This document shows positions 1 to 64,000 of a stretch of DNA of 64,000 nt, in pieces (the first letter of the stretch is position 1; every line of letters begins with the position of its first letter). The position numbers were made by a program, and so were the translations under genes. A model generated the notes under the pieces. That model made no database searches, had not been told where the DNA came from, and worked only from the letters and a program-made list of their open reading frames with translations. Source of the DNA: Cerasicoccus sp. TK19100 (GTDB lineage Bacteria > Verrucomicrobiota > Verrucomicrobiia > Opitutales > Cerasicoccaceae); the NCBI RefSeq assembly GCF_027257155.1, contig NZ_JAPWDU010000007.1:1-64000 (forward strand). The letters are read 5' to 3'.

Positions 1-92
1 GGCTGCGCTTCGTCGCTACGCTCCTTGCTGACCCTAGGCTAATATGAGCCCGCGCCCTTGGCGCTCAGAATGATTGTCCGTTGGCCCGAGAG
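1..92. repeat. Dispersed repeat, copy cut by the window edge
   Basis: The first 90 or so bases resemble the right part of the nested inverted-repeat element at 43399-43464. Both read GGCTGCGCT, then CTCCTTGCT, then ACCCTAGGCTA, then a GC-rich stretch ending TTGGCGCTC. The words TGTCCGTTGGCCC at about 78-90 recur at 43263-43275. No reading frame spans it. It is probably one arm of a dispersed element whose rest lies outside the window. Confidence 0.5.
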
Positions 93-230
93 TGGTGTCA
101 GCTAAGTTCTATGCAGACTATGTTCGGTTGCTCAAGGTTGGGGTTCCGCCTTTAGGCGGCCATGCCAGTAAGGTGAGGCAACATGGCTATCTTTGCTAAC
201 TTCTGTTCAAAAAATACGTTACAATTCGCG

Positions 231-1328
231 TCACGCTGGCGCGTCGCTGCTGTCGTCCAGTTTGGTCATCGCAATGTTGGTCGCCAGGTCGCGGCGGACG
301 CGGTGGGAGAGGCCGCTCTTTTTCTCCACTTCTTTGCGAATCGTGGCGAGGCTGCGGGTGGGCACTGCGATGTGGACTACCGGCTCGCCGGGTTTTACCG
401 CTGGTAGTGTCGCCAAGCTGAGAATCACGCCGTCGCACGGGCTGGTCAGCGTGTATTGTGCCTGGCCGAGAATGGTGTAGTTCGTCGCAATGGGCTGCCC
501 GGCCTCAACCCAGTCACCCGCACCAATGTGGTAGCGCAGGATGCCGCCCAGCTCGGCGCGAACCCAGGTGGTTTTTTTGGCGCGTATTTGATAGGCGGGC
601 GGGATGTTTTCGCCGGTAAGCATGCCGAGCTTGATCAGGGTATTGCGTATGCCGCGCACGCCGAGCTCCAGGATGCCGCGCTCGATCTTCCAGGGTTCGC
701 CAGCTTCGAGAATGATCGTTGGGCAGCCGGCCTTGCACGCCTCACGGCGCAGTGAGCCCTCCGGGCCGCGGCCGTCGACGATCAGCGGGCAACCGAAGGC
801 GAGTGCGAGCTTGCGCGCATCGGGGTTGGAGAGATCGGCGCGCACGTTGGGGAAGTTGGTGCGCTGAAAGGCGGCCGAGTGCAGGTCGATACCGTAGTCG
901 CACTGGCAGACGATTTCCCGCATAAAAATTGCCGCAATGCGCGAGGCGAGGCTGCCGGTTTCGTTGCCGGGAAAGCTGCGGTTGAGGTCACGGCGGTCGG
1001 GCAGGTAGCGCTCGTGCGTCTCGAAGCCGAACACATTGACAACGGGTATTAAAAACAGCGTGCCGCAATCGATGGTGATCTGCTCGTCGTAAAGCAGGTC
1101 GTGGACAATGCCGGTGCCGTTAATTTCGTCGCCGTGGATGGCCGCGGAAATGAATACCTTGGGCCCGGGCTTGGCGCTGTGGATCACGCGCACGGGGAGG
1201 GCGATTTCGTCGCCGGTGTAAGTCTCGGATATTTTTAACCGCACGTCCCGCGACTCACCGGGTGGGATGGTTTCCATGCCGAGTTTGATGGGCTTTTGCT
1301 TGCGGCGGGTGGACTTGGCGGTGGGCAT
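231..1328 (-). CDS. Succinylglutamate desuccinylase/aspartoacylase family hydrolase
   Basis: A 365-residue member of the M14-like zinc amidohydrolase family (AstE/aspartoacylase). The zinc-site pattern is visible: AAIHGDEING (His and Glu ligands), a DLNR segment, and GIDLHSA with the third histidine. The C-terminal third resembles the beta domain of this family. I start at the ATG at 1328 (MPTAKS); the upstream extension is arginine-rich and unlike the family. It is the last gene of a minus-strand set with a RimK-type ligase and a RimB-like protease. In Pseudomonas and relatives such deacylases accompany RimK, so a role in trimming or processing a glutamate-containing amide is plausible. The substrate cannot be read from sequence. 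Confidence 0.85.
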   Translation of the reverse strand: MPTAKSTRRKQKPIKLGMETIPPGESRDVRLKISETYTGDEIALPVRVIHSAKPGPKVFISAAIHGDEINGTGIVHDLLYDEQITIDCGTLFLIPVVNVFGFETHERYLPDRRDLNRSFPGNETGSLASRIAAIFMREIVCQCDYGIDLHSAAFQRTNFPNVRADLSNPDARKLALAFGCPLIVDGRGPEGSLRREACKAGCPTIILEAGEPWKIERGILELGVRGIRNTLIKLGMLTGENIPPAYQIRAKKTTWVRAELGGILRYHIGAGDWVEAGQPIATNYTILGQAQYTLTSPCDGVILSLATLPAVKPGEPVVHIAVPTRSLATIRKEVEKKSGLSHRVRRDLATNIAMTKLDDSSDAPA

Positions 1329-1475
1329 TGCGTGGTGTGAGAAAACGCGTTGAATTGCGAAGGGTGCGGGGACCATAACGGCCCGCAAGGATGGGTTACA
1401 GGCTTGGTTAGTTCGTGGGGGCGGGTTGCGCCATTTGGGTTGTTACGAACTGAATTGGTTGTTTGGGCGCAGCTT

Positions 1476-1494
1476 GCGGAGCGGGACGCTCCGC
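1476..1494. repeat. GC hairpin between rimK and the aspartoacylase gene
   Basis: GCGGAGC, a 5-base loop, then GCTCCGC form a perfect 7-bp stem in the 193-bp gap between the RimK-like gene and the downstream hydrolase. No T-tract follows on either strand, so it looks more like a dispersed REP-type hairpin than a terminator. It could still affect read-through between the two genes. Confidence 0.4.
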
Positions 1495-1521
1495 GCTACC
1501 GTTAAGTTACTTGGTGCTGTT

Positions 1522-2706
1522 TTATGAGTTGTTCTTGGCCTTCGCCTTTTTGCGCTTCGGCTTCTTGAGGGGGAGGTAGTCGCGCAGTGTGTTTTTGCGA
1601 CCGTAGCACAGAAGAAGGTCGCCGGCGTGGATCTCGTCATCGCCCTTGGGCGCGGCGTGGACCTGCCCGCTGCGATTGATGCTGAGCACGATGACATCGC
1701 GCTCGCGCAGACCGCTGTCGGCAATGCTTTTACCTGCCAGGTTGGAGTCAGTGCCGACGGTGAATTCCGCCACCTGAAAGCCACGTGCGAGGCCAAGGCG
1801 CTGCCGGATGTCGAGGTCGTCGAAGCGAACGTTTTCGACGAGGTAGTCCACAATGGCCCCCGCGACATCGACATTCGTGGCGTTTTCAATGCCTTCGAGG
1901 CCGGGCGAGGAATTGACCTCCATGATCACAGGGCCGTCCGCGCCTTCCAGCATGTCGACGCCTGCCACGCGCAGACCAAGGATTTGCGCGGCGCGCACGG
2001 CGGTGCGCTCGTATTCTTCGGTCAGGGTGACGGATTCGGTCTCGCCGCCCCGGTGGACGTTACTGCGGAACTCCGTGCCCACGGCCTTGCGGCGCATGGC
2101 GGCGACGACGCGGTCGCCCACGACGAAGGCGCGAATGTCCTTGCCGCGGCTTTCGCTGACGAATTTTTGAATGAGCACGTTGAGCGACTTCGATTGGAGC
2201 GTCTCGATGATGGCTTCGGCGATTTTAATCGAGTCCGCCAAAATGACGCCGACGCCCTGCGTGCCCTCCAGGAGTTTCACAATGACGGGCGCGCCGCCCA
2301 CGCGCTCAATGGCGGGGAGGACGTCCTTGCGGTCGCGGACAAAGGCCGATGGCGCGATGCCGAGATCGTAGCGGCTGAGCACCTGGAGGCTGCGCAGCTT
2401 GTCGCGGGAAATGATGATGGACTGCGAGGGGTTGGCGCTCCACACGCCCATTTGCTCGAACTGCCGCACGACGGCTGCGCCGTAGAACGTGACCGAGGAG
2501 CCGATGCGCGGGATGACGGCGTCGTATTCGCTGAGTCGGCGCGAGCGAAAAGTGAGGCTCGGGTGCTTTGACTCGACATAGATGCCGAACTTGAGCGGGT
2601 CCAAGACCTTTGGTTTATGCCCGCGCTTGGTGCAGGCTTCGCGAATGCGCTTAGTGCTGTAGCAGCGCGGCGCTCGGGAAATGATGGCGATTTTTAAAGG
2701 GTCCAT
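1522..2706 (-). CDS. RimK-type ATP-grasp ligase with C-terminal TrkA-C (RCK_C) domain
   Basis: A 394-residue ATP-grasp enzyme of the RimK family, which joins glutamate or similar amino acids to a carboxylate through an acyl-phosphate. Seen: pre-ATP-grasp part (1-100), VIVKLLEGTQGVGV glycine loop, IQKFVSE, and the metal-binding EVNSSPGLEG. About residues 300-380 form a second domain (AEFTVG..LAGKSI..LRERDVIVLSI..GDLLLCYG) of the TrkA-C type, a ligand-sensing module usually found in K+ channel regulators. A lysine-rich tail follows. I use the ATG at 2706 (MDPLKIAII) because the upstream extension is arginine-rich noise. The fusion suggests ligand control of the ligase (inference). Confidence 0.88.
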   Translation of the reverse strand: MDPLKIAIISRAPRCYSTKRIREACTKRGHKPKVLDPLKFGIYVESKHPSLTFRSRRLSEYDAVIPRIGSSVTFYGAAVVRQFEQMGVWSANPSQSIIISRDKLRSLQVLSRYDLGIAPSAFVRDRKDVLPAIERVGGAPVIVKLLEGTQGVGVILADSIKIAEAIIETLQSKSLNVLIQKFVSESRGKDIRAFVVGDRVVAAMRRKAVGTEFRSNVHRGGETESVTLTEEYERTAVRAAQILGLRVAGVDMLEGADGPVIMEVNSSPGLEGIENATNVDVAGAIVDYLVENVRFDDLDIRQRLGLARGFQVAEFTVGTDSNLAGKSIADSGLRERDVIVLSINRSGQVHAAPKGDDEIHAGDLLLCYGRKNTLRDYLPLKKPKRKKAKAKNNS

Positions 2707-2723
2707 TGGGAAAGAGTGTTGGT

Positions 2724-3119
2724 TTATAAATGAAAGCCGGCCTCGATGTTGTTTCCATCGGGGTCGATGAGGTAGGCGGCGTAATAATCGTAGCCGTCGT
2801 CTTCGGGTTGGCCGTTGCACTTGCCGCCGTGGGCGAGGCCTGCGGCGTGGAAGGCGTCCACTGCTTCTTTGCTATCGGCCTTGAACGCCAAGTGGATGGG
2901 GCGGGTGGCGTCCTTGCTGACCGGGCTGCCATGGTAGTCGCCGTCTGGTGGCGTTTCCCCCATCCAAATGAAGGGATACTCGGATTCGCCGGATATGATG
3001 ACGGCGTTGATGTGCGGTTGACGCTGGGTAATGCGCACACCAAGCGGTGCGAGGCACGCCTCGTAAAAGGCGGCACTGCGCGTGATGTCATTCACGAAAA
3101 AGCCGATATGGTCGAACAT
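2724..3119 (-). CDS. VOC (glyoxalase/bleomycin resistance) family protein
   Basis: A 131-residue single VOC unit: MFDHIGFFVNDITRS start, PIHLAFKADS in the middle, and DPDGNNIEAGF at the end, typical of the paired beta-alpha-beta3 fold. The histidine near the start and the glutamate near the end fit metal-ligand positions. It lies 17 bp upstream of the RimK-like gene and 12 bp downstream of the RimB-like gene, so it is probably co-transcribed. VOC proteins range from dioxygenases to isomerases and resistance proteins, so the reaction is unknown. Confidence 0.85.
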   Translation of the reverse strand: MFDHIGFFVNDITRSAAFYEACLAPLGVRITQRQPHINAVIISGESEYPFIWMGETPPDGDYHGSPVSKDATRPIHLAFKADSKEAVDAFHAAGLAHGGKCNGQPEDDGYDYYAAYLIDPDGNNIEAGFHL

Positions 3120-3131
3120 GGTAGCGGGCGG

Positions 3132-3596
3132 TTAGTGGATTTGCGGTTTTTTCCGTTTCCCGTGGAGATATTTTTGGCTGGAGTCGACGACGAAATCACC
3201 GGCGAGTGCTTCACGCCCCAAAAGCACGCGGCAAATCATGTGGTGGCGGTTGACGAGGGAGAAGGTGACTTTCTTGCGTCGGCGGCCGATCTTGAGTGTG
3301 GTTTCCACTTTTACCCGGCGCTGCAGCTGGCCGTTGCTGGAGCGGACCTTCTGCTCTTTCACGATGTCGGCCTCGATCTCCTGGGTCAGCGAGGCGTCTT
3401 TGCGGTCGGCGGCGAGGGTGAAGCGCACGCGGCCATTGGGCAGCAACTGAATGTTGCGCACATCGAGCGCGGAGCTCTTGGCCCCGGTGTCGGCTTTGGC
3501 GACGAGGTTGGCGGCTCCCCAATCGGGCAGGTCGATGGTTTCCTTCCAGCCGATGGGCACAGGCGGGCGCGGTGATTTCTTATGGGTGGTAGCCAT
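3132..3596 (-). CDS. RimB-like retropepsin-type protease (ATP-dependent zinc protease family)
   Basis: A 154-residue protein of the family once called RimK-associated ATP-dependent zinc protease (DUF785) and now regarded as a single-domain retropepsin-like aspartyl protease. The active-site signature is ADTGAKSSAL at about residues 34-43, and LLGREAL near the C terminus matches the second conserved motif. It is the first gene of the minus-strand operon with the VOC, RimK and aspartoacylase-like genes. In Pseudomonas RimB acts with RimK on poly-glutamate tails of ribosomal protein S6. The target here is unknown. Confidence 0.85.
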   Translation of the reverse strand: MATTHKKSPRPPVPIGWKETIDLPDWGAANLVAKADTGAKSSALDVRNIQLLPNGRVRFTLAADRKDASLTQEIEADIVKEQKVRSSNGQLQRRVKVETTLKIGRRRKKVTFSLVNRHHMICRVLLGREALAGDFVVDSSQKYLHGKRKKPQIH

Positions 3597-3695
3597 GCAA
3601 GTGATCCGTAGGTTACTATATTACGCCAATTTTACCAACCGATAAAAAACATTTGTCGTCCAGGGCAAAAGGGGGATAAATGTAAGTTACCACTT

Positions 3696-4865
3696 ATGGC
3701 TGAACCAATGACTGAATTACTCGACGCCCTGCCGGACCTACGCGAACGGCTCGCTGGGCGTCGTGAACTGCTGTTGGCCAATGCCGTGATGTTCAGTGAA
3801 ATCCCATCGCACACATTCGAGGAAGCCGAGCGCGCGCGCTTCATGATGGACCGCCTGATCGAGGCCGGCTGTCAAAATGTGTCAACGGATGAGCTGGGCA
3901 ACGCGGTTGGCATTCACCCGGGCAAGACCGGTAAGCGAAACATCCTTGTTTCCGCTCACCTGGACACGCCTTTCGCCAAATCGGTCGACCATGCCGTGCA
4001 GGTAAATCCGGACAGCATCGTTGGCCCCAGCATCATGGACAACTCCCTCGGCCTCGCCGCCGTGGTGACCTTGCCCACGCTCCTGGAACAGCTCGGCATC
4101 GAACTGAATGACAACCTGGTGCTGCTGGGCTCGACCCGAAGCATGGGCAAGGGCGACATCGAAGGCATGCGCTTTTTCCTGGAGAACAACCAATTGCCGA
4201 TGCGCGCTGGTGTGCTCTGCGAGGGGGCCACGCTAGGCCGCCTCAGCTACAGCTCACTGGGCGTGATCCGCGGTACGATCGACTGCCAGGTAAAGCGCGG
4301 TGCTACGGGCCTTGCCGCCGGTGGTGCGATACCCGTGCTGAACCGCCTGATGACGAAGATGCTGGAAATCCCGCTACCACAGGACCCGGTAACACAGCTC
4401 ATCATGGGCTCCATTTATGGGGGCACGACTTATAACACCACCGCGCGCGATGCGCATCTGCTTTTCGAAATCCGCAGCGAAGGCGCGGGCGTCGCGAGTG
4501 AAATTTTCGAGCAAATTGAGGCCGTGGTGGCCGAGACCAGCTCGATGACTGGTGCCATGGCGGACCTGAAGAAAGTCGGCAACCGCAAGAATAACTCGAT
4601 CAGCTTTAACCACCCGCTCGTGCGCGGGGCGCGGCGCATCCTCAAGGCCCTGGAGGTCGAGGACCACGCGGCACCGTCCACGGGTGAGCTCAGCACCTTG
4701 CTGGGCCGCGACATCCCCTCCCTCGTCATTGGCCTGACCAACGGCGAGCACCGACACGACTACAACGAGACGATTGAGATCGAGCCGATTTTTGCCGGCC
4801 TGGCTCAGCTCATCACCCTGCTGCAAGCAATAGATGGAGGATACTGCGATGTCGACGAAGCTTGA
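3696..4865 (+). CDS. M20/M42-like peptidase homologue lacking the catalytic glutamate pair
   Basis: A 389-residue protein with the overall plan of M20/M42 di-zinc peptidases: SAHLDTPF (H88, D90), PSIMDNSLG (D115 as bridging ligand) and GEHRHDYNETIE near the C terminus. Where active enzymes carry the adjacent catalytic and metal-bridging glutamates (TVGEEG-like), this protein reads STRSMG at 146-151. It may therefore be inactive or altered in chemistry. Its 3' end overlaps the glucosyl-3-phosphoglycerate synthase gene by 17 bp, which suggests translational coupling and a shared role. A GGGGG run followed by ATGTAA sits just upstream at 3671-3683, so the alternative start at 3708 is also possible. 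Confidence 0.75.
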   Translation: MAEPMTELLDALPDLRERLAGRRELLLANAVMFSEIPSHTFEEAERARFMMDRLIEAGCQNVSTDELGNAVGIHPGKTGKRNILVSAHLDTPFAKSVDHAVQVNPDSIVGPSIMDNSLGLAAVVTLPTLLEQLGIELNDNLVLLGSTRSMGKGDIEGMRFFLENNQLPMRAGVLCEGATLGRLSYSSLGVIRGTIDCQVKRGATGLAAGGAIPVLNRLMTKMLEIPLPQDPVTQLIMGSIYGGTTYNTTARDAHLLFEIRSEGAGVASEIFEQIEAVVAETSSMTGAMADLKKVGNRKNNSISFNHPLVRGARRILKALEVEDHAAPSTGELSTLLGRDIPSLVIGLTNGEHRHDYNETIEIEPIFAGLAQLITLLQAIDGGYCDVDEA

Positions 4866-5826
4866 AAAATGGATTAAGTCCAACACCTTTCACCATAGCC
4901 AGTTCTTCGACCAGATGGAGCTGCTCAAACAGAAGGAAAAAACGGGGCTGACGATCTCCCTGTGCATCCCGACGCTCAACGAGGAGGCGACGATCGGTAA
5001 GGAAATTGTCATCTTCCGCTCCGAGCTGATGGAGCGCTATCCGCTGGTGGACGAAATTGCGGTGATCGACTCCGGCTCCACGGACAAGACGCTGGAAGTG
5101 GCCTCGTCTTTTGGCGCGGATACCTACTTCGCGGGTGACATTTTGCCCGAGCAGGGGCACAAGCGCGGCAAGGGGGAAAACCTTTGGAAGGCAATTCACC
5201 AGCTTAAGGGCGACATCATTTGCTATGTCGACGCCGACATTAAAAACATCCACCCGCGCTTTTGCTATGGCCTCGTCGCGCCGCTGCTCTACCGCCCAGA
5301 GGTGCATTATGTGAAGGCGTTTTACGACCGTCCGCTGGCGTTCTCGCAAGGCATCCGCCCCAGTGGCGGTGGACGGGTAACGGAGATTCTCGTGCGCCCG
5401 CTCTTCTCACTGTTTTACCCGGAGCTCACGGGCCTCGTGCAGCCGCTTTCAGGCGAATACGCCGTGCGCCGCGAGGTACTGGAGCGCATCCCGTTCCCGA
5501 TCGGCTACGGCGTGGAAACATCCCACATTATGGATGTTTACAAGCAGTGGGGGCTCGAAGCCTTCGGCCAGACGGACCTCGACAAGCGTGTGCACCGTAA
5601 CCAGGAAACCCTCTCGCTGGGCAAGATGAGCTTCGGCATATTGCAGAGTTTCCTCGGCCGCATGAAGGGCATGGGCATGGAAGGTGATTTGCCGGAGATG
5701 CACAACATTCTCCGCCAGTTCCAAGCCGTCGATCAGCGGTATGAGCAAAAGCTCTTCGAGATCGTCGAGGAGGAGCGCCCGCCGATGATTGACATCCCGC
5801 AATATCGCGAGAAGATGGGCTACTAG
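4849..5826 (+). CDS. gpgS: Glucosyl-3-phosphoglycerate synthase (GT81)
   Basis: A 325-residue GT-A enzyme matching GpgS, which transfers glucose from an NDP-glucose to 3-phosphoglycerate, the first step to the compatible solute glucosylglycerate. Seen: CIPTLNEEATIG at 39-50, DSGSTD at 74-79, the metal-binding YVDAD at 126-130, a glycine-rich GGGRVTE acceptor loop and the GYGVETSHIMD region typical of the family. The ATG at 4849 is preceded by TGGAGG at 4835-4840; this is the best start although the frame opens at 4834. The start lies inside the preceding peptidase-like gene. A dedicated phosphatase is not adjacent; HAD candidates lie at about 39.7 and 43.6 kb. Confidence 0.88.
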   Translation: MSTKLEKWIKSNTFHHSQFFDQMELLKQKEKTGLTISLCIPTLNEEATIGKEIVIFRSELMERYPLVDEIAVIDSGSTDKTLEVASSFGADTYFAGDILPEQGHKRGKGENLWKAIHQLKGDIICYVDADIKNIHPRFCYGLVAPLLYRPEVHYVKAFYDRPLAFSQGIRPSGGGRVTEILVRPLFSLFYPELTGLVQPLSGEYAVRREVLERIPFPIGYGVETSHIMDVYKQWGLEAFGQTDLDKRVHRNQETLSLGKMSFGILQSFLGRMKGMGMEGDLPEMHNILRQFQAVDQRYEQKLFEIVEEERPPMIDIPQYREKMGY

Positions 5827-5827
5827 C

Positions 5828-6319
5828 ATGGTGCCCCGTCGCTTGCGCGCAGTGGTGGGGGTGGCCTTGGTGGCTGCCTCCGGCTGCCTGGTCACCAGTT
5901 GCCGCGAGCCGGGCCCGCCCGTGTGGGAATCTGGCAGCGAAGTTTTCCTGCTCGATGTGGGCGCGTATTGCTCGGGGTTTGAATTGCCGGGCCCCGAGAC
6001 TACGGGCTATACCAGTATGGGTGGCGGTGATTACGGTGGCATGATCGGTGTGCGTTTCGATGGCCAAGGCATTGAGCAACTGAGCTCCGGTGGCTCGTCT
6101 TACTGGGTCGAATATTACGACGCAGATTTGGACGAGATTTCCATTACTGGGCAAACGGCCGTGCCACTCTATTTCGTGATCCGCTATGGCGTGGTCGATG
6201 AGCTGGAGGTGTTCGTCGAGCGCCAGGTGATACACGCCGGCATCATTGATTTCACCTACGACTTCGATGAGGCGCGAAGCAAGGCCAAGCGCATCGTGCG
6301 CGATCTGCGCGCCCGGTGA
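5828..6319 (+). CDS. Predicted lipoprotein of unknown function
   Basis: A 163-residue protein starting with MVPRRLR, a hydrophobic stretch and a lipobox-like LVTSC followed by REPGPPVW, so it is probably a lipid-anchored periplasmic or outer-membrane protein. The middle is glycine/tyrosine-rich (TSMGGGDYGG). The C terminus contains a charged helix ending in KRIVRDLRAR. I recognise no family. It begins 1 bp after the GpgS stop codon, so it is probably translated from the same transcript. The upstream in-frame extension overlaps gpgS and is unlikely. Confidence 0.7.
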   Translation: MVPRRLRAVVGVALVAASGCLVTSCREPGPPVWESGSEVFLLDVGAYCSGFELPGPETTGYTSMGGGDYGGMIGVRFDGQGIEQLSSGGSSYWVEYYDADLDEISITGQTAVPLYFVIRYGVVDELEVFVERQVIHAGIIDFTYDFDEARSKAKRIVRDLRAR

Positions 6320-6413
6320 AGATTTCGGTAAAAACCGGCTTAAAGATACAATATCGTTTGCTAACGGGCATATTTGCAGTAAGAACTAATACACAACGGC
6401 TTGCCGTTACCCT

Positions 6414-7847
6414 ATGAGAGTTGCCATCGTTCATTACCACTTGAAGCCCGGGGGAGTCACGCGGGTGGTCGAGAACGCATTTGCCTCAATGGAGGGGCGG
6501 GGCGTGCAAATGGCCGCCTTTTCCGGAGAACCCTACACGGGTGATGCGCTGATCCAGACCGCTGTTGTGCCCGGGCTGTCTTACACGCAGGCCAATGAAA
6601 AGCCTGACCCGGGTGCGCTCTGGTTTTCGCTCAAGAAAGCCGCCCGCGAAGCGCTCGGCGGCGAACCGGACGTATGGCACATTCACAACCACTGCCTCGG
6701 CAAAAACATGGCGATGCCTCAGGTGGTTGAACGCTTGGCGGCGGAGACGCCGGTGCTGCTGCAGATCCATGATTTCGCCGAAGACGGGCGCCCGGGCAAC
6801 TACGCCGCGATTTCCTCGCAGACGCCCAACATGGATAAGCTCTACCCGCAGGCCTCTCAGGTGCACTACGGGCTGCTGAATTCCCGCGATTTAAGCTTCC
6901 TCACACAAAGTAACTTTGCAACGCAAAGCCTGCACCTTTTGCCCAATCCGATTGCCGTGCCCGAGCTGCCGCCCGAGCGTGCGACGCTATCGGGCTTTGA
7001 GGGGCGGCGTTTGTTGCTTTACCCGACGCGTGCCATTCGTCGCAAAAACCTGGGTGAGCTGATTCTGTGGTCGGCCATGGCGGAGGAGGACCAGCTGTTT
7101 GCCACCACGCTCACTCCGGCCAACCCGGCGGCGCGGCCGATCTACGACCGCTGGCTGGAGTTTGCCGGAAGCCTGGGCCTGCCGGTTCGCTTCGCGCTGG
7201 GTGAACACGTATCGTTGTCTTTCCCCGAGCTGATGTCGGCCGCCGATGCGATCATTTCGACGAGCGTGGCAGAGGGCTTTGGCTTGGCTTTCCTGGAGCC
7301 GTATCTGTTCCACAAGCCGCTGGTGGGGCGGAATCTGCCCGACATTACAAGTGATTTTACGAACGCGGATGTCGACCTGTCGTCGCTCTATGACCGGATG
7401 ATGGTCCCGCTTGACTGGGTGGGCGAGGCGCTGATTCGGGAGACGCTGGACGCCGCCCTGCGCGATTATTACACGGCTTACAATTGCGTGCTGCCCTTGG
7501 CGGCAGTGGATGAAGCCTTCGACGCAATGACCGCCGGCGGCAAGGTGGAGTTTGGCCGCTTGTCGGAAGCTTTGCAGGAGAAAGTAATCTTGCACGTTAA
7601 CGCCAACTCTGCATCGCAAAGTGAAATTGCACCGGCTTCGCTGGGCTTGGATTCAGCGGGAGGCTGCATTGCCAGCAACCGTGAGCTGATTGCGCAAAAC
7701 TTCAGCCTCGACCGTTACGGAGAAAACCTGAAGACGATCTATGAGAAGGTCGCGCAATCCGCCGTTGAGCCGCTAAAGTATGCGTCGCACCAGACGGTGT
7801 TGGATCAGTTCCTGGACCCGCAGCGTTTCAATCTGCTGCGGACTTAG
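6414..7847 (+). CDS. GT-B glycosyltransferase (GT4-like)
   Basis: A 477-residue GT-B fold protein: HYHLKPGGVTRVVENA is the N-terminal nucleotide-sugar loop, IHNHCLGKN and LLQIHDFAEDG follow, and TSVAEGFGLAFLEP at about 285-298 is the EX7E-type donor site of retaining GT4 enzymes. It lies about 95 bp downstream of the gpgS-lipoprotein pair on the same strand, so a role in glycosylating glycerate- or lipid-linked acceptors is possible but unproven. Two copies of the ACTTTGC-type palindrome lie inside the frame (6906-6929 and 7605-7624). Both are read in the same phase, giving SNFATQS and NSASQS. The C-terminal 100 residues are not typical of GT4. Confidence 0.8.
   Translation: MRVAIVHYHLKPGGVTRVVENAFASMEGRGVQMAAFSGEPYTGDALIQTAVVPGLSYTQANEKPDPGALWFSLKKAAREALGGEPDVWHIHNHCLGKNMAMPQVVERLAAETPVLLQIHDFAEDGRPGNYAAISSQTPNMDKLYPQASQVHYGLLNSRDLSFLTQSNFATQSLHLLPNPIAVPELPPERATLSGFEGRRLLLYPTRAIRRKNLGELILWSAMAEEDQLFATTLTPANPAARPIYDRWLEFAGSLGLPVRFALGEHVSLSFPELMSAADAIISTSVAEGFGLAFLEPYLFHKPLVGRNLPDITSDFTNADVDLSSLYDRMMVPLDWVGEALIRETLDAALRDYYTAYNCVLPLAAVDEAFDAMTAGGKVEFGRLSEALQEKVILHVNANSASQSEIAPASLGLDSAGGCIASNRELIAQNFSLDRYGENLKTIYEKVAQSAVEPLKYASHQTVLDQFLDPQRFNLLRT
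6906..6929. repeat. ACTTTGC-type palindrome inside a gene
   Basis: CAAAGTAACTTTGCAACGCA followed by AAGC matches the short palindromic repeat seen between genes at 58.5, 61.6 and 63.1 kb. Here it lies in the glycosyltransferase frame and encodes SNFATQS. Confidence 0.5.
7605..7624. repeat. Second ACTTTGC-type palindrome in the same gene
   Basis: AACTCTGCATCGCAAAGTGA is a slightly diverged copy of the same palindrome, read in the same phase as the copy at 6906 and giving NSASQS. Confidence 0.4.
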
Positions 7848-7858
7848 TCGGCCTTTGC

Positions 7859-8563
7859 CTATTCCTTATTCGCCTTGATCCCGATGGTGGACATGGGCAA
7901 TTCGCTCGCATAGAGGTGGGAAATGTCGCCTACGCCCAAGCAGCGTGGCGTTGCGACTTGATCGTTTCGCTCATCGAACAGAATCGTGGTGACACTGCTG
8001 GGTGGCAGGAAAAAACCAGTCCAGACCAGTGGCATGGGAATGTTTAGCAGGCGTGAGAGGAGGGTGAGTCCAAATCCTCCGTGGCAAAAAAGCCCGATTT
8101 TGAGGCGGTTGGGATTTGCAATTCGATAGGTTTGACCGGCTCTCTCATAGCCAAGGCCGGCTATGAATTGATCAGCCTCGCGGCATAGTGTGTCGTAGCC
8201 GATGCGGAAGGCCGGGTCGTCCAGCGGGGGGACGTCGGACCAGTTTGCGCATGTGTAGGTGTGGTCGTCCAGATGGACGGAGTGCCCGTGAAGATCGAAG
8301 GCACATATGTTTCCCAGACCTTCCTCGCTAATCCGGGGCCAGTCCAATTCTCGGGTCCACTCAAGCGTTGTCGGTTCGAGGCCGAGGGCTTTGGCAGTGT
8401 AGCGCGCGGTGTCTTGAGCGCGCCCCATTGGAGAGCAGAAAATTCGGTCAAGGCCTTGCTTGGCAAGTCGTGTGGCTAGCGCTTGGGCTTCCAAGTGACC
8501 GGCTGGCGTGATGGTATTGTTGGCATAGTCGGGATCGGCGTGGCGGATTAAATAGATACGCAT
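7859..8563 (-). CDS. Histidine phosphatase family protein
   Basis: A 234-residue phosphoglycerate-mutase-type phosphatase. The N-terminal MRIYLIRHADPDY holds the catalytic RH(G/A) motif, FCSPMGRAQDTA carries the second arginine, and LFCHGGFG near the C terminus supplies the second catalytic histidine. Substrates in this family vary widely (sugar phosphates, nucleotides, alpha-ribazole phosphate), so none is assigned. It ends 11 bp from the convergent glycosyltransferase gene and starts with a clear ATG at 8563. Confidence 0.85.
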   Translation of the reverse strand: MRIYLIRHADPDYANNTITPAGHLEAQALATRLAKQGLDRIFCSPMGRAQDTARYTAKALGLEPTTLEWTRELDWPRISEEGLGNICAFDLHGHSVHLDDHTYTCANWSDVPPLDDPAFRIGYDTLCREADQFIAGLGYERAGQTYRIANPNRLKIGLFCHGGFGLTLLSRLLNIPMPLVWTGFFLPPSSVTTILFDERNDQVATPRCLGVGDISHLYASELPMSTIGIKANKE

Positions 8564-8672
8564 AAAGTAAGCTATGAAAGCTCGTTAATGCGCAAAGTCA
8601 CTCCCTATCCTTGCTGAATGTCTCGATCCCAGTTCGCGAAGTGGGGAATGGCTTTGTATTGTAGCAAGTTGA

Positions 8673-9047
8673 TTACATCTCCGCCCATTCGCGGGCACGC
8701 TCGATATCCTCGAAGATGCCGAATCGCCAGGTAGTTTTCAGGCTTTTGGACACGGTGATGTATTTTTCGATGGCCAGTGTCATATCGGGGTGCGTGGAGA
8801 CGAAGGCCAACTTGATCTGCGGGTTGGAGCGGCTGGCGCCGAGATCGTAGGCAGCGGTACGGCTCATGTCGTGGACGGAAATGTCCACCTCGGTCACTTG
8901 GCTGCAGTCGATTATTTGATACCGGGCGGTGTCACTGCGGGGATCGCTGAAAAAGCGCTGGTTGGCCTGGTCGATTTCATCGCCAGTGATCAGGCCGGAA
9001 TGCTCAAGCAAGAAGCCTGCTGGCTCCCATGACGTGCGGTAGGGCAT
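8673..9047 (-). CDS. Conserved hypothetical, SpoIIAA/STAS-like fold
   Basis: A 124-residue protein starting MPYRTSWEPAGFLLEHSG. Alternating strands and helices with YQIIDCSQVTEVDIS and IKLAFVSTHPDM recall the SpoIIAA-like/STAS sheet-helix pattern found in small stand-alone bacterial proteins. I see no catalytic motif and no signal peptide, so it is probably cytoplasmic. It stands alone with about 100 bp of non-coding DNA on each side. The fold assignment is only by pattern. Confidence 0.6.
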   Translation of the reverse strand: MPYRTSWEPAGFLLEHSGLITGDEIDQANQRFFSDPRSDTARYQIIDCSQVTEVDISVHDMSRTAAYDLGASRSNPQIKLAFVSTHPDMTLAIEKYITVSKSLKTTWRFGIFEDIERAREWAEM

Positions 9048-9143
9048 GTAAATTAAATGACTTACCGAATCGCTTTAATCAATCCTACATATGGGTCTAA
9101 AACCGACCTATTTTACGGGAAAATACACTGGCCATAAATGATA

Positions 9144-9179
9144 AAAGCGTCGCAACACGCTGAGGCGTTGCGACGCTTT
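9144..9179 (-). terminator. Terminator hairpin after tpiA
   Basis: AAAGCGTCGCAAC and GTTGCGACGCTTT form a perfect 13-bp stem around a 10-base loop, 27 bp beyond the tpiA stop. Read on the minus strand the stem ends in CTTT and is followed by TATCATTT, a moderate T-rich tail, so it fits termination of the pgk-tpiA transcript. Confidence 0.7.
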
Positions 9180-9205
9180 GAAAGAAGATTGGCTGTTGGG
9201 CTGGC

Positions 9206-9985
9206 TTAGGCGCTGGCCTTGGCTGCCGACTCAACGAGCTTGACGAAGGACTTCGCGTCGAGCGAAGCACCACCGATCAGGCCGCCGTCGATGTCTTCCT
9301 TGGCCAGAAGACCGTCTGCATTTTCGGGCTTCATGGAGCCGCCGTAAAGGATGCGGATCTTGTCGCCGGTGGCCTTGCCGAAGCGGTCACGAAGCAGCAC
9401 GCGGATTGCGGCGTGGACTTCCTGCGCCATTTCGGGCGTGGCAGTCTTGCCGGTGCCGATGGCCCAGACGGGCTCATAGGCGATGACCACCTGATCGGCC
9501 TTGTCCTCGGGGACGTTGACCAAGCCGCCGAGCAGCTGGGTTTCCACGACCTTGAGGGTGTCGCCAGACTCACGCTCTTCGAGCTTTTCGCCCACGCAGA
9601 GGATCGGCTTGAGGTTGCTTTCGAGAGCGGCGAGGACTTTTTCGTTAATTTCCTCGTCGGACTCGCTGAAGTATTCGCGGCGCTCGCTGTGGCCGAGGAT
9701 CACGAAGTTTACATAGAGCTGGCGCAGCATCGCGGCGGAGATTTCGCCGGTGTAGGCACCGCTGGCCTTGGCGTGCATGTTTTGCGCGCCGAGCTGGACG
9801 TTGCTGCTTTCGGCCAACACCTTGGCGCCGGTTTCCAGCGAGGTGTATGGCGGGCAGACGACGACGCTGACGCCGTTTTTGTCACCCAGTTCGAGGAGGA
9901 TCGCTTTGATCAATTCTTCGGCATCGGCCGAAGTCTTGTTCATCTTCCAGTTGCCTGCGATCAGGTATTTTCGGTTGTTCGACAT
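9206..9985 (-). CDS. tpiA: Triosephosphate isomerase
   Basis: A 259-residue TIM barrel enzyme interconverting dihydroxyacetone phosphate and glyceraldehyde 3-phosphate. Seen: LIAGNWKMNKT (N and K of the active site), LGHSERREY with catalytic histidine, VIAYEPVWAIGTGKTA with the catalytic glutamate and start of loop 6, and RILYGGSMKPEN plus DGGLIGGASL as the phosphate-binding parts. I start at MSNNRK (9985), 10 bp after the pgk stop; the longer frame overlaps pgk. It is the second gene of a pgk-tpiA glycolytic operon with a terminator hairpin after it. Confidence 0.97.
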   Translation of the reverse strand: MSNNRKYLIAGNWKMNKTSADAEELIKAILLELGDKNGVSVVVCPPYTSLETGAKVLAESSNVQLGAQNMHAKASGAYTGEISAAMLRQLYVNFVILGHSERREYFSESDEEINEKVLAALESNLKPILCVGEKLEERESGDTLKVVETQLLGGLVNVPEDKADQVVIAYEPVWAIGTGKTATPEMAQEVHAAIRVLLRDRFGKATGDKIRILYGGSMKPENADGLLAKEDIDGGLIGGASLDAKSFVKLVESAAKASA

Positions 9986-9995
9986 GATTGGTAAA

Positions 9996-11195
9996 TTACT
10001 TGGTTTCGAGTGCGGCAACGCCCGGCAGGGTCTTGCCTTCGAGGAACTCCAGCGACGCGCCGCCACCGGTGCTGATGAAGCTGACGTTGTCGCCCTGGCC
10101 GCTCTTCTTGATGGCCTTCACGGAGTCGCCGCCACCAATGATGGAGCAGCAGTCTGCCTGGGCAACCGCCTCAGCGATGGCGAAGGTGCCTTGGGCGCAG
10201 GCCTTGATCTCAAAGACGCCCATCGGGCCATTCCAGAGAACGGTCTTGGCGCTCTTCACGGCTTCTTCGTAAAGCTTGATGGTGTCCGGGCCGATGTCGA
10301 CGCCTTCCCAGCCGTCTTCGATGTCGCCGGAGATGACCTTCACTTCGCCAACCGAACCCGCACCGAAGTCGAGCTTGTTGGTGATCAGGTTGTCAATCGG
10401 CAGGAGGAGCTTTACGCCTTTGGCCTCGGCCTTGGCCATGGCTTCCTTGGCGGTCTCGACCTTGTCGGGCTCGGAGAGGGAATCGCCGACCTTTTTACCG
10501 TTGGCCAGGGCAAAGGTGTAGGCCATGGCACCGCCGATCAGCATGGTGTCGCACTTGTCCAGCAGGCTGTCGATGACGGTGATCTTGTCGGAAACTTTCG
10601 CGCCGCCGAGGATGACGACAAAGGGACGCTCCGGCGTGGAAGTCTTTTCGCCGAGGTATTCTAACTCCTTTTCGATGAGGAAGCCGGCGACCTTGGTGTC
10701 GACGAGTTGCGCAACGCCCTCAGTGGAGGCGTGGGCGCGGTGAGCGGTGCCAAAGGCGTCGTTGACATAGGCGTCGGCGACGGCGGCGAGCTCCTTGGCG
10801 AATGCCGGGTCGTTCTTTTCTTCGCCCGGGTAGTAGCGGACGTTTTCGAGGAGGACGACGTCGCCGTCGCTCATGGCGTCGACCGCGGACTTCACGGATT
10901 CGCCGATGCAGTCCTCAACAAACTTCACGGGCTGGCCAAGCTGGTTGGCGAGTTCCACGGCGACGGGTGCCAGCGTGAACTTCGGATTCTTCTCACCCTT
11001 CGGGCGACCCAGGTGGGAGCACAGGATGACCTTCGCGCCTTGGGCGGCGAGGTGCTTAATGGTCGGCAGGGCGCCAACAATGCGGGTGTCGTCGGAGATC
11101 TTGCCTTCCGCGTCGAACGGAACGTTGAAGTCGCAGCGCACGAGCACGCGCTTACCGGCGAGATTGACGTCTTGTACAGTCTTTACAGTGGCCAT
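9996..11195 (-). CDS. pgk: Phosphoglycerate kinase
   Basis: A 399-residue enzyme of glycolysis and gluconeogenesis transferring phosphate between 1,3-bisphosphoglycerate and ADP. Seen: [12 protein letters not shown] (substrate loop), [42 protein letters not shown] and GGGDSVKAI with [13 protein letters not shown] at the C terminus. Start MATVKT at 11195; the longer frame adds residues absent from the family. Paired with tpiA, with gap absent from this cluster. Confidence 0.97.
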
Positions 11196-11291
11196 AGGGC
11201 GAACGATTCTCGGCACCCCCGCCGCTCCTGCAAGACGAAACTTAGCCCAGACGCGTTAACTTTGCGCGACTTACCGGGCTTTTTAGCAGCG

Positions 11292-11753
11292 CTAATCTGC
11301 TGGTGTTTTGCGAAAAGCATTTGCCGTGTTCGCGTAATCGATGCCTTTCAGTTTTTTGAGCTTTTTGTCATCTCGCGCGACGAATTGCTCAATCGAGGCA
11401 TTGAATTGCTTCAACTCTTCGCCATGGAGGCCTCCCAGGAAGCCACTGGATACGAAGACATTTGCGCCAGGAGGGAGTTCGTAATCGATCTTGTCCGCAA
11501 AAACTGAGTGCACATCAATTTCGAAGACGGTTTTCTTTGTGCTGCTGCGATCCTGGGTGACGATACGGATTGAATTACTGTTGGCATTTGGCGCGAGGCC
11601 GCCAGCGGCATGTAATAAATCCAGCAGCCCCTGAGTTTCGGATACGGAATGGATGCCTGGCTTGTTCACCAAGCCGTGGATTCCAACGTGGACCTCCGCC
11701 AAACAAACAACCGTGCTCAACAGGAACCATCCCAATGAGCAAGCGAGCTTCAT
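11292..11753 (-). CDS. Secreted SLBB-like domain protein
   Basis: A 153-residue protein with an N-terminal signal peptide (MKLACSLGWFLLSTVVCLAE). The segment VHVGIHGLVNKPGIHSVSE..LLDLLHAAGGLAPNANSNSIRIVTQD looks like a SLBB (soluble ligand-binding beta-grasp) unit of the kind in polysaccharide export proteins, followed by ELPPGANVFV. It is much shorter than Wza-type exporters and lacks the PES domain, so it may be a stand-alone glycan-binding protein. It follows tatA by 11 bp on the same strand. Confidence 0.7.
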   Translation of the reverse strand: MKLACSLGWFLLSTVVCLAEVHVGIHGLVNKPGIHSVSETQGLLDLLHAAGGLAPNANSNSIRIVTQDRSSTKKTVFEIDVHSVFADKIDYELPPGANVFVSSGFLGGLHGEELKQFNASIEQFVARDDKKLKKLKGIDYANTANAFRKTPAD

Positions 11754-11764
11754 TACGGCCGGTG

Positions 11765-12043
11765 CTAGATCTTGGCAGCTTCTTCGCCCTTGGTTTGGGC
11801 GGGCTGATTGGCGACAGGCTTCGGCTTGGCTTCGTCCTCTTCGTTGAGGGCCTGCTTGAAGGTGTCCTCGGCGCTTTTGGAGGCCTTCTTGAACTCCTTG
11901 ATCGCCTGACCGGCACCGCGGGCAAACTCCGGCAGCTTCTTACCGCCAAAAATGATCAACCCGAAGATGACCAACAGGGGGATTTCCCAACCCTGGAGGT
12001 TGCTCAGGAAGGCCACTGGCAGGCTGTTCAAAAACATGTTCAT
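11765..12043 (-). CDS. tatA: Twin-arginine translocase subunit TatA/TatE
   Basis: A 92-residue protein: short N-terminal transmembrane helix (WEIPLLVIFGLIIFGGKKLPEF), the FGxxKLP hinge, then an amphipathic helix (ARGAGQAIKEFKKASK) and an acidic, lysine/proline-rich tail. This is the TatA plan: it builds the pore for folded proteins with RR signal peptides. The DUF1501 protein at 61.7 kb carries such a signal. I use the ATG at 12043; an ATG at 12037 is also possible. No tatC is nearby. Confidence 0.88.
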   Translation of the reverse strand: MNMFLNSLPVAFLSNLQGWEIPLLVIFGLIIFGGKKLPEFARGAGQAIKEFKKASKSAEDTFKQALNEEDEAKPKPVANQPAQTKGEEAAKI

Positions 12044-12125
12044 CGTATTAATGTAACCCAACTTGGTGGGAAGTAAACCCTCAATTGGGCAGGTTTTTGG
12101 TGATCGTGGTTTACCAATGCTCTGC

Positions 12126-12845
12126 TTAGCGCAGGCGGAAAGTGATGGTCATATTTCCCTGCCAACCTTGAGGTGTAGGTCCAATTGGAGTCTGTGACTC
12201 CAGCAGTTTACGAATTGATTCGATGAAAGCAGGTGACGCATTTGAGCGTTTGACTTCAATTTTTCCAATGCTTCCATTGGGATAGACATAGAATTGAAAT
12301 TCAGCCCAAGTATTGCCGATATCCACCGGGCGGTTCCAGCTAAGCTCGATCGCGTTGCGCAGGCGAGTCTTGTAGTTCTCCACTAATGATGAATTGGCGG
12401 CCGCATTTGACGGCGCGACCGTCGTGGGCACGTCGATCTTGATGTTCGTATTTACGCTGGGGGCGACGGCGGTGCTGCGCGGCTTGGGTGGGGTGGGGGT
12501 TGCGTCGCGGCGGTCGACTTTTTTATCGAAATCGGCCAAGCTCATCATTTTTGGCTTTGGGGGCTCGGGCTTGGGGGTTGGCTTAGGCTCCACCTTGGGC
12601 TCCGGGATATTCACGTCCGGCAGCTGGCGATCTTGTATTTGGCGCACCTGCGGCTGCTCCAGCACGGGCTGCGGCGGTTGAGGCGATTCTGGCTGGGGCG
12701 TCTCGTCGGGGAGCGTAACCAGCTCCAGCACAACGGGTTGCTCTTCGGCCCTGAGTGGGTCGATAAAGATAAACAACGCCAGCAAACCAATTGCCGTGCA
12801 GTGCAGCACAACGGAGGTGATGAAGGCCTGTCGCTGATTGGTCAT
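12126..12845 (-). CDS. TonB-family energy transducer / TonB C-terminal protein
   Basis: A 239-residue protein with a cytoplasmic start (MTNQRQAF), one transmembrane helix (VVLHCTAIGLLALFIFID), a long proline-rich periplasmic spacer (repeated PQP, PEP, KPEP) and a C-terminal TonB-like domain ending GNMTITFRLR. TonB proteins carry proton-motive energy to outer-membrane receptors; the related TolA-like group has the same plan. No ExbB/ExbD lies adjacent. The ATG at 12845 is chosen because upstream in-frame residues carry no signal. Confidence 0.75.
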   Translation of the reverse strand: MTNQRQAFITSVVLHCTAIGLLALFIFIDPLRAEEQPVVLELVTLPDETPQPESPQPPQPVLEQPQVRQIQDRQLPDVNIPEPKVEPKPTPKPEPPKPKMMSLADFDKKVDRRDATPTPPKPRSTAVAPSVNTNIKIDVPTTVAPSNAAANSSLVENYKTRLRNAIELSWNRPVDIGNTWAEFQFYVYPNGSIGKIEVKRSNASPAFIESIRKLLESQTPIGPTPQGWQGNMTITFRLR

Positions 12846-13028
12846 ACCGGTCACTATAGTGGACCAATCATTGGGAAAAGAAAAGCGATCAATTGTTTCG
12901 CAATGATCAAAATTTGGCGTGCGTAATTTTTGCCCAATTATGCGCAAATAGTGCTATGGTGTAGTCTTGAGGGCGCAGCCTGGCTGTGGCTTAATGATCG
13001 TGTCCTTAAAGTTAATTCCCCTCACATC

Positions 13029-13871
13029 ATGAATACCTCTCTTAAAATTCTCCTTGGTGCCACGACTTTGACGGTGGCTTTAGCGACTTCTGCTCAGGCG
13101 CAAACGCTCATGCTGAACTTTCGCTCGTCAGGTGGCCCGACCGGCGCAAACCTAACCAATAGCCCGCTCCACACGAGCGAACCCTCTTTTACTGACACCT
13201 CTTGGAATAACATAAGCAACAGCGACGTTGGTTCCGGCCTCTTGTATGCTGATGGCACTGCGGCAACCGGTGTGGCTTTCGATCTCGGCATTGCTAATTT
13301 GGACGTCAGCACGACGGTGGATTTGGCTACCACGCCGACTTCTGCGAATAATCTGGGCCTTCAGGCGAATACCGGCGTTTACGAAGGGAATTCTGTGGGC
13401 ACGGGTGGTATTTTCAGCGGCAGCGGTCCCGACCGTAACCAAATTGGCCTTCAAGTGACTGGTCTTGCCGCTGGCACTTACGAAATTTACATTACCGGTC
13501 GTAACACCAACGGCCAGAGCACCGGTGAGCTTCTCTATTCCTACTATGCGGGAACGGGAGTCGCGGGCTCGAACTTCGACTTTTCCGGCTATGATAGCTC
13601 CAGCGTCAGCTTCATGGGTAGTGACCAGACCGCTGCATGGGTCGATGGTGGCAACTACGGTAAGATCACGATCACTCTCGCCGCTGGTGAAGCATTGAAC
13701 ATCGTTTCCAACGGTGATGGCGGCAAGGCAACGGGCTCGTCTTCCTTTGGCACCGCTAACCGCGGTTTCCTGAATTCGGTTCAAATATCCATGATTCCTG
13801 AGCCGCAGACCTGGGCATTGATCATTGGATTGGTCAGCTTGGGCGTGTTGGCGCTTCGTCGCCGCAAATAA
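13029..13871 (+). CDS. PEP-CTERM sorting domain protein
   Basis: A 280-residue exported protein: signal peptide (MNTSLKILLGATTLTVALATSAQA), a Gly/Ser/Thr/Asn-rich beta-type body, and a C-terminal exosortase signal IPEPQTWALIIGLVSLGVLA followed by LRRRK. Exosortase/PEP-CTERM systems in Verrucomicrobiota handle many extracellular proteins tied to exopolysaccharide. The body (residues about 40-245) is of the fibronectin/CBM-like Verrucomicrobial type with no enzyme motif. It is divergent from the TonB-like gene and followed by a hairpin and a sulfatase gene. Confidence 0.85.
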   Translation: MNTSLKILLGATTLTVALATSAQAQTLMLNFRSSGGPTGANLTNSPLHTSEPSFTDTSWNNISNSDVGSGLLYADGTAATGVAFDLGIANLDVSTTVDLATTPTSANNLGLQANTGVYEGNSVGTGGIFSGSGPDRNQIGLQVTGLAAGTYEIYITGRNTNGQSTGELLYSYYAGTGVAGSNFDFSGYDSSSVSFMGSDQTAAWVDGGNYGKITITLAAGEALNIVSNGDGGKATGSSSFGTANRGFLNSVQISMIPEPQTWALIIGLVSLGVLALRRRK

Positions 13872-13894
13872 ACTGAAAATCTATTTTTAAATTG

Positions 13895-13918
13895 GCGCCG
13901 TAGTCCCTGCTACGGCGC
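13895..13918 (+). terminator. Hairpin between PEP-CTERM and sulfatase genes
   Basis: GCGCCGTAG, six-base loop, CTACGGCGC: a perfect 9-bp stem 24 bp after the PEP-CTERM stop, followed by TTCCCC rather than a long T-run. It is either a weak terminator or an attenuator ahead of the sulfatase gene, whose start is only 12 bp away. Confidence 0.5.
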
Positions 13919-13929
13919 TTCCCCGTTAT

Positions 13930-16059
13930 ATGTCGCGATTTTTTCTACTCGCAATTATCTCGTTGTGCGTCGCAACGGTCGGGCGTGCTGAGGTTGACGC
14001 CCGGCCGAATATTTTAATTATTCTGGCCGACGATCTGGGCTACGAAGCGCTCGGCTGCTACGGCGGCTTAACTTATGAAACGCCGGAGCTCGACACCATG
14101 GCCGCCGACGGGCTGCGCTTTGCCTACGCCTACACGAGCCCCGTGTGCACGCCGACCCGCGTCAGCATGCATACCAGCCTTTACACCTTTGAGCACGGCC
14201 ACACGGGCGTCTTGCCGGTGCACAATGGCACCTCGGAGTTTGTGGACTTCAATGCGATGCCGACCTTTGCTCAACTGCTGCAAGCCGATGGTTACCAGAC
14301 CTCGACCACGGGAAAATGGCAGCTGGCGACGCTTACCGAGCACCCGAACCACATTGCCAACGCAGGCTTTGATTCGTGGTGTGTGTGGCAGATTTGGGAC
14401 GGCTCCGCCAAAACCGAGCGTTTCTGGGACCCTTATTTGAACCGCGACGGTGTGGTGATGACCGGTATCGAAGACCGCTTCGGACCCGATGTCCTCGTTG
14501 ACTACGTAAAGGTGCGGATGGCTACGGCGACTGCCGACGGCGAGCCCTTCATGATCGTGCACAACGAGATGCTCCCGCACAGCCCGCTAGTCAACACACC
14601 AGCCGGTGGCGGTGCTTCGCTGGCCAATATGGTCAACTACATGGACTTTCTCGTTGGCGAGTTGCTCGACGAGGTGGAGGCGCTCGGCATCCGCGAGAAC
14701 ACCTACGTCATTTTCATTGGTGATAACGGCACGGATACCGGGGCCGTTCGCGAGACCACGGACGGCGAGGTGACCGATGGCAAGCGGGACTTGAGCGACG
14801 GGGGCACCCACGTGCCCTTCATTGTCTGGGGGCCGTCCAGTGTGCCCGTTGGTGTGAGTAACGACTTGATCGACATTACCGATGTTTTTCCGACGGTTTG
14901 CTCGCTGGCGGGGGTCGCGATCCCGGAAACCATTGAATATCGCGGGACGAGTTTTGTGCCGCAGCTTGAGGGCCGCCCCGGTATGCCGCGCAAGTGGGTC
15001 CACCAGGGCATCAACAGCGTGCAGTCGCTGTTCAATGGTCAGTTCCGACTCAACTCCAATGGCAAGCTCTACGATGCGCGTAATCTGCCCGCGGAGCCGG
15101 AGGTAATCACGCCCACACCCGAGAGCGAGGAAGCCCGGGAGGAGCTGCAAAAGGTTTTCGATTTCTTGCAGGGAAACTTGTCTATCCCGAGCGGTGAGAC
15201 CGGTGGCAGCAATGGCCAGGTAATCGACAACGACGACTCACTGCAGGTAACCGTGGTGGGCGAGTGGAAAAATTCCTCCGCGAGCTCAGGCTTCATTGGC
15301 TCGGATTACATTCACGATCTCAACGCAGGGCAGGGGACGAAATCCGTGACCTTTGCCTACACCGCTGCGGAGACCGGCGAGCATACGATCGACCTCTACT
15401 GGAGCGCGCTCTCCAACCGTGCAAGCAATGCTCCGGTGTCGGTCATTACACCGGCGGGTACGACGGAATTTACCGTGAATCAACGTTTGGACGGCGGTCA
15501 ATGGAACGAGTTGACCACGGTCCAGCTCAATGCGGGCGATAGCCTCCAGGTGCGGATCCACAACACCGACGCCAATGGCTACGTGATCGCTGACGCCGTG
15601 CGCATTACTGCTGCTGGCGAGGTGCCGCCGGACCTGACTGCTCTTTATGAATGGCGCGCGTTTAACTTCGAAAACGCTGCGCTGGAGGACTCTGGCCAGG
15701 AACTTGGTGTTTGGGGTGATGCTGCCGATCCCGATGGCGACGGCTATTCTAACCTCCTGGAATATGCGTTAGGCGGGGACCCTTTTCAGAGCGCGCCCTT
15801 GGGGCTGCTGGACTTTTCCTTTGCCGATGGTGTGCCGTCATTTCGGCTGATCCAGCGCACGGGTAGCGACTGGCTAAGTATTGCCGCCGAGTATTCGCCG
15901 ACCCTGGGCGACGATTGGTCCCCCGTGCAAACGCTGCTCACGAGGTCCGACGCGCGCCCGCTCAACCGGAGTTACTCCGAAGTTACCTACACCTTTACCG
16001 CCGGAGGCCCTGTGCCAAATCCGGTTTTTTTTCGCGTGAATGCTGAGTTGGTGGAGTAG
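13930..16059 (+). CDS. Secreted type I sulfatase with C-terminal golvesin-like domain
   Basis: A 709-residue exported formylglycine sulfatase. Signal peptide (residues 1-20), RPNILIILADDLGYEALG (metal-binding D34, D35), and CTPTR at 73-77, whose Cys would be converted to formylglycine. HNEMLPHSPL and FIGDNGTDTGA supply further active-site residues. After about residue 400 a beta-rich segment (VTVVGEWKNSS...VIADAVRI) resembles the golvesin/Xly carbohydrate-binding C domain. Then comes a calcium-loop-like DPDGDGYSNLLEYALGGDP and a final beta domain. It likely desulfates algal or animal polysaccharides outside the cell. Its start is 58 bp after the PEP-CTERM gene. No maturase gene is nearby. Confidence 0.9.
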   Translation: MSRFFLLAIISLCVATVGRAEVDARPNILIILADDLGYEALGCYGGLTYETPELDTMAADGLRFAYAYTSPVCTPTRVSMHTSLYTFEHGHTGVLPVHNGTSEFVDFNAMPTFAQLLQADGYQTSTTGKWQLATLTEHPNHIANAGFDSWCVWQIWDGSAKTERFWDPYLNRDGVVMTGIEDRFGPDVLVDYVKVRMATATADGEPFMIVHNEMLPHSPLVNTPAGGGASLANMVNYMDFLVGELLDEVEALGIRENTYVIFIGDNGTDTGAVRETTDGEVTDGKRDLSDGGTHVPFIVWGPSSVPVGVSNDLIDITDVFPTVCSLAGVAIPETIEYRGTSFVPQLEGRPGMPRKWVHQGINSVQSLFNGQFRLNSNGKLYDARNLPAEPEVITPTPESEEAREELQKVFDFLQGNLSIPSGETGGSNGQVIDNDDSLQVTVVGEWKNSSASSGFIGSDYIHDLNAGQGTKSVTFAYTAAETGEHTIDLYWSALSNRASNAPVSVITPAGTTEFTVNQRLDGGQWNELTTVQLNAGDSLQVRIHNTDANGYVIADAVRITAAGEVPPDLTALYEWRAFNFENAALEDSGQELGVWGDAADPDGDGYSNLLEYALGGDPFQSAPLGLLDFSFADGVPSFRLIQRTGSDWLSIAAEYSPTLGDDWSPVQTLLTRSDARPLNRSYSEVTYTFTAGGPVPNPVFFRVNAELVE

Positions 16060-16115
16060 GATTTAAGGCAAAGATTTGCCTTTGGCTGGGCGCTTGCTTG
16101 GTTCAAGATGCCCGC

Positions 16116-16814
16116 ATGATGCCCGAATCCAAAAGCCCTTGGCGGCAAGCCTTGTTGGCAGCCTACCTGCGCCGGAAATACCGGCAGCGGTTTTACGCTG
16201 TGCGCGTGGGCGGGTTCGAGGGTTGGCAGGACTGGCTGGCCTCCACCGCACCGTATCCGCTGGTGCTTTTTGGCAACCACCAGACGTGGTGGGACGGCTT
16301 GCTGGACTTTTCGCTAACGCGGGAGTTCGGCATGGATCAGCGCTTGATGATGGAGGCCCGAAACCTCGCGCAGTTCCCCTTTTTCCAGAAATGTGGGGTG
16401 TTTGGGGTGAATCTGGAATCCGCGCGCGACCGCGGCGAGGGCTTGCTGCACGCTGTGCGTATCTTAAATGAGGGCGGGTCCCGGCGCTGCCTGATTATTT
16501 ACCCGCAGGGCCGGCTGGTTCCGGACTGGGAGAACGTTCCGCTGCAGCCGGGCTTGGAGGCGATCTTTAAACGTGCGCCGCAGGCGACCGGCCTGCCGGT
16601 GTGGCGCAAGATTCACCACGGCAAGCATGAGTTGCCGGAGGTGGAAATCCAGCTCGGTGAACCGATTTTGCCTGGCACATCTCCGAGCCTGATCGATCTG
16701 GAGGAATCGCTGCAAAAAACACGCGATGCCTTAATTCTCCGTCTAAATGAAGTAAACGTTATAGCTGAATATACTCTCTCGCGTTGCTCAAAGTCCTTAC
16801 GTGGAGAAACTTAG
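16116..16814 (+). CDS. PlsC-like 1-acylglycerol-phosphate acyltransferase family protein
   Basis: A 232-residue protein with the acyltransferase NHQTWWDG motif (HX4D, the catalytic pair), an EARN..FPFFQKCGVFGVN second block, and YPQGRL as the third block (usual consensus FPEGTR). A basic, slightly hydrophobic N terminus suggests membrane association. Substrate could be lysophosphatidate or another lipid. Two adjacent ATGs (16116 and 16119) can serve; the frame opens with a TTG at 16098. Alone between the sulfatase and a membrane protein. Confidence 0.8.
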   Translation: MMPESKSPWRQALLAAYLRRKYRQRFYAVRVGGFEGWQDWLASTAPYPLVLFGNHQTWWDGLLDFSLTREFGMDQRLMMEARNLAQFPFFQKCGVFGVNLESARDRGEGLLHAVRILNEGGSRRCLIIYPQGRLVPDWENVPLQPGLEAIFKRAPQATGLPVWRKIHHGKHELPEVEIQLGEPILPGTSPSLIDLEESLQKTRDALILRLNEVNVIAEYTLSRCSKSLRGET

Positions 16815-16909
16815 GGATGTGCGGATATCACCTATGATGAGTTGAGGATTTTTCTTTACGGGTGGGCTTGATCTAACGATGATCATCGGTCCAACTCGTA
16901 TAACCACCC

Positions 16910-18064
16910 ATGTCAGAGAAATCAACCCTCGTCGAAAAGCTACCACCCATAGCTAAGGCGGATAGCCCATCTGCGCCCGTCACTCCGGCACCAACGCCCG
17001 CACCCACCACGGTTGCGAAGCCTGCTCCAGTTGCGAAGCCTGCGCCTGTCGCGGCGAAGACAACTGTGGCCAGCAAGCCGGCCGAGGTGGCGAAACCCGC
17101 CGCCAAGCCTGCCGCGCAATCTGAGGCTAAGGAGCAGGAGGACGTTACCGCAGTCACTGCAGTGGAAGACGCGCCGCCGCCGAGCATCACCTCGACGCCG
17201 ATCCAGCACGTCACATACTATTCTTTCCTCGGGGACGCCTTGATCTGGGGCTGCATCGGGCTGTTTCTTTTTGGCAAAGCCTTTAAGGACAAGGCCAAGG
17301 TGCGTTTCGTTTCCATGGCTACCTATGGCGGCCTGCTGGTCGCGGTTGGCTTCATGTTTTTCGTGCTGAGTAAGACCTATGCGGCTTCCGTGCGCGGTGA
17401 GGTGCCAGAGCCCGGTTTGGGCCTGCGCGGCTTCTGTTGGGCGGTTTTTGCTCCGGTGCTTTTCTACGTCCTTTCCCGCATCATCAAGGTGCCCGCACAG
17501 GAGAAGAAGCTTTACCTGACGATGTTTGGCCTCGGCTCAGGCATTTTCCTGTTTATCGGCCTTTCGCAGCTCGTGAACGGTCGCATGGAGCAGCTCGGTC
17601 TGTCGGTGTTTCCCTTCCTGTTTTCCGCGAGCCTCACGATGTTGCTTTTCTCTACCTTGGGCAAAGGTGCCAGCGCATTGCGCGGCAAGCTCAAGCAGGG
17701 CATGTCGATCATCGTCTTTATGATTATCGGCGGTTGGTTCCTTTACCCGGTGATTAACCTGCTCTCGCACCTGACGGATAACATGACCCTTTACAACCTG
17801 TCGCTCAACGTGATCGATTTTGTGCTGCTGGCGGGCATTACCTTCGGCCTGTGGGAGTCTGTTTCCTCGCGCACGGACCGCATCCTTTTCAATCCGTCAT
17901 TTGGTAAAGGCAAGAAGGCCTCGAAATCGCCGTTTGTTGCCGAAGAGCCCAAGGCAGACAGCGAGCCTGACCTCGTGGTGACGCGCGATAACAAGCCCGC
18001 GCCGCCGCAGAACAAGCCGTCCTTCAAGCGCCCGAATCGCCCGAACGAATTCAGCAATAACTAG
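16910..18064 (+). CDS. Membrane protein with Ala/Pro/Lys-rich cytoplasmic N terminus
   Basis: A 384-residue protein. Residues 1-95 are low-complexity (repeated PAPT, PVAKPA, AAKP). Then come about eight hydrophobic helices beginning near SFLGDALIWGCIGLFLFG and running to VLLAGITFGLWESV, followed by a basic, proline-rich cytoplasmic tail ending NRPNEFSNN. I recognise no family. It may be an integral scaffold or transporter-like protein. Start ATG at 16910; no strong ribosome site is visible. Confidence 0.75.
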   Translation: MSEKSTLVEKLPPIAKADSPSAPVTPAPTPAPTTVAKPAPVAKPAPVAAKTTVASKPAEVAKPAAKPAAQSEAKEQEDVTAVTAVEDAPPPSITSTPIQHVTYYSFLGDALIWGCIGLFLFGKAFKDKAKVRFVSMATYGGLLVAVGFMFFVLSKTYAASVRGEVPEPGLGLRGFCWAVFAPVLFYVLSRIIKVPAQEKKLYLTMFGLGSGIFLFIGLSQLVNGRMEQLGLSVFPFLFSASLTMLLFSTLGKGASALRGKLKQGMSIIVFMIIGGWFLYPVINLLSHLTDNMTLYNLSLNVIDFVLLAGITFGLWESVSSRTDRILFNPSFGKGKKASKSPFVAEEPKADSEPDLVVTRDNKPAPPQNKPSFKRPNRPNEFSNN

Positions 18065-18109
18065 CGCCTAAGGTTGACCCTGCCCATGGCTTCCGCGTAA
18101 TTGCGCGGC

Positions 18110-19018
18110 ATGGCAGATGTAAATTTTCAAGGGCGCTCGGCGCTGATCTTGGGTTGTGGCTATGTGGGCGTGGCCGTTGGCCGCGCGCTTACCGATGCGG
18201 GTGCCACTGTAGACGCGCTGACCCGCAATGCCGAACGCGCCGACGAGGCCGAGCAATTCGCGCGCAACGTTATCCGCTGCGAGCTCGACACTGCGGATTG
18301 GCACAACCAAGTCGCTACGCAATACGACTTCGTGCTCAACTGCGTGAGCTCCGCTGGCAACGGCATGGAGGGCTACCGCAAGAGCTACATCGGAGGCATG
18401 GGGTCGATCATTGACTGGGCGCAAAACGCCGAAGTCGGGACCTACGCCTACACCAGCGCGACCAGCGTTTACCCGCATAGCGATGGCCGCATTGTCACCG
18501 AGGAAGACGTGCCGGAAGACCTCACCGCTAACGGCGACGTCCTCCGGGAAGCCGAGGAGTTGATCGAAAACGCCCCCGCTGGTTGCTGGGAGCGCGCGTT
18601 CATTTTGCGCCTGGGCGCGATCTACGGTCCGACGCGTCATCACCTGCTCGACGCCCTCAAGCGCGGCACGACCACCTTCCCCGGCGAGGGCGGCTTTTAT
18701 CTGAACTACATTCACTTGGACGACATCGTGAGCGCGGTGCTGGCGTCCTTTGCCACGACATCTGCGCCTGCCGGTGCTTACAATGTGGTCGACGGCGATT
18801 ACCCGACGAAGGCCGCCGTTGTCGAATGGTTGGCCGAGCAAATCGGCGCGCCCAAGCCGGTCTTTGACCCCACGATGCAGGCCCGCCGCGGCCCCATGCG
18901 CACCAACGCCCAGGGCAGCCTCCCGAACCGCCGCGTGTCCAACGAGAAGCTCCGCCGCGAGCTCGGCTGGACGCCGAAGTATCCGGATTTCAAGGCCGGT
19001 TACGCGTCGCTGCTGTGA
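18110..19018 (+). CDS. NAD-dependent epimerase/dehydratase family protein (extended SDR)
   Basis: A 302-residue Rossmann protein: ALILGCGYVGVAVGRAL is the nucleotide loop, YAYTSATSVYPH the active-site serine region, and LNYIHLDDIVSAVL, YNVVDGDYPTK the later conserved parts. The usual YxxxK is not clear: after TSATSVYP the frame reads DGRIVTEE, as in the YeeZ-like NAD(P)-binding group, so catalysis may differ from classic epimerases. Start MADVNF at 18110. Followed directly by a REPIN-like repeat. Confidence 0.78.
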   Translation: MADVNFQGRSALILGCGYVGVAVGRALTDAGATVDALTRNAERADEAEQFARNVIRCELDTADWHNQVATQYDFVLNCVSSAGNGMEGYRKSYIGGMGSIIDWAQNAEVGTYAYTSATSVYPHSDGRIVTEEDVPEDLTANGDVLREAEELIENAPAGCWERAFILRLGAIYGPTRHHLLDALKRGTTTFPGEGGFYLNYIHLDDIVSAVLASFATTSAPAGAYNVVDGDYPTKAAVVEWLAEQIGAPKPVFDPTMQARRGPMRTNAQGSLPNRRVSNEKLRRELGWTPKYPDFKAGYASLL

Positions 19019-19021
19019 GCT

Positions 19022-19103
19022 TGTAGCACGGGCGTTTCGCCTGTGCCTCAATCGACGAATTATTAGGTGATGGTTAGGGCACAGGCGAGACGCCTATGCT
19101 ACA
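19022..19103. repeat. REPIN-like inverted repeat pair
   Basis: 19022-19047 and 19078-19103 are 26-base arms in inverted orientation matching at 23 positions by eye (core GGCGTYTCGCCTGTGCC). Each arm holds its own small hairpin (GGCG..CGCC). The 30-base spacer has no frame. This is the layout of REPIN elements (paired REP sequences mobilised by a RAYT transposase). No RAYT gene lies in the window. Confidence 0.6.
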
Positions 19104-19222
19104 TCCGCCGCTGCCCCACCATTTCCGCAATGCGGAAATCCATCGGTCCAGACTTCGACAAGCTCAGCCCAGGACAGGATGTTGGCTTGACTCGGGGCGC
19201 GGTTCGCTAACGCTGGTTGATT

Positions 19223-19531
19223 ATGGCCGGAGTCGGTAAACTTCTAAAACAAGCACAGAAAATGCAGCGCAAGATTGAAGCGCTACAGGAAGAACTCGCA
19301 CAGACCGAGCTGGACGTTTCCAGCGGCGGTGGCGCGATCCAAATTAAGATCAATGGAGCGGGTGAGTTCCAGTCGATCAAGCTCGATCCGGAGTTCCTCA
19401 AGGAGGACGCCGAGTTCATCGAGGAGACGCTGCTCGAAGCCGTCAAGGAGGCCGCTGCGAAGTCCAAGGCCTACAACGAAGAGAAGATGGGCGACGCCAC
19501 TGCCGGTTTCCAGTTCCCGGGGATGATGTAA
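19223..19531 (+). CDS. ybaB: YbaB/EbfC family nucleoid-associated protein
   Basis: A 102-residue protein with the YbaB plan: a long first helix (KLLKQAQKMQRKIEALQEELAQ), then VDVSSGGGAIQIKINGAGEFQSI-type strands (here LDVSSGGGAI..KINGAGEF) and IEETLLEAVKEAAAKSKAYNEEKM. It binds DNA as a dimer. Located 28 bp upstream of recR, the usual ybaB-recR pairing; dnaX, the common third member, is absent here. Start ATG at 19223. Confidence 0.92.
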   Translation: MAGVGKLLKQAQKMQRKIEALQEELAQTELDVSSGGGAIQIKINGAGEFQSIKLDPEFLKEDAEFIEETLLEAVKEAAAKSKAYNEEKMGDATAGFQFPGMM

Positions 19532-19559
19532 GCGCCCCCCGCGCTAACGCCTGCTTCCC

Positions 19560-20153
19560 GTGTCACCGGCCTTCGAGAAAGTTCACCAACTGCTTAAGCA
19601 ACTGCCGGGCTTGGGCCACCGCTCCGCTGAGCGCGTGGCGATGCACCTCATTGTCGAAAAGCCCGAGCGCCTGCAACCGCTCTGCGATGCCTTGGAAGAG
19701 GCGGCCGCAAAGCTGCACCGCTGCCCCGTTACGGGTAACCTGACCGAGGGCGAGCTGTGCGAGATCTACGCCGATCCAGCCCGACGCCGGGAGATCGTCT
19801 GCGTGGTGGAGACGGTGCCCGACCTGATGGCGATTGAGCGATCCGGCGCCTATCGCGGTGTTTATCATGTGCTGCATGGCAAACTGTCGCCGCTGCATGG
19901 CGTAGGCCCTGACGACTTGAATTTCGCGCCCTTGGCCAAGCGCATTGCTGACGGCGAGGTCAGCGAAATCATCCTCGCGCTGTCCAACGACATCGAGGGC
20001 GAGGCAACCTGCCACTACATTCAGGACGAGCTCCTGAGCGGTAGCGCGGCCTCGATTAGCCGTATCGGCTTCGGCCTGCCCAGCGGCGGGGGTATCGTCT
20101 TCGCCGACGCCGCCACCCTGCGCAACGCCCTCGAGGGGCGCAAACAATTCTAA
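19560..20153 (+). CDS. recR: Recombination protein RecR with degenerate zinc finger
   Basis: A 197-residue RecR, which works with RecO/RecF to load RecA at gaps. The N-terminal HhH (LLKQLPGLGHRSAERVAMHL) and Toprim domain (VCVVETVPDLMAIERSGAYRG, LHGVGPDDLNF) are intact, as is the C-terminal SRIGFGLPSGGGI. The zinc finger between them normally has four cysteines as CxxC-x8-CxxC. Here it reads C55-P-V-T58 and C67-E-I-Y70, so the second cysteine of each pair is gone. The start is GTG at 19560. Folding without zinc is plausible but unproven. Confidence 0.95.
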   Translation: MSPAFEKVHQLLKQLPGLGHRSAERVAMHLIVEKPERLQPLCDALEEAAAKLHRCPVTGNLTEGELCEIYADPARRREIVCVVETVPDLMAIERSGAYRGVYHVLHGKLSPLHGVGPDDLNFAPLAKRIADGEVSEIILALSNDIEGEATCHYIQDELLSGSAASISRIGFGLPSGGGIVFADAATLRNALEGRKQF

Positions 20154-20159
20154 TAGACG

Positions 20160-21182
20160 ATGAGGCGGGGGCATCATCTGGCGGAAACCGAACCCTACCA
20201 GGATGCCCTGTATCGATGCCTCGACCACTGGGGCCTGCAGGAACAGGGTGCTGAGCTGATCCGCCATGGCATCAACCATGTGTTCGCCGCTCAGACGACT
20301 GGCGGCAGCCCGGTAATTGTCCGCGTGAGCGATGGCAGCGCTCGCCCGCGGCACGAGCTGGAGGCGGAGCTCATGTGGCTCAACTGGCTTATTAAAAACG
20401 ATTGCGTGGTGACGACGCCCATCGCATCTCAGCGTGGCGAGCTGCTCGAGACTACAATCAACGATGACGGCGTTTACCACATTAGCTGCTTCGAGCGCTT
20501 TGCCGGCCATTCACCAGACCCGGGTAATCCTGCCGAATGGAACGACGATCTCTTCGCTAAGATTGGGCGATCCGTGGGCCGTATTCATCGCTTTACCGAC
20601 CAGTTCCAGCTGCCGCCAGATAAAGAGCGCAAACTCTGGTGGGACATGCGCACCCACCAATTTACGGAGGATACCTCTGCCTATGATCCGGCCACAGTGG
20701 AAGCGATGCAGGCGTTTTTGGCGGACTTTAAAAACCGCGCCCGTGCGCCGCGTCACTTTGGCCTGATCCACCACGATGTACATGGCGGCAATCTGCTCAT
20801 TGAAAACGGCGAAGTGGAAATTATCGATTTCGACCTGGCTTGCTACGGTTGGCGGATGACGGATTTCGCCGTGCTGCTCTATAGCCATTACTATTTCCAA
20901 TCCTGGGCACCCAAAAATGTGACGCCGCAACTCGTCGGGCAGGTGGTCGCGGCTCTGGCGCGTGGCTATCGCGAGGAATACACGCTCGACGATGCGCAAC
21001 TGGCCATGCTGCCCGACCTGCTTCGCCTGCGGGAAACTCTCTGCTACATCGTCATGCGGCCCGCCATGGATTACTGGAACGAGGCCTGCCATCGCCCTGA
21101 AACCACCGTGGCCCAGAGCATGGCGTGCATCGAAGAACGTTGGCGCACGGGGGCTGCGTTCGATATCAATTTCGGTGACTAA
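20160..21182 (+). CDS. APH/choline-kinase superfamily phosphotransferase
   Basis: A 340-residue kinase-fold protein. FGLIHHDVHGGNLL is the Brenner-type catalytic loop (HxDxxxxN), IIDFDLACYGW the metal-binding DFD, and VIVRVSDGS the nucleotide-binding lysine/arginine region. This superfamily includes aminoglycoside, homoserine, fructosamine and SrkA-like kinases. The length and WHxxD-like ending do not single one out. It starts 6 bp after recR, and its stop overlaps the convergent response-regulator gene by 4 bp. Confidence 0.8.
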   Translation: MRRGHHLAETEPYQDALYRCLDHWGLQEQGAELIRHGINHVFAAQTTGGSPVIVRVSDGSARPRHELEAELMWLNWLIKNDCVVTTPIASQRGELLETTINDDGVYHISCFERFAGHSPDPGNPAEWNDDLFAKIGRSVGRIHRFTDQFQLPPDKERKLWWDMRTHQFTEDTSAYDPATVEAMQAFLADFKNRARAPRHFGLIHHDVHGGNLLIENGEVEIIDFDLACYGWRMTDFAVLLYSHYYFQSWAPKNVTPQLVGQVVAALARGYREEYTLDDAQLAMLPDLLRLRETLCYIVMRPAMDYWNEACHRPETTVAQSMACIEERWRTGAAFDINFGD

Positions 21183-21565
21183 ACCGCTACCCGCCCCATT
21201 AGGGCGTCGATTTTGTTGGCAAACTCGCGCACGCCCAAAGGCTTGCGGAAAAAGAGGTCCATGCCGGTGGAATCCTTGCTGACGTTTTTCTTGTCCAAAT
21301 ACAGGGCGGTGCAGCCGACCAAAAAGGCATCGCGGTTGAGCGGGCCCACGTGGCCGTGGCGGATTTCGGAGGCGATGGTGAAACCGTCAATCCCGATCAT
21401 GGCAATATCGATCACGACCAAGTCAAAGCGTTCGACTTTCAGAAGTTCGAAGGCTTGCACTGCGTCCTCCGCCTCCCACGTGACGTAGCCGCGCGGGCTA
21501 AGAATCATGTGGATGAGTTTGCGGGCGTCGGCGCAGTCATCGATGACGAGAACTTGTGGCTTCAT
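21179..21565 (-). CDS. Single-domain response regulator (REC)
   Basis: A 128-residue receiver domain and nothing else. VLVIDDCADARK gives the acidic pocket, VVIDIAMIGIDG the phosphorylated aspartate, and LFFRKPLG the conserved lysine before the last helix. With no output domain it would act by protein contact, like CheY or Spo0F. I start at MKPQVLVIDD (21565). No histidine kinase lies in the window. It overlaps the 3' end of the kinase-fold gene by 4 bp, tail to tail. Confidence 0.9.
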   Translation of the reverse strand: MKPQVLVIDDCADARKLIHMILSPRGYVTWEAEDAVQAFELLKVERFDLVVIDIAMIGIDGFTIASEIRHGHVGPLNRDAFLVGCTALYLDKKNVSKDSTGMDLFFRKPLGVREFANKIDALMGRVAV

Positions 21566-21840
21566 GGCAGTCGTAGGAATGGTTGGTAAACTGCCGCAAT
21601 CAAACGATAACCACAAACCATTTCGCTGAATGGCAGATTCCGCCAAATAGGGTAAATCGCTGAACTGGAGTGACTTCGTGGGGCGCTTTTAGGCGATCTT
21701 ATCGCCGGGATTAGGGAATACGCAGGGTCAAGTGGTTCTGGATAGTGCCTACTGATGCGATAAAACAGGGTTCATGCTCTATTCTGGCGAAAGCCCTGGG
21801 AAATGGCCCCGAATGTGTAAAAATTTTACAATTGGCAGGG

Positions 21841-22491
21841 CTAACCCTGCAAACCGGCGACAAAGCCGGGCTTGTCCGGGTTTTTAAAAAACGCTGAGCC
21901 TGAGACGAATGTGTCGGCACCTGCCTTCAGGCAGTCTTGGCCCGTAACGGCGTCCACGCCACCATCGACTTCGATGCGCCATTGGTAGCCTTTGTCTGCG
22001 CGCCATTGGGCGACGGTTTCGATCTTGGGCAAGACGTCGGTGCGGAAAGACTGGCCGCCGAAGCCGGGCTGCACCGTCATCAGCAGGACGAGGTCCACGT
22101 GGTCCAGGTAGGGCAGGAGGTCATCCGTCGGCGTGCCGGGGTTGATGCAGATGCCGCACGTGGCACCGAGCTCGCGAATGCGCTTCAGCGTGGCCAGGTG
22201 GTCGTAGTCGGGCTCGGTGTGGATGGTTACGTTTTGCGCGCCGGCCTCGATGAACTGCTCGATGTATTGATCGGGGCGAGCGAGCATCAGATGCACGTCG
22301 AAGAAGAGCTTACTGTCCGGGCGCAGGTCTTTGACTGTCTGCGGGCCGAAAGTGAGGTTCGGCACGAAATGCCCGTCCATGATGTCGATGTGGACCCACT
22401 CAATGCCGGGCGTGGCCTCGGCGACGGCCAAGCTTTCCGCGAGGCGGGCGTGGTTTCCGGCAAGGATCGATGGTGCGACGAGTGGCTTCAT
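21841..22491 (-). CDS. rpe: Ribulose-phosphate 3-epimerase
   Basis: A 216-residue TIM barrel of the pentose phosphate/Calvin route. Seen: VAPSILAGNHARL (usual PSILSADF), WVHIDIMDGHFVPNLTFG with catalytic Asp, FFDVHLMLARPDQYI with the metal-binding His, LLMTVQPGFGGQSF and IEVDGGVDAVTG with the second catalytic Asp. ATG at 22491. A CTTTGTATTGCAAAG palindrome (22502-22517) lies just upstream of the start and may overlap its promoter or leader. Confidence 0.95.
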   Translation of the reverse strand: MKPLVAPSILAGNHARLAESLAVAEATPGIEWVHIDIMDGHFVPNLTFGPQTVKDLRPDSKLFFDVHLMLARPDQYIEQFIEAGAQNVTIHTEPDYDHLATLKRIRELGATCGICINPGTPTDDLLPYLDHVDLVLLMTVQPGFGGQSFRTDVLPKIETVAQWRADKGYQWRIEVDGGVDAVTGQDCLKAGADTFVSGSAFFKNPDKPGFVAGLQG

Positions 22492-22501
22492 GCGCGATAT
22501 G

Positions 22502-22519
22502 CTTTGTATTGCAAAGTTA
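22502..22519. repeat. ACTTTGC-type palindrome upstream of rpe
   Basis: CTTTGTATTGCAAAGTTA is one unit of the short palindrome family, placed between the secreted NTF2-like gene and rpe. Confidence 0.5.
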
Positions 22520-22990
22520 GTGTTGGTGCATCAGGTGCGGGAGCAGGTCGGTGTGGTGCGAGACCATTTTCCACTCGCCGTTGATGTTACGAAAGACGTT
22601 AGTCGCGCGGATTTTGACTTCAACCTTTTTGCCCTCGTTGTCGAAATTTTGCCCCACCTCGTAGCACTGCACCACGGCCAGTCCGTTGCCCAGAATCAGG
22701 TGAATATTGGTCGGGGTAACCTTGCCGCCGAGCTTCATGGCCGCCTGCTTTTCCCAATCCGCCTTAATCTTACTCCAACCGACCACGTAACTGCCATCCG
22801 GCCCCATGTAAGTTGCCTCCTCCTCATCGTGCGACCAGACTGCCTCCATCGGCGCAACGTCGCCCGCGAACATCGCATTCAGCGCGGCGTAAAACTCCTC
22901 CGTGGCCCGCAGCACCTGCGGCCCGCTGGCGGCCTGCAGCCCGGAGGCCAGCGTTAACAAACAAAGCGAAGCGAGTAGGTATTTCAGCAT
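22517..22990 (-). CDS. Secreted SnoaL/NTF2-like protein
   Basis: A 157-residue protein with signal peptide (MLKYLLASLCLLTLASGLQAA) and an NTF2-like cone-shaped domain: EEFYAALNAMFAGDVAPMEAVWSHDEE..YMGPDGS, and a C-terminal WKMVSHHTD strand typical of the SnoaL_3/DUF4440 group. Such proteins bind small ligands or act as calcium/calmodulin-kinase-association-like domains. No catalytic assignment. 25 bp upstream of rpe on the same strand. Confidence 0.78.
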   Translation of the reverse strand: MLKYLLASLCLLTLASGLQAASGPQVLRATEEFYAALNAMFAGDVAPMEAVWSHDEEEATYMGPDGSYVVGWSKIKADWEKQAAMKLGGKVTPTNIHLILGNGLAVVQCYEVGQNFDNEGKKVEVKIRATNVFRNINGEWKMVSHHTDLLPHLMHQH

Positions 22991-23081
22991 AACGGCGTAT
23001 TGGTTGAACGCTCAGTTAATGCTGATCGCGCGACTGTGGCGAGACGGAAAGGGAGGGAGAACGATGAGTTATGGCACGCCG

Positions 23082-23429
23082 TTAGTCGTTTTCCAGAAGC
23101 GATTGGTTATCCTTTTGCTTGCTCTGGTCTGGAAGAAAGAACAGGACCAATAGCCCGATGAAGCCAGTAAAGGCGATGAGAAAGAGTACGGGATGGTATC
23201 CTTTTCCTTTCACCGCTTTCCAGAAGCCTACCAAAAAAAGAACTGCTGCTGGAATCAAGGGGAGGCTTGCGACTAGATTTATTTCTTCCGAGAACGCATT
23301 CATCCTGAAAATCCAACCCGTCAGCAACCAATGGACCGCCCATATTCCAACCCCCCAAGCGATAAGTTTCCTTCCTGGAAAATCCCGTTCTTGGAAAAAA
23401 TCGGCCGGATCTTTATATTCCTTTTCCAT
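23082..23429 (-). CDS. Small membrane protein of unknown function
   Basis: A 115-residue protein (123 if the GTG at 23453 is used) with a charged N terminus (MEKEYKDPADFFQERDF) and three hydrophobic helices (LIAWGVGIWAVHWLLTGWIF, VASLPLIPAAVLFLVGFW, PVLFLIAFTGFIGLLVLFF), ending in a short polar tail. I recognise no family. It lies at the edge of an AT-richer patch and may be acquired. Neither start has a clear ribosome site. Confidence 0.6.
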   Translation of the reverse strand: MEKEYKDPADFFQERDFPGRKLIAWGVGIWAVHWLLTGWIFRMNAFSEEINLVASLPLIPAAVLFLVGFWKAVKGKGYHPVLFLIAFTGFIGLLVLFFLPDQSKQKDNQSLLEND

Positions 23430-23495
23430 TTTCTTATAGAACGAAGAGTTCACACGCGGTGGCTTGCTGCCGTTACGAGAAGTGCCTTGATATGC

Positions 23496-23927
23496 TTATG
23501 ATTTTTCATAGATCACGAATAGGCCATCGATACAGATTGCGAGTCTCTTATCGCTAATCTTTAGAAAGCAGCTTCCGTAGCCCTCAAGTGCGGTACCATC
23601 TGAGTTGGATACCTCAAATTCTTCTACCGACTCAGTCGAGATGCCAAAATCTTCGAAGGTCATTCTGTATTCTGAGTAGAATTCATCTTCATTTTTAATT
23701 TTTCTTTTTTTGTAGATTGGATTCTTAACGTTCTGAGTGTGAGTGACGTACCAATTGGAATAAAGGATCATTCCTCTTTCGATTGATTTTTTTGCTTCCT
23801 GTGGCGATAGGGCAGAAACGGGGGGTGGAACGAAATCGACAATGATCCATTTGCCTTCGATGGGCTTAACGTCACCGAAGGCAGAAGTCGTGAAAAGCAG
23901 TATTATCGATAGAAGGGTTCGTTTCAT
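23496..23927 (-). CDS. Small secreted protein, AT-rich gene
   Basis: A 143-residue protein with a signal peptide (MKRTLLSIILLFTTSAFG) followed by DVKPIEGKWIIVDFVPPP, a lipocalin/TIGR03067-like opening (xxLxGxW), and a C-terminal CFLKISDKRLAICIDGLFVIYE. Base composition is clearly lower in GC than the neighbours. Its ATG lies 13 bases from the edge of a roughly 270-bp block (23941-24211) that recurs at exactly the same distance upstream of the acyltransferase gene at 29034, so the two share an upstream element. Confidence 0.65.
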   Translation of the reverse strand: MKRTLLSIILLFTTSAFGDVKPIEGKWIIVDFVPPPVSALSPQEAKKSIERGMILYSNWYVTHTQNVKNPIYKKRKIKNEDEFYSEYRMTFEDFGISTESVEEFEVSNSDGTALEGYGSCFLKISDKRLAICIDGLFVIYEKS

Positions 23928-23940
23928 TTGTTCTGCATAT

Positions 23941-24211
23941 CAGTATTATTGATCCCACCTCGTAATATACGAACTGGGTGCCATTTTGGTGCCTTTCATC
24001 GCTTGAAAATGTCTGTAGAGGCCTTGTGCGTCAAGGATTGCGATTGTTGGGGATGGATTTATTTTGGTGGTGGTTGATATTCCAGTTCGTGAGTTTTTGC
24101 TCCGAGTAGACAGAGGTTTGGGGTGAGTTGGCTAGACGGTTGTCGGCAAGCAGGTATTTGGCTCGACCTGCAAACCTTTGGGCGTTCTTCAGGAAAATGT
24201 CGCCCGAAAGC
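23941..24211 (-). repeat. Diverged 270-bp direct repeat, copy 1
   Basis: Matches 29048-29324 along its whole length, at about three quarters identity by eye, with shared words such as CAGTATTATTGATC, TTGTTGGGGATGG, GTTGATATTCCAGTTCGT and GTGAGTTGGCTAGAC. It fills the gap between the PQQ-propeller stop and the AT-rich secreted-protein gene, ending 13 bases before that gene's ATG. No conserved frame is visible. Confidence 0.75.
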
Positions 24212-24219
24212 CACCGCCG

Positions 24220-26058
24220 TTACTCGGTTTCTTCGCCGAGGATGGAGATCAGGAGGTAGTCGCCTTGGGGGTAGGTGTCGCGGAAGGTTTGCAAGTTTTG
24301 CGAACGCACGCGCAGCCAGTTGATCGGGATGCTGCGGTCGGGCTTTTGGGTGAGGAGCACCATGACGGGTAGCTGGCCGTCGTTCCAGCTGATCTCCTCG
24401 AAAACATTGGCGGCGTAGCCATGGGCGAGGTTTAGCTGGTCCTGCGTGTAGCTGAGGCTTTGGTGGCCGGTGAATGACGGGGCCGTGGCGCTGTTTTGAA
24501 AGATCGCGTGGAGGCTCAGCTCGTCGCGACCCTGGGCGGCGCGCTGGTGCTTCATGAGGAGGTTAAAGGTGTCGCTGTTGCGGTAGTCGGGCCGGTAACC
24601 CAAGTCGCTCAGGTATAGGCTGATCGAGGCGGAGTCGATGTTGCGGTCCAGCGAGCCACTGGGCGAGTGGTAAAGCTCGTGGACTTTCTCACCGTCGCGA
24701 AAGAATTCAAAGAGGACGTTGTGGACGTTGATGGCCTGGCCGAAGTCGACCTCCACATGAAGCGCTTCGTTCTCGACCATGGGCTTGAACGTCGACATCG
24801 GCGTCGATAGCCGCGCAACGGATTGGGCCGAGTCCAGCTTTGCCGTTTCGTAATCAATGACGCCGCGCCAGTCATCGTGGGCCATCAGGTCCTCCCAGCC
24901 GACGCGCCATATCCAGCCATCGATGCCCGCGTAGAGCGCATCATCTTGCGCAAAGGCAAACTGGTAGCTGTTGTTGAGCCCGAGTTCCTTGCCATAGGGC
25001 AGGGTGAAGGTGTGCTCGATGGTGCCGGTCTTGGGGTCGATCACGCGCACCCAGCCGAAGGCGGTTACATAGATCAGCTTTCCATGGGCCATTTGCAGGC
25101 TGAGGGCTGCGCGGGGTAAGAGCTGCTCCCAAATGACCTCGCCCGTGGCCCGGTTCACCGCGCCGAGCAAACCGCCTTCGTTGCTCTGGTATTCGGCGTA
25201 TTCGGTGCGCCCTTGCTCGATCAGTTTTTTGCGCTCCGCAGTCCAGTCTGACTTACCGCCAAGGATGGTGAAGAATACCCGGTCTTGCCAGGGCAGGGCT
25301 TTGCCCGGCAGGTAGCCGTTGCCATGGTAGGTCGGCCATGCTTCGGCGTCGTAGCCGGGCGTGGTTTGCCAGGCCGGGTAGCCATCGGCCAGGTGATAGG
25401 CGGCCATGCCGGGTTCATTGGTGGCGACGTAGATATACTCGTCGTCGGTGGCGAGCTGGCCCAGGCGGCGGTTGGGCAAGTCAATTTGCCACAGGGGTTC
25501 CTTGCCCGTTTGCGGATCGATCAGCGCCAGCGTGGCGTCATATTCCGGAGAGGCATCGAGGTATTGCAGGTTGCGCTGGAGCACGATGCCGCGGGGCGTC
25601 GCGAAGATGCCGCCCAGGTAGCCTTGTGCGGTAATCGCGTTTTCGATCTGGCCGCTGGCGGCATCGAGTTGCAGGAGGGTATCGTGGGACCGCGCAAAGA
25701 GCTGGCCACCCGCCTGGATGACTTGGTGCGCGTTGTAATCCTGCCTTTGCCAAAGCGTCTCACCGCTGTCGGGCGCCAGCGCCAAGAGGCTGCTTGAGGC
25801 GGGGAGGTAAAGGACTCCATCGACGAGCTCCGGGCTGCTGGTGTTCCACGGGATGGACTGCTGCCAGTCGATGGCCCCGGTGTCCAGATTGATGGCATAG
25901 CCGTGGCCTTTTTGCGTCGTCAGGTAGAGGCGTTGCGCGTCGTGGGTAGCGCTGTAAAAGGTCCGGCCTGACAAGTGGACTGGCCAGCCCGGGCTTTTCG
26001 GCTCGGCGTGCGAGGCAAGTGCGGCAAGGAGTGCCAAGAGCGTTAAAAGATGTTTCAT
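24220..26058 (-). CDS. Secreted PQQ-like beta-propeller protein
   Basis: A 612-residue exported protein: signal peptide (MKHLLTLLALLAALASHA), then repeated propeller blades with the PQQ/WD-like words GYAINLDTGAIDWQ, LLALAPDSGETLWQ, LQLDAASGQI, GAVNRATGEVIWEQ, RVIDPKTGTIEHT to about residue 400, and a C-terminal region of about 200 residues without blades. The cofactor sites of true PQQ dehydrogenases are not apparent, so it may be a BamB-like or binding protein. Its ATG overlaps the TlpA-like gene stop by 4 bp (ATGA), so the two are co-translated. Confidence 0.82.
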   Translation of the reverse strand: MKHLLTLLALLAALASHAEPKSPGWPVHLSGRTFYSATHDAQRLYLTTQKGHGYAINLDTGAIDWQQSIPWNTSSPELVDGVLYLPASSSLLALAPDSGETLWQRQDYNAHQVIQAGGQLFARSHDTLLQLDAASGQIENAITAQGYLGGIFATPRGIVLQRNLQYLDASPEYDATLALIDPQTGKEPLWQIDLPNRRLGQLATDDEYIYVATNEPGMAAYHLADGYPAWQTTPGYDAEAWPTYHGNGYLPGKALPWQDRVFFTILGGKSDWTAERKKLIEQGRTEYAEYQSNEGGLLGAVNRATGEVIWEQLLPRAALSLQMAHGKLIYVTAFGWVRVIDPKTGTIEHTFTLPYGKELGLNNSYQFAFAQDDALYAGIDGWIWRVGWEDLMAHDDWRGVIDYETAKLDSAQSVARLSTPMSTFKPMVENEALHVEVDFGQAINVHNVLFEFFRDGEKVHELYHSPSGSLDRNIDSASISLYLSDLGYRPDYRNSDTFNLLMKHQRAAQGRDELSLHAIFQNSATAPSFTGHQSLSYTQDQLNLAHGYAANVFEEISWNDGQLPVMVLLTQKPDRSIPINWLRVRSQNLQTFRDTYPQGDYLLISILGEETE

Positions 26059-26966
26059 TGGTCGCCTCCTTCCAGGCTGACGCCGAGCTCGGCGAGCACT
26101 TTTAGCAAGCGCGGATCGTTGGGGTGCTCGTTGAAAAGGACCTGCCCATCGGGAGCGATAATGAGCACGCGGGGAATGAAATCGATGTCGAAGCGGCGGC
26201 TGAAGTTGCGGTCCTTCGGCTGCACTAGCCAGTGAAACTCGTAGGGGTGGTCACGGCGAAACGCCGAGGCCTTGGCGGTGTTTTCCGTGTTCACGCTGGC
26301 GACGTAAACGCCTTGCGGCTCCAGTTCGCGGGCACGCTCTTCGAGCTTGGGCATGCCGCGAATGCAAGGCCCGCACCAGGTGGCCCAAAAGTCGAGCAGC
26401 AGCGCCTTGCGCCCTTCAAGCAATTCACCGAGGGTGTGCTCCTGCCCGTCGAGGCCTAGCAATACCATGTCCAGCGGCGCGTGCTGGGTTTGCCAATCCT
26501 GCTCCTGCTGGTAGTCCTTCACCCACGGGTTGAGCACGAGGGAGAGCTCGGGCTCCAGCCACAGCGCACGTTGTGCGTGTTGCTCAAAGGCGGGTCCGTC
26601 GTCCTGCAGGCGGGCAATTTTCGCCTGAAGCGCGGCCTGAATGGCCTCCAGCATGCGCGCGTCTTCGATCAGGTGGCATTGCGAATACAGCCACTGCGGT
26701 TGCAGCTGCATGGTCTCGGCGTAGAGCGCTTCGAACTGCGCGGCCTCCTCGCGGTCATGAAACAGCGCGTAAAGTATCTTTGCCTCCAGCAGGGTTTCCG
26801 GCGCGGCGCCGGCCTCTTGCGCGGCTTGCAGGCCGGCCTCCAGCTCAGGGCGGCTTTTAAAAGGCTCGGCCAGCAGGTCCTTGGGTTTGGGCTCGGCGGC
26901 GTGGATCAACTGGCATGCCATGAGGGCAATGGCGGCCAGACAAGCGTGTTTTATGGTAACCAGCAC
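26055..26966 (-). CDS. TlpA/ResA-like thioredoxin-fold protein, periplasmic
   Basis: A 303-residue protein with a signal peptide (residues 1-23), a helical TPR-like middle (LEAGLQAAQEAGAAPETLLEA and similar), and a C-terminal thioredoxin domain with LLLDFWATWCGPCIRGMPKLEE (redox CGPC) and VPRVLIIAPDGQVLF. TlpA-type proteins reduce disulphides in the periplasm, for example for cytochrome or copper-centre maturation. Start is a GTG at 26966. It is coupled by a 4-bp overlap to the PQQ-like propeller gene, which probably encodes a partner. Confidence 0.82.
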   Translation of the reverse strand: MLVTIKHACLAAIALMACQLIHAAEPKPKDLLAEPFKSRPELEAGLQAAQEAGAAPETLLEAKILYALFHDREEAAQFEALYAETMQLQPQWLYSQCHLIEDARMLEAIQAALQAKIARLQDDGPAFEQHAQRALWLEPELSLVLNPWVKDYQQEQDWQTQHAPLDMVLLGLDGQEHTLGELLEGRKALLLDFWATWCGPCIRGMPKLEERARELEPQGVYVASVNTENTAKASAFRRDHPYEFHWLVQPKDRNFSRRFDIDFIPRVLIIAPDGQVLFNEHPNDPRLLKVLAELGVSLEGGDQ

Positions 26967-27182
26967 AGTGATGCTAGTTGTCGGGAAATATTGGTTTCTG
27001 TCAATGCGGCATCTTCTGCTTCATTTGACGATTTTGCCATCGGAACCTTGACAGCGATGCGAGCGGGAGCTCAGCCCTAATAGCCTCTATTGGCAGAAGC
27101 TTCGCCTGATCGGTCAGTTGCTTGATTCGGCCCAATGTGATCATAACGCACCTAGATTTTCCGCTGGGGTATGGAGCTATTT

Positions 27183-27771
27183 TTAGGACCGTAGAGCTCT
27201 GGCGGCGTGAAGTGCTTGCAAGAAGCTAATTGTTATACCTTTTATTTGTTCATGCCAATCCAGACTCCAGTTAGTAAGATGACTGTGATAAACAGGGTTA
27301 GAAAAGCTCAAAGCGTAGCACCGACTCTTTGAGCTTTTCTCATATTCCTCATCTCTTTGTTTTGGAGTTCCATTGGGATCAATTCCGTCAGCCATTAAGT
27401 CATGTGTGTGATCCTTGATCTGTCTAGCGATCCACGCTTCCATTCTCTCTTCACTTCTGTCTGTTTCTAAAACTTCAATATGCTGTCGATCAAACCAGAA
27501 AACTCCAAAGTCAGGATCAACTAAATCGATTGCTTCGCTACAACCACCTGCATCTTCGCCAAGTGCAAAAAAACTTTGGCTAGGGATCTCTAAATTTCTC
27601 TTTCTCTCAGTTTTCTGTTCAGTTCGATAAGTTGGTTGGCATCGTCCCAGAAGTTTGTGTCGGTGTTCTCGCAAGTGCTGGTATTGGAAAAAGTGAAACA
27701 GTTTTTTTATAACTGTCAGGAAGAAATATACCCAGCTTTTGTTCGATCCTACTGATGTCTTCCGTTTTCAT
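27183..27771 (-). pseudogene. SMI1/KNR4 (SUKH) immunity-type gene broken by two frameshifts
   Basis: Reading three frames in turn restores one protein. From the ATG at 27771 the frame gives MKTEDISRIEQKLGIFLPDS, a typical SMI1/KNR4 opening. At about 27680-27690 the sense moves to a second frame with NTDTNFWDDANQLIELNRKL. At about 27595 it moves to a third with SQSFFALGEDAGGCSEAIDL, DPDFGVFWFDRQHIEVLE, and on to the stop at 27183. SUKH proteins are immunity partners of polymorphic and contact-dependent toxins. AT-rich, no toxin gene adjacent. Either a decayed gene or one with two base-call errors. Confidence 0.65.
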
Positions 27772-27892
27772 TCATTTGCAGAACGTGAAGTCTTGTGGTC
27801 ATGACGCTTAGTTAAGGGTTGTTTTCGATGATTTTATGGTCGGCGAGCAAGCACCAAAAACACCTAATGAAAACATAGACGAAAAGAGGGTT

Positions 27893-27964
27893 TAACTAAG
27901 CGCCATTACTCCGCACGTCCGGTGGTGTGAGAGCGGGGGGAGTCAATGCCCCTCGCTATTCGAT
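27893..27964 (+). mobile_element. Probable group II intron 3'-end remnant (domain V-VI)
   Basis: CCGCACGTCCGGTGGTGTGA followed by a G-run hairpin (AGCGGGGG.. with CCCCTCGCT, loop AGTCAATG) and a terminal GCTATTCGAT closely resemble the end of bacterial group II introns: second half of domain V, then domain VI with its branch-point A and the 3' splice end. The first half of domain V seems shortened. No reverse transcriptase frame remains upstream. It overlaps the last seven codons of the convergent acyltransferase. Confidence 0.42.
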
Positions 27965-29034
27965 TCTGAATCCGATATCTCCTTTGGTGAGCGATATGGG
28001 AATCTACTTTTAAAACGATTTATAGGTTGTTCAAAAAAGTGCCAAGAGAGGCTCGCGCCAGCTACTGTGAATATTGTTTTCAAGATGATACCTGAAAAAC
28101 CATACTTAAGAAAAGGCAATCCGAGCTTCTCAGTAAATACTAATACAGGAATTCCTGCAAAATTGTGTAAAACATATAGTCCGTAACTGATCTTTCCTAG
28201 ATAGATCAAAACAGAGAAACTTAGCAATCGACCAACAAGACCTTGGAATCCTGCGGAAGCCTTATATACCAGCCAAGTAAATCCAAGCATGAGAAAGAAA
28301 TCCATCAGGCTACCATGGAATGGAAATCTTATCCCGAATTCTTGTAAGACCAGCAGCGCAAGATACACGGGTATCCCACTGCTTATAAGCCCAATAAACC
28401 TTTTACCGATTAGATTCGCCTTGTAGCAGGCAAGCCCGGCTCCAAGTCCAAGGGATACAAGCGCAGATGTTGGCAAAAGTGAGATGAATCTTACTTCGGG
28501 AAATGCGTTGGCCAGGCCATACCTAGAGAAGATTCCCACACCGATAGTTACCATTACCAGGGTAGATATCATCTTCCTTGGTGCGAAGAGGATAATAGTC
28601 GGCCAAATTAAGTAGAATTGCTCTTCGACAGCTAAGCTCCAAAAGTGAGAAACAGGGCCATTCCATTCTTGTATTACGAAAAAGTAAAAGTTGGATAAGT
28701 AGGCGAAGTGCCACAAAAAAGTCTCTCGAATAGGACTAATATTCAGAAGAGCACCTACGAAGAGTATTCCATAAAAAAGGGGGAATATTCTGAGGAATCT
28801 ACGAGCGTAAAAGGACTTTAGTGCGTATACTCGGTCTTGATATTCTTGGCAACGCAGCAAGATTCCAGTGATCAAGAAGCCGCTAAGAACGAAGAACAAT
28901 TGAACTCCTCCAGGCCCGATCGGAAGTCCGAAATGGTATTCATTCGGAACCCAATGGGAAAAAGCGACCGCAGCAACTGCAAAGGTGCGTAGCGCATCAA
29001 GTTGCGGCATGTAGTTGTCTTTTCCTTTAGTCAT
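27943..29034 (-). CDS. Acyltransferase family 3 (OafA/YrhL-like) membrane protein, AT-rich
   Basis: A 363-residue integral membrane O-acyltransferase: MPQLDALRTFAVAAVAFSHW (catalytic-site histidine in helix 1), GVQLFFVLSGFLITGILL, RRFLRIFPLFY, HFWSLAVEEQFYLIWP, GKISYGLYVLHNFAG and a C-terminal SWHFFEQPINRFK. These enzymes acetylate or succinylate surface glycans. A clear paralogue lies at 36814-37947 but with normal GC; this copy is AT-rich and sits in the accessory region, so it was probably acquired separately. Its ATG is 13 bases from the 270-bp repeat copy 2. Its last codons overlap a possible group II intron end. Confidence 0.88.
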   Translation of the reverse strand: MTKGKDNYMPQLDALRTFAVAAVAFSHWVPNEYHFGLPIGPGGVQLFFVLSGFLITGILLRCQEYQDRVYALKSFYARRFLRIFPLFYGILFVGALLNISPIRETFLWHFAYLSNFYFFVIQEWNGPVSHFWSLAVEEQFYLIWPTIILFAPRKMISTLVMVTIGVGIFSRYGLANAFPEVRFISLLPTSALVSLGLGAGLACYKANLIGKRFIGLISSGIPVYLALLVLQEFGIRFPFHGSLMDFFLMLGFTWLVYKASAGFQGLVGRLLSFSVLIYLGKISYGLYVLHNFAGIPVLVFTEKLGLPFLKYGFSGIILKTIFTVAGASLSWHFFEQPINRFKSRFPYRSPKEISDSESNSEGH

Positions 29035-29047
29035 TTCTTTCTTCGAA

Positions 29048-29324
29048 CAGTATTATTGATCACACCCCAAAACATACGAACTGGATGGAATATCGGTGTG
29101 TTTCATCGCTGGAAATTGGCTGTAAAGGTCTTGTTCGTCAAGTATTGCGCTTGTTGGGGATGGAGATGGATTTATCTTGGTGATCGTTGATATTCCAGTT
29201 CGTAAGTTTTTGCTTCGAGGAGGCAGAGGTTTGGAGGTGAGTTGGCTAGACCTTTGTTGGTAACCATGTAGTTGGCTCGTCCTGTAAGCTTTCGCGCGTC
29301 CTTCGGTAGAATGTCGGCCGAGGG
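29048..29324 (-). repeat. Diverged 270-bp direct repeat, copy 2
   Basis: Counterpart of 23941-24211, ending 13 bases before the acyltransferase ATG, the same spacing as in copy 1. Within it TACGAACTGGATGGAATATC (about 29073-29092) and GATATTCCAGTTCGTA (about 29189-29204) can pair, giving a stem with an approximately 95-base loop. It may be a shared promoter/leader or the edge of a transferred cassette. Confidence 0.75.
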
Positions 29325-29480
29325 TTAGCGCAACATACGCTCGTAAGTGTCACCAACATACGCCCGTATGTGAGAGCATCTTACGCGCTTAAGTGTGCCG
29401 AAGCGTCGGCGACGCTCCCAGGAAGTGTCGCCGACACTTCGAGCTACAGTCGGCGACGCTTGGTCGCGCAGTCGGCGATA
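29325..29480. repeat. Array of short imperfect palindromic units
   Basis: Successive 21-24-base units such as CAACATACGCTCGTAAGTGT, CAACATACGCCCGTATGTGA, CATCTTACGCGCTTAAGTGT, then AGCGTCGGCGACGCT and AAGTGTCGCCGACACTT, the last two nearly perfect palindromes. No open frame runs through in a convincing way. It lies between copy 2 of the 270-bp repeat and the DUF445 gene and may form serial hairpins. Confidence 0.55.
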
Positions 29481-29532
29481 CTTCGTAAGCTCTGGAGGCT
29501 TCCGGTGGGCCAACTTTTCATGCTGAAAGTAT

Positions 29533-29567
29533 GCCGATTTGGTTCGCCAAAGGCGAACCAAATCGGC
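29533..29567. repeat. Perfect 16-bp hairpin
   Basis: GCCGATTTGGTTCGCC, loop AAA, then GGCGAACCAAATCGGC. No T-tract on either side, so it is not a standard terminator; followed on the plus strand by a purine-rich run (GGAGGAAAAAGG). Lies about 120 bp beyond the DUF445 gene end. Confidence 0.65.
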
Positions 29568-29685
29568 GGAGGAAAAAGGAAAAAGATTAAAGGAAAAAGG
29601 GGGCGGCGGGATGGTTGATTAAACCAGGAAGATGATGCGGGCTCGCCCCTTTCATCGTGGCGACGCGGGCCGCGAATAATTTTCT

Positions 29686-30309
29686 TCACCCGATCGCGAG
29701 CAGGATCGCCACTTGCGCGATGCCGACGATGAAGCCCAGGGCACCGCCGAGCCATTCGATGAGTTGGAACTCGCGGTTCGCGATGCGGCGGACGAGCTCC
29801 TCCAGCTTGAACATCTCGAAGGCGAGGATGCGCTGGCGGACGATGTCGCGGACTTGCAGGCGCGCCTCGACATCGGTTGCGATGCGCTCGCGCATGGGCT
29901 CGATCTCGGCGTGGATGGACTCCAGCGCCATGCGCTCCAGGCTGGCGATGGTGTTGTCGTTTATCATACCGCCGATCAGCGGGATGCCGCGCAGCTTTTC
30001 GGCCACGCGTCCACGGATGACTTTGCGCACGAAACCGTCGACGTAGCTGTGCACATCGAGCTGCTCGATCTGTTCGCGGACGAAATGCTGGGTGAGCAGC
30101 TCCTGCTCGACGACCTCCGCGACGCGCTCAGCGATTTCTTCCTGGCGTCGGGGGATGAGGCCCTGGATTTTGATGCCCAACATGTTGACGGGTTGTCGGG
30201 GGCGGAAAAGCATTTGTATCGCCAGCCAGTTCGTGAGCCAGCCGATAAAAGCTGTCACAAATGGGATCCACGAATAGCGGATTAAGGCGTCGGTGATGTC
30301 AGGGTTCAT
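29686..30309 (-). CDS. DUF445 family membrane protein
   Basis: A 207-residue protein: N-terminal helix with FVTAFIGWLTNWLAIQMLFR, the hallmark of DUF445/YheB-type proteins, then GIKIQGLIPRRQEEIAERVAEVVEQELLT and long amphipathic helices, and a C-terminal membrane helix GGALGFIVGIAQVAILLAIG. Family members are membrane proteins of unclear function. I begin at MNPDITDALIRY (30309). Divergent from the ligase-associated exonuclease gene, 52 bp apart. Confidence 0.85.
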   Translation of the reverse strand: MNPDITDALIRYSWIPFVTAFIGWLTNWLAIQMLFRPRQPVNMLGIKIQGLIPRRQEEIAERVAEVVEQELLTQHFVREQIEQLDVHSYVDGFVRKVIRGRVAEKLRGIPLIGGMINDNTIASLERMALESIHAEIEPMRERIATDVEARLQVRDIVRQRILAFEMFKLEELVRRIANREFQLIEWLGGALGFIVGIAQVAILLAIG

Positions 30310-30361
30310 TGGACAAAGGGACCATATTGCATACAGTGCGTTCCGTCTCACAACGAAAATC

Positions 30362-31405
30362 GTGTCCCGCGCCCCCCTCATTCAGCCCAACCAAAACGGC
30401 CTCTTCTGCGAGGCCGGCGGATTCTACATCGACCCATGGCGCCCGGTGGACCGCGCGGTGATCACCCACGCGCACAGTGACCATGCGCGTTCGGGGTCGC
30501 GAGCCTATCTATGCTCGCGCCGGGGGGAGGGCGTGCTGCGGCATCGCATCGGGAGCGCAGCGCCGATTGAATCGCTGCCCTTTGGCGAGGCCACGACGAT
30601 CAACGGTGTGCACGTGTCGCTCCACCCGGCCGGGCACATCCTGGGATCGGCACAGGTGCGCGTGGAACACCAGGGCGAGGTCTGGGTGGTCTCTGGCGAC
30701 TATAAAACCGCGCCGGATGCGGCGGCGGAAAACTTTGAGCCCGTGCGCTGCGACACGTTCATTACGGAGTGTACGTTCGGGCTGCCGATCTACCGTTGGC
30801 CCGCGCAGAGCGAGGTGTTTGCCGACATGAACCGCTGGTGGCGCGCCAACCAAGCGCTCGGGCGGACGTCCATCGTGCTGGCCTATTCGCTGGGCAAGGC
30901 GCAGCGCGTGCTGGCTGGCGTGGATGCCAGCATCGGGCCGATTGCCGTGCATGGGGCGGTGGCTCCGTTTTTGCCGCTCTATCGCCGTGAGGGCGTCGCG
31001 TTGCCCGAGGTGGAAACGCTGACCAAGGACAACGCCGCTGACTACCGGGGCAAGGGCCTCGTCGTCGCGCCGGGCGCGGTGCAGGGGACGACGTGGCTGA
31101 AGAAAATTGCCCCCAATTCGCTGGCCTTCGCCAGTGGCTGGATGGCGGTGCGCGGCGCGCGGCGTCGCCTTTCGCTGGACCGCGGATTCGTGCTCAGCGA
31201 TCACGTGGACTGGACGGGTCTCATTGACGCGGTTAAGGCGACCGGCGCGGAAAACATCGGCGCGACCCACGGGCACACCGCGCCGTTTATCCGCTACGCG
31301 CGCGAGGTCATGGGGCTCAACGCCTACAACGTGCCGTCACGCTACGAAGGCGAGCGCATTGACCGCGAAGAGCCCGAGGAACCGCAAACGGAGTTGCCAC
31401 TGTGA
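30362..31405 (+). CDS. DNA-ligase-associated exonuclease (metallo-beta-lactamase fold)
   Basis: A 347-residue MBL-fold/beta-CASP-type nuclease of the group found next to ATP-dependent DNA ligases. Metal site: VITHAHSDHARSGS (HxHxDH), SLHPAGHILGSAQ, VVSGDYKTAP, and LSDHVDWTGL with GATHGHT near the C terminus. It is thought to process DNA ends before ligation. The GTG at 30362 (VSRAPLIQPN) is the likely start. Its stop overlaps the ligase start. The helicase and phosphodiesterase often found in the same set are absent here. Confidence 0.88.
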   Translation: MSRAPLIQPNQNGLFCEAGGFYIDPWRPVDRAVITHAHSDHARSGSRAYLCSRRGEGVLRHRIGSAAPIESLPFGEATTINGVHVSLHPAGHILGSAQVRVEHQGEVWVVSGDYKTAPDAAAENFEPVRCDTFITECTFGLPIYRWPAQSEVFADMNRWWRANQALGRTSIVLAYSLGKAQRVLAGVDASIGPIAVHGAVAPFLPLYRREGVALPEVETLTKDNAADYRGKGLVVAPGAVQGTTWLKKIAPNSLAFASGWMAVRGARRRLSLDRGFVLSDHVDWTGLIDAVKATGAENIGATHGHTAPFIRYAREVMGLNAYNVPSRYEGERIDREEPEEPQTELPL

Positions 31406-33006
31406 AGGCCTTTACACAGCTCTTTGTGCGGCTCGATGAGTCCAACCGGACCAACGATAAGCTCGCGGCGATGCGGGATTATTTCGCCGAGGCGGAACCG
31501 CGCTCGGCGGCGTGGGCGCTGTGGTTTCTGATGGGCAACCGCCTGAAGGCGCCGGTTAAGACCAAGATGCTGCGCGAATGGGCGAGCCAGCTCTCGGAGT
31601 TTCCGTTGTGGATGGTCGAGGAGTGCTACAGCCACGTGGGCGACCTTGCCGAGACGTTGGCGCTGATCCTGCCGCCGGGCGAGGACGATGCGGAGGATTT
31701 GCCGCTGTGGCAACTCGTCGAAGACAAGGTGATGGCGCTCGCCGACTGGGACGGCCCGCTGCAATTCCCGCTCGTGCGCGCGGCTTGGGGTAGCCTCGGC
31801 AGCAGCGAGCGCTTCGTTTATAACAAGCTCATCACGGGCGGCTTTCGCGTGGGGGTGAGCCGGACGCTTGTCGTGCGCGCGCTGGCGGAGTTTGCGGGTG
31901 TGGAGCGCGCAGTCATGGAGCACCGGCTGATGGGTGCCTGGCGTCCCTCGGCGGAGAATTTTCAACGCCTGCTCTCCGACGAAGGCGATGATGAGGGCGA
32001 CGCCGCGCGGCCGTATCCGTTCTTTCTCGCTTATCCGTTGGAGGGCGAGCCGGCGGAGCTCGGCGACTGCGCCGACTGGCGCGCCGAGTGGAAGTGGGAC
32101 GGCATTCGCGCACAACTGATTAAGCGCCAAGGTCAGGTGATGCTCTGGTCGCGCGGAGAAGAGATGATTGCTGAGCGGTTCCCGGAGGTCACGACGCTGG
32201 CCGCGCGCCTGCCCGAGGGCACAGTGCTCGATGGCGAGCTGATGGCCTGGCGTGATGATAAACCGTTGACCTTCGCGGCGCTGCAGAAGCGCATTGGCCG
32301 CACGAAGCTCACGGCAAAGGTGCTGGAGGAGGCACCGGTCGCGTTTCTCGTTTATGATTGCCTGGAGTTCGGCGGTGAAGATTTGCGCGAACGAACTTTG
32401 CGCGACAGAGTTACTTTGCTTGGCAAAGCAATTGAAGATGTCGCCGGGCCGGATTCATCGATCCTGCTCGCGGAAAGCGTCGAGGCGGATTCGTGGGACC
32501 GGTTGGCCGAGCTACGTGGCGAATCGCGGGCGCGCGGCGTGGAGGGGCTGATGTTGAAGCGCTGGGATTCCCCGTATCGCGTCGGGCGCGTGAAGGGCGA
32601 TTGGTGGAAGTGGAAGATTGATCCGTATTCGATCGACGCGGTGATGGTCGCTGCGCAGGCGGGCCATGGCCGGCGTTCAGGTTTATATACCGACTACACT
32701 TTTGCGCTGTGGAAGGGCGAGGAGCTGGTGACCTTCGCCAAGGCATACAGCGGGCTGACCGATGGCGAGATCGCGCGCGTCGACCATTGGGTCCGTCGGC
32801 ACACGGTGTCACGCCACGGTCCAGTGCGCGTGGTGGAGCCAACGCTGGTCTTTGAACTGCATTTCGAGGGTATCGCGGAGTCGACGCGGCATAAGAGCGG
32901 CCTCGCCGTGCGCTTTCCGCGCATCGCGCGTTGGCGCGAGGACAAACCGGCGCGCGAGGCGGACTCGATCGAGACGGTGCGCGCGCTGTTGGAGGCTTCA
33001 GAGTAG
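31402..33006 (+). CDS. ATP-dependent DNA ligase
   Basis: A 534-residue ligase: N-terminal DNA-binding domain (1-210), adenylation motif EWKWDGIR with the AMP-binding K231, GTVLDGELMAW (motif III), FLVYDCLEF, RGVEGLMLKRWDSPYR (motif IV) and GDWWKWKIDPYSIDAVMV (motif V), then an OB domain. Archaeal/LigB-like ligase type rather than the bacterial NAD-dependent LigA. GTG start at 31402 overlaps the exonuclease stop by 4 bp, so the two are coupled and probably act together in repair. An ACTTTGC-type palindrome lies inside the frame at 32394-32431. Confidence 0.93.
   Translation: MKAFTQLFVRLDESNRTNDKLAAMRDYFAEAEPRSAAWALWFLMGNRLKAPVKTKMLREWASQLSEFPLWMVEECYSHVGDLAETLALILPPGEDDAEDLPLWQLVEDKVMALADWDGPLQFPLVRAAWGSLGSSERFVYNKLITGGFRVGVSRTLVVRALAEFAGVERAVMEHRLMGAWRPSAENFQRLLSDEGDDEGDAARPYPFFLAYPLEGEPAELGDCADWRAEWKWDGIRAQLIKRQGQVMLWSRGEEMIAERFPEVTTLAARLPEGTVLDGELMAWRDDKPLTFAALQKRIGRTKLTAKVLEEAPVAFLVYDCLEFGGEDLRERTLRDRVTLLGKAIEDVAGPDSSILLAESVEADSWDRLAELRGESRARGVEGLMLKRWDSPYRVGRVKGDWWKWKIDPYSIDAVMVAAQAGHGRRSGLYTDYTFALWKGEELVTFAKAYSGLTDGEIARVDHWVRRHTVSRHGPVRVVEPTLVFELHFEGIAESTRHKSGLAVRFPRIARWREDKPAREADSIETVRALLEASE
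32394..32431. repeat. Double ACTTTGC-type palindrome inside the ligase gene
   Basis: AACTTTGCGCGACAGAGTT followed by ACTTTGCTTGGCAAAGCA has the same two-unit layout as the intergenic copies at 58.55 and 61.65 kb, here read in the ligase frame as TLRDRVTLLGKA. Confidence 0.45.
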
Positions 33007-33027
33007 GGCAGCGTAATTTCTAACTGA

Positions 33028-33213
33028 TTTTTTAACCACGAAGGACACGAAGCGCACGAAGGCTGAGAGACAAGTGATTTGAAACTCACGCCAAGACCCA
33101 AAGGCCCAAAGTTTCCATCATAAGAAATTAACTTGGGGTCTTTGGGTCTTGGCGTGAAATAAAATACGACTCACTGGCCTTCGTGCGCTTCGTGTCCTTC
33201 ATGGTTTAAAAAA
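33028..33213. repeat. Nested inverted-repeat element without an ORF
   Basis: Outer arms 33028-33063 and 33177-33213 (core GAAGGACACGAAGCGCACGA) pair with one mismatch and one indel. Inner arms 33086-33113 and 33130-33157 (core TCACGCCAAGACCCAAAG) pair at 26 of 28. No open frame inside. It fills most of the 310-bp gap between the ligase and the GT4 gene. The arm words are of the kind I associate with Verrucomicrobial and planctomycete interspersed repeats that also border GxxExxY-type genes, so it may be a cassette that lost its gene. Confidence 0.7.
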
Positions 33214-33316
33214 GTGTGGAAGGTTTTCCACGTTCAGATTAGAAAGTGCCGGTTGTTGCTTGCCGCGTAATGAATTTCATACATACTGGCAGCTAAACTG
33301 CTAAGCTAAGTCCTCC

Positions 33317-34576
33317 ATGCCCAAGAACATCGGATTTATCTCAACCCGCTTTGCCGGAACAGATGGCGTCTCACTTGAGAGCGCTAAATGGGCGGAAGTC
33401 CTGTGGGACGATCGCCACGTGAGCTATTGGTATTCAGGGCTCAGCGACCGGAGCAAAGATATTGCCTACGTCGTGCCCGAGGCGTATTTCGGCCACCCGG
33501 AGAACATGTGGATCAATGAGCGCTTGTGGAATCGCACCGTGCGCGACCGCATTGTTTCCGTGCGCATTCGCGACATGGCGGACTATTTAAAGAGCACGCT
33601 GCACGATTTTGCCCGCAAGCACAGTCTGGATTTTATCATCCCGCAAAATGTGCTGACGATCCCCATGCACGTGCCGCTGGGTATCGCGGTCACGGAGTTT
33701 CTCGCCGAAACGGGTATGCCGACAATCGCACACCACCACGACTTTTACTGGGAACGCACGCGCTTTTCCGTGGGCTGCATCCAGGACTATCTGGACCAGG
33801 CGTTTCCGCCTAGCCTGCCGAATATTCGCAACGTGGTCATCAACCGCCCGGCGGAAGAGCAGTTCGCGCTGCGTAAAGGGGACTCGGCGCTGCTGATCCC
33901 CAATGTGTTCGACTTTGACCAGCCCGCCCCGCAGCCCGACGAATACTCCGCCGACATTCGCGACGAGTTGGGCCTGGAGCCGGACGACATCATGATTCTC
34001 CAGCCCACGCGTATCGTGCCGCGCAAGGGTATCGAGCACGCGATTACGGCCGTGGGCATGCTGAAGGACCCGCGCTGCAAGCTGGTAATCTCCCACGCCG
34101 CGGGCGACGAGGGCATGGACTACAAGCACATGCTCGACGAAAAGGCCAAAGAGGAGGGCGTGGATATTCGCTACTTCGACAAGCGCATTGGGGAAGTCCG
34201 CCAATTTGACGACGACGGCAAAAAGATTTACACGCTGTGGGACATCTACCCGCACGCGGACTTCGTCACCTACCCGAGCACCTACGAGGGCTTTGGCAAC
34301 GCGCTCTTGGAGGCGGTTTATTTCCGCAAGCCTACGCTGGTCAACCGCTACTCGATCTTCATTCAGGACATTGAGCCGAAGGGCTTCCGCTTCGCGCTGA
34401 TGGACGGCATCGTCACCAATCGCGTAGTCAAAGAGATCCGCCGCATCCTCGACGACCCCGCCTATCGCGAAGAAATGTGCGAGCACAATTACCGCGTCGC
34501 CCGGCGACATTATAGCTACACGGTGCTGCGGCGCTCGCTGCGGATGCTGATGACGCAGCTCACTGGTCTCAACTGA
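33317..34576 (+). CDS. GT4 glycosyltransferase, candidate mannosylglucosylglycerate-type synthase
   Basis: A 419-residue GT-B retaining enzyme: NIGFISTRFAGTDGVSLESA (N-terminal loop), TIAHHHDFYWERTRF, ILQPTRIVPRKGIEHAI, and TYPSTYEGFGNALLEAVYFRKP with the EX7E motif. The opening GFISTRFAGTDGVSLE and TIAHHHDFYWER recall the enzymes that extend glucosylglycerate or its phosphate with mannose, though I cannot verify this. It lies upstream of a GH13_18 phosphorylase, interrupted only by a four-helix-bundle cassette. A perfect hairpin (34561-34584) spans the stop codon. Confidence 0.82.
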   Translation: MPKNIGFISTRFAGTDGVSLESAKWAEVLWDDRHVSYWYSGLSDRSKDIAYVVPEAYFGHPENMWINERLWNRTVRDRIVSVRIRDMADYLKSTLHDFARKHSLDFIIPQNVLTIPMHVPLGIAVTEFLAETGMPTIAHHHDFYWERTRFSVGCIQDYLDQAFPPSLPNIRNVVINRPAEEQFALRKGDSALLIPNVFDFDQPAPQPDEYSADIRDELGLEPDDIMILQPTRIVPRKGIEHAITAVGMLKDPRCKLVISHAAGDEGMDYKHMLDEKAKEEGVDIRYFDKRIGEVRQFDDDGKKIYTLWDIYPHADFVTYPSTYEGFGNALLEAVYFRKPTLVNRYSIFIQDIEPKGFRFALMDGIVTNRVVKEIRRILDDPAYREEMCEHNYRVARRHYSYTVLRRSLRMLMTQLTGLN

Positions 34577-34584
34577 GACCAGTG
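34561..34584 (+). terminator. Hairpin spanning the GT4 stop codon
   Basis: CACTGGTCTC, AACT loop, GAGACCAGTG: a perfect 10-bp stem that includes the GT4 stop codon and touches the GTG start of the four-helix-bundle gene. No T-run follows, so it may act on mRNA stability or coupling rather than termination. Confidence 0.5.
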
Positions 34585-34992
34585 AAGATTAAAGTGAGCA
34601 AATTAAAAATTAAAGTGGACTACGAGATTGAAGAACCGGCAGTTGCTTTTGAAAAGCTCCAGGTATGGAAGCGTGCCTGCCGGTTAACGGTATCTCTATA
34701 CAAGGCGTTGGAGAATTGCCCGGATCGATCGCTAAAGGATCAGATGACCAGGGCTTCGGTCTCAATCGCGTCTAATATTGCGGAGGGATACGAGCGAAAT
34801 AGTCCGAAAGACTTTGTTCGGTTTTTACGCATTGCGAAGGGCTCCACGGGTGAACTGCGCACTCAGCTTTACCTCGCTCAATCACTTGGCTTCGCCTCCA
34901 AAACCGATGTAGATGCCTTAGTCAGCGAATGCCGGGAAATTTCAGCCATGCTCCAAGGCTTCATCAAGTCGATTCAGTCCCGGCAAGAATGA
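34582..34992 (+). CDS. Four-helix-bundle protein (23S rRNA intervening-sequence protein family)
   Basis: A 136-residue protein of the IVP/S23 family: FEKLQVWKRACRLTVSLYKA, then SLKDQMTRASVSIASNIAEGYERNS and FVRFLRIAKGSTGELRTQLYLA, ending in CREISAMLQGFIKSI. The family is known from ORFs in 23S rRNA intervening sequences and forms pentameric bundles; its function is not settled. GTG starts at 34582, 34594 and 34615 are all in frame; the last two lie in or at the edge of the left arm. The gene is enclosed by inverted repeats (34586-34618 and 35004-35037), as in rRNA insertions, but here it sits between two sugar-metabolism genes. Confidence 0.88.
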   Translation: MKIKVSKLKIKVDYEIEEPAVAFEKLQVWKRACRLTVSLYKALENCPDRSLKDQMTRASVSIASNIAEGYERNSPKDFVRFLRIAKGSTGELRTQLYLAQSLGFASKTDVDALVSECREISAMLQGFIKSIQSRQE

Positions 34993-35037
34993 GCAGCTCA
35001 CCGCCATCTTTAATTTTTAATTTGTTCACTTTAATCT
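34586..35037 (+). mobile_element. Inverted-repeat cassette carrying the four-helix-bundle gene
   Basis: Left arm 34586-34618 begins AGATTAAAGTGA and right arm 35004-35037 is its reverse complement apart from one substitution and a small indel near the inner end (identical blocks of 12 and 17 bases). The arms bracket one ORF and end 1 base before the ATG of the downstream phosphorylase, so the cassette replaces that gene's normal leader. I see no target-site duplication. Confidence 0.72.
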
Positions 35038-35038
35038 C

Positions 35039-36787
35039 ATGATCAAACACATCGACCAAGGCATTCTCTCCCGTATTAAACGCCGGCTCTATTATCTGTA
35101 TGGCGATAAGGCTGATCAGTTGACGGAGCGGCTGTATTATATGGTCGGGCGTTATGGGGTGGGGGTGCAGCCGCCGATTAAGCCAGAGCATCGCTGGACC
35201 GAGCATGATGTTTACCTGATCACTTACGCCGACATGGTGCAGAGCGAGAAGGATACGCCGCTGGCCACGCTCAAGCGGTTTGCGACTGAGCACCTGAAGG
35301 GCGCGATCAACACCGTGCACATTTTGCCGTTTTATCCTTGGTCGAGTGATGATGGTTTTTCAGTGATCGACTATCGTGAAGTGAAGGAAGAATACGGGCC
35401 GTGGAGCGATGTCGAAAGCCTCGGGCGTGAGTTCAAGCTGATGTTCGACCTGGTGTGCAATCACTGCTCCAGCCAGAGCCCTTGGTTTCGCGATTTCCTG
35501 ATCGGCATTGCGCCGGCGGACGAATACTTTGTCACCATGGATCCGGAGACGGATCTGTCGCAGGTCGTCCGGCCACGCACCTCGCCGCTGCTGACCAAGA
35601 CCGTGACGCGCGACGGCGACGCCTACGTGTGGACCACCTTTAGTGCCGACCAGGTGGACCTCAATTGGCAAAACCCGGATCTTCTTTTTGAATTTCTCGA
35701 CATCCTGATGCTCTACATCAGCCACGGGGCGACGACGATCCGCCTCGATGCGTGCGCCTTCATGTGGAAGGAGGTGGGCACGGACTGCCTGCACCTGCCG
35801 CAGACGCACGAGATCATCAAGCTGATGCGCGATTTCTGCGAGCTCGTGGCACCGCAGGTGTTGATCATCACCGAGACCAATGTGCCGCACGACGAAAACA
35901 TCAGCTACTTCGGCCGTAATGATGAGGCGCATATGGTTTACAACTTCAGCCTGCCGCCGCTGCTCCTGCACGCGCTGCTGACGAATAACAGCCACTACCT
36001 GACTAAATGGGCGACCAATCTGGAGTATCCGGAGCCGGGCGAGGGCACGTTCTTTAATTTCACCGCCTCGCATGACGGCGTCGGCGTGCGCCCGCTGCAA
36101 GGGCTCTTGCCGAAAAAGGAATTCGACAAGCTGATTCACTCCGTGGAGCAGAGTGGCGCGCATGTTTCCAAGCGCACGCTGCCCGATGGCTCACAGAGCC
36201 CCTACGAGCTGAACATCACGTATTTCTCCGCGCTTTCCGGGCGGCATGATTCCGACGGCCTCGGCGCGGCGCGTTTCCTGTGTTCGCAAGCGGTAGCGCT
36301 CGCGTTTAAGGGCGTGCCTGCGGTTTATTTTCACAGCCTGGTCGGCACGCCGAACTACCACGAGGGCGTGGAGCAAACCGGTGCGCCGCGTACGATCAAT
36401 CGCCGCAAATACGACGAGGCGGAGCTCGCCGAATTGTTGCAGGACAAGTCGCGTGCGCAGGGGACCATTTTCCGGAAGTATCTGCAGATGCTGCGCCGTC
36501 GCTCTAACTACCCGGCGTTCCACCCGGACGGCGAGCAGAAGATCATCGATGCGGGCAAGAGTCTCTTTGCGCTGGAGCGTATTTCGCCGAGCAAAAACCA
36601 GACAGTGTTCTGCGTGTTTAACTTCTCCGACGAAGAGCAAACCGTGGTTAATCCGAAAGACACTGAGACGCTCAAGAAGGCGAAGAAATTCTACGACATC
36701 CTCTCGGGCAAGACCCACAGCGACGGCTCGCGCGGCATCAAGCTGGCTCCGTATCAGGCCATGTGGCTCGTGCCGCGGACGGAGTAA
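35039..36787 (+). CDS. GH13_18 sugar phosphorylase, probably glucosylglycerate phosphorylase
   Basis: A 582-residue alpha-glucan-type phosphorylase of GH13 subfamily 18, which includes sucrose, sucrose-6-phosphate and glucosylglycerate phosphorylases. Seen: HILPFYPWSSDDGFSVIDY, TTIRLDACAFMWKEVGT (nucleophile D237), LIITETNVPH (acid/base E279), FTASHDGVGVRPLQG (transition-state Asp). Length and loop IPR/RTSP region are nearer to the glucosylglycerate group than to classic sucrose phosphorylase, and GpgS and a candidate MGG-type GT4 are in the window. It would release glucose 1-phosphate and glycerate. The inverted arm of the four-helix cassette abuts its ATG; no ribosome site is visible. Confidence 0.85.
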   Translation: MIKHIDQGILSRIKRRLYYLYGDKADQLTERLYYMVGRYGVGVQPPIKPEHRWTEHDVYLITYADMVQSEKDTPLATLKRFATEHLKGAINTVHILPFYPWSSDDGFSVIDYREVKEEYGPWSDVESLGREFKLMFDLVCNHCSSQSPWFRDFLIGIAPADEYFVTMDPETDLSQVVRPRTSPLLTKTVTRDGDAYVWTTFSADQVDLNWQNPDLLFEFLDILMLYISHGATTIRLDACAFMWKEVGTDCLHLPQTHEIIKLMRDFCELVAPQVLIITETNVPHDENISYFGRNDEAHMVYNFSLPPLLLHALLTNNSHYLTKWATNLEYPEPGEGTFFNFTASHDGVGVRPLQGLLPKKEFDKLIHSVEQSGAHVSKRTLPDGSQSPYELNITYFSALSGRHDSDGLGAARFLCSQAVALAFKGVPAVYFHSLVGTPNYHEGVEQTGAPRTINRRKYDEAELAELLQDKSRAQGTIFRKYLQMLRRRSNYPAFHPDGEQKIIDAGKSLFALERISPSKNQTVFCVFNFSDEEQTVVNPKDTETLKKAKKFYDILSGKTHSDGSRGIKLAPYQAMWLVPRTE

Positions 36788-36813
36788 TCGCGTCGGCGTT
36801 CGTCGCGCGTGAG

Positions 36814-37947
36814 CTACCGTGTTTTGGCGGGCTGGGTTTCCAGCGATGGGTTCTCGGGCGTCTTTTTTGGAATGTATGGGAAGTGCCGTTTCAGGTGGTT
36901 GAGTGGCTTTTCAAAGAAGTGCCATGAGAGCACCGAGAGCCCTAGCGTGATGGCGGTTTTCACGAAGAGCAGGAACCAGTAATTCTCATTGAGGGTATCG
37001 GGTATGCCGAGCTTGCTAAAAATGAGATAGCCGGGGATCGGTGCCGAGTAATAGAACCATTGCCAGAGGGCGAGGCTCAGCCCGTGCAGAATGTAAATCC
37101 CATAGCTGATCGTGCCCAGATACACCGCGACTTTGTTTTGCAGCATGAAGCCCAACGGGCCGCCCAGGCCCAGAGAAGCGCCCCAGATGATGGCTCCACT
37201 AATCAATGCAACGCCGGTTTGACGCAAGGCCAGGAGCGGGATGAATTCCGTTTGCGCCAGACAGAACAGCGCTACGCCCACGCCGATGAACCACACTGCC
37301 AGCGTGTTCATCCGGTCGGTGGAGAGCTGGCGCGCCAGCACGGAAAGCAGCGCACCAACGCCGAAGCAATCCAGCACGCCAAAGGTCAGCAGGTTGGGAT
37401 CAATCTGAAGCGACGATGACCAGACGACGATTTTCGAAATCGGTGAAATCGCGATGGACGCAAACATCAGCCACAGCAGTTTACTCCTTGGCACATAGAG
37501 CATGAGGATCGGCCAGAAGAGGTAGAACTGCTCTTCCACTGCCAGGCTCCACAAGTGGGAGCCCCAAATATCGCGCGTGGTTAATTGCTGGTAGACATTC
37601 TGCAGGTAGGTCGCGTGCCAAAAAATGGATTCCCTGAACGGCTCGATGTTCAGGAGCGCCATCAAGAAAATGGTGGCATAGTAGAGTGGGAAAATGCGCA
37701 GGAATCGCCGGATGTAAAACTGCCGTAGCACGATGCTACTTGGTGTCGGCGTCGCTTGCTTAAACCGGGCATCCAGCAGAATACCCGTGATGAGAAAGCC
37801 GCTGAGGACAAAGAATATTTGGACCCCGATTGCGCCGATGTTGGTGCCGCCAATGTCGCCATGGATGCCCTGCGGTGCCCAGTGAGCCCAAACCACGGCG
37901 CCCACGGCGTACGCCCTGAGCCCATCTAATTGAGAAAGCCTTTGCAT
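36814..37947 (-). CDS. Acyltransferase family 3 (OafA/YrhL-like) membrane protein
   Basis: A 377-residue integral membrane acyltransferase: QLDGLRAYAVGAVVWAHWAP, GVQIFFVLSGFLITGILLD, HLWSLAVEEQFYLFWP, GTISYGIYILHGLS and WHFFEKPLNHLKRHFPY. Same plan and closing motif as the AT-rich copy at 27943-29034, so they are paralogues or homologues of separate origin. Likely O-acetylates surface polysaccharide. Convergent with the phosphorylase gene, 26 bp apart. Confidence 0.9.
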   Translation of the reverse strand: MQRLSQLDGLRAYAVGAVVWAHWAPQGIHGDIGGTNIGAIGVQIFFVLSGFLITGILLDARFKQATPTPSSIVLRQFYIRRFLRIFPLYYATIFLMALLNIEPFRESIFWHATYLQNVYQQLTTRDIWGSHLWSLAVEEQFYLFWPILMLYVPRSKLLWLMFASIAISPISKIVVWSSSLQIDPNLLTFGVLDCFGVGALLSVLARQLSTDRMNTLAVWFIGVGVALFCLAQTEFIPLLALRQTGVALISGAIIWGASLGLGGPLGFMLQNKVAVYLGTISYGIYILHGLSLALWQWFYYSAPIPGYLIFSKLGIPDTLNENYWFLLFVKTAITLGLSVLSWHFFEKPLNHLKRHFPYIPKKTPENPSLETQPAKTR

Positions 37948-38011
37948 GTAAGTAGCAGTCGGCTACATATGCAAAGTGTATTCCCGGATGTGTCAACAAC
38001 GGCTCGCTGGC

Positions 38012-38611
38012 CTATTCCTCTTCTTCGTGCTCGGTTTCAGGAGTTGGTGTGCCGGGTAGGGCCTCAGCCTCGGCTTCGACTTGTGCGTCGAACTCCGGCG
38101 TGACCGCGCCAAGCTGGGGCAAAAGCGCGTCGTAGGCTCCCGGCTGTGAGAAGATGTAGAAGCCGACGATGCGGGGCTCGCCGCCAAACTTGTAGCCAAT
38201 GACATTGGCGTGGTCGATGATCGCAATGCGTCGGGTGACGGTGAACCCGGATGCTTTCAGGTCAGCCGTGATGCCATCGAGCGCCTTGGTTGAGCGCTCG
38301 GTGGACTGCTTGATCAGGCGTGATTTCTGGCCGAAGGGGTAAAACTTGACCTTGAAGAGAATCGTGGAGCCATCTTCGCTCGCGGCCAGGAGGATTTCCT
38401 CGCCGTTGACCACGCCTTCGCGCTCGGGGCCGAGGCGCCAGGAGTCACGCGGCACCGGGTAGGGCTCACGGTTGTCGATGGAGATTGCCTGGACGGTATC
38501 GAGCTTGGCACCTTTGTAATCAAATTCGCGGGCGGAGTAGCAGCCGGTGAGTACCAGGCTGGCCAGCCCGACGATTAAATACGCAGCGTTTCGCAAGAGA
38601 GCTTTCTTCAT
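38012..38611 (-). CDS. Predicted lipoprotein
   Basis: A 199-residue protein with MKKALLRNAAYLIVGLASLV then LTGC lipobox and YSAREFDY. The body predicts mixed alpha/beta (RIAIIDHANVIGYKFGG) and the C terminus is acidic (TETEHEEEE). I recognise no family. It stands alone with small gaps on both sides. Lipid-anchored in the periplasm by prediction. Confidence 0.68.
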   Translation of the reverse strand: MKKALLRNAAYLIVGLASLVLTGCYSAREFDYKGAKLDTVQAISIDNREPYPVPRDSWRLGPEREGVVNGEEILLAASEDGSTILFKVKFYPFGQKSRLIKQSTERSTKALDGITADLKASGFTVTRRIAIIDHANVIGYKFGGEPRIVGFYIFSQPGAYDALLPQLGAVTPEFDAQVEAEAEALPGTPTPETEHEEEE

Positions 38612-38693
38612 AGCGACAAGGATTTAGTGGTTCTCCGCGCCGCTTCAAAGGCGAAATGCGCGGTTCACCTGATCGTCACAATTCGCGCTGAGC

Positions 38694-39731
38694 TTACTGA
38701 TACTCGGCCGGCAGCGCCTTGCCGAGCTTGGCGCTCCGGGCGGCGAGGTCGAGGATGTGGATCGGGCGGCGCGACCACTCAGGGGTGATGATCAGCTTGG
38801 CCTGGTCGGTCAGGTATTCCGCGACGTTCTGGTAGTAAAGTTCCTGCTTGGTTTCCTCCTGCTTGCCTTCGGTGACCTTCCGCGTGTCGCCCTCCTGCTG
38901 GGCGAGGCGATACTGACCGTGCGGGTCCATGAAGGTCACGGAGCCCTTGGTTCCGGTAACGCGCATCATGCCGGGCGGCGTATCGCTGTCCAAATGTGTG
39001 ATGGTCAGGGTGACGCGGGCCCCGTTGGCAAATCGGATGACGGCGCTGGCCTCGTCTTCATTGGCATCATCGCCCCAGCGGGTTTGGTTGCCCCAGTAGC
39101 CTTCGAAGGCGTAGCCGGAAACTTCGGTGATCTCGGAGTCGATGATCTGTAGGGAGTATTCGAGCAGGTGGACGCCCCAATCATAAAGGACGCCGCCGGA
39201 AATCGTGCGGCTCGTGCGCCACCAGTCGAGTGGCTTGGAGCGCTTGCCCATGCGGCAGTCGATCTTGTAAACATCGCCCAGCGCGCCGTCGGCCATCAGC
39301 TTGAGCGCGGTTAGCGGGATGCCGTCCCAGTGGCGGTTGTGGTAAGTGGAAAGCATAACGCCGGACTCTTGCGCGGCGGCGATCATCTGATCACATTCGG
39401 CGGTGGTGATCGCCAGCGGCTTTTCGCAGACTACGTGCCGACCTGCGCGCAGTGCCTTCAGGGCGAGCTCGGCGTGGGTGTTGTGCGGCGTGATGAGCAC
39501 GATCAGGTCGACGTCCGATTGGTCGAGCATTTCATCGATCGAGGCAAACGTTCCGATGCCGGGAAAATCCTCGGTGGCGACTTTAAGGCGCTCGGGGTCC
39601 ATCTCGGCAACGGCAACGGGGACCATGCCTTGGGCTTGAAGCTCGTTCAGGTGCTTCTTGCCCATGTTAAAGGCACCGCCGTAGCCGACGACACCTACCT
39701 TGATATCACTGGTAGAGGGGTATTTTTTCAT
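38694..39731 (-). CDS. Gfo/Idh/MocA family oxidoreductase
   Basis: A 345-residue NAD(P)-dependent sugar oxidoreductase-like protein: KVGVVGYGGAFNMGKKHL (Rossmann), VVCEKPLAITTAECDQM (EKP motif, catalytic lysine), YNRHWDG, WGVHLLEYSLQI. Usual substrates are inositol, glucose or sugar derivatives; not assignable here. It lies 3 bp downstream of the HAD phosphatase gene, in the same operon. Confidence 0.88.
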   Translation of the reverse strand: MKKYPSTSDIKVGVVGYGGAFNMGKKHLNELQAQGMVPVAVAEMDPERLKVATEDFPGIGTFASIDEMLDQSDVDLIVLITPHNTHAELALKALRAGRHVVCEKPLAITTAECDQMIAAAQESGVMLSTYHNRHWDGIPLTALKLMADGALGDVYKIDCRMGKRSKPLDWWRTSRTISGGVLYDWGVHLLEYSLQIIDSEITEVSGYAFEGYWGNQTRWGDDANEDEASAVIRFANGARVTLTITHLDSDTPPGMMRVTGTKGSVTFMDPHGQYRLAQQEGDTRKVTEGKQEETKQELYYQNVAEYLTDQAKLIITPEWSRRPIHILDLAARSAKLGKALPAEYQ

Positions 39732-39734
39732 GGC

Positions 39735-40760
39735 TTATTCGAAGAGGTCTTTCTGTTCATCCGTTGGCCCGGGTTCAACCACTTTCTTCTCCGGGGGGTG
39801 GAGATGTTGCGGTGGCTTTTTGACCCGGAGGGCCAGGGCGGCTTCGCCTTCTTCCACGAGGCGATCGCAGATGCGGCGCACCTGCATCTTGATCCAGCGG
39901 TGGGTCTGCGAGGTGGGCGTATAGTCCGCCGGGCCATAGCTGTCCACGCGGCCGTCCTGCAGGAGCTGGTCGTTCTGCAAAAATTCGTTTTCGCGCTCGG
40001 GATCGTAAACGGCAAAGGTCTTGCCGCCGCTGCGACGAACCACGGAAAACACCGGCACATCGCTGGGGCCGTCGGCCATGTAGAGCATGTTTTCCATCGG
40101 GATGCGCCGGTCTTCGGGCATCATCTTGGCGTTCACGGAAATGTCCGGATTCTTGTTCGAGCCCTTGTTGATCTCGAAAATATAGCGCGTTTTGATGGTG
40201 TTATCGACCATGACTCCGATCTGGCTGATCTCGAAATCCATCGGGATGCTGAGCTCGTCCTGCTTGAGGTAGTAGGGCGGCAGGGGCGCTTCGATGAACT
40301 CACAGCCGAAGACGCCGTCCACCTCGGGCGCAATTTTGCTGCCGCGAATCATCTCGGCCAGGCCGGTGCTGATGATGTAGTGCTCCAGTTGGATGTCGTG
40401 CTTGCGATAGGCGGGAGTGGACTGCGTTAGCGCACGTAGCTCTTGGAAAAAATCGGGCAGTCCCGGGTAAAACGGCAGCTCGGCACCGAGCTCGCGCAGG
40501 ATGCTGTTGCGCAGGCCTTTGAGCGGGCCGTTCTTGATGTAGGTGAGCAGGTGGTTCAGGTAAACGGTGTCCGGCGAAACGTGCACGCCGCGCTCGCCAT
40601 AAATTTTTGGCAATTCGTTTACTTCCTTCCAGAACTGTTTTCCGTCCACCTGATAGCGGCGAAAGAGCGGCTCCTGCATGTAGCCGGGGATGAGCGTTTT
40701 ATCGAAATCCCAGACACATGCTACGATGCGGCGGCGGTTCAGGCTATGACTTCCAGACAT
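39735..40760 (-). CDS. HAD-superfamily phosphatase
   Basis: A 341-residue HAD protein: [14 protein letters not shown] (motif I, nucleophile and acid/base Asp), [11 protein letters not shown] (motif II), [11 protein letters not shown] (motif III lysine region), [13 protein letters not shown] (motif IV). A proline/lysine-rich C-terminal tail is unusual. Start MSGSHSL (40760). Coupled to the Gfo/Idh gene. HAD phosphatases are needed in glucosylglycerate-type pathways, so this and the 43.6-kb gene are candidates, without direct evidence. Confidence 0.85.
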
Positions 40761-40874
40761 GGTTGAGCGGATTTTGCCGCTAAATGCTAGCCCAGGGCGA
40801 GACTCAAAACGCAAATCATGCAGGATAATCTACGGTTGAAAAAATTCGGCTGCCGGTATTGGATGATTGTCCTC

Positions 40875-42089
40875 ATGGATCCTCGATTTCCCAATGGTCC
40901 CCCGCCACCTCCTCCAGGTGGAGGCCCGCCGCCGCCATACCGGCCCGGCATGCGCCCTCCGCCGGGGCCGCCCATGGGGCGATATCCGCCGCCTCCGCAG
41001 CGTCCATTGCGTCGCAAGCCCGGTGAAGCAGACCCTGATGGGGAGTCGCGCAAAGGCCGTTGCCTGATTCGCGAAGAAAAGAAAGTGCCTGAGCAAAAGC
41101 CGGTGCTGGCCCCTGAGCCGGAGAAGCCCGCCGCGCGCAATACCAAGTCGACCGACTACCAACTGCTCAACGGCATCCGGGTGAACAAGGGGTTCTTTTG
41201 GCTGAGCGCATTGGTGATGTTCCTGATCGTTTTGGCGACCATCAGTGTGCCGATGTATTACGTGATCTCGAATCGGATCAACCAGCCCGAGGAAACGGCG
41301 GACGATCGGACTGCCGCTGCGGCGAGGGAAACCAAGTCGGAGGATCCGGGATTTGACGCCGCTCCGCTGCGGGACTCTTTTCAGGAAATCAAAAGCGCGG
41401 CGCTCAAGCGCATCGACGACCCCGCCACCATGGTCGAGGAAATCATGGCCTACAACGCGCAGGCCACTGGTTACGAGTTGGCGCGCACATTCTCACTGGA
41501 AGGTCGCGTAAAGACCGCCACCCGCGAGTATGAGATGAATCTTTTCATCAAGGCCCCCAACCAGGTGCGGCAGGTGCTTACGATGGACGAAATGAAAGTG
41601 ACGTCGATTTACAACGGCGTTGCCGGCGAACTCATGGCGAATGACTTTGCTAAAGACCGCTCCATGGACCGCGCGATGACCCGTGCTCAAAGCGTATCGC
41701 TGCTCATGTCGGCAATGCCCAGCATGCCGTTGTGGCAATTTAATGTGGACCCGAGCTTTATCGAGTATGCCGGACAGCGATCGCACGATGGCGTGATGTG
41801 CCACGTGCTGCGCAACACGGCTCTTCCGCCATATGTCATCGAGCATTTTCTGGATACGGAAACCTTTGTGGAGCATTACCGCACCCTGGACGGCCTGGAT
41901 GAAAACGATCAGCGCTTCACGGTGGAGGTCAGCCTAAAGGATTATCAGCAAGATGGCGAGTTCATGGTGCCGACGTTGATCGAGGTTCGCGAAAAGTCCG
42001 CGATAGAAGTGACCAGCTCGTTCCAGGTCGAGAAAACCCGCTTCAATCAGGGGCTGCTCCCGAGCTTGTTCAGCTTGGACAATTCGTAG
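40875..42089 (+). CDS. Proline-rich membrane-anchored protein with LolA-like periplasmic domain
   Basis: A 404-residue protein: residues 1-80 are extremely proline/glycine-rich (PPPPPPGGGPPPP and similar), followed by a charged linker, a single transmembrane helix at about 120-142 (FFWLSALVMFLIVLATISVPM) and a periplasmic domain with the feel of the LolA/LppX beta-sheet fold (FSLEGRVKTATREYEMNLFIKAPNQVRQV). The polyproline stretch suggests protein-protein contacts. Start at 40875; two earlier in-frame ATGs (40863, 40818) overlap the divergent HAD gene's region. Function unknown. Confidence 0.68.
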   Translation: MDPRFPNGPPPPPPGGGPPPPYRPGMRPPPGPPMGRYPPPPQRPLRRKPGEADPDGESRKGRCLIREEKKVPEQKPVLAPEPEKPAARNTKSTDYQLLNGIRVNKGFFWLSALVMFLIVLATISVPMYYVISNRINQPEETADDRTAAAARETKSEDPGFDAAPLRDSFQEIKSAALKRIDDPATMVEEIMAYNAQATGYELARTFSLEGRVKTATREYEMNLFIKAPNQVRQVLTMDEMKVTSIYNGVAGELMANDFAKDRSMDRAMTRAQSVSLLMSAMPSMPLWQFNVDPSFIEYAGQRSHDGVMCHVLRNTALPPYVIEHFLDTETFVEHYRTLDGLDENDQRFTVEVSLKDYQQDGEFMVPTLIEVREKSAIEVTSSFQVEKTRFNQGLLPSLFSLDNS

Positions 42090-42096
42090 ACGCTCC

Positions 42097-42927
42097 CTAC
42101 TCCGCTGCTTGCATTTCGCGGTAGAGGTCGAACAAGGCGTAGCAATACATACGGTGCGCCTTCAGCTCGCCGACGGGGGTGTCGAACGTGTGCATTTTCT
42201 CGCCGTCGTAGCCGAAGATGACGACCTTGTCCTTAAAGGCGTTGGGCGCGGTCTTGCCGGCAATCAGGTCGGTAAATGGCGTGTATGGCAGGTCGTCGAT
42301 CTGCGGGTATTCAACGGGCGTCAGCATGCTTGGGCCAATGCGCAGCGTGTGGCCATCGATGCTGAGCGATTGCTGGGTCAGCTTGGCTTCCGCGCCAAAG
42401 GCCTGCTCCAGACCGATGAGGTAAAGCGACTTCACGGCCTTGCCCTGAAAGCGCTCCAGGATCGGCGCGGCGGTCGGGTGCATGTGTTCGGCGAAGCCCA
42501 CCGCAAGGGCATTCTGTGAAATAGCAGGCAGGGGAATCCAGCCCGAGTCGCCGACGATGCTCATTGACCAGTTGGCCGGAATGTTGGGCAGGAAAAACTT
42601 CTCGGGCAGCGGATTGGGGTTGGGCTCCGAGGCGTCGATGCGTGCCTGGAGGACCACCGGTGCGCGGGCAACGGATTCCGCCAGGGCGGCGTCGCCGGGC
42701 CCGGGTTTGGGCAGATCGATGAAGAATTTGAAAATAATCGCGCGCGGCTCCTGCGCGGCAATGGCGTCGATGCCCTGGGCCATCAGTTCGCGGGGCAGGG
42801 GAAAGCCACCGAGCTGCTGCTCGTCATGGGCGTCGATCAGCACGACGGCAAACGGCTCCGGTGGGTTGGCAACGGCTGGGGCAACACACAGGCAGCAGGC
42901 GAGCAGCGACAGGAGCAGAGATTTCAT
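42097..42927 (-). CDS. Secreted CHASE2-like sensory protein
   Basis: A 276-residue exported protein: signal peptide (MKSLLLSLLACCLCVAPAVA) then a domain resembling CHASE2 (AVVLIDAHDEQQLGGFPLPRELM, AIIFKFFIDLPKP, VVLQARID, FKDKVVIFGYDGEKMHTFDTPVG). CHASE2 is normally the extracytoplasmic sensor of a membrane-bound kinase or cyclase; here it stands alone with no transmembrane output, so it may be a soluble partner or ligand-binding protein. Start at 42927. Confidence 0.65.
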   Translation of the reverse strand: MKSLLLSLLACCLCVAPAVANPPEPFAVVLIDAHDEQQLGGFPLPRELMAQGIDAIAAQEPRAIIFKFFIDLPKPGPGDAALAESVARAPVVLQARIDASEPNPNPLPEKFFLPNIPANWSMSIVGDSGWIPLPAISQNALAVGFAEHMHPTAAPILERFQGKAVKSLYLIGLEQAFGAEAKLTQQSLSIDGHTLRIGPSMLTPVEYPQIDDLPYTPFTDLIAGKTAPNAFKDKVVIFGYDGEKMHTFDTPVGELKAHRMYCYALFDLYREMQAAE

Positions 42928-43024
42928 GCCCGATGTTTTTAGCGGATCACGCCTGGGCTGCCGAGGATATTTCGCAAGGCCGAGCCGAGTATGGTTTCTC
43001 CGAGCTCTTGACAATAGGTGATTG

Positions 43025-43464
43025 GAGCGCCAATGGCGCGGCCGCATAGTAGCCTAGGGCTAGCGGACATTCATTTTGTATCTTGATTGCTGCAAATACT
43101 GCCCCAACGGGGCTACGCAAGATGTCGTTTTGCGCAATCCCGTTGGGATAGGCAATTTACGTATTCGTATTCCCAGGGTAGGCGTTCAGCCGCTCTGCGG
43201 CCTCAAGCCAACCCTGGGCTATTGATGCGTAGCCCCGTTGGGGCAAATTTACTGAAAGTTGAATGTCCGTTGGCCCTAGGGTAAGCCCTAGGTTTTGCGG
43301 ATTTATATAGCGTTGGAGCGCCGAAGGCGCGGCCGCAAAAACGTTGATACGGCCGCGCCTTCAGCGCTCTAATATTGGTGGGTGATCTCCTTTCCTAGGG
43401 CTGCGCTGCGTCGCGTTGCTCCTTGCTTACCCTAGGCTACTATGCGGCCGCGCCGTTGGCGCTC
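43025..43464. repeat. 440-bp nested inverted-repeat element
   Basis: Outermost arms 43025-43059 and 43430-43464 (35 bases, one mismatch, containing GCGGCCGCATAGTAGCC). Further nested pairs: GGACATTCA/TGAATGTCC around 43064 and 43259, TGCCCCAACGGGGCTACGCA at 43100-43119 against its exact complement at 43226-43245, CCCAGGGT/ACCCTGGG around 43171 and 43211, and a separate GC hairpin at about 43317-43371. No ORF. It fills most of the 659-bp gap before the HAD gene. The right end matches the left window edge. Confidence 0.7.
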
Positions 43465-43485
43465 GATACGCCGATTTCCCGCATG

Positions 43486-43557
43486 ACCGATACGTTGGCA
43501 TCCCACCCGACCGATTCGTATGCATACCACCCGACCGATACGCTGGCATCCCACCCG
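43486..43557. repeat. Three tandem 24-bp repeats
   Basis: Units 43486-43509, 43510-43533 and 43534-43557 follow the pattern ACCGATACGYTGGCATCCCA plus CCCG, the middle one diverged. A fourth, more diverged unit precedes them. They lie beyond the 3' end of the minus-strand HAD gene, 29 bp from its stop. Confidence 0.65.
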
Positions 43558-43586
43558 ATCAAATCTGCGCTTCTGGGAAACTGCCC

Positions 43587-44198
43587 TTATCCGCCGACGG
43601 AATACTTGTCCGGGTCTACATAGACCCAGCGCATGCCGGCGGCTTCGGCGGCTTGGAGGCCCAGCTTGCTGTCTTCGTAAACCACGCAATACTGCGGCTC
43701 GACGCCGAGCAATTCCGCGGCCTTGAGGAAGCCATCTGGCGCGGGTTTGCTGTGGACCACGTCCGCTTTCGTCACGACGACTTCGAACAGGTCGTCGATG
43801 CCGCAATACTTGAGCGTGCCGTGGACGTGGCGCGGGTCGCCGCCGGAGGCGACGGCGATGTGCAGGCCCTCGGCTTTGAACTGGCGCGCCAGTTCGGCCA
43901 CCGGGATGATGGGCTCCACGGCGTGGTGCTCTTTGACGATGTAGTCGTGGTTGTCTTCGACGACCTGGTTGACGTCCAGTGTTTCCTGATACTTCTCGTT
44001 GATGAGCTCGACGGAGTGGTGCATGCCGACGCCCGCCATTGAGTAAAACAGATCCCAGGTGAACTCGAACTTTGCCCCGTTCTTCTCGTAGGCGTATTTC
44101 CACGCGCGGTAGTGCAGCGGCATGGTGTCCGCCAGCGTGCCGTCGCAGTCGAAAATGACTGCGCGCGTCTCACCCTCGGGAAGTTTCAGGTCGCTCAT
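43587..44198 (-). CDS. HAD phosphatase, beta-phosphoglucomutase-like subfamily
   Basis: A 203-residue HAD protein: VIFDCDGTLADTMPLHYRAW (motif I and cap start), VASGGDPRHVHGTLKY (motif II), SKPAPDGFLKAAELLG (motif III lysine) and CVVYEDSKLGLQAAEAAGM (motif IV). Subfamily IA with a helical cap, as in beta-PGM and many sugar-phosphate phosphatases. ATG overlaps the topB stop by 4 bp (ATGA), so it is co-translated with topoisomerase, an unexpected partner. Confidence 0.87.
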   Translation of the reverse strand: MSDLKLPEGETRAVIFDCDGTLADTMPLHYRAWKYAYEKNGAKFEFTWDLFYSMAGVGMHHSVELINEKYQETLDVNQVVEDNHDYIVKEHHAVEPIIPVAELARQFKAEGLHIAVASGGDPRHVHGTLKYCGIDDLFEVVVTKADVVHSKPAPDGFLKAAELLGVEPQYCVVYEDSKLGLQAAEAAGMRWVYVDPDKYSVGG

Positions 44199-46729
44199 TT
44201 ATCTTTATTAGTGGCTTTCTTGGCCGCCTTTTTAGCCGCTTTCTTGCGCGGCGGACGCGGCGGAAATTCAAAGCCGATCTTGCCGTCTTCCTTGAGCAGC
44301 AGGTGCGCGTCAAACAAGCGGCCAGTGCGGTTGGATTTGAAGCCCTTGATCAGTCCGGTCTTTTTCTCGGCGAGAAGCTTCTTCACTTCCTCGGCGGGCA
44401 GGGCCTTGCTGAGCATGTTACGGCTCAGGCGGAAGGCGGGCTTGCCGTCGGGGTCGCGGCCTTCGGAAACGTAGGCATTCGGCGTTTCGCGGACGGGGGT
44501 GCCGTCCACCGGTGAATTGCCGACAACCGGGTATTGGCTGAGGTCGACGCTCTCATCGAGTGCTTCCTCGCCGTTGTTACCGAAGTCCAGCTCGACGCGT
44601 TTGGTGCCGTTTTCTTTATCGATCAACTTGAGGATCGCGGAAAAGGTTTTACCATTGCGCGAGGTAAAGCCGTCCAGCGGGCCGATCTCCTTCTTGGTGA
44701 TCAGCTCCTCGACTTCCTTGAGGTCGAGCTTGCGGTTGCCGATGACTTTGTTGACCTGCAAGAGCGGGTATTCGCGGCCGCGGATTTCCACCTTGTCCTG
44801 CGAGAACCACGCGCGGTGATCTTCGAGCAGAGGCTGGTTGTTGGTGGGGGAAACGAGGTTGGTCTTCTCGGGCGGAGGCGGGCTGTTGAGCTTGTTGACC
44901 ATGTCCTGCGTCGCGTCGACAATGCCCTTCATGAAGTCATCACGCGAGAGCTCGCCTTCTTCGACGAGGCGGAGCTTGTGCTCCCATTCGCCGGTCATGG
45001 CGGGGGAGGTCAGCTGCTCGATGTCGAACTGCTTCAGGAATTGCATCAGGCTCTCGGCCTTTTGCGTGGGGAGGAGTTCGCGGCCCTGGCGCTCGATGTA
45101 GCGCTCGTGGGCAAGGTGGTCGATGGTGGCCGCGCGGGTGGCCGGTGTGCCGAGGCCCTTTTCCTTCATTGCTTCGGCCAGCTCTTCGTCGTCGAGAAGC
45201 TTGCCGGCACCTTCCATGGCGGAGAGCAGCGTGGCTTCCGAGTAGCGGGGCGGCGGCTTGGTCTGGTCTTCTTCGAGGCGGGCGTCCTTGCGGTCGGCAA
45301 TGGCGGTCTTCGGCGCATCGCTGCGGGCAAAGTCGGGGTCGGTCAGTGGCGTCAGCGTGTCTTCGCCCGCGCCGCCCTTGCCGTAAACGTCCATCCAGCC
45401 GCCGACGGCGAGCACCTTACCCTCGGTCTTGAAGGAATGGCCCGCGATCACGCTCGTGCGCGTGGTGACGTCGAATTCCGCTGGCGGGAAGAAAATCGCG
45501 ATGGTGCGGCGGGCGATCATGTCGAAGATTTTCGCTTCGAGGTCGCCCAGCTTCTTCGGTTTGGCGTCGGTCGGGATGATCGCAAAGTGATCGCTGACCT
45601 GCTTGTTGTTAAAGATGCGCTTGTTGCCGGTGTGGACCCAGTTGTTGTTGAGCACTTTTTCGGCGTGAATCGCGTAGGGCTCGTCGAGATTGGCGAGGGT
45701 GCTCTTCACCGTGGGGCCGTAGTCTTCCGGCAGCGCCCGCGAATCGGTTCGCGGGTAGGTGATCATCTTGTGCTTTTCGTAGAGGGCCTGCGCGATGTTG
45801 AGCGTGTGGCCGGCGGACAGGCCGAAGCGGCTGTTGGCCTCACGCTGGAGGCTGGTCAAATCGTATAGGCGTGGGCTGGACTGCTTAGTGCGTTTCTTTT
45901 CCTCGGTGACGCTGGCTTCGCCGGCGGCCAGGACGGCCTGGACAACGGCCTCGGCGTCTTCCTTGTTCCAGAGGCGGTCGGCGCGGTCGTGCTCGTCGTC
46001 GCTCTTTTTAAAGTCGGGCTTCTGGTAGACGCCTTCGTATTCGCCGGCGGCGACGCCGAAGTTGGCGAAAATGCGCCAGTAGTCGCGCGGCTTGAAATTG
46101 CGGATTTCCATCTCGCGCTGGTAAACGAGCGAGAGGGTCGGCGTCTGCACGCGGCCTACGGTGGCGGCGCGGCCTCCCCGGCGACCAAAGACGACGGTCG
46201 CGCCACGGGTGCCGTTGATGCCGATCAGCCAGTCTGCCTCGGAGCGCGAGCGGGCGGCGTCCTGGAGCGGCTGCATTTCCTTGTCTTCGCGCAGGTTGGA
46301 GAAGGCTGAGCGAATGGCGTCCGGGGTCATGGATGACATCCACAGGCGCTTGACGGGCTTCTTGTTTTTGGCGAGTTCGAGGATGTAGGTAAAGATGAGC
46401 TCACCCTCTCGCCCGGCGTCACAGGCGTTGATCACGGCGCCGACGTCTTCGCGGGCAATGAGCTTTTTCAGCTCCTGAAACTTCTGCTTGGTCTTGTCGA
46501 TTGGCTTCAGCTTGAACTTGTCCGGGACGATGGGCAGCGTCTTGATGGTCCAGCGCTTGAGGTCCTTGCTGATGTCCTCGGGCATGTAGAGCTCCACCAG
46601 GTGGCCAACCGCCGAGCTGATTACGTATTCGTCGTTTTCGTAAAAATCGCCCTTCTTGGGGATCTTCCCCAGCACGCGGGCCAGGTCTCCCGCTACGGAA
46701 GGTTTCTCGGCAATGATCAAAGTTTTCAT
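44195..46729 (-). CDS. topB: DNA topoisomerase III
   Basis: An 844-residue type IA topoisomerase: Toprim domain (LIIAEKPSVAGDLARVLG, NACDAGREGELIFTY), VGRVQTPTL, active-site Tyr in KMITYPRTDSRALPED, GLGTPATRAATI and a C-terminal region with two topoisomerase C-terminal repeats (DGFTSRNGKTFSA.., GLIKGFKSNRTGRLFDA) plus a lysine-rich tail (RKKAAKKAAKKA). It relaxes or decatenates single strands. ATG at 46729. The gene downstream overlaps by 4 bp; the upstream neighbour is a GxxExxY cassette. Confidence 0.95.
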   Translation of the reverse strand: MKTLIIAEKPSVAGDLARVLGKIPKKGDFYENDEYVISSAVGHLVELYMPEDISKDLKRWTIKTLPIVPDKFKLKPIDKTKQKFQELKKLIAREDVGAVINACDAGREGELIFTYILELAKNKKPVKRLWMSSMTPDAIRSAFSNLREDKEMQPLQDAARSRSEADWLIGINGTRGATVVFGRRGGRAATVGRVQTPTLSLVYQREMEIRNFKPRDYWRIFANFGVAAGEYEGVYQKPDFKKSDDEHDRADRLWNKEDAEAVVQAVLAAGEASVTEEKKRTKQSSPRLYDLTSLQREANSRFGLSAGHTLNIAQALYEKHKMITYPRTDSRALPEDYGPTVKSTLANLDEPYAIHAEKVLNNNWVHTGNKRIFNNKQVSDHFAIIPTDAKPKKLGDLEAKIFDMIARRTIAIFFPPAEFDVTTRTSVIAGHSFKTEGKVLAVGGWMDVYGKGGAGEDTLTPLTDPDFARSDAPKTAIADRKDARLEEDQTKPPPRYSEATLLSAMEGAGKLLDDEELAEAMKEKGLGTPATRAATIDHLAHERYIERQGRELLPTQKAESLMQFLKQFDIEQLTSPAMTGEWEHKLRLVEEGELSRDDFMKGIVDATQDMVNKLNSPPPPEKTNLVSPTNNQPLLEDHRAWFSQDKVEIRGREYPLLQVNKVIGNRKLDLKEVEELITKKEIGPLDGFTSRNGKTFSAILKLIDKENGTKRVELDFGNNGEEALDESVDLSQYPVVGNSPVDGTPVRETPNAYVSEGRDPDGKPAFRLSRNMLSKALPAEEVKKLLAEKKTGLIKGFKSNRTGRLFDAHLLLKEDGKIGFEFPPRPPRKKAAKKAAKKATNKDK

Positions 46730-46755
46730 GTAAATGTGGTTCTCGCTGGGCGTGT

Positions 46756-47225
46756 GTTTAAACAGGAAGATCGGGAAGAACGGGAAGCTTAATTATCCGC
46801 CCCGGGCAAGGTGAGTCGGCGTATGCCGTTTTTCAGGTATGGTTCGTAAAAGTTAAGAATGATCCCAATCGGCGCATCCAAAAGGCGCATATAACTAAGA
46901 GTTTGGGCGATGTGCTCAGGTCGAATCTTTTCAACGACTTTCAGTTCCAGCAATAAGCATTCCTCGACGAATACGTCCGCCCGGATAAATTCGTCAAAGA
47001 CTTCACCCCGATATTCAATCGGCACTTTTAACTCTCGTTGAATTTTGATTTTTTCAAGCAGCAGGTCCCGGGAAAGCGCTTTTTGATAGATAGGTTCCAG
47101 AAGACCGGGACCGAAATGTTTATGCACCCGAAAGGCGGAATCAATAACCGGCTTGGTTAGCTTATCTGCCTTGGCGTAATTTGGATGCATTAACTTCCCG
47201 TTCTTCCCGATCTTCCTGTTTGAAC
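46756..47225 (-). mobile_element. Inverted-repeat cassette carrying a GxxExxY gene
   Basis: Left arm 46756-46793 and right arm 47189-47225 are inverted copies sharing an identical 28-base core (begins AAACAGGAAGATCGGGAAGA). They differ by one substitution and one extra base. The stop codon of the enclosed ORF lies in the left arm and its ATG touches the right arm, so the element is almost exactly gene plus arms. It is inserted between topB and an aminotransferase gene. No target-site duplication is apparent. Confidence 0.75.
46789..47190 (-). CDS. GxxExxY protein, PD-(D/E)XK-like nuclease fold
   Basis: A 133-residue protein with the GxxExxY motif at G29-E32-Y35 (GLLEPIY), then IRADVFVEECLLLELKVVEKI, whose D72, E82 and K84 fit a PD-(D/E)XK active site, and HIAQTLSYM with the helix glutamine often seen in that superfamily. 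GxxExxY proteins are common in Verrucomicrobiota, planctomycetes and Bacteroidota, and no biochemical role is established as far as I know. The ATG at 47190 abuts the right inverted arm; the stop sits inside the left arm. It is likely a mobile single-gene cassette. Confidence 0.88.
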   Translation of the reverse strand: MHPNYAKADKLTKPVIDSAFRVHKHFGPGLLEPIYQKALSRDLLLEKIKIQRELKVPIEYRGEVFDEFIRADVFVEECLLLELKVVEKIRPEHIAQTLSYMRLLDAPIGIILNFYEPYLKNGIRRLTLPGADN

Positions 47226-47241
47226 CTCGTTTTAAGTTGGC

Positions 47242-48324
47242 TTACTTGGGCAGGAACTGCGGGACGAGGTCGTCGAGCTGGCCGATGAGGGTGTTCATCG
47301 TTTCGTCGGTTTCGTCGCCCATGTTGGAGATGCGGAAGGTCTTGCCCTTTACCTTGCCGTAGCCGCCGTCGATGTCGCAGCTATACTTGGCCTTGAGCTC
47401 CTTGCGGAGGCCTTCCAGGTCGATGCCGACATCGTTCTTGAAGCAGCACAGGGTCTTGGAGCCGAACTCGGCCGGTGGCAGCAGCTCGATGCCGTGCTTG
47501 GCACCCCACGCGCGGACGAGGTTGTTCAGGCGCTCGTGGCGCTCGTAGCGGGCTTCCAGGCCTTCGGCGAAGATGTCTTCCAGCTTGCTTTGCAGCGCGT
47601 AAATCAGCGGGATGACCGGCGTGGACGGCGTCATGCCCTTCTCGTAGTTCTTCTGGAACTCGATGAAGTCAAAGTAGTAGCCGCGGCCTTCGACGGTCTC
47701 GGCGCGCTTCATGGCGCGGTCGGAAACGGACAGCAGCGAGAGGCCGGGGGGCATGGCCAGGGCCTTCTGTGAGCCGGTGAGGAGCACGTCGATGCCGAGC
47801 GCGTCCTTGTCGATCTTGACCGCGCTGAACGAGCTGACGGTGTCGGTGATCGAGATGACGTCCGGGAATTCGCGGAGCACTTCCATGATGCCCTCAATCG
47901 GGTTCATCGTGCCGGTGGAAGTCTCGTTGTGGATAAAGGTGATCGCGTCGTATTTGCCGGTGGAGAGCTCGCGACGGATGTCTTCCGGATCGATCGGGGT
48001 GCCCCACTCATACTGGAGCTTGCCGTTGGGCAGGCTGCAGCGCTCGGCGACGTCGTTCCACTTGTCCGAAAACGCGCCGGACATGCAGTTGAGCACACCC
48101 TTCTTGGTGACGTTGCGGATCGCGCCTTCCATCACGCCCCAGGCTGAGGAGGTGCTGATGAAAACGGGGTCCTGCGTATACATCAGCTGCTGCAGCTGAG
48201 GCTGGACGGATTGAAAGAGGTTGACGAAGTCCTTGCTGCGGTGGCCCATTACCCATTGGGTCATGGCGTTATAGGTCTTTTCCGAAACAGCGATCGGACC
48301 AGGGATGAAGAGTTTATAGCTCAC
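47242..48324 (-). CDS. Class V aminotransferase (alanine-glyoxylate/serine-pyruvate type)
   Basis: A 360-residue PLP enzyme: LFIPGPIAVSEKTYNAMTQW (substrate loop), SSAWGVMEGAIRNV, FIHNETSTGTMNPI, ITDTVSSFSAV and LLTGSQKALAMPPGLS, where K is the PLP lysine. Fits the serine-glyoxylate/alanine-glyoxylate transaminase group; phosphoserine aminotransferase-like roles cannot be excluded. GTG start at 48324. It precedes the GxxExxY cassette by about 17 bp. Confidence 0.9.
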   Translation of the reverse strand: MSYKLFIPGPIAVSEKTYNAMTQWVMGHRSKDFVNLFQSVQPQLQQLMYTQDPVFISTSSAWGVMEGAIRNVTKKGVLNCMSGAFSDKWNDVAERCSLPNGKLQYEWGTPIDPEDIRRELSTGKYDAITFIHNETSTGTMNPIEGIMEVLREFPDVISITDTVSSFSAVKIDKDALGIDVLLTGSQKALAMPPGLSLLSVSDRAMKRAETVEGRGYYFDFIEFQKNYEKGMTPSTPVIPLIYALQSKLEDIFAEGLEARYERHERLNNLVRAWGAKHGIELLPPAEFGSKTLCCFKNDVGIDLEGLRKELKAKYSCDIDGGYGKVKGKTFRISNMGDETDETMNTLIGQLDDLVPQFLPK

Positions 48325-48556
48325 GTGTGTCTTGCGTTGAATATTATAAAGCAGCAGCGGCTATAGAGTGTAATGCCGCGCGGTGTCAAACGTCGCCTTT
48401 TAAAATTTACAGGGTCAATCTGGCACAGCGCGGGGATGCGGGGGCATTTGCTGCGTCTCGAGAGCGCGTTGGTGTTGCCCGGTCAGCGCCGAGGAGTGGC
48501 AGTTTTCCGCCCGGAGCACGCCAACTGAAGCAACTGAGCCAAAAGAGCGTTTCCCT

Positions 48557-48752
48557 ACGCTGTGTTTTGCAAAAGCCTAATGCTTCTTTTCCGAAAAGCC
48601 TACTGCTGTGTTTTCAAAAAGCCCTATGCTGTGTTTTGGAAAAGCCACCACTGTTGTTTCTCTAACAACACTACTGTTGTTGAGGCAACATAGCCTGCTG
48701 TGTCGTACCAACAACAGTAGTGGCTTTTTTGAATCTCTCCATAGGGCTTTTT
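48557..48752. repeat. Structured intergenic element of nested inverted and tandem repeats
   Basis: AAAAAGCCCTATG (48616-48628) pairs perfectly with CATAGGGCTTTTT (48740-48752). Inside, 48640-48658 pairs with 48710-48730 (AGCCACCACTGTTGTT against its complement, one mismatch, ending in TTTTTT). Smaller stems such as GTTGTT/AACAAC lie within. From 48557 on, units of about 23 bases (TGCTGTGTTTT..AAAAGCC) repeat. The whole lies in the 517-bp divergent gap between the aminotransferase and the hydrolase. Ends look like a rho-independent terminator read on the plus strand. Confidence 0.65.
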
Positions 48753-48841
48753 AGAAAAGTCCATCGGGGCACCCCGTGGGCAATGCGGGAACGATTACTT
48801 TGGCGTTGTCGGGTTTGGGCAGTGGGCTTACTCCTGACTGC

Positions 48842-50110
48842 ATGCGCTGCTTACTGTTGAATCTATCCATTGCTGTCTTGTTCGTGGGGTGTGCCAGCAA
48901 GCCTTACCAACTTGAGGTGATGCGGGCACCCGCCGTTTACGAAGGGGCGGATATCGACCGCCTTAGCGTCGAGCGGCCCCGGGACGTCAATGCCTACGAA
49001 GGGATGCTCTACGCGACCAACCGCATGCGCGTCGTTGACGATGCGGATAGCCGGGAGTTTGGCTCGCAGTTCTACGGCGGGCAGACCGATGGCGTGGTCC
49101 GGGTCGGCGTGGCGAAGGTCACGCTGACGGACTCCGAGCTCGACTGGGACGACGTGCGCAAGATCAGCACCAGCGCCGTGCGCGACAAAGATTTGGTTAT
49201 TCAGATCGAGAGCGTGGACGAGCTGGGCGTGTTGTCCAACACCCGCCACCCCTTTGTTAAAGATCCCACGCCGGATACGCCCGACGCCGATGCGGCCTTT
49301 GCTGAACTGATCAATCGCCAGTTGGCGCAGTCTGGCGACAATGAGATTTTGATCTTCGTCCACGGCTACAAAACGCCCTTTGACGACCCGGTGCTAGTGG
49401 CGACGGAGTTTTGGCACTTCATGGGCTATGATGGCGTGACGATCGCTTATTCCTGGCCGTCGACTCCCAGCTTTATCGCCTATCTGCGCGACATCGAGGC
49501 CTCGGGGAACAGTGCGCGCGAGTTCCGCCGTTTCCTGCAATTTCTCGCCGATAACACCAATGTGGAAAAGATCAACGTGCTCGCCTACAGTGCCGGCACC
49601 CGCATGGCGGCCGAGACCCTGCACAACATCGCCATCGACTCCAGCGCACCGCATTTGGGGCACGTGATCCTGGTCAGCGGTGATGTGAGCGCGGCCAAGG
49701 TCGGCGCGCTCCTGGCCGATGATGCGCTGGATAAAGTGGACACGTTTACGATTTATAATTCCACGGGAGACATGGCGCTGGGTTTCAGCGACTGGCTTTT
49801 CGACCGCAATCGGATCGGCGGCTCGCACGATGCACTCGCTGCGTTGCCAGAAGCGCTGGACTTCGTGCGCAACACGCCGAAGCTGCAACTAATCAATGTA
49901 TCCGACGCCGAAGACGCCACCAAGGGCAACGGCCACGGCTATTTCCGCAACAGTCCCTGGACCAGCAGCGATATCCTGGCCTCGCTCGACTTCCACCTGA
50001 CCCCCGCAGAGCGCGGTCTCGTTTGGAATGACGCCACCGGTGAATGGACCTTCCCGCCCGACTACATGGGCAAGCTCCGGGCCGCGATCAAAGCAAAGAT
50101 CGGGCAGTGA
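48842..50110 (+). CDS. DUF900-like alpha/beta hydrolase lipoprotein
   Basis: A 422-residue protein: signal with lipobox-like VLFVGCASKP, then an alpha/beta hydrolase region: EILIFVHGYKTPFDDPVL (oxyanion region), WPSTPSFIAYLRD, LAYSAGTRMAAETL (nucleophile Ser in an AYSAG variant of GxSxG). Matches DUF900/esterase-like proteins of unknown substrate. Start MRCLLLN at 48842 (frame opens at 48776). Near the structured element at 48557-48752. Confidence 0.8.
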   Translation: MRCLLLNLSIAVLFVGCASKPYQLEVMRAPAVYEGADIDRLSVERPRDVNAYEGMLYATNRMRVVDDADSREFGSQFYGGQTDGVVRVGVAKVTLTDSELDWDDVRKISTSAVRDKDLVIQIESVDELGVLSNTRHPFVKDPTPDTPDADAAFAELINRQLAQSGDNEILIFVHGYKTPFDDPVLVATEFWHFMGYDGVTIAYSWPSTPSFIAYLRDIEASGNSAREFRRFLQFLADNTNVEKINVLAYSAGTRMAAETLHNIAIDSSAPHLGHVILVSGDVSAAKVGALLADDALDKVDTFTIYNSTGDMALGFSDWLFDRNRIGGSHDALAALPEALDFVRNTPKLQLINVSDAEDATKGNGHGYFRNSPWTSSDILASLDFHLTPAERGLVWNDATGEWTFPPDYMGKLRAAIKAKIGQ

Positions 50111-50174
50111 GACGGTGCTCTACCTTTTTTAAAATCCAGTTTACGCGCCCGCTTATTTCGCCATACCTAGCAGC

Positions 50175-51170
50175 ATGAAAATCCTGGTCACCGGCAGTGG
50201 CGGCTTTCTTGGGTCGCGGATCGTGGGGCTCCTGCTGGAGCGCGGCTACGAGGTGCGCGGCTACGGGCGCTCGCCGCAGCCGGAAAACGCCGCGCGTGGC
50301 GTGGAGGTGATTCAGGGCGACTTGGCTGATGAGGCCGCCGTTGCCAATGCCGTTGCCGGGTGCGATGCGGTGTTCCACGTCGCCGCGAAGGCCGGTGTGT
50401 GGGGGCGCGAGGAAGATTTCTTTGCGGCCAATGTCACCGGCGCGCGCAATGTGCTCAAGGCCTGCCAGCAGCATGGCGTCGAGCGCTTGGTTTACACCAG
50501 CACGCCGAGTGTTACCTTTTCCGGGGAAGCCTTTGAAGGGGCCGACGAATCCCTGCCGCTCAACCCGAACAATGGCCTAAGCCCCTACGCGAAAACCAAG
50601 GCCATTGCCGAGGGCGAGCTGCTTGCCGCGCACGGCAAGGCTGGCGTGAAAATTTGTGCGCTGCGCCCGCATTTGATCTGGGGCGTGGGCGACCCGCACT
50701 TGGTGCCGCGCGTGGTGGCCAAGGCGAAAACCGGCCGACTGCGCATCGTGGGGGAGGGCGGTAATCGCGTCGACCTGACCCATGTGGACAACGCCGCCGC
50801 CGCGCATTTACTGGCCTTCGACGCGCTGAACCACGGCACGTGTGGCGGGCGGGCGTATTTTTTATCCGACGGTGAGCCGGTGGTCCTCTGGGACTGGATT
50901 AACGACCTGCTGCGCCGCGTGGGCGTGCCACCGATTGAGAAGAAAGTATCCGCCCAGGCCGCGACCAGGATCGGCGGCGTGTGTGAGTGGGTTTGGGGCA
51001 CCTTTGGGCTCAAGGGGGAGCCGCCGATGACGCGCTTTGTCGCAACAGAGCTCGCCAAGAGCCACTGGTTTTCCATCGACGCCGCACGCCGGGATTTCGG
51101 CTACGCGCCACGGGTGGACCTCGCGAAAGCGCTGGACGATGTGGCTCGCGATTTGCAATCCGGGCGCTGA
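50175..51170 (+). CDS. NAD-dependent 3-beta-HSD/OleD-like reductase (extended SDR)
   Basis: A 331-residue extended SDR: KILVTGSGGFLGSRIVGLLL (nucleotide site), VYTSTPSVTFSG and PYAKTKAIAEGELLAA (YxxxK catalytic pair), LRPHLIWGVGDPHLVPR, DLTHVDNAAAAHLLA. The words YTSTPSV and RPHLIWG are shared with OleD, the 2-alkyl-3-oxoalkanoate reductase of long-chain olefin synthesis, and with HpnA-like proteins. oleABC are not in the window, so this remains a candidate. Followed 18 bp later by a thioesterase, which would fit acyl chemistry. Confidence 0.8.
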   Translation: MKILVTGSGGFLGSRIVGLLLERGYEVRGYGRSPQPENAARGVEVIQGDLADEAAVANAVAGCDAVFHVAAKAGVWGREEDFFAANVTGARNVLKACQQHGVERLVYTSTPSVTFSGEAFEGADESLPLNPNNGLSPYAKTKAIAEGELLAAHGKAGVKICALRPHLIWGVGDPHLVPRVVAKAKTGRLRIVGEGGNRVDLTHVDNAAAAHLLAFDALNHGTCGGRAYFLSDGEPVVLWDWINDLLRRVGVPPIEKKVSAQAATRIGGVCEWVWGTFGLKGEPPMTRFVATELAKSHWFSIDAARRDFGYAPRVDLAKALDDVARDLQSGR

Positions 51171-51187
51171 GCCACCAAGGTGTCGCC

Positions 51188-51607
51188 ATGCCCAAAACGT
51201 TTGAATTTCGCAGTGAGGTTTATTTCGACGAGCTCGACGCCCTGTGGGTGCTCCACCACAGCCGCTACCTGAAGCATCTGGAGCGCGCGCAGCAGGCGTT
51301 TTTCCAGCAACTGCTCGGCGTGCTGGACTTCAACGCCGCACGCGATGAGGATATCTACGTGGTCGTGCGCAACCTGGAGATCGACTACAAACAGCCACTG
51401 CGCAACCCGGGCCCGGTCTTGATTCGCTACACGGTGAGCCGCATCCGCGCCGCCGGCGTGACGATGGACTTCGCGTTTCTCTCCGGCGACGAAGAGACCC
51501 TCTATTGCGCGGGGAAACGTACGGTGTGTAAGCTCTCCGGCAAGACCCATCAGCCTGCTGAGTGGAGTCCCGCTTTTCGCGAAGCCTTGGAACAGTGGGT
51601 GGGATAG
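51188..51607 (+). CDS. 4HBT-family acyl-CoA thioesterase
   Basis: A 139-residue hot-dog-fold thioesterase: RSEVYFDELDALWVLHHSRYLKHLERA (catalytic Asp near the N terminus), RNLEIDYKQPLRNPGPVLIRY, TMDFAFLSGDEE. Resembles 4-hydroxybenzoyl-CoA thioesterase/YbgC-type enzymes. Start MPKTFEF at 51188; the longer frame overlaps the reductase gene and has no family match. Likely forms a small operon with the reductase. Confidence 0.83.
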   Translation: MPKTFEFRSEVYFDELDALWVLHHSRYLKHLERAQQAFFQQLLGVLDFNAARDEDIYVVVRNLEIDYKQPLRNPGPVLIRYTVSRIRAAGVTMDFAFLSGDEETLYCAGKRTVCKLSGKTHQPAEWSPAFREALEQWVG

Positions 51608-51629
51608 TTTAGCTGAGTGGAGTGGCTTT

Positions 51630-51748
51630 TGGAGTGCGGCAGCCCTCTGCCGCTTTAGGATGAAACGATCCGTTTCAAAAAATGGCGACAGTGGAGCATT
51701 CTGATACGATCACAAAATCCGAAAGCGCCAGAGGGCTGGCGTACTCCA
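51630..51748. repeat. REPIN-like element
   Basis: Arms 51630-51656 and 51722-51748 (27 bases, 24 matches by eye, core TGGAGTGCGGCAGCCCTCTG) lie in inverted orientation. Each arm can fold alone (GCGGCAG/CTGCCGC and CGCCAG/CTGGCG), and a third palindrome (GAAACGATCCGTTTC) sits between. Downstream of the thioesterase gene. No transposase gene in the window. The stretch 51749-52030 shows nothing I can name. Confidence 0.65.
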
Positions 51749-52033
51749 TAAACTTCTCTGTCGCTGCTCGGTGTTGGTAACCCGTCGCTGTGAATTGATT
51801 CGTTGATTGGCATTTTACGCTGTCACGCGGCCGTCAAAAACGACACCGGATCGTCTACTGTATTTACCTGATTTTTAGGCCTTTACGGATGTTGGTGCAG
51901 ACGATTTTTGGGCTGTGAATAACTTGGCGGTAACTAAGAATATCTCTTCCTTGTCGATTGGGTCATTTTCGTGGCATTCTGGTGACATCCTCCCCTCAGC
52001 GTTGCATGCGCCTGAGTTGCCCGTTAAATTCTT

Positions 52034-52093
52034 TTGACAAGCCATTCCTACATCTAGTGGTCTTTTTGTAAAAATTACCCTAGATATAGTGGT
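52034..52093 (+). promoter_or_regulatory. nrdB promoter region with paired NrdR-like boxes
   Basis: TTGACA at 52034-52039 fits a -35 element. It is followed by box 1 (CCTACATCTAGTGG, 52047-52060) and box 2 (ACCCTAGATATAGTGG, about 52077-52092), whose AGTGG words are 32 bp apart, about three helical turns, which is the spacing typical of NrdR sites. The -10 is not clear. The same layout occurs ahead of nrdA. Confidence 0.6.
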
Positions 52094-52216
52094 AGGTGTT
52101 GACATGTTTGCTCATCTGACCCACCGTTCACTCCATCGTCGCAAATGAGCCGACCGGCCGCGACACACTGCTTTTTTCGCTAAATCTTCAACCTGAATAA
52201 CTTCCGCATAACTGCC

Positions 52217-53314
52217 ATGCCGACCACCGACACGACCACCGTTACCATCGGTAGCAAATCCTTCGTTCTGGACAAAGAAAAAGCCGAGCAGGCCTTCGCC
52301 GCCAAGAAGATCATCAATGGCCGCGACACGATGTTTTTCAACATCCTTCCACTGAAATATCAGTGGGCTTACGACCTCTACAAGACCATGAAGTCGAACC
52401 ACTGGGAGCCGGAAGATATCCCCATGCAGAAGGATGTCGAGCAATGGCGCGACCCCAAGGCGGTGTCCGACATCGACCGCTGGATTATTAAGATGGCCAT
52501 CGGCTATTTCTCCGCCGCCGAGGGCATCGTGGGTGACAATATTCAGCACGTTACGCGCGATTTGGTAACCGCGCCGGAGCTGAAGCTCGTTTTGGGACGC
52601 CATGCGCACGAGGAGAATATCCACGCCGACAGCCTGGTTTATATGATTTCGTCGCTCAGCATCAACCCGCACGAGTGCGAGGCGATGTTCTCCGACATTC
52701 CGACGATCAATAAGAAGACGGACTTCGTGGTCAGCAACTCGCGCTCTTTGCGCCGCGACATCGACCTCACCAAAACCGAGAACAAGCAGGCGCTCGCGAA
52801 AAACTGCTTCCTCTTCGGTCAGGTCATGGAAGGCACGCAGTTTTACGGCCTCTTCGGCATGGTGCTCAGCCTCTACCGGCAGAACAAGTTCCCGGGTATT
52901 GGCCAGATGTTCCGCTACACGCTGCGCGATGAGTCGAACCACATTGAGGTGTTCCGAAACTTGCTGATGGACCTCGTCGACGAAAACCCGGATGTCTGGA
53001 CGCCCGAGTTCAAAGAAGACTTGGTTAACACGATGAAGGAAGGCATTGCGCTGGAGAAGGAATTCATCCGCGACTGCCTGCCGATCAACGCCGTGGGCCT
53101 CTCCGCCGACGAGTTCGTGCAATACATTGACTACATTGCGGATCGCCGCCTCGAAAGCTGCGGCCTGAAGCCGCTCAATCCGGGTCTAAGCAACCCGTTC
53201 CCCTGGTTGGCCGAAATGATGGACATCCAGAAGGAGCAGAATTTCTTCGAAGGCCGCGTCACCGAATATCAGAAGGCCAGCTCGCTGGACGCTGTCGATG
53301 ACGACGAACTTTAA
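52217..53314 (+). CDS. nrdB: Ribonucleoside-diphosphate reductase beta subunit, Chlamydia-like without radical Tyr
   Basis: A 365-residue class I R2 protein making the radical initiator for dNTP synthesis. Metal ligands line up with E. coli D84-E115-H118 at identical spacing: E102 (Glu instead of Asp), E133 and H136. Helix words VMEGTQFYG and RYTLRDESNHIEVF supply the others. The position of radical Tyr122 (His+4) is Leu140. Class Ic enzymes (Chlamydia) also have Glu at the first ligand and a non-Tyr residue, and use a Mn/Fe cofactor. ATG at 52217. Separated from nrdA by 1.9 kb carrying a methyltransferase. Confidence 0.93.
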   Translation: MPTTDTTTVTIGSKSFVLDKEKAEQAFAAKKIINGRDTMFFNILPLKYQWAYDLYKTMKSNHWEPEDIPMQKDVEQWRDPKAVSDIDRWIIKMAIGYFSAAEGIVGDNIQHVTRDLVTAPELKLVLGRHAHEENIHADSLVYMISSLSINPHECEAMFSDIPTINKKTDFVVSNSRSLRRDIDLTKTENKQALAKNCFLFGQVMEGTQFYGLFGMVLSLYRQNKFPGIGQMFRYTLRDESNHIEVFRNLLMDLVDENPDVWTPEFKEDLVNTMKEGIALEKEFIRDCLPINAVGLSADEFVQYIDYIADRRLESCGLKPLNPGLSNPFPWLAEMMDIQKEQNFFEGRVTEYQKASSLDAVDDDEL

Positions 53315-53481
53315 TCGACTTGCCTCGGGCGCCTTGGAAACGCCCATCAAAGTGGCATGGTGGTAAATGGAAAGGATGGGGCCGCGGTCGCGAGATCGCG
53401 GCCTTTTCCTCCGCAAGCACTAAGTAATGGTCTAAATAAATAAAAATTGACTATTTTTGTTCTATCATTGTTCTTTGACTG

Positions 53482-53850
53482 ATGTCCTTGATCACAGCCG
53501 TAAAAAGAGAGATAGCAAGCCGTTCCGCTGGAGATACTGTTCGGCTTACTCTTGAGTATATGATGAATCATGCTTTAGGCAGGCGGAATGCCGTACCGAT
53601 AAGCGTAATCGTTGAATACTTAAATGAGAATGGCATCAATATCACCTACAATCAGTTCCAGCAGACGGTTTTATCTGAATCTCGTGGATCAGATTTCTTT
53701 ATTGCGACCTGCAACCGCGGTTGTTTTTTGATCGATACAATTGACGATGCGCGTGAGGGTAAAAGTTTTTTCGAGGAGAAAATTGCTAAGCAGCAAGCGC
53801 ATTTGGATAATTTAGTCCAAGTTGCGCAAAACGTAGGATGGACTATCTAG
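53482..53850 (+). CDS. Small protein of unknown function, possible winged helix
   Basis: A 122-residue, AT-rich gene. The sequence VPISVIVEYLNENGINITYNQFQQTVLSE with SDFFIATCNRGCFLI looks like a winged-helix unit (helix-turn-helix plus beta wing), followed by a coiled-coil-like helix. It runs tail to tail with the methyltransferase gene, 7 bp between stops, and both lie in an island that splits nrdB from nrdA. It could be a restriction-modification partner, but I see no nuclease motif. Not recognised. Confidence 0.6.
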   Translation: MSLITAVKREIASRSAGDTVRLTLEYMMNHALGRRNAVPISVIVEYLNENGINITYNQFQQTVLSESRGSDFFIATCNRGCFLIDTIDDAREGKSFFEEKIAKQQAHLDNLVQVAQNVGWTI

Positions 53851-53857
53851 TTTATCA

Positions 53858-54664
53858 TTATTGGATGGTCGCGTTTTCGGTCGTAAGGTTAATTGCCTCA
53901 TCTAGATAGTGCTCGTCTATTTCGTAACCTACGAAACTGGCCATGCCGCAGTTTTGGGCTGCAGTTAGGGTATTTCCAATGCCTAGAAAAGGGTCAAGAA
54001 TCGAGCATGGCCTGCCTCCCGAGTGAAGCATAATGCAGGTTTCTGCAAGTTGGTAGGGGAATGTAGCTGGGTGTGGCCGCTCCTTGTTTCTGTTCTGGAT
54101 GGTATTGTAGGGGATAAACCAATTATTTCCACGGCAGCGTCTGTCTTTGCCTTTTGTGTGTCCCCAGCGGGAAATATTTGATTTGTCGGCATAAGGCACG
54201 CCCACAGCCAGTCTGTCGAGTGTCACATTGCCTGTTTTGGTGAAATGAAAAACGTATTCGTGGCAATCTGTTACGTATCGTTTTGAGTTTATTGGCTTAA
54301 AGTGCCCTGCTGATATGTGCTCTCCATCTTTCTTTTCTAGTGAAATTGATTTTATCCAGTGAAAGGTGTTCTGCAAAGTCCATTCCTCGCTCAATAGTAG
54401 TGCTACTTGATGTGGCAGAAGTGGGTTGTTTGGGCTGGATCCTAGGTTTAGGAAAAGGGAGCCGTCATCTTTCAATACTCGATAAACTTGATTGGTCCAA
54501 TCTAGTGTCCATTCTAGATATTCGGTTCTTTCGCATTTATCAGAGTATTTTGAGTATTTAATCCCTAGATTGTAAGGAGGTGAAGTAACTGTTATATCCA
54601 GTGATTTTGATGGCAGTTGTTTCATGCCTTCGATGCAGTCTTTGTGAAAGAGTTTATAGTCCAT
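53858..54664 (-). CDS. DNA methyltransferase, N4-cytosine/N6-adenine type
   Basis: A 268-residue amino-methyltransferase of the beta class: TSPPYNLGIKY near the N terminus (motif IV, SPPY favours N4-cytosine), and ILDPFLGIGNTLTAA near the C terminus (motif I, SAM binding). DYKLFHKDCIEGMKQLP precedes the catalytic loop. It modifies specific DNA sites, either as part of a restriction-modification pair or as an orphan. Clearly AT-rich relative to the nrd genes. A palindrome (54682-54698) upstream of its ATG could be an operator. Confidence 0.88.
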   Translation of the reverse strand: MDYKLFHKDCIEGMKQLPSKSLDITVTSPPYNLGIKYSKYSDKCERTEYLEWTLDWTNQVYRVLKDDGSLFLNLGSSPNNPLLPHQVALLLSEEWTLQNTFHWIKSISLEKKDGEHISAGHFKPINSKRYVTDCHEYVFHFTKTGNVTLDRLAVGVPYADKSNISRWGHTKGKDRRCRGNNWFIPYNTIQNRNKERPHPATFPYQLAETCIMLHSGGRPCSILDPFLGIGNTLTAAQNCGMASFVGYEIDEHYLDEAINLTTENATIQ

Positions 54665-54681
54665 GTCCTATTTGTTTAATA

Positions 54682-54698
54682 GTACTTGTAAAAAGTAC
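54682..54698. promoter_or_regulatory. Possible operator upstream of the methyltransferase gene
   Basis: GTACTTGTAAAAAGTAC, a 6-bp inverted repeat around a 5-base centre, 18 bp upstream of the methyltransferase ATG. Restriction-modification systems often use such controller boxes. No controller gene is recognised nearby, so this is tentative. Confidence 0.3.
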
Positions 54699-54907
54699 CA
54701 GAAAAAACTTCAAAAATATCCTGATAATATGTTGCCCGGCGTCTATCGCTTGGCGTTAAGCTTCATCCCGGGTTTGTTTTTGTGTTGAATCGCGCATCGT
54801 CCTTTTTCGTAAATCTGCCAGTAGCAGGTAGTTAACGGAATGGTGACGAAAAAGTGTCGCCAGCGTGAAGTTTAGGCTGGTGGACAACATTTTTCACAAT
54901 AAACATT

Positions 54908-54968
54908 TTGACAAACGCTACTACTACATCTTGTATGGAAAACGCCAAGCGACGCTATATCTAGTGTA
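54908..54968 (+). promoter_or_regulatory. nrdA promoter region with paired NrdR-like boxes
   Basis: TTGACA at 54908-54913, then box 1 (CTACATCTTGTATGG, 54924-54938) and box 2 (ACGCTATATCTAGTGT, 54952-54967). The equivalent bases of the two boxes are 31 bp apart, close to the 32 bp upstream of nrdB. The leader to nrdA is about 210 bp. I see nothing else to name in 54700-54900. Confidence 0.6.
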
Positions 54969-55179
54969 AGGGAAAGAAAAAGTTGATATGCGCATAAGTT
55001 CCAACAACTTCTGTTTGAGCTGCCCTTTCGGGAGTGCTGTCTTCTTGTTTGTCCCGCACGGTGGGTCGCCATCACGCCACTACTAAAAACACACACCGCC
55101 GGGCTTTGCTGTCTCTGGCTTTCTCCCATATTATTTGTTCACCTAACCTGATTTTACCTTCAAACTGTCCGTCTGTCTT

Positions 55180-58100
55180 ATGATCACTAATTTTTCTTTT
55201 GATGAAGATATCGCCCTGAAGCGCATTGTCGCCACACCCGCCGACCAGAAGCAGCGCTTTAATTGGCGCGAGGTCGTTGTCGAAGATGTTAAGCACCCCG
55301 ATGTTAAGGTTGAGCTCGCTGGCGAAGAGCGTGAGTTTGAGCTCGCCGAAGTGGCCGAAATTATTGGCAACGCGCTTACCGACCTCATGCTTTCGCGTGA
55401 GGAAAACGAAATTTTCACCGACCAGAATCAGGCTTTCGTTGCGCAGATTGCCAAGGAAGTGGGCGAGAACATTGCGCGCCAGATCTCGGGCAAGGGCGAC
55501 ATCACGCTGACCGATCTCGACATCAACCTGATCATTGAAAAAGCCCTCATCGAGCACGACGCGCATGACGTCGCGCGCAGCCTCGTGGCGCAGCGCCGCA
55601 ATGGCGTGGCTGGTGCCGATGAGCCCGAGCCGGTCAATGTGCGCCTGATCCGCCGCAACCGCCAAGTGGTGCCGTGGGATCAGAACAAGGTCGAAGTCGC
55701 CGTGCGCAAGTCCTTCCTTTCGCAGCATCTTGACTCCACTCCGGCGGTTCCGGTTTCGCGTGGTGTTACCGAGCGCGTTCGCAACCTCGGCGAGTCATTT
55801 ATCCACATCGAGCAGGTGCAGGACATCGTGCAGGAGGAGCTGATGCGCCAAGGCCATTTCAAGGTCGCTGAGTCGTATATTCTCTATCGCGCGCACCGTC
55901 GCCGCCTCCGCGAGCAACAAGCCGAAGCCGCCGCCGACGACAGCCGCCAGGACTCCATGATCATGCTGACGGCCAAGGACGGCAGCACCGAATTCTGGGA
56001 CCCGGCCGAGCTCCGCAAGCGCATCGACTTTGCCTCCATCGGCCTCGACCTCTGCCTGACCAAGGACCAGATCGAGTCCGAGCTGCGCCGCTCGCTCTAT
56101 GCGGAAATGACCCGCGAAGACCTGCGCAGCACGATCATTCTCAACGCCAAGAGCCTCATCGAAAAGGACGCCGACTTCTCGAAGTTTGCGGGCCGTATTT
56201 TGCTGAGCTACATTTACGAAGAAGTGCTTGACTGGGACATCGTTCGCGACGGCATCGAAGGCCTCAAGTCCGCGCATCGTCTTTACTTCAAGAGCTGCCT
56301 CAAGCGCGGCGTGGAGCTGGACCGCCTCGACAAGCGTCTGCTCGACTACGATCTGGACCGCCTCGCCGACGCCCTCGATCCGTCGGCCGACCTCGACTTC
56401 GACTACCTCGGCATTTCAACGATGTATGATCGTTACCTGATCATCGACAAATCCCGCAAGGAGGCCAAGCGCCTCGAAACACCGCAGCTCTTCTGGATGC
56501 GTGTGTCGATGGGCCTCTTCATTGACGAAAAGGAAGATCGCGAAGGCTGGGTCTGCCGCCTTTACAATCTCTACAAGAGCCGCCGCTTCTGCTCATCTAC
56601 GCCGACGTTGTTTAATTCCGGCACGACGCACAGCCAGCTTTCGTCCTGCTACCTTTACAAGGTCGATGACTCCATCGAGTCCATCATGCACCGCGGCATT
56701 GCCGAGAACGCCTTCCTCTCCAAGTGGGCCGGTGGTCTGGGTGGTTCGTGGACCGCGGTTCGTGGCACCGGTTCCTATATCAAGGGCACCAACGGCGAAA
56801 GCCAGGGCGTGATTCCGTTCCTCAAGTTGCACAACGACCAGCTCGTCGCGGTTAACCAGGGCGGCAAGCGTCGCGGCTCCGGCTGCGCCTATCTGGAAAC
56901 GTGGCACAACGACATCCTCGACTTCCTGGAACTGCGCCGCAACGTCGGTGACGAGCGCCGCCGCACGCACGACATGAACACCGCGAATTGGATTCCAGAC
57001 TTGTTCATGAAGCGCATGGAGCAGCGTGGTGAGTGGACCCTGTTCCGCTCCAACGAAGCCAAAGAGCTGCACGACCTTTACGGTAAGGCCTTCGAGGAAA
57101 AGTATCTCGAATACGAAGCCAAGGCCGAGGCCGGCGAAGTTTGGGGCCACACCCTGAAGGCGATCGACTTGTGGAAAAACATGCTCCGCATGCTTTTCGA
57201 AACCGGTCATCCATGGATCACCTTTAAGGACCCGTGCAACGTGCGTTCGCCACAGGATCACGTGGGCGTTATCCACAGCTCCAACCTGTGCACCGAGATC
57301 ACGCTCAATACTTCCGAAGACGAAACCGCCGTTTGTAACCTCGGCTCGGTCGTCCTCGACAGCCACCTCGACGCCGATGGCAACATCGACCTCGAAAAGC
57401 TGCGCGACACGATCCAGGTTGCGGTCCGTGCGTTGGACAACGTCATCGACATCAACTTCTACCCGACGAAGGCCGCTGCTACCTCCAATGGTCGCCACCG
57501 CCCGATCGGCCTGGGGGTCATGGGTGTGCAGAACGCGCTTTACATCAAAGACATTCCGTTCGCCTCCGAAGGTGCCGTTGAGTTTAACGACGAGTTCATG
57601 GAAGCCATTGCCTACTACGCCTATGAGGCATCGAGCGATCTGGCCGCCGAGCGTGGCAGCTACTCGACCTTTAAGGGCTCCAAGTGGGATCGCGGCCTGA
57701 TGCCCGGTGACACCCTGGACATGCTTGAGTCCGAGCGCGGCCTGGAGATCGATGTTCCCCGTGGTGGCAAGATGGACTGGGATTCGCTGCGCTCCAAGAT
57801 CAACGCGCAGGGTATGCGCAACTCCAACGTGCTGGCCATCGCGCCAACCGCGACCATCTCGAACATCATGGGCACTAGCCCCTGCATCGAGCCTTACTAC
57901 AAGAACTTCTACGTGAAGAGCAACCTGGGCGGTGACTTCGTGGTGCTGAACCACCACCTCGTTCGCGACCTGAAGAAGATCGGGCTCTGGACCGATGAAG
58001 TGCTCGACCAACTGAAGTACTTCGATGGCGAACTCGAAAACATCGACAGCATTCCGGACGACATTAAGGAGAAATACACGACCGCCTTTGGTATTGGCTA

Positions 58101-58440
58101 CGAGTGGTTTATCGACGCGGCTGCGCGTCGCCAAAAGTGGATCGACCAATCCCAGAGCGTGAACCTCTTCTTGAAAACACCAGACCTCAAGACGCTTTCT
58201 CACATGTATCGCGCAGCTTGGCGCAAGGGCCTGAAGACCACTTACTACCTGCGCACGCTGGGTGCCTCCAATATCGAGAAGGCCACCACGAGCGTGAAGA
58301 AGGAAGTGCGCGGCATCGCCGGCAAGGCAGAGGAAACTCCTGCCGCCGAAGCGCCCAAGAAGCAATACACCGAAGAAGAGGTAAAGGCCTGCAGCCTCGA
58401 CGCCCTGATGAACGGCGGCGAATGCGAAGCCTGCCAATAA
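55180..58440 (+). CDS. nrdA: Ribonucleoside-diphosphate reductase alpha subunit with extended ATP-cone region
   Basis: A 1086-residue class I R1 (E. coli enzyme about 760). Two ATP-cones are visible (about 150-245, VRLIRRNRQVVPWDQNKVEVAVRKSF; about 257-350, MLTAKDGSTEFWDPAELRKRI), and residues 1-140 look like a third degenerate one. The core has SSCYLY, SSNLCTEITLN (radical Cys, N and E) and TTYYLRT (tyrosine dyad), and the C terminus has GGECEACQ (redox Cys pair). The length and cone number match Chlamydial NrdA. ATG at 55180. Ends in a strong terminator. Confidence 0.96.
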   Translation: MITNFSFDEDIALKRIVATPADQKQRFNWREVVVEDVKHPDVKVELAGEEREFELAEVAEIIGNALTDLMLSREENEIFTDQNQAFVAQIAKEVGENIARQISGKGDITLTDLDINLIIEKALIEHDAHDVARSLVAQRRNGVAGADEPEPVNVRLIRRNRQVVPWDQNKVEVAVRKSFLSQHLDSTPAVPVSRGVTERVRNLGESFIHIEQVQDIVQEELMRQGHFKVAESYILYRAHRRRLREQQAEAAADDSRQDSMIMLTAKDGSTEFWDPAELRKRIDFASIGLDLCLTKDQIESELRRSLYAEMTREDLRSTIILNAKSLIEKDADFSKFAGRILLSYIYEEVLDWDIVRDGIEGLKSAHRLYFKSCLKRGVELDRLDKRLLDYDLDRLADALDPSADLDFDYLGISTMYDRYLIIDKSRKEAKRLETPQLFWMRVSMGLFIDEKEDREGWVCRLYNLYKSRRFCSSTPTLFNSGTTHSQLSSCYLYKVDDSIESIMHRGIAENAFLSKWAGGLGGSWTAVRGTGSYIKGTNGESQGVIPFLKLHNDQLVAVNQGGKRRGSGCAYLETWHNDILDFLELRRNVGDERRRTHDMNTANWIPDLFMKRMEQRGEWTLFRSNEAKELHDLYGKAFEEKYLEYEAKAEAGEVWGHTLKAIDLWKNMLRMLFETGHPWITFKDPCNVRSPQDHVGVIHSSNLCTEITLNTSEDETAVCNLGSVVLDSHLDADGNIDLEKLRDTIQVAVRALDNVIDINFYPTKAAATSNGRHRPIGLGVMGVQNALYIKDIPFASEGAVEFNDEFMEAIAYYAYEASSDLAAERGSYSTFKGSKWDRGLMPGDTLDMLESERGLEIDVPRGGKMDWDSLRSKINAQGMRNSNVLAIAPTATISNIMGTSPCIEPYYKNFYVKSNLGGDFVVLNHHLVRDLKKIGLWTDEVLDQLKYFDGELENIDSIPDDIKEKYTTAFGIGYEWFIDAAARRQKWIDQSQSVNLFLKTPDLKTLSHMYRAAWRKGLKTTYYLRTLGASNIEKATTSVKKEVRGIAGKAEETPAAEAPKKQYTEEEVKACSLDALMNGGECEACQ

Positions 58441-58502
58441 GAATTCTCAGCTGGAAAGAAAACAGACTGACGCAAGACAAGACTGACAAGACTGGTAAAG
58501 GG

Positions 58503-58533
58503 CGGCTCCGGGTAACCGGAGCCGTTTCTTTTT
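58503..58533 (+). terminator. Rho-independent terminator after nrdA
   Basis: CGGCTCCGG, loop GTAA, CCGGAGCCG followed by TTTCTTTTT. Perfect 9-bp GC stem and T-tract about 60 bp after the nrdA stop. Confidence 0.9.
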
Positions 58534-58550
58534 GTCTGGAACAAAGATAA

Positions 58551-58587
58551 GCTTTGCATTACAAAGTAACTCTGTAATGCAAAGTAT
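58551..58587. repeat. Double ACTTTGC-type palindrome
   Basis: CTTTGCATTACAAAG then TAACTCTGTAATGCAAAGTA: two palindromic units in tandem, directly after the nrdA terminator, with two possible starts of the next ORF inside it. Confidence 0.55.
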
Positions 58588-58906
58588 GGTTGTCAGTCCC
58601 GGGGTTCGGATCGCGGCCCCAAGTGAGTTTACCGTGTCGGCGTCTGTTCCGCTGCATTGGCAAATCTGTCGGTTGCCCGTGGCACTGGGCGATGGCTGGA
58701 TTCGCGGGTTTCCATATTTTGGCGAGGCCTCGTGTGTGCTGGATGCGTGGGGGCTTTATTCGCGCTGCGCGGTGCTTCGTGTGTTGCGCGAAGAGATGGG
58801 CCTTGTCTTGGGCGACCGGCTTTACCACCGGCTATATGGTGAGTCCGTTCAGCTCGCCGATTGCAGCTTTGATTGCTTGCACACGATCCGTATGCGGGCG
58901 CGCTGA
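58577..58906 (+). CDS. Small conserved-looking protein, unknown
   Basis: A 109-residue reading frame with codon use like its GC-rich neighbours. APSEFTVSASVPLHWQICRLPVALGDGWIRGFPYFGEASC..WGLYSRCAVLRVLREEMG. ATGs at 58577 and 58586 both lie in a palindromic repeat, so the start is uncertain and neither has a clear ribosome site. No family recognised. The frame may be a real small protein or a fortuitous frame. Confidence 0.45.
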   Translation: MQSMVVSPGVRIAAPSEFTVSASVPLHWQICRLPVALGDGWIRGFPYFGEASCVLDAWGLYSRCAVLRVLREEMGLVLGDRLYHRLYGESVQLADCSFDCLHTIRMRAR

Positions 58907-59107
58907 AATCGTTAAAAATATATTTTGAAAGCGGCTGAAAATCGCATTTCACCCCCCAGTTTTCGCTAATTTCTAGTGAAACCCGCTGTAGGCGCTGTGC
59001 GGTTGTGTTTGTGAGGTTGTGGGCTCATGGGGTGTGAGGCATTCTAACCCCACTTTTGCAGTGAATGGCAAAACAGCCCGCTAATACCTCTTTAAATATA
59101 TCCAACC

Positions 59108-61648
59108 ATGAAGACCTTATTCATTGGCATTATTGTCGCCGCTGCGCTCTTCTCTTGGAAGGCGAGTGGGCAGGTAGATCAAAATGGCAACGCGCAAAGC
59201 GATGTTTGGGAAATGCGTTATCAGGCGCAGGGTCTGCTGCCGGGAGGTGACGCCGATGGCGACGGGATGACAAACCTGGCCGAGGCGGAGGCAGGCACGG
59301 ATCCGTTTGATCCGTCGTCGAATTTTAAGGTCATGGATGTCGAGGCCAGCGGCAACATGCTGCGGCTAGACTGGATGGGCTCCAGCGGTAAGTTGTATCA
59401 GCTCGAATATGCGCCGGTGCTCGGCGGACCGTGGCAACCGCTGGCAACCTTTAACGGGCAGGCTGCAGCGCAAGAGGCGCAGGTGGACTTTGCCGCGCAC
59501 CCAGGCTTTTTCCGCATTGTCGTTACGGATCTCGATTCGGACGGCGACGGTGTGTTTGACTGGGAGGAGTTGGAACTGGGTTTCGATCCAGACACGGCCA
59601 ATACCGCACGCTACAGCCAGGATGATCTCGCGCGCATTGAGACGGCGCTGGCCGCGGGCAATGTGGTGACCGTCGCTGCGTTGCAATCGGAGATTGATGA
59701 AGCCTGGGCCGTGCCGGGATACTTTCTAATCCAACGCACGGGCGGATTGGATGCGATGACGGTGGCGTTGTCTTTTGGCGGAAGCGCGACCCCGGGTGTC
59801 GATTACGCAATGTCGAATGCGTCCATCGATTTTGCGCTCGGTCAGATTGCCGCTTGGGTTCCGGTGAGCGCGATTGAAGACGGTCAGAGTGAAGGTGCCG
59901 AAACGATTTCGCTGACGATAAACAGTGGAGCGGACTACACCGTGGGCACACCGGGTGTCGCGACCATGACGATTGCCGACAGTAGTGCGGGCATATCTGC
60001 GCGCGAGGCCTCGCGATTTTTGGCGCAAGCGACATTTGGGCCGACGCCGGATACCATTGCCGACGTGCAGGCCGTGGGCTTCGATGCTTGGATCGCCGAT
60101 CAGTTCGCCCAGCCAATCGGCGAGCATGAGCCGATACTGCTCAGCTACGATTGGGATTTATTTGGTGGCGCGATTGGTGGCCCTTACTCGCACCACAAGA
60201 TGCTAGCCTGGTGGCAGCAGGCGATGAATGCGCCCGACCCACTTCGCCAGCGAGTCGCGTTTGCGCTAAGCGAGATCCTGGTGATTTCGGACACCAACGG
60301 CGGACTGGATGGCAATGCGATTGGGATGCTCAATTATTATGATATGCTGTTGGAGCATTCGTTCGGCAACTATCGGGACCTGCTGGAGGCGGTGACTTAT
60401 CATCCGTGTATGGGGGTGTTTCTCAGCCACCGTGGTAACCTGCCCGCGGATCCGTCCATTAACCGCTTCCCGGATGAAAATTACGCGCGCGAAATCATGC
60501 AGTTGTTTTCCATCGGGCTGTGGATGCTCAATGAAGACGGCACGCGGCAACTTGATCAATTCGGACAGCCGATCCCAACGTATAGCAACAGCGACATCAC
60601 CAATCTAGCCAGTGTCTTCACTGGTATGAGCTGGGGGCAGGGCGATACCAGCCTGTGGTGGGAATTCTACTGGCCGACGGTTGCGAACGACGAGTATTGG
60701 CGCACTTACACGGAGCCGATGACCATCTGGGAAGGTCCCTATTCGGTTTGGAGTGAAGAGCTTGGCATGCATGTGCAGCAGTATTTTCATGAGCAGGGGC
60801 CTAAGACCATTCTCGGCGTGGAGCTCCCCGGGAATGATCCCGAAAGCCCGGAGGCGAACTACGCGGCCAACGACATCGACCGCGCGTTGGATGTCATTTT
60901 TAACCACCCGAACGTGGGGCCCTTTATCGGCCGCTTGCTGATCCAGCGCCTGGTTACGTCGAATCCATCCAACGGTTACGTGGCGCGGGTAGCCGAAGCG
61001 TTTAACGGTGGCGGCCCGCATAATCCCACTGGTGTGCGCGGCGACATGCAGTCGGTGATTCGGGCCATCCTGCTCGATGATGAGGCACGCGAAGCGGATA
61101 TGATCAGCGATCTGGAGCACGGGATGCTGCGCGAAAATTATCTACGCTATGTGGGCCTGGCCCGCGCCTTCGATGCAGCTTCGCCTAGTGGCAATTATCC
61201 GATTTTCTGGGTGAACCGTGCCTTCGGGCAACAGCCGCTCTCTTCGCCGAGTGTATTTAATTTCTTCTCGCCGGACTATCAGCCACTGGGCGCTATCCGC
61301 AATGCCGGACTGGTGGCACCGGAGTTCCAAATTCTCACGGCCGTGACGGGTATCTCGATTCCGAATCAGTTGCGCCAAGCCATCGAGAATCGGCTCAACT
61401 GGCCGCAGGACGCAAGCGACTACGTGACGCTGGACTTGTCACCCGCCGTTGCGCTTGTGAATGACGTCGACGCCTTGATTGAATACCTCGATACGCTGTT
61501 GACCTTCGGAAACATGAGCCCGCAGCTTCATGAGACGCTGCGCATGATGTTGGCGCGGCCGGAATACGCCAACGCGAGTGACGAGTTTAAAGTCCAATCG
61601 GCCATCTATCTAATCGTGTCATCGGCGGATGCTGCTGTGCTACGATAA
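59108..61648 (+). CDS. DUF1800 domain protein, secreted
   Basis: An 846-residue protein: signal peptide (1-22), thrombospondin-type-3-like calcium loops (DADGDGMTNLAEAEAGTDPFD and DSDGDGVFDWEELELGFDPD), a Calx-beta-like segment (about 205-295), then the DUF1800 domain beginning at SRFLAQATFGPTPDTIADVQAV, with LPADPSINRFPDENYAREIMQLF-type motif and EARSFDN-like parts to the end. DUF1800 and DUF1501 proteins are typical adjacent pairs in Verrucomicrobiota and planctomycetes. Function unknown, probably extracellular. Confidence 0.85.
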   Translation: MKTLFIGIIVAAALFSWKASGQVDQNGNAQSDVWEMRYQAQGLLPGGDADGDGMTNLAEAEAGTDPFDPSSNFKVMDVEASGNMLRLDWMGSSGKLYQLEYAPVLGGPWQPLATFNGQAAAQEAQVDFAAHPGFFRIVVTDLDSDGDGVFDWEELELGFDPDTANTARYSQDDLARIETALAAGNVVTVAALQSEIDEAWAVPGYFLIQRTGGLDAMTVALSFGGSATPGVDYAMSNASIDFALGQIAAWVPVSAIEDGQSEGAETISLTINSGADYTVGTPGVATMTIADSSAGISAREASRFLAQATFGPTPDTIADVQAVGFDAWIADQFAQPIGEHEPILLSYDWDLFGGAIGGPYSHHKMLAWWQQAMNAPDPLRQRVAFALSEILVISDTNGGLDGNAIGMLNYYDMLLEHSFGNYRDLLEAVTYHPCMGVFLSHRGNLPADPSINRFPDENYAREIMQLFSIGLWMLNEDGTRQLDQFGQPIPTYSNSDITNLASVFTGMSWGQGDTSLWWEFYWPTVANDEYWRTYTEPMTIWEGPYSVWSEELGMHVQQYFHEQGPKTILGVELPGNDPESPEANYAANDIDRALDVIFNHPNVGPFIGRLLIQRLVTSNPSNGYVARVAEAFNGGGPHNPTGVRGDMQSVIRAILLDDEAREADMISDLEHGMLRENYLRYVGLARAFDAASPSGNYPIFWVNRAFGQQPLSSPSVFNFFSPDYQPLGAIRNAGLVAPEFQILTAVTGISIPNQLRQAIENRLNWPQDASDYVTLDLSPAVALVNDVDALIEYLDTLLTFGNMSPQLHETLRMMLARPEYANASDEFKVQSAIYLIVSSADAAVLR

Positions 61649-61684
61649 CTTTGGATGGCAAAGTAACTTTACATTACAAAGTAA
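61647..61684. repeat. Double ACTTTGC-type palindrome between DUF1800 and DUF1501 genes
   Basis: AACTTTGGATGGCAAAGT then AACTTTACATTACAAAGTAA: two tandem units filling the whole gap from the DUF1800 stop to the DUF1501 ATG (61686). The ribosome-binding region of the second gene therefore lies in the repeat. Confidence 0.6.
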
Positions 61685-61685
61685 A

Positions 61686-63080
61686 ATGAGCAAACAACCG
61701 CATCTATCCCGCCGCCAGTTCCTGGGGCAAGCCAGCTGTGCCGCCGTTGGTTCGACGGCGTTGTTTTCGACTCTGCTCAACCTGCGGATGGCGAGCACTG
61801 CTGCCGCGCAGACACCGCTGCCGGGAGGTACGGATTATCGCGCGATGGTCTGTCTGTTCCTCGCAGGTGGGGCGGACTCGTTTAACTTTCTGGCACCGTC
61901 GGGCACGGATGAATACAATGAATACGCCAACGTGCGCGCGGACTTGGCGCTCCCGCAAAACGAACTCCTGCCGCTGAATATAGCCACGCCAATTGGCAAG
62001 CAGTTGGGTGTGCATCCCGGCATGAGCGAGCTGCGTGATTTGTTCAACGATGGTAACCTGGCTTGGGTGGCGAATGTCGGCACCTTGATCGAGCCCACGA
62101 CGCTTAGCCAGTATCAGAATGATTTGGTGAACCTGCCGCTGGGCCTGTATTCGCACGCAGACCAGATCAAGCAGTGGCAGACTTCAGTTCCGCAAAGCGG
62201 GGATGCGATCGGCTGGGGTGGACGTACGGCGGACCTTCTGCATTCGCTCAATGACAACGACCGCATCTCGATGAATATTTCGGTGGCGGGGAGTAACGTT
62301 TGGCAAAACGGCAACAACACCTTTCAATATGCGATCGGCTCTGATGGATCGCAGGGACTGGATACCTACGACTACTGGTGGGGCGGTTATCCGGCGCGTG
62401 GCGCGGCTGTGGATAGCCAGATGGACATCGAATATCAGAACCTTTTTCAAAAGACTTTTGCCCATTCAACGAAGAATGCACTGGAGGCGCACCAGGAGTT
62501 TTCCGCTGCGACCGAGGGCATCGAGCTGACGACCGTTTTTCCCGAGACCTACCTCGGCGCGCAGTTGCAAATGGTGGCGCGGACCATCGCCGCGCACTCG
62601 GCACTGGGGATGCGGCGGCAGACGTTCTTTGTGCAGTTTGGTGGTTGGGATCACCACGATGAAGTTCTGGGAAACATGGCCGACATGGCGCCGGTAATCA
62701 GCCAGGCGGTCGGTGCCTTTTATGCCGCGATGGAGGAGATCAACGAGCAAAACAATGTGACGCTTTTTACGGCCTCTGACTTTGGCCGCACGCTGACTTC
62801 GAACGGTGAGGGCTCTGACCACGCCTGGGGCGGCAATCATTTCGTTTGTGGTGGTGCGGTGAACGGCGCAAATATCTATGGCGTTTATCCGGATCTTTAC
62901 GCGGGCAACCCGCTGGACACTGGCCGTGGCCGGCTAATTCCGTCGACTTCGGTTGATGAATATTTTGGGGAGCTGGCGCTGTGGTTTGGGGTGAGTCCGT
63001 CGGACTTGTCGACCGTGCTGCCTAACGTGGGGAATTTCTACACGCCGGGCGCAATTGGGCCACTGGGGATGATGGGGTAA
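61686..63080 (+). CDS. DUF1501 protein with twin-arginine signal
   Basis: A 464-residue protein: a twin-arginine signal (LSRRQFLGQASCAAVGS) then the DUF1501 domain with VCLFLAGGADSFNFLAPSG, GVHPGMSELRDLFNDGNLAWVANVGT, QFGGWDHHDEV and LTFTASDFGRTLTSNGEGSDHAWGG-type residues. DUF1501 belongs to the alkaline phosphatase/sulfatase-like superfamily. Export would use the Tat system (tatA at 12 kb). ATG at 61686 after the palindrome; the longer frame is noise. Pairs with the DUF1800 gene. Confidence 0.88.
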   Translation: MSKQPHLSRRQFLGQASCAAVGSTALFSTLLNLRMASTAAAQTPLPGGTDYRAMVCLFLAGGADSFNFLAPSGTDEYNEYANVRADLALPQNELLPLNIATPIGKQLGVHPGMSELRDLFNDGNLAWVANVGTLIEPTTLSQYQNDLVNLPLGLYSHADQIKQWQTSVPQSGDAIGWGGRTADLLHSLNDNDRISMNISVAGSNVWQNGNNTFQYAIGSDGSQGLDTYDYWWGGYPARGAAVDSQMDIEYQNLFQKTFAHSTKNALEAHQEFSAATEGIELTTVFPETYLGAQLQMVARTIAAHSALGMRRQTFFVQFGGWDHHDEVLGNMADMAPVISQAVGAFYAAMEEINEQNNVTLFTASDFGRTLTSNGEGSDHAWGGNHFVCGGAVNGANIYGVYPDLYAGNPLDTGRGRLIPSTSVDEYFGELALWFGVSPSDLSTVLPNVGNFYTPGAIGPLGMMG

Positions 63081-63094
63081 CTATGTATCGTCTC

Positions 63095-63115
63095 TAACTT
63101 TGCGTCGCAAAGTAA
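63095..63115. repeat. ACTTTGC-type palindrome
   Basis: TAACTTTGCGTCGCAAAGTAA, an almost perfect single palindrome (ACTTTGCG-T-CGCAAAGT) in the gap between DUF1501 and the next gene. Confidence 0.6.
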
Positions 63116-63132
63116 TTTAATGGATAGTAACG

Positions 63133-63702
63133 ATGGACCCTAAGCGCATAGGTTGGTGGTTGGGCTTGATTCTGGCGATTGGGATGACTTGGTATTTATC
63201 GCGATCGGAAGAGGTGCTCACTGAGCCGCCCATTGTTGTGCCGGAATTACCCACAGAGCCACCGTCGGTCGAGAATGAGACTGAGCCCAGCCCGGTCGCT
63301 GAAAAGGGAGGGCTGTATCGCGCACCGCTCAATCCGGTCGCGGCTAGGCTGAATGCGCCTGATTTATCTGCTCAGGACGACGTAGCGAACGTTCATCAAT
63401 TGCTGGTGCAGATGTTTGGTGTATGGAAAAGCCAGCGCCGGCCCATGAGCCTGAATGCTGAATTCACGCAGGCGCTCACGGGGGATAATCCGTCGCGTTT
63501 GGCATTTGTCCCGCCGAACCATCCGGCGATTATCGATGGCGAGTTAACGGATCGCTGGGGGCAACCGTATTATTTCCATCAACTGTCACTGGATCGAATC
63601 GAGGTGCGCTCAGCGGGGCCGGACCAGCGGCTTTACACGGAGGACGACGCGCTCTACTCGCCGTGGAAATCAACGCCTGATCCTGTGGCGAGCTCACCCT
63701 GA
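63133..63702 (+). CDS. Membrane-anchored pilin-like/secretin-associated small protein
   Basis: A 189-residue protein with an N-terminal membrane helix (RIGWWLGLILAIGMTWYL), a proline/glutamate-rich linker and a C-terminal segment DRWGQPYYFHQLSLDRIEVRSAGPDQRLYTEDD typical of the last strand region of type II secretion pseudopilins (GspG-like G-P-D). It lacks the prepilin peptidase site, so it may only resemble the C domain. Third gene of the DUF1800-DUF1501 set. Confidence 0.7.
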   Translation: MDPKRIGWWLGLILAIGMTWYLSRSEEVLTEPPIVVPELPTEPPSVENETEPSPVAEKGGLYRAPLNPVAARLNAPDLSAQDDVANVHQLLVQMFGVWKSQRRPMSLNAEFTQALTGDNPSRLAFVPPNHPAIIDGELTDRWGQPYYFHQLSLDRIEVRSAGPDQRLYTEDDALYSPWKSTPDPVASSP

Positions 63703-63767
63703 GATTGCTTTTGATTGAGGCGGGGAATGATCCATACTGCAATCAAAGCTGGTCGCGGTAGCAGAGA

Positions 63768-63791
63768 CGGCCATCGTTGTTCCGATGACCG
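63768..63791. terminator. Hairpin between convergent genes
   Basis: CGGCCATCG, loop TTGTTC, CGATGACCG: 9-bp stem with one G-T pair, between the convergent ends of the pilin-like gene (63702) and the gene entering from the right (63831). No long T-run. A further weak stem (GCTTTTGATTG/CAATCAAAGC) precedes it. Confidence 0.45.
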
Positions 63792-63830
63792 CCCGCCATT
63801 AAAATACACTAGCTTAGATTCAGTAGACGA

Positions 63831-64000
63831 TTATTCGCCCTGAAGTGGGCCGTTGTTGAGTTCGAAAACTGAGCGGTAAAATGCGCTGTCGCCGTTGAAG
63901 AGGGTATCCTTGTATTCGATCCCGAACAATGTTGGCTCTTCCTCTTCCTGGTAGTAAAACTCAAACGGGTCGGAGCCGAGGCCGTCGCCATTGGAGCGCC
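63831..64000 (-). CDS. 3' end of a secreted-type gene running off the right edge
   Basis: On the minus strand an open frame enters from the right edge and ends at the TAA at 63831-63833. The last 55 or so codons read RSNGDGLGSDPFEFYYQEEE, then PTLFGIEYKDTLFNGDSAFY, then a tail ending PLQGE. The NGDGLGSDP element resembles a thrombospondin-type-3/calcium loop as in the DUF1800 protein. The rest of the gene lies outside the window, so no family is assigned. Confidence 0.6.
   Translation of the reverse strand, partial: RSNGDGLGSDPFEFYYQEEEEPTLFGIEYKDTLFNGDSAFYRSVFELNNGPLQGE

Follow-up and report, generated by a model that had tools for sequence, protein, structure and literature searches.

Among described systems, the closest functional analogue of the locus considered here is the REPIN/RAYT family rather than a homing endonuclease. 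In the portion of PMC2817692 available to us, RAYT genes are described as having inverted flanking REP sequences, repeats that co-evolve with the protein, a correlation between the presence of gene and repeats, and faster sequence change than neighbouring genes, together with mosaics in which gene ends are caught between repeats. The accessible text of PMC3116915 presents the doublet, or REPIN, as the mobile unit. A second point of comparison is the IVS of the Coxiella 23S rRNA, which, according to the part of PMC4990558 at hand, possesses a 28-bp terminal stem, an S23p ORF that is decaying and probably not expressed, and three tandem heptamers ahead of the start codon. According to the excerpted text of PMC4679880, Beggiatoaceae and cyanobacteria likewise have heptamer repeats whose origin is unclear.

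The DNA analysed here is a 64,000-nt stretch (the window) of Cerasicoccus sp. TK19100, whose genome is represented by 5.07 Mb in 13 contigs. Within it, a gene for a GxxExxY protein lies between two arms that form an inverted repeat of 43 nt with 86% complementarity (Table 1). Specifically, the arms share an identical core of 28 nt, AAACAGGAAGATCGGGAAGAACGGGAAG, by direct reading of the sequence, and each arm is composed, in gene orientation, of three units of about 9 nt. The GxxExxY ORF has a start codon that overlaps the right arm at its edge and a TAA stop codon that lies within the left arm. The identical core in opposite orientation and the placement of start and stop at or inside the arms, both claimed for this DNA in the original prediction, are confirmed. 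We consider it probable that this cassette is the gene-bearing form of a mobile inverted-repeat family resembling REPIN/RAYT, with a Cas4/RecB-like nuclease in place of the transposase.

Table 1. Features of the cassette, its host neighbours and two related elements in the window
Feature	Coordinates	Strand	Basis or remark
5′ arm (gene orientation)	47183..47225	-	triad AAACAGGAAG-ATCGGGAAG-AACGGGAAG; inner edge at start codon; recurs in genome
GxxExxY protein, 133 aa, predicted PD-(D/E)XK fold (Cas4/RecB-like)	46789..47190	-	profiles, alignment, structure model
3′ arm, inverted copy of the 5′ arm, holds the stop codon	46756..46798	-	repeat comparison
Upstream host gene, aminotransferase	47242..48324	-	name from reading the translation
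Downstream host gene, type IA topoisomerase	44195..46729	-	name from reading the translation
Gene-less element with ACCACGAAG triads as its outer inverted doublet	33028..33212		different doublet (33086-33157) nested in its loop
Four-helix-bundle (TIGR02436) cassette, similar design	34582..35037	+	arms 34586-34615 / 35008-35037

With respect to the protein, matches were obtained to both PF13366 (PDDEXK_3, E 1.5e-33) and TIGR04256 (GxxExxY, E 9.3e-34), and the score of 116 bits, set against cut-offs of 35 and 22, places it in the GxxExxY / PDDEXK_3 family. The residues D72, E82 and K84, proposed earlier to be spaced as in a PD-(D/E)XK nuclease, are invariant across 56 aligned sequences, as are G27, G29, E32, Y35, G109 and N113. 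The predicted structure (pLDDT 96.7, pTM 0.89) is closest to SSO0001 (4ic1; Z 9.2, rmsd 3.6, 100 aligned), which we take to be a Cas4, followed by the restriction-endonuclease-like 3ijm (Z 8.1); lower in the ranking come the Holliday-junction resolvase Hjc (Z 6.9) and, in Foldseek, lambda exonuclease. Models without a clear match typically reach a best Z of 7-8, and such scores imply no kinship of their own accord. Placement in the superfamily is supported by the Pfam match and the conserved residues besides the structure match, and on the basis of the modelled fold and its D, E-x-K residues the protein can be assigned to the PD-(D/E)XK superfamily, in agreement with the original prediction; a fold by itself does not demonstrate activity, and DNA cleavage is a putative function. 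Its D and E-x-K motif is presumably that of Cas4/RecB-like nucleases, a likeness that extends to the fold (4ic1) and to near-invariant Q96 and Y100 positions in the GxxExxY alignment. Unlike those nucleases, the GxxExxY protein is a stand-alone polypeptide of 133 residues that has one cysteine and is encoded between repeats of its own. A sequence search of the PDB with this protein returned nothing convincing (best E 0.14), and neither the four-helix-bundle protein nor any of the four GxxExxY proteins of this genome was assigned to a family by PADLOC. Comparison of the window gene with its copy in genome G388, which is very probably Cerasicoccus maritimus because the genes L036 and L147 are identical, gave a dN/dS of 0.06 at a dS close to saturation, and the protein is therefore maintained by purifying selection.

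The arms are not confined to the cassette. A genome-wide search, as had been suggested with the original prediction, located 28 further places that match the window arm (E <= 0.001; match list reduced by hand), some of which form gene-less inverted pairs separated by some 10 to 150 nt. Four GxxExxY genes are present in this genome, three of which (L031, L032 and L034) have clear inverted arms of a different sequence in each case; for the fourth (L033), a repeat search finds no arm pair and local alignment gives a weak one (score 15.0). Dispersed copies also exist of the L032 and L034 arms, 13 and 14 in number, and the arms of all three tested cassettes recur as solo copies and gene-less doublets that fall into 23, 9 and 11 sites. 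Moreover, there are 8 places in the genome where different arm types occur together within 250 nt, compared with a mean of 0.19 and a maximum of 2 over 2000 draws of a random-placement null that assumed 3000 intergenic slots. A stray arm copy of the L032 cassette type is also present in the window at 186-213.

The same design is encountered across phyla. Our general sample comprised 80 named loci from many phyla, which are the best 80 of at least 559 relatives and were chosen by likeness to the query, and the flank test covered 76 of them (4 were dropped for short flanks), with other ORFs of the same loci as controls. Inverted flanks scoring at least 14 were found for 66 of the 76 GxxExxY genes and for 4 of 265 control ORFs, with 10 GxxExxY genes below this score. 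Among the four scoring controls, the top one is itself another GxxExxY gene, two have triad-like arms and one does not, as judged by eye. Under a stricter null, in which flanks were swapped among GxxExxY loci and which thus retains the common arm design, 45 of 78 loci exceeded the 99th percentile (2 of the 80 were left out for short flanks). The arms are also internally periodic, with identities of 0.41 and 0.39 at lags 8 and 9 compared with 0.29 after shuffling (78 arms), and many of them read by eye as ACC(A/G)C..AG-.C(A/G)C..AG-.C(A/G)C..AG or AACAG..G-.AAC..AG-.AAC..AG. Given the 28 other genomic matches and the inverted flanks of relatives relative to controls, the window arms are not a product of chance. 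A chance origin of the arms is rejected by the flank test, by the dispersed copies and the placement test on mixed types, and by the reversed-pattern control described below. Separately, a gene that reads as a restriction specificity subunit was observed between inverted triad arms at L046 1709-2794.

If the cassette were a fixed part of its surroundings, the same gene would be expected between the same neighbours in every relative, with arms that do not recur; neither is the case. In the site comparisons that follow, arms were read by eye unless searched, and host-gene names were taken from translations, except for PF05635 and PhyH. The aminotransferase-topoisomerase site was compared in 10 genomes of the family, that of the window included. 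The cassette is present in G000, G388, G228 and G389, gene-less doublets with other arm sequences occupy the site in G387, G336 and G163, and neither form is present in G128 and G391, which have terminator-like hairpins, or in G390, which has another repeat. At 17 more distant aminotransferase-topoisomerase loci (L156-L172), triad arms were not seen by eye. At the pheS site, a cassette follows pheS in G000, a shortened GxxExxY gene lies between arms in G336, gene-less doublets are found in G228, G163 and G391, and a single arm is found in G389. Triad arms in G128 surround a 66-aa ORF without a Pfam match (L231 1218-1493). The site is held in G387 by a four-helix-bundle gene (PF05635, E 1.1e-38) and in G390 by a PhyH-family gene behind tandem AAGGAAT-like repeats (L232 799-1464), and a repeat search at 16 nt or more found arms around the former and inverted arms around the latter in neither case.

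In C. maritimus (L041 3205-4470), pheS is followed in turn by a triad doublet, an SGNH-hydrolase-like gene, a GxxExxY cassette and pheT. The SGNH-hydrolase-like gene is thus caught between two elements of one type. The doublet at this site, which is the same in G388, retains the first codons of a GxxExxY gene, and gene-less doublets can therefore form by internal deletion. The C. maritimus doublet is such a product, but the proposal that all doublets are was rejected, because a site can hold a doublet in one species and be without it in another. A third site, that of the L034 cassette beside another aminotransferase gene, holds a cassette in all four members of the genus and doublets in G163 and G228, and a fourth, at nrdR, holds a cassette in G000 and G388 and a doublet of the AACAGGAAG type in G391. 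The comparison with relatives was extended to seven dispersed sites that carry the window arm type and no gene, two of which were not clean. The element is absent at C6 (G336 and G388), at the second site of C9 (G387), at C1 (G388, G387 and G336) and at C3 (G336); at C3, G388 and G387 carry an arm type of another kind instead, and the C8 element is common to G000, G388 and G387. Empty and filled pairs of sites therefore exist, with flanks too diverged to define element ends or a target-site duplication. Taken together, the recurrence of the arms and the gene-less, empty or differently filled state of the site in relatives support the self-contained unit of the original prediction. Movement of the DNA is strongly indicated.

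The window cassette has also diverged from its same-site relative to a greater extent than its surroundings. Relative to G388, its dS is 1.55, compared with 0.42 for the aminotransferase and 0.43 for the first 325 codons of the topoisomerase, and its pS is 0.655 (95% 0.53-0.80) compared with 0.32 and 0.33 for these flanks, an order that none of 4000 codon bootstraps reversed. In the same comparison, the 5′ arm is identical at 30 of 31 nt and the 3′ arm at 31 of 31. The pheS-site cassette has a dS of 0.98, as opposed to 0.49 for pheS and 0.69 for pheT, an excess that is clear against pheS (10 of 4000 bootstraps contrary) and weak against pheT (271 of 4000). At the third site the cassette has a dS of 0.38 relative to G388 and its neighbour one of 0.41, and high dS is therefore not a property of the GxxExxY gene. 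Because it is found in all four genus members with a dS equal to that of its neighbour, this third cassette is old and vertically kept, which counts against the mobile reading, as does the weak excess at the pheS site. The simplest reading of these values would be same-site replacement or independent arrival, clear at one of the three sites and possible at another.

Replacement at a site would also be produced by homing, in which the nuclease would cut an element-less or otherwise-filled allele at a preferred intergenic site and repair would copy the cassette there. The repeated occupation of the same sites across the family agrees with this proposal, as does the divergence of the window cassette beyond its flanks. 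Nonetheless, the presence of one arm type at 23 different sites in a single genome points to ectopic spread, and a shared cleavage site is not readable from the diverged flanks. We therefore regard homing as distinctly improbable for this locus.

Arms and protein vary in concert. Over 96 loci, arm similarity is correlated with protein similarity at r 0.48, and at r 0.40 when the comparison is restricted to the 2941 between-phylum pairs; neither value was reached in 2000 permutations. These 96 loci are drawn from 117, of which 21 were dropped for an arm score below 14 or short flanks, and include one cassette counted twice, since L036 and L147 are the same gene. Plain co-inheritance of the linked arms and gene contributes to this co-variation, and short non-coding arms would be expected to be saturated at such protein distances unless constrained. 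Gene and repeats also occur together. Of the 228 genomes of the phylum that encode GxxExxY, 101 contain one strict arm-class pattern, as do 7 of the 159 that do not encode it (p 2e-20, a value inflated because the genomes are related), and a reversed control pattern is present in none of the 387. In family f22 alone, the pattern is found in 5 of 8 genomes with the gene and in 0 of 49 without. The 127 of 228 genomes that possess the gene and lack this one strict pattern count against the mobile reading, as do the 7 that show the pattern without encoding the gene, the 10 GxxExxY genes below the flank score and the weak arm pair of L033.

These data also bear on a host-domesticated origin, in which the arms would be terminators or mRNA-stability hairpins and the nuclease an unrelated small gene linked to them by chance. 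Gene-less doublets do adjoin stop codons, and the hairpins that stand in for doublets in G128 and G391 look by eye like ordinary terminators. However, the linkage seen in the flank test, the co-variation across phyla and the co-occurrence of gene and arms are unexpected of chance linkage, and we consider such an origin very improbable indeed.

In terms of transcription, 64 of the 80 loci have two called neighbours (ORFs called mechanically), which are co-directional at 43 loci, convergent at 13 and divergent at 8. Between co-directional genes, the GxxExxY gene points with its neighbours 39 times and against them 4 times (p 3e-8). The gene is probably often expressed through read-through, because 39 of the 64 loci are co-directional runs with the gene pointing along them. 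The first in-frame start lies a median of 8 nt from the arm end and is preceded by a Shine-Dalgarno-like 4-mer in 54 of 90 cases. The cassette RNA is predicted to fold by pairing the arms (z -6.3), which bears out, as a prediction, the transcript hairpin put forward earlier for this locus. By analogy with IVS elements, such a hairpin may make the insertion tolerable.

The co-directional orientation, the strong predicted hairpin and the position of the start codon would all be accommodated by an IVS-like RNA element, in which insertion into transcripts would be rendered harmless by cutting of the arm hairpin by RNase III or by the nuclease, spread would occur by rare recombination, and the nuclease would act on RNA or be a passenger. 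The window cassette also resembles the Coxiella IVS in being a unit of about 430 nt with an ORF inside inverted repeats of about 28 nt, an ORF start close to the inner arm edge and short units repeated in tandem within or next to the arm, as far as the accessible text of PMC4990558 describes that element, and its terminal inverted repeats would likewise form a stem around the ORF. However, the window site lies between two protein genes rather than in an rRNA helix, the cassette units are 8-9 nt in length compared with 7 for the IVS, and the protein is a different one that is under purifying selection, in contrast to the decaying Coxiella ORF. Moreover, the modelled GxxExxY fold is nearest to DNA nucleases, and the loci between convergent or divergent genes are poorly explained by insertion into transcripts. 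On balance an IVS-like RNA element seems unlikely. A search of Rfam gave no match at the gathering threshold within the window.

A related design is shared by four-helix-bundle genes. Among 30 TIGR02436 loci of the order, 18 have inverted flanks scoring at least 14, and the best repeat lag of these 18 is 7 in 12 cases and 8 in 6, with an identity of 0.57 at lag 7 compared with 0.31 after shuffling. In other loci, 7 of 167 ORFs reach the same score, all of them at triad-type arms by eye. Four-helix-bundle and GxxExxY genes both occur after pheS in sister species. The original prediction had united the window cassette with the four-helix-bundle cassette at 34.6 kb in a shared class; this holds for the design, as judged from the 18 of 30 flanks and the tandem lags. 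The arms of the four-helix-bundle relatives were observed to consist of tandem 7-8-nt units that differ between elements.

Returning to REPIN/RAYT, the elements described here share with that family a gene flanked by two inverted repeats that are also dispersed as doublets and solo copies, co-variation of repeat and protein, and a gene whose presence tracks the repeats. The gene also outpaces its neighbours, clearly at one of three sites and weakly at a second, and mosaics with gene ends trapped between repeats are seen. Nonetheless, the cassette is not a member of REPIN/RAYT, because both the protein and the repeat structure differ. Specifically, the sole gene inside the arms encodes a PF13366 protein of predicted PD-(D/E)XK fold rather than an HUH/Y1 (IS200/IS605-like) protein, the arms lack the stable internal fold of REP sequences (median MFE -2.1 for 75 single arms, 4 of which are at -8 or below), and they have no consistent GTAG head, GTAG or CTAC being found anywhere in 7 of 96 arm pairs. 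MITEs and insertion sequences likewise show empty sites and insertion into one another, and occur with or without a gene between terminal inverted repeats; the elements described here differ from them in having no known transposase and no recognised target-site duplication.

In the REPIN/RAYT-like model that we favour, each element would be built of two inverted copies of an arm of about 30 nt, itself made of three 8-9-nt units. Gene-bearing copies would hold the GxxExxY nuclease, and gene-less doublets and solo arms would be non-autonomous or decayed copies. We propose that the nuclease would recognise arms of the type that flanks its own gene and would cut or process the element, or a cruciform or hairpin form of it, by way of a DNA or RNA intermediate. 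Host repair would then place a copy in a short intergenic gap immediately after a stop codon, with landing sometimes within or beside other such elements. That the nuclease binds and cuts its own arms and drives movement is an inferred part of this model. GxxExxY elements look like a widespread, undescribed type of very small mobile DNA, accompanied by a nuclease of its own. We extend this more tentatively, and with somewhat less than even confidence, to the proposal that they are minimal elements across phyla for which a nuclease of about 130 residues and a three-unit repeat suffice, that each nuclease uses the three tandem units to read an arm code of its own, moves gene-less doublets in trans and favours existing elements as places to land, and that four-helix-bundle (S23/IVS) genes with tandem 7-8-nt arms form a parallel class competing for the same intergenic sites.

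Within the open-licence PMC literature, preprints excluded, the accessible text of articles that name GxxExxY contained nothing on repeats, and the accessible part of PMC8934634 mentions it only as the neighbour of a reverse transcriptase. Searches of that literature with literal arm sequences, or with PF13366, TIGR04256 and similar names, retrieved unrelated papers only, and the text returned by broader searches contained no description of GxxExxY with repeats. GxxExxY is annotated in very many genomes without a role, including 228 of the 387 genomes of one phylum examined here. If correct, a role as the nuclease of a repeat family would account for this gene as well as for many triad repeats between genes, a large class of CACRGAGACACRGAG-like sequences, and would add to the RAYT system a PD-(D/E)XK counterpart with a testable repeat-recognition code. 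GxxExxY elements also provide a comparable partner for IVS and four-helix-bundle elements on the question of mobility.

Several further observations were made in passing. Matches to the strict arm pattern are most numerous in G314 (200), G325 (129) and G197 (103), which are candidates for recently active families. A pair of 35-nt inverted repeats in the window (GAGCGCCAATGGCGCGGCC...), at 43025-43464 with a span of about 440 nt, is not of the triad kind, and the window further contains, at 48611-48758 near the aminotransferase gene, an imperfect 48-nt inverted repeat within a 150-nt stretch.
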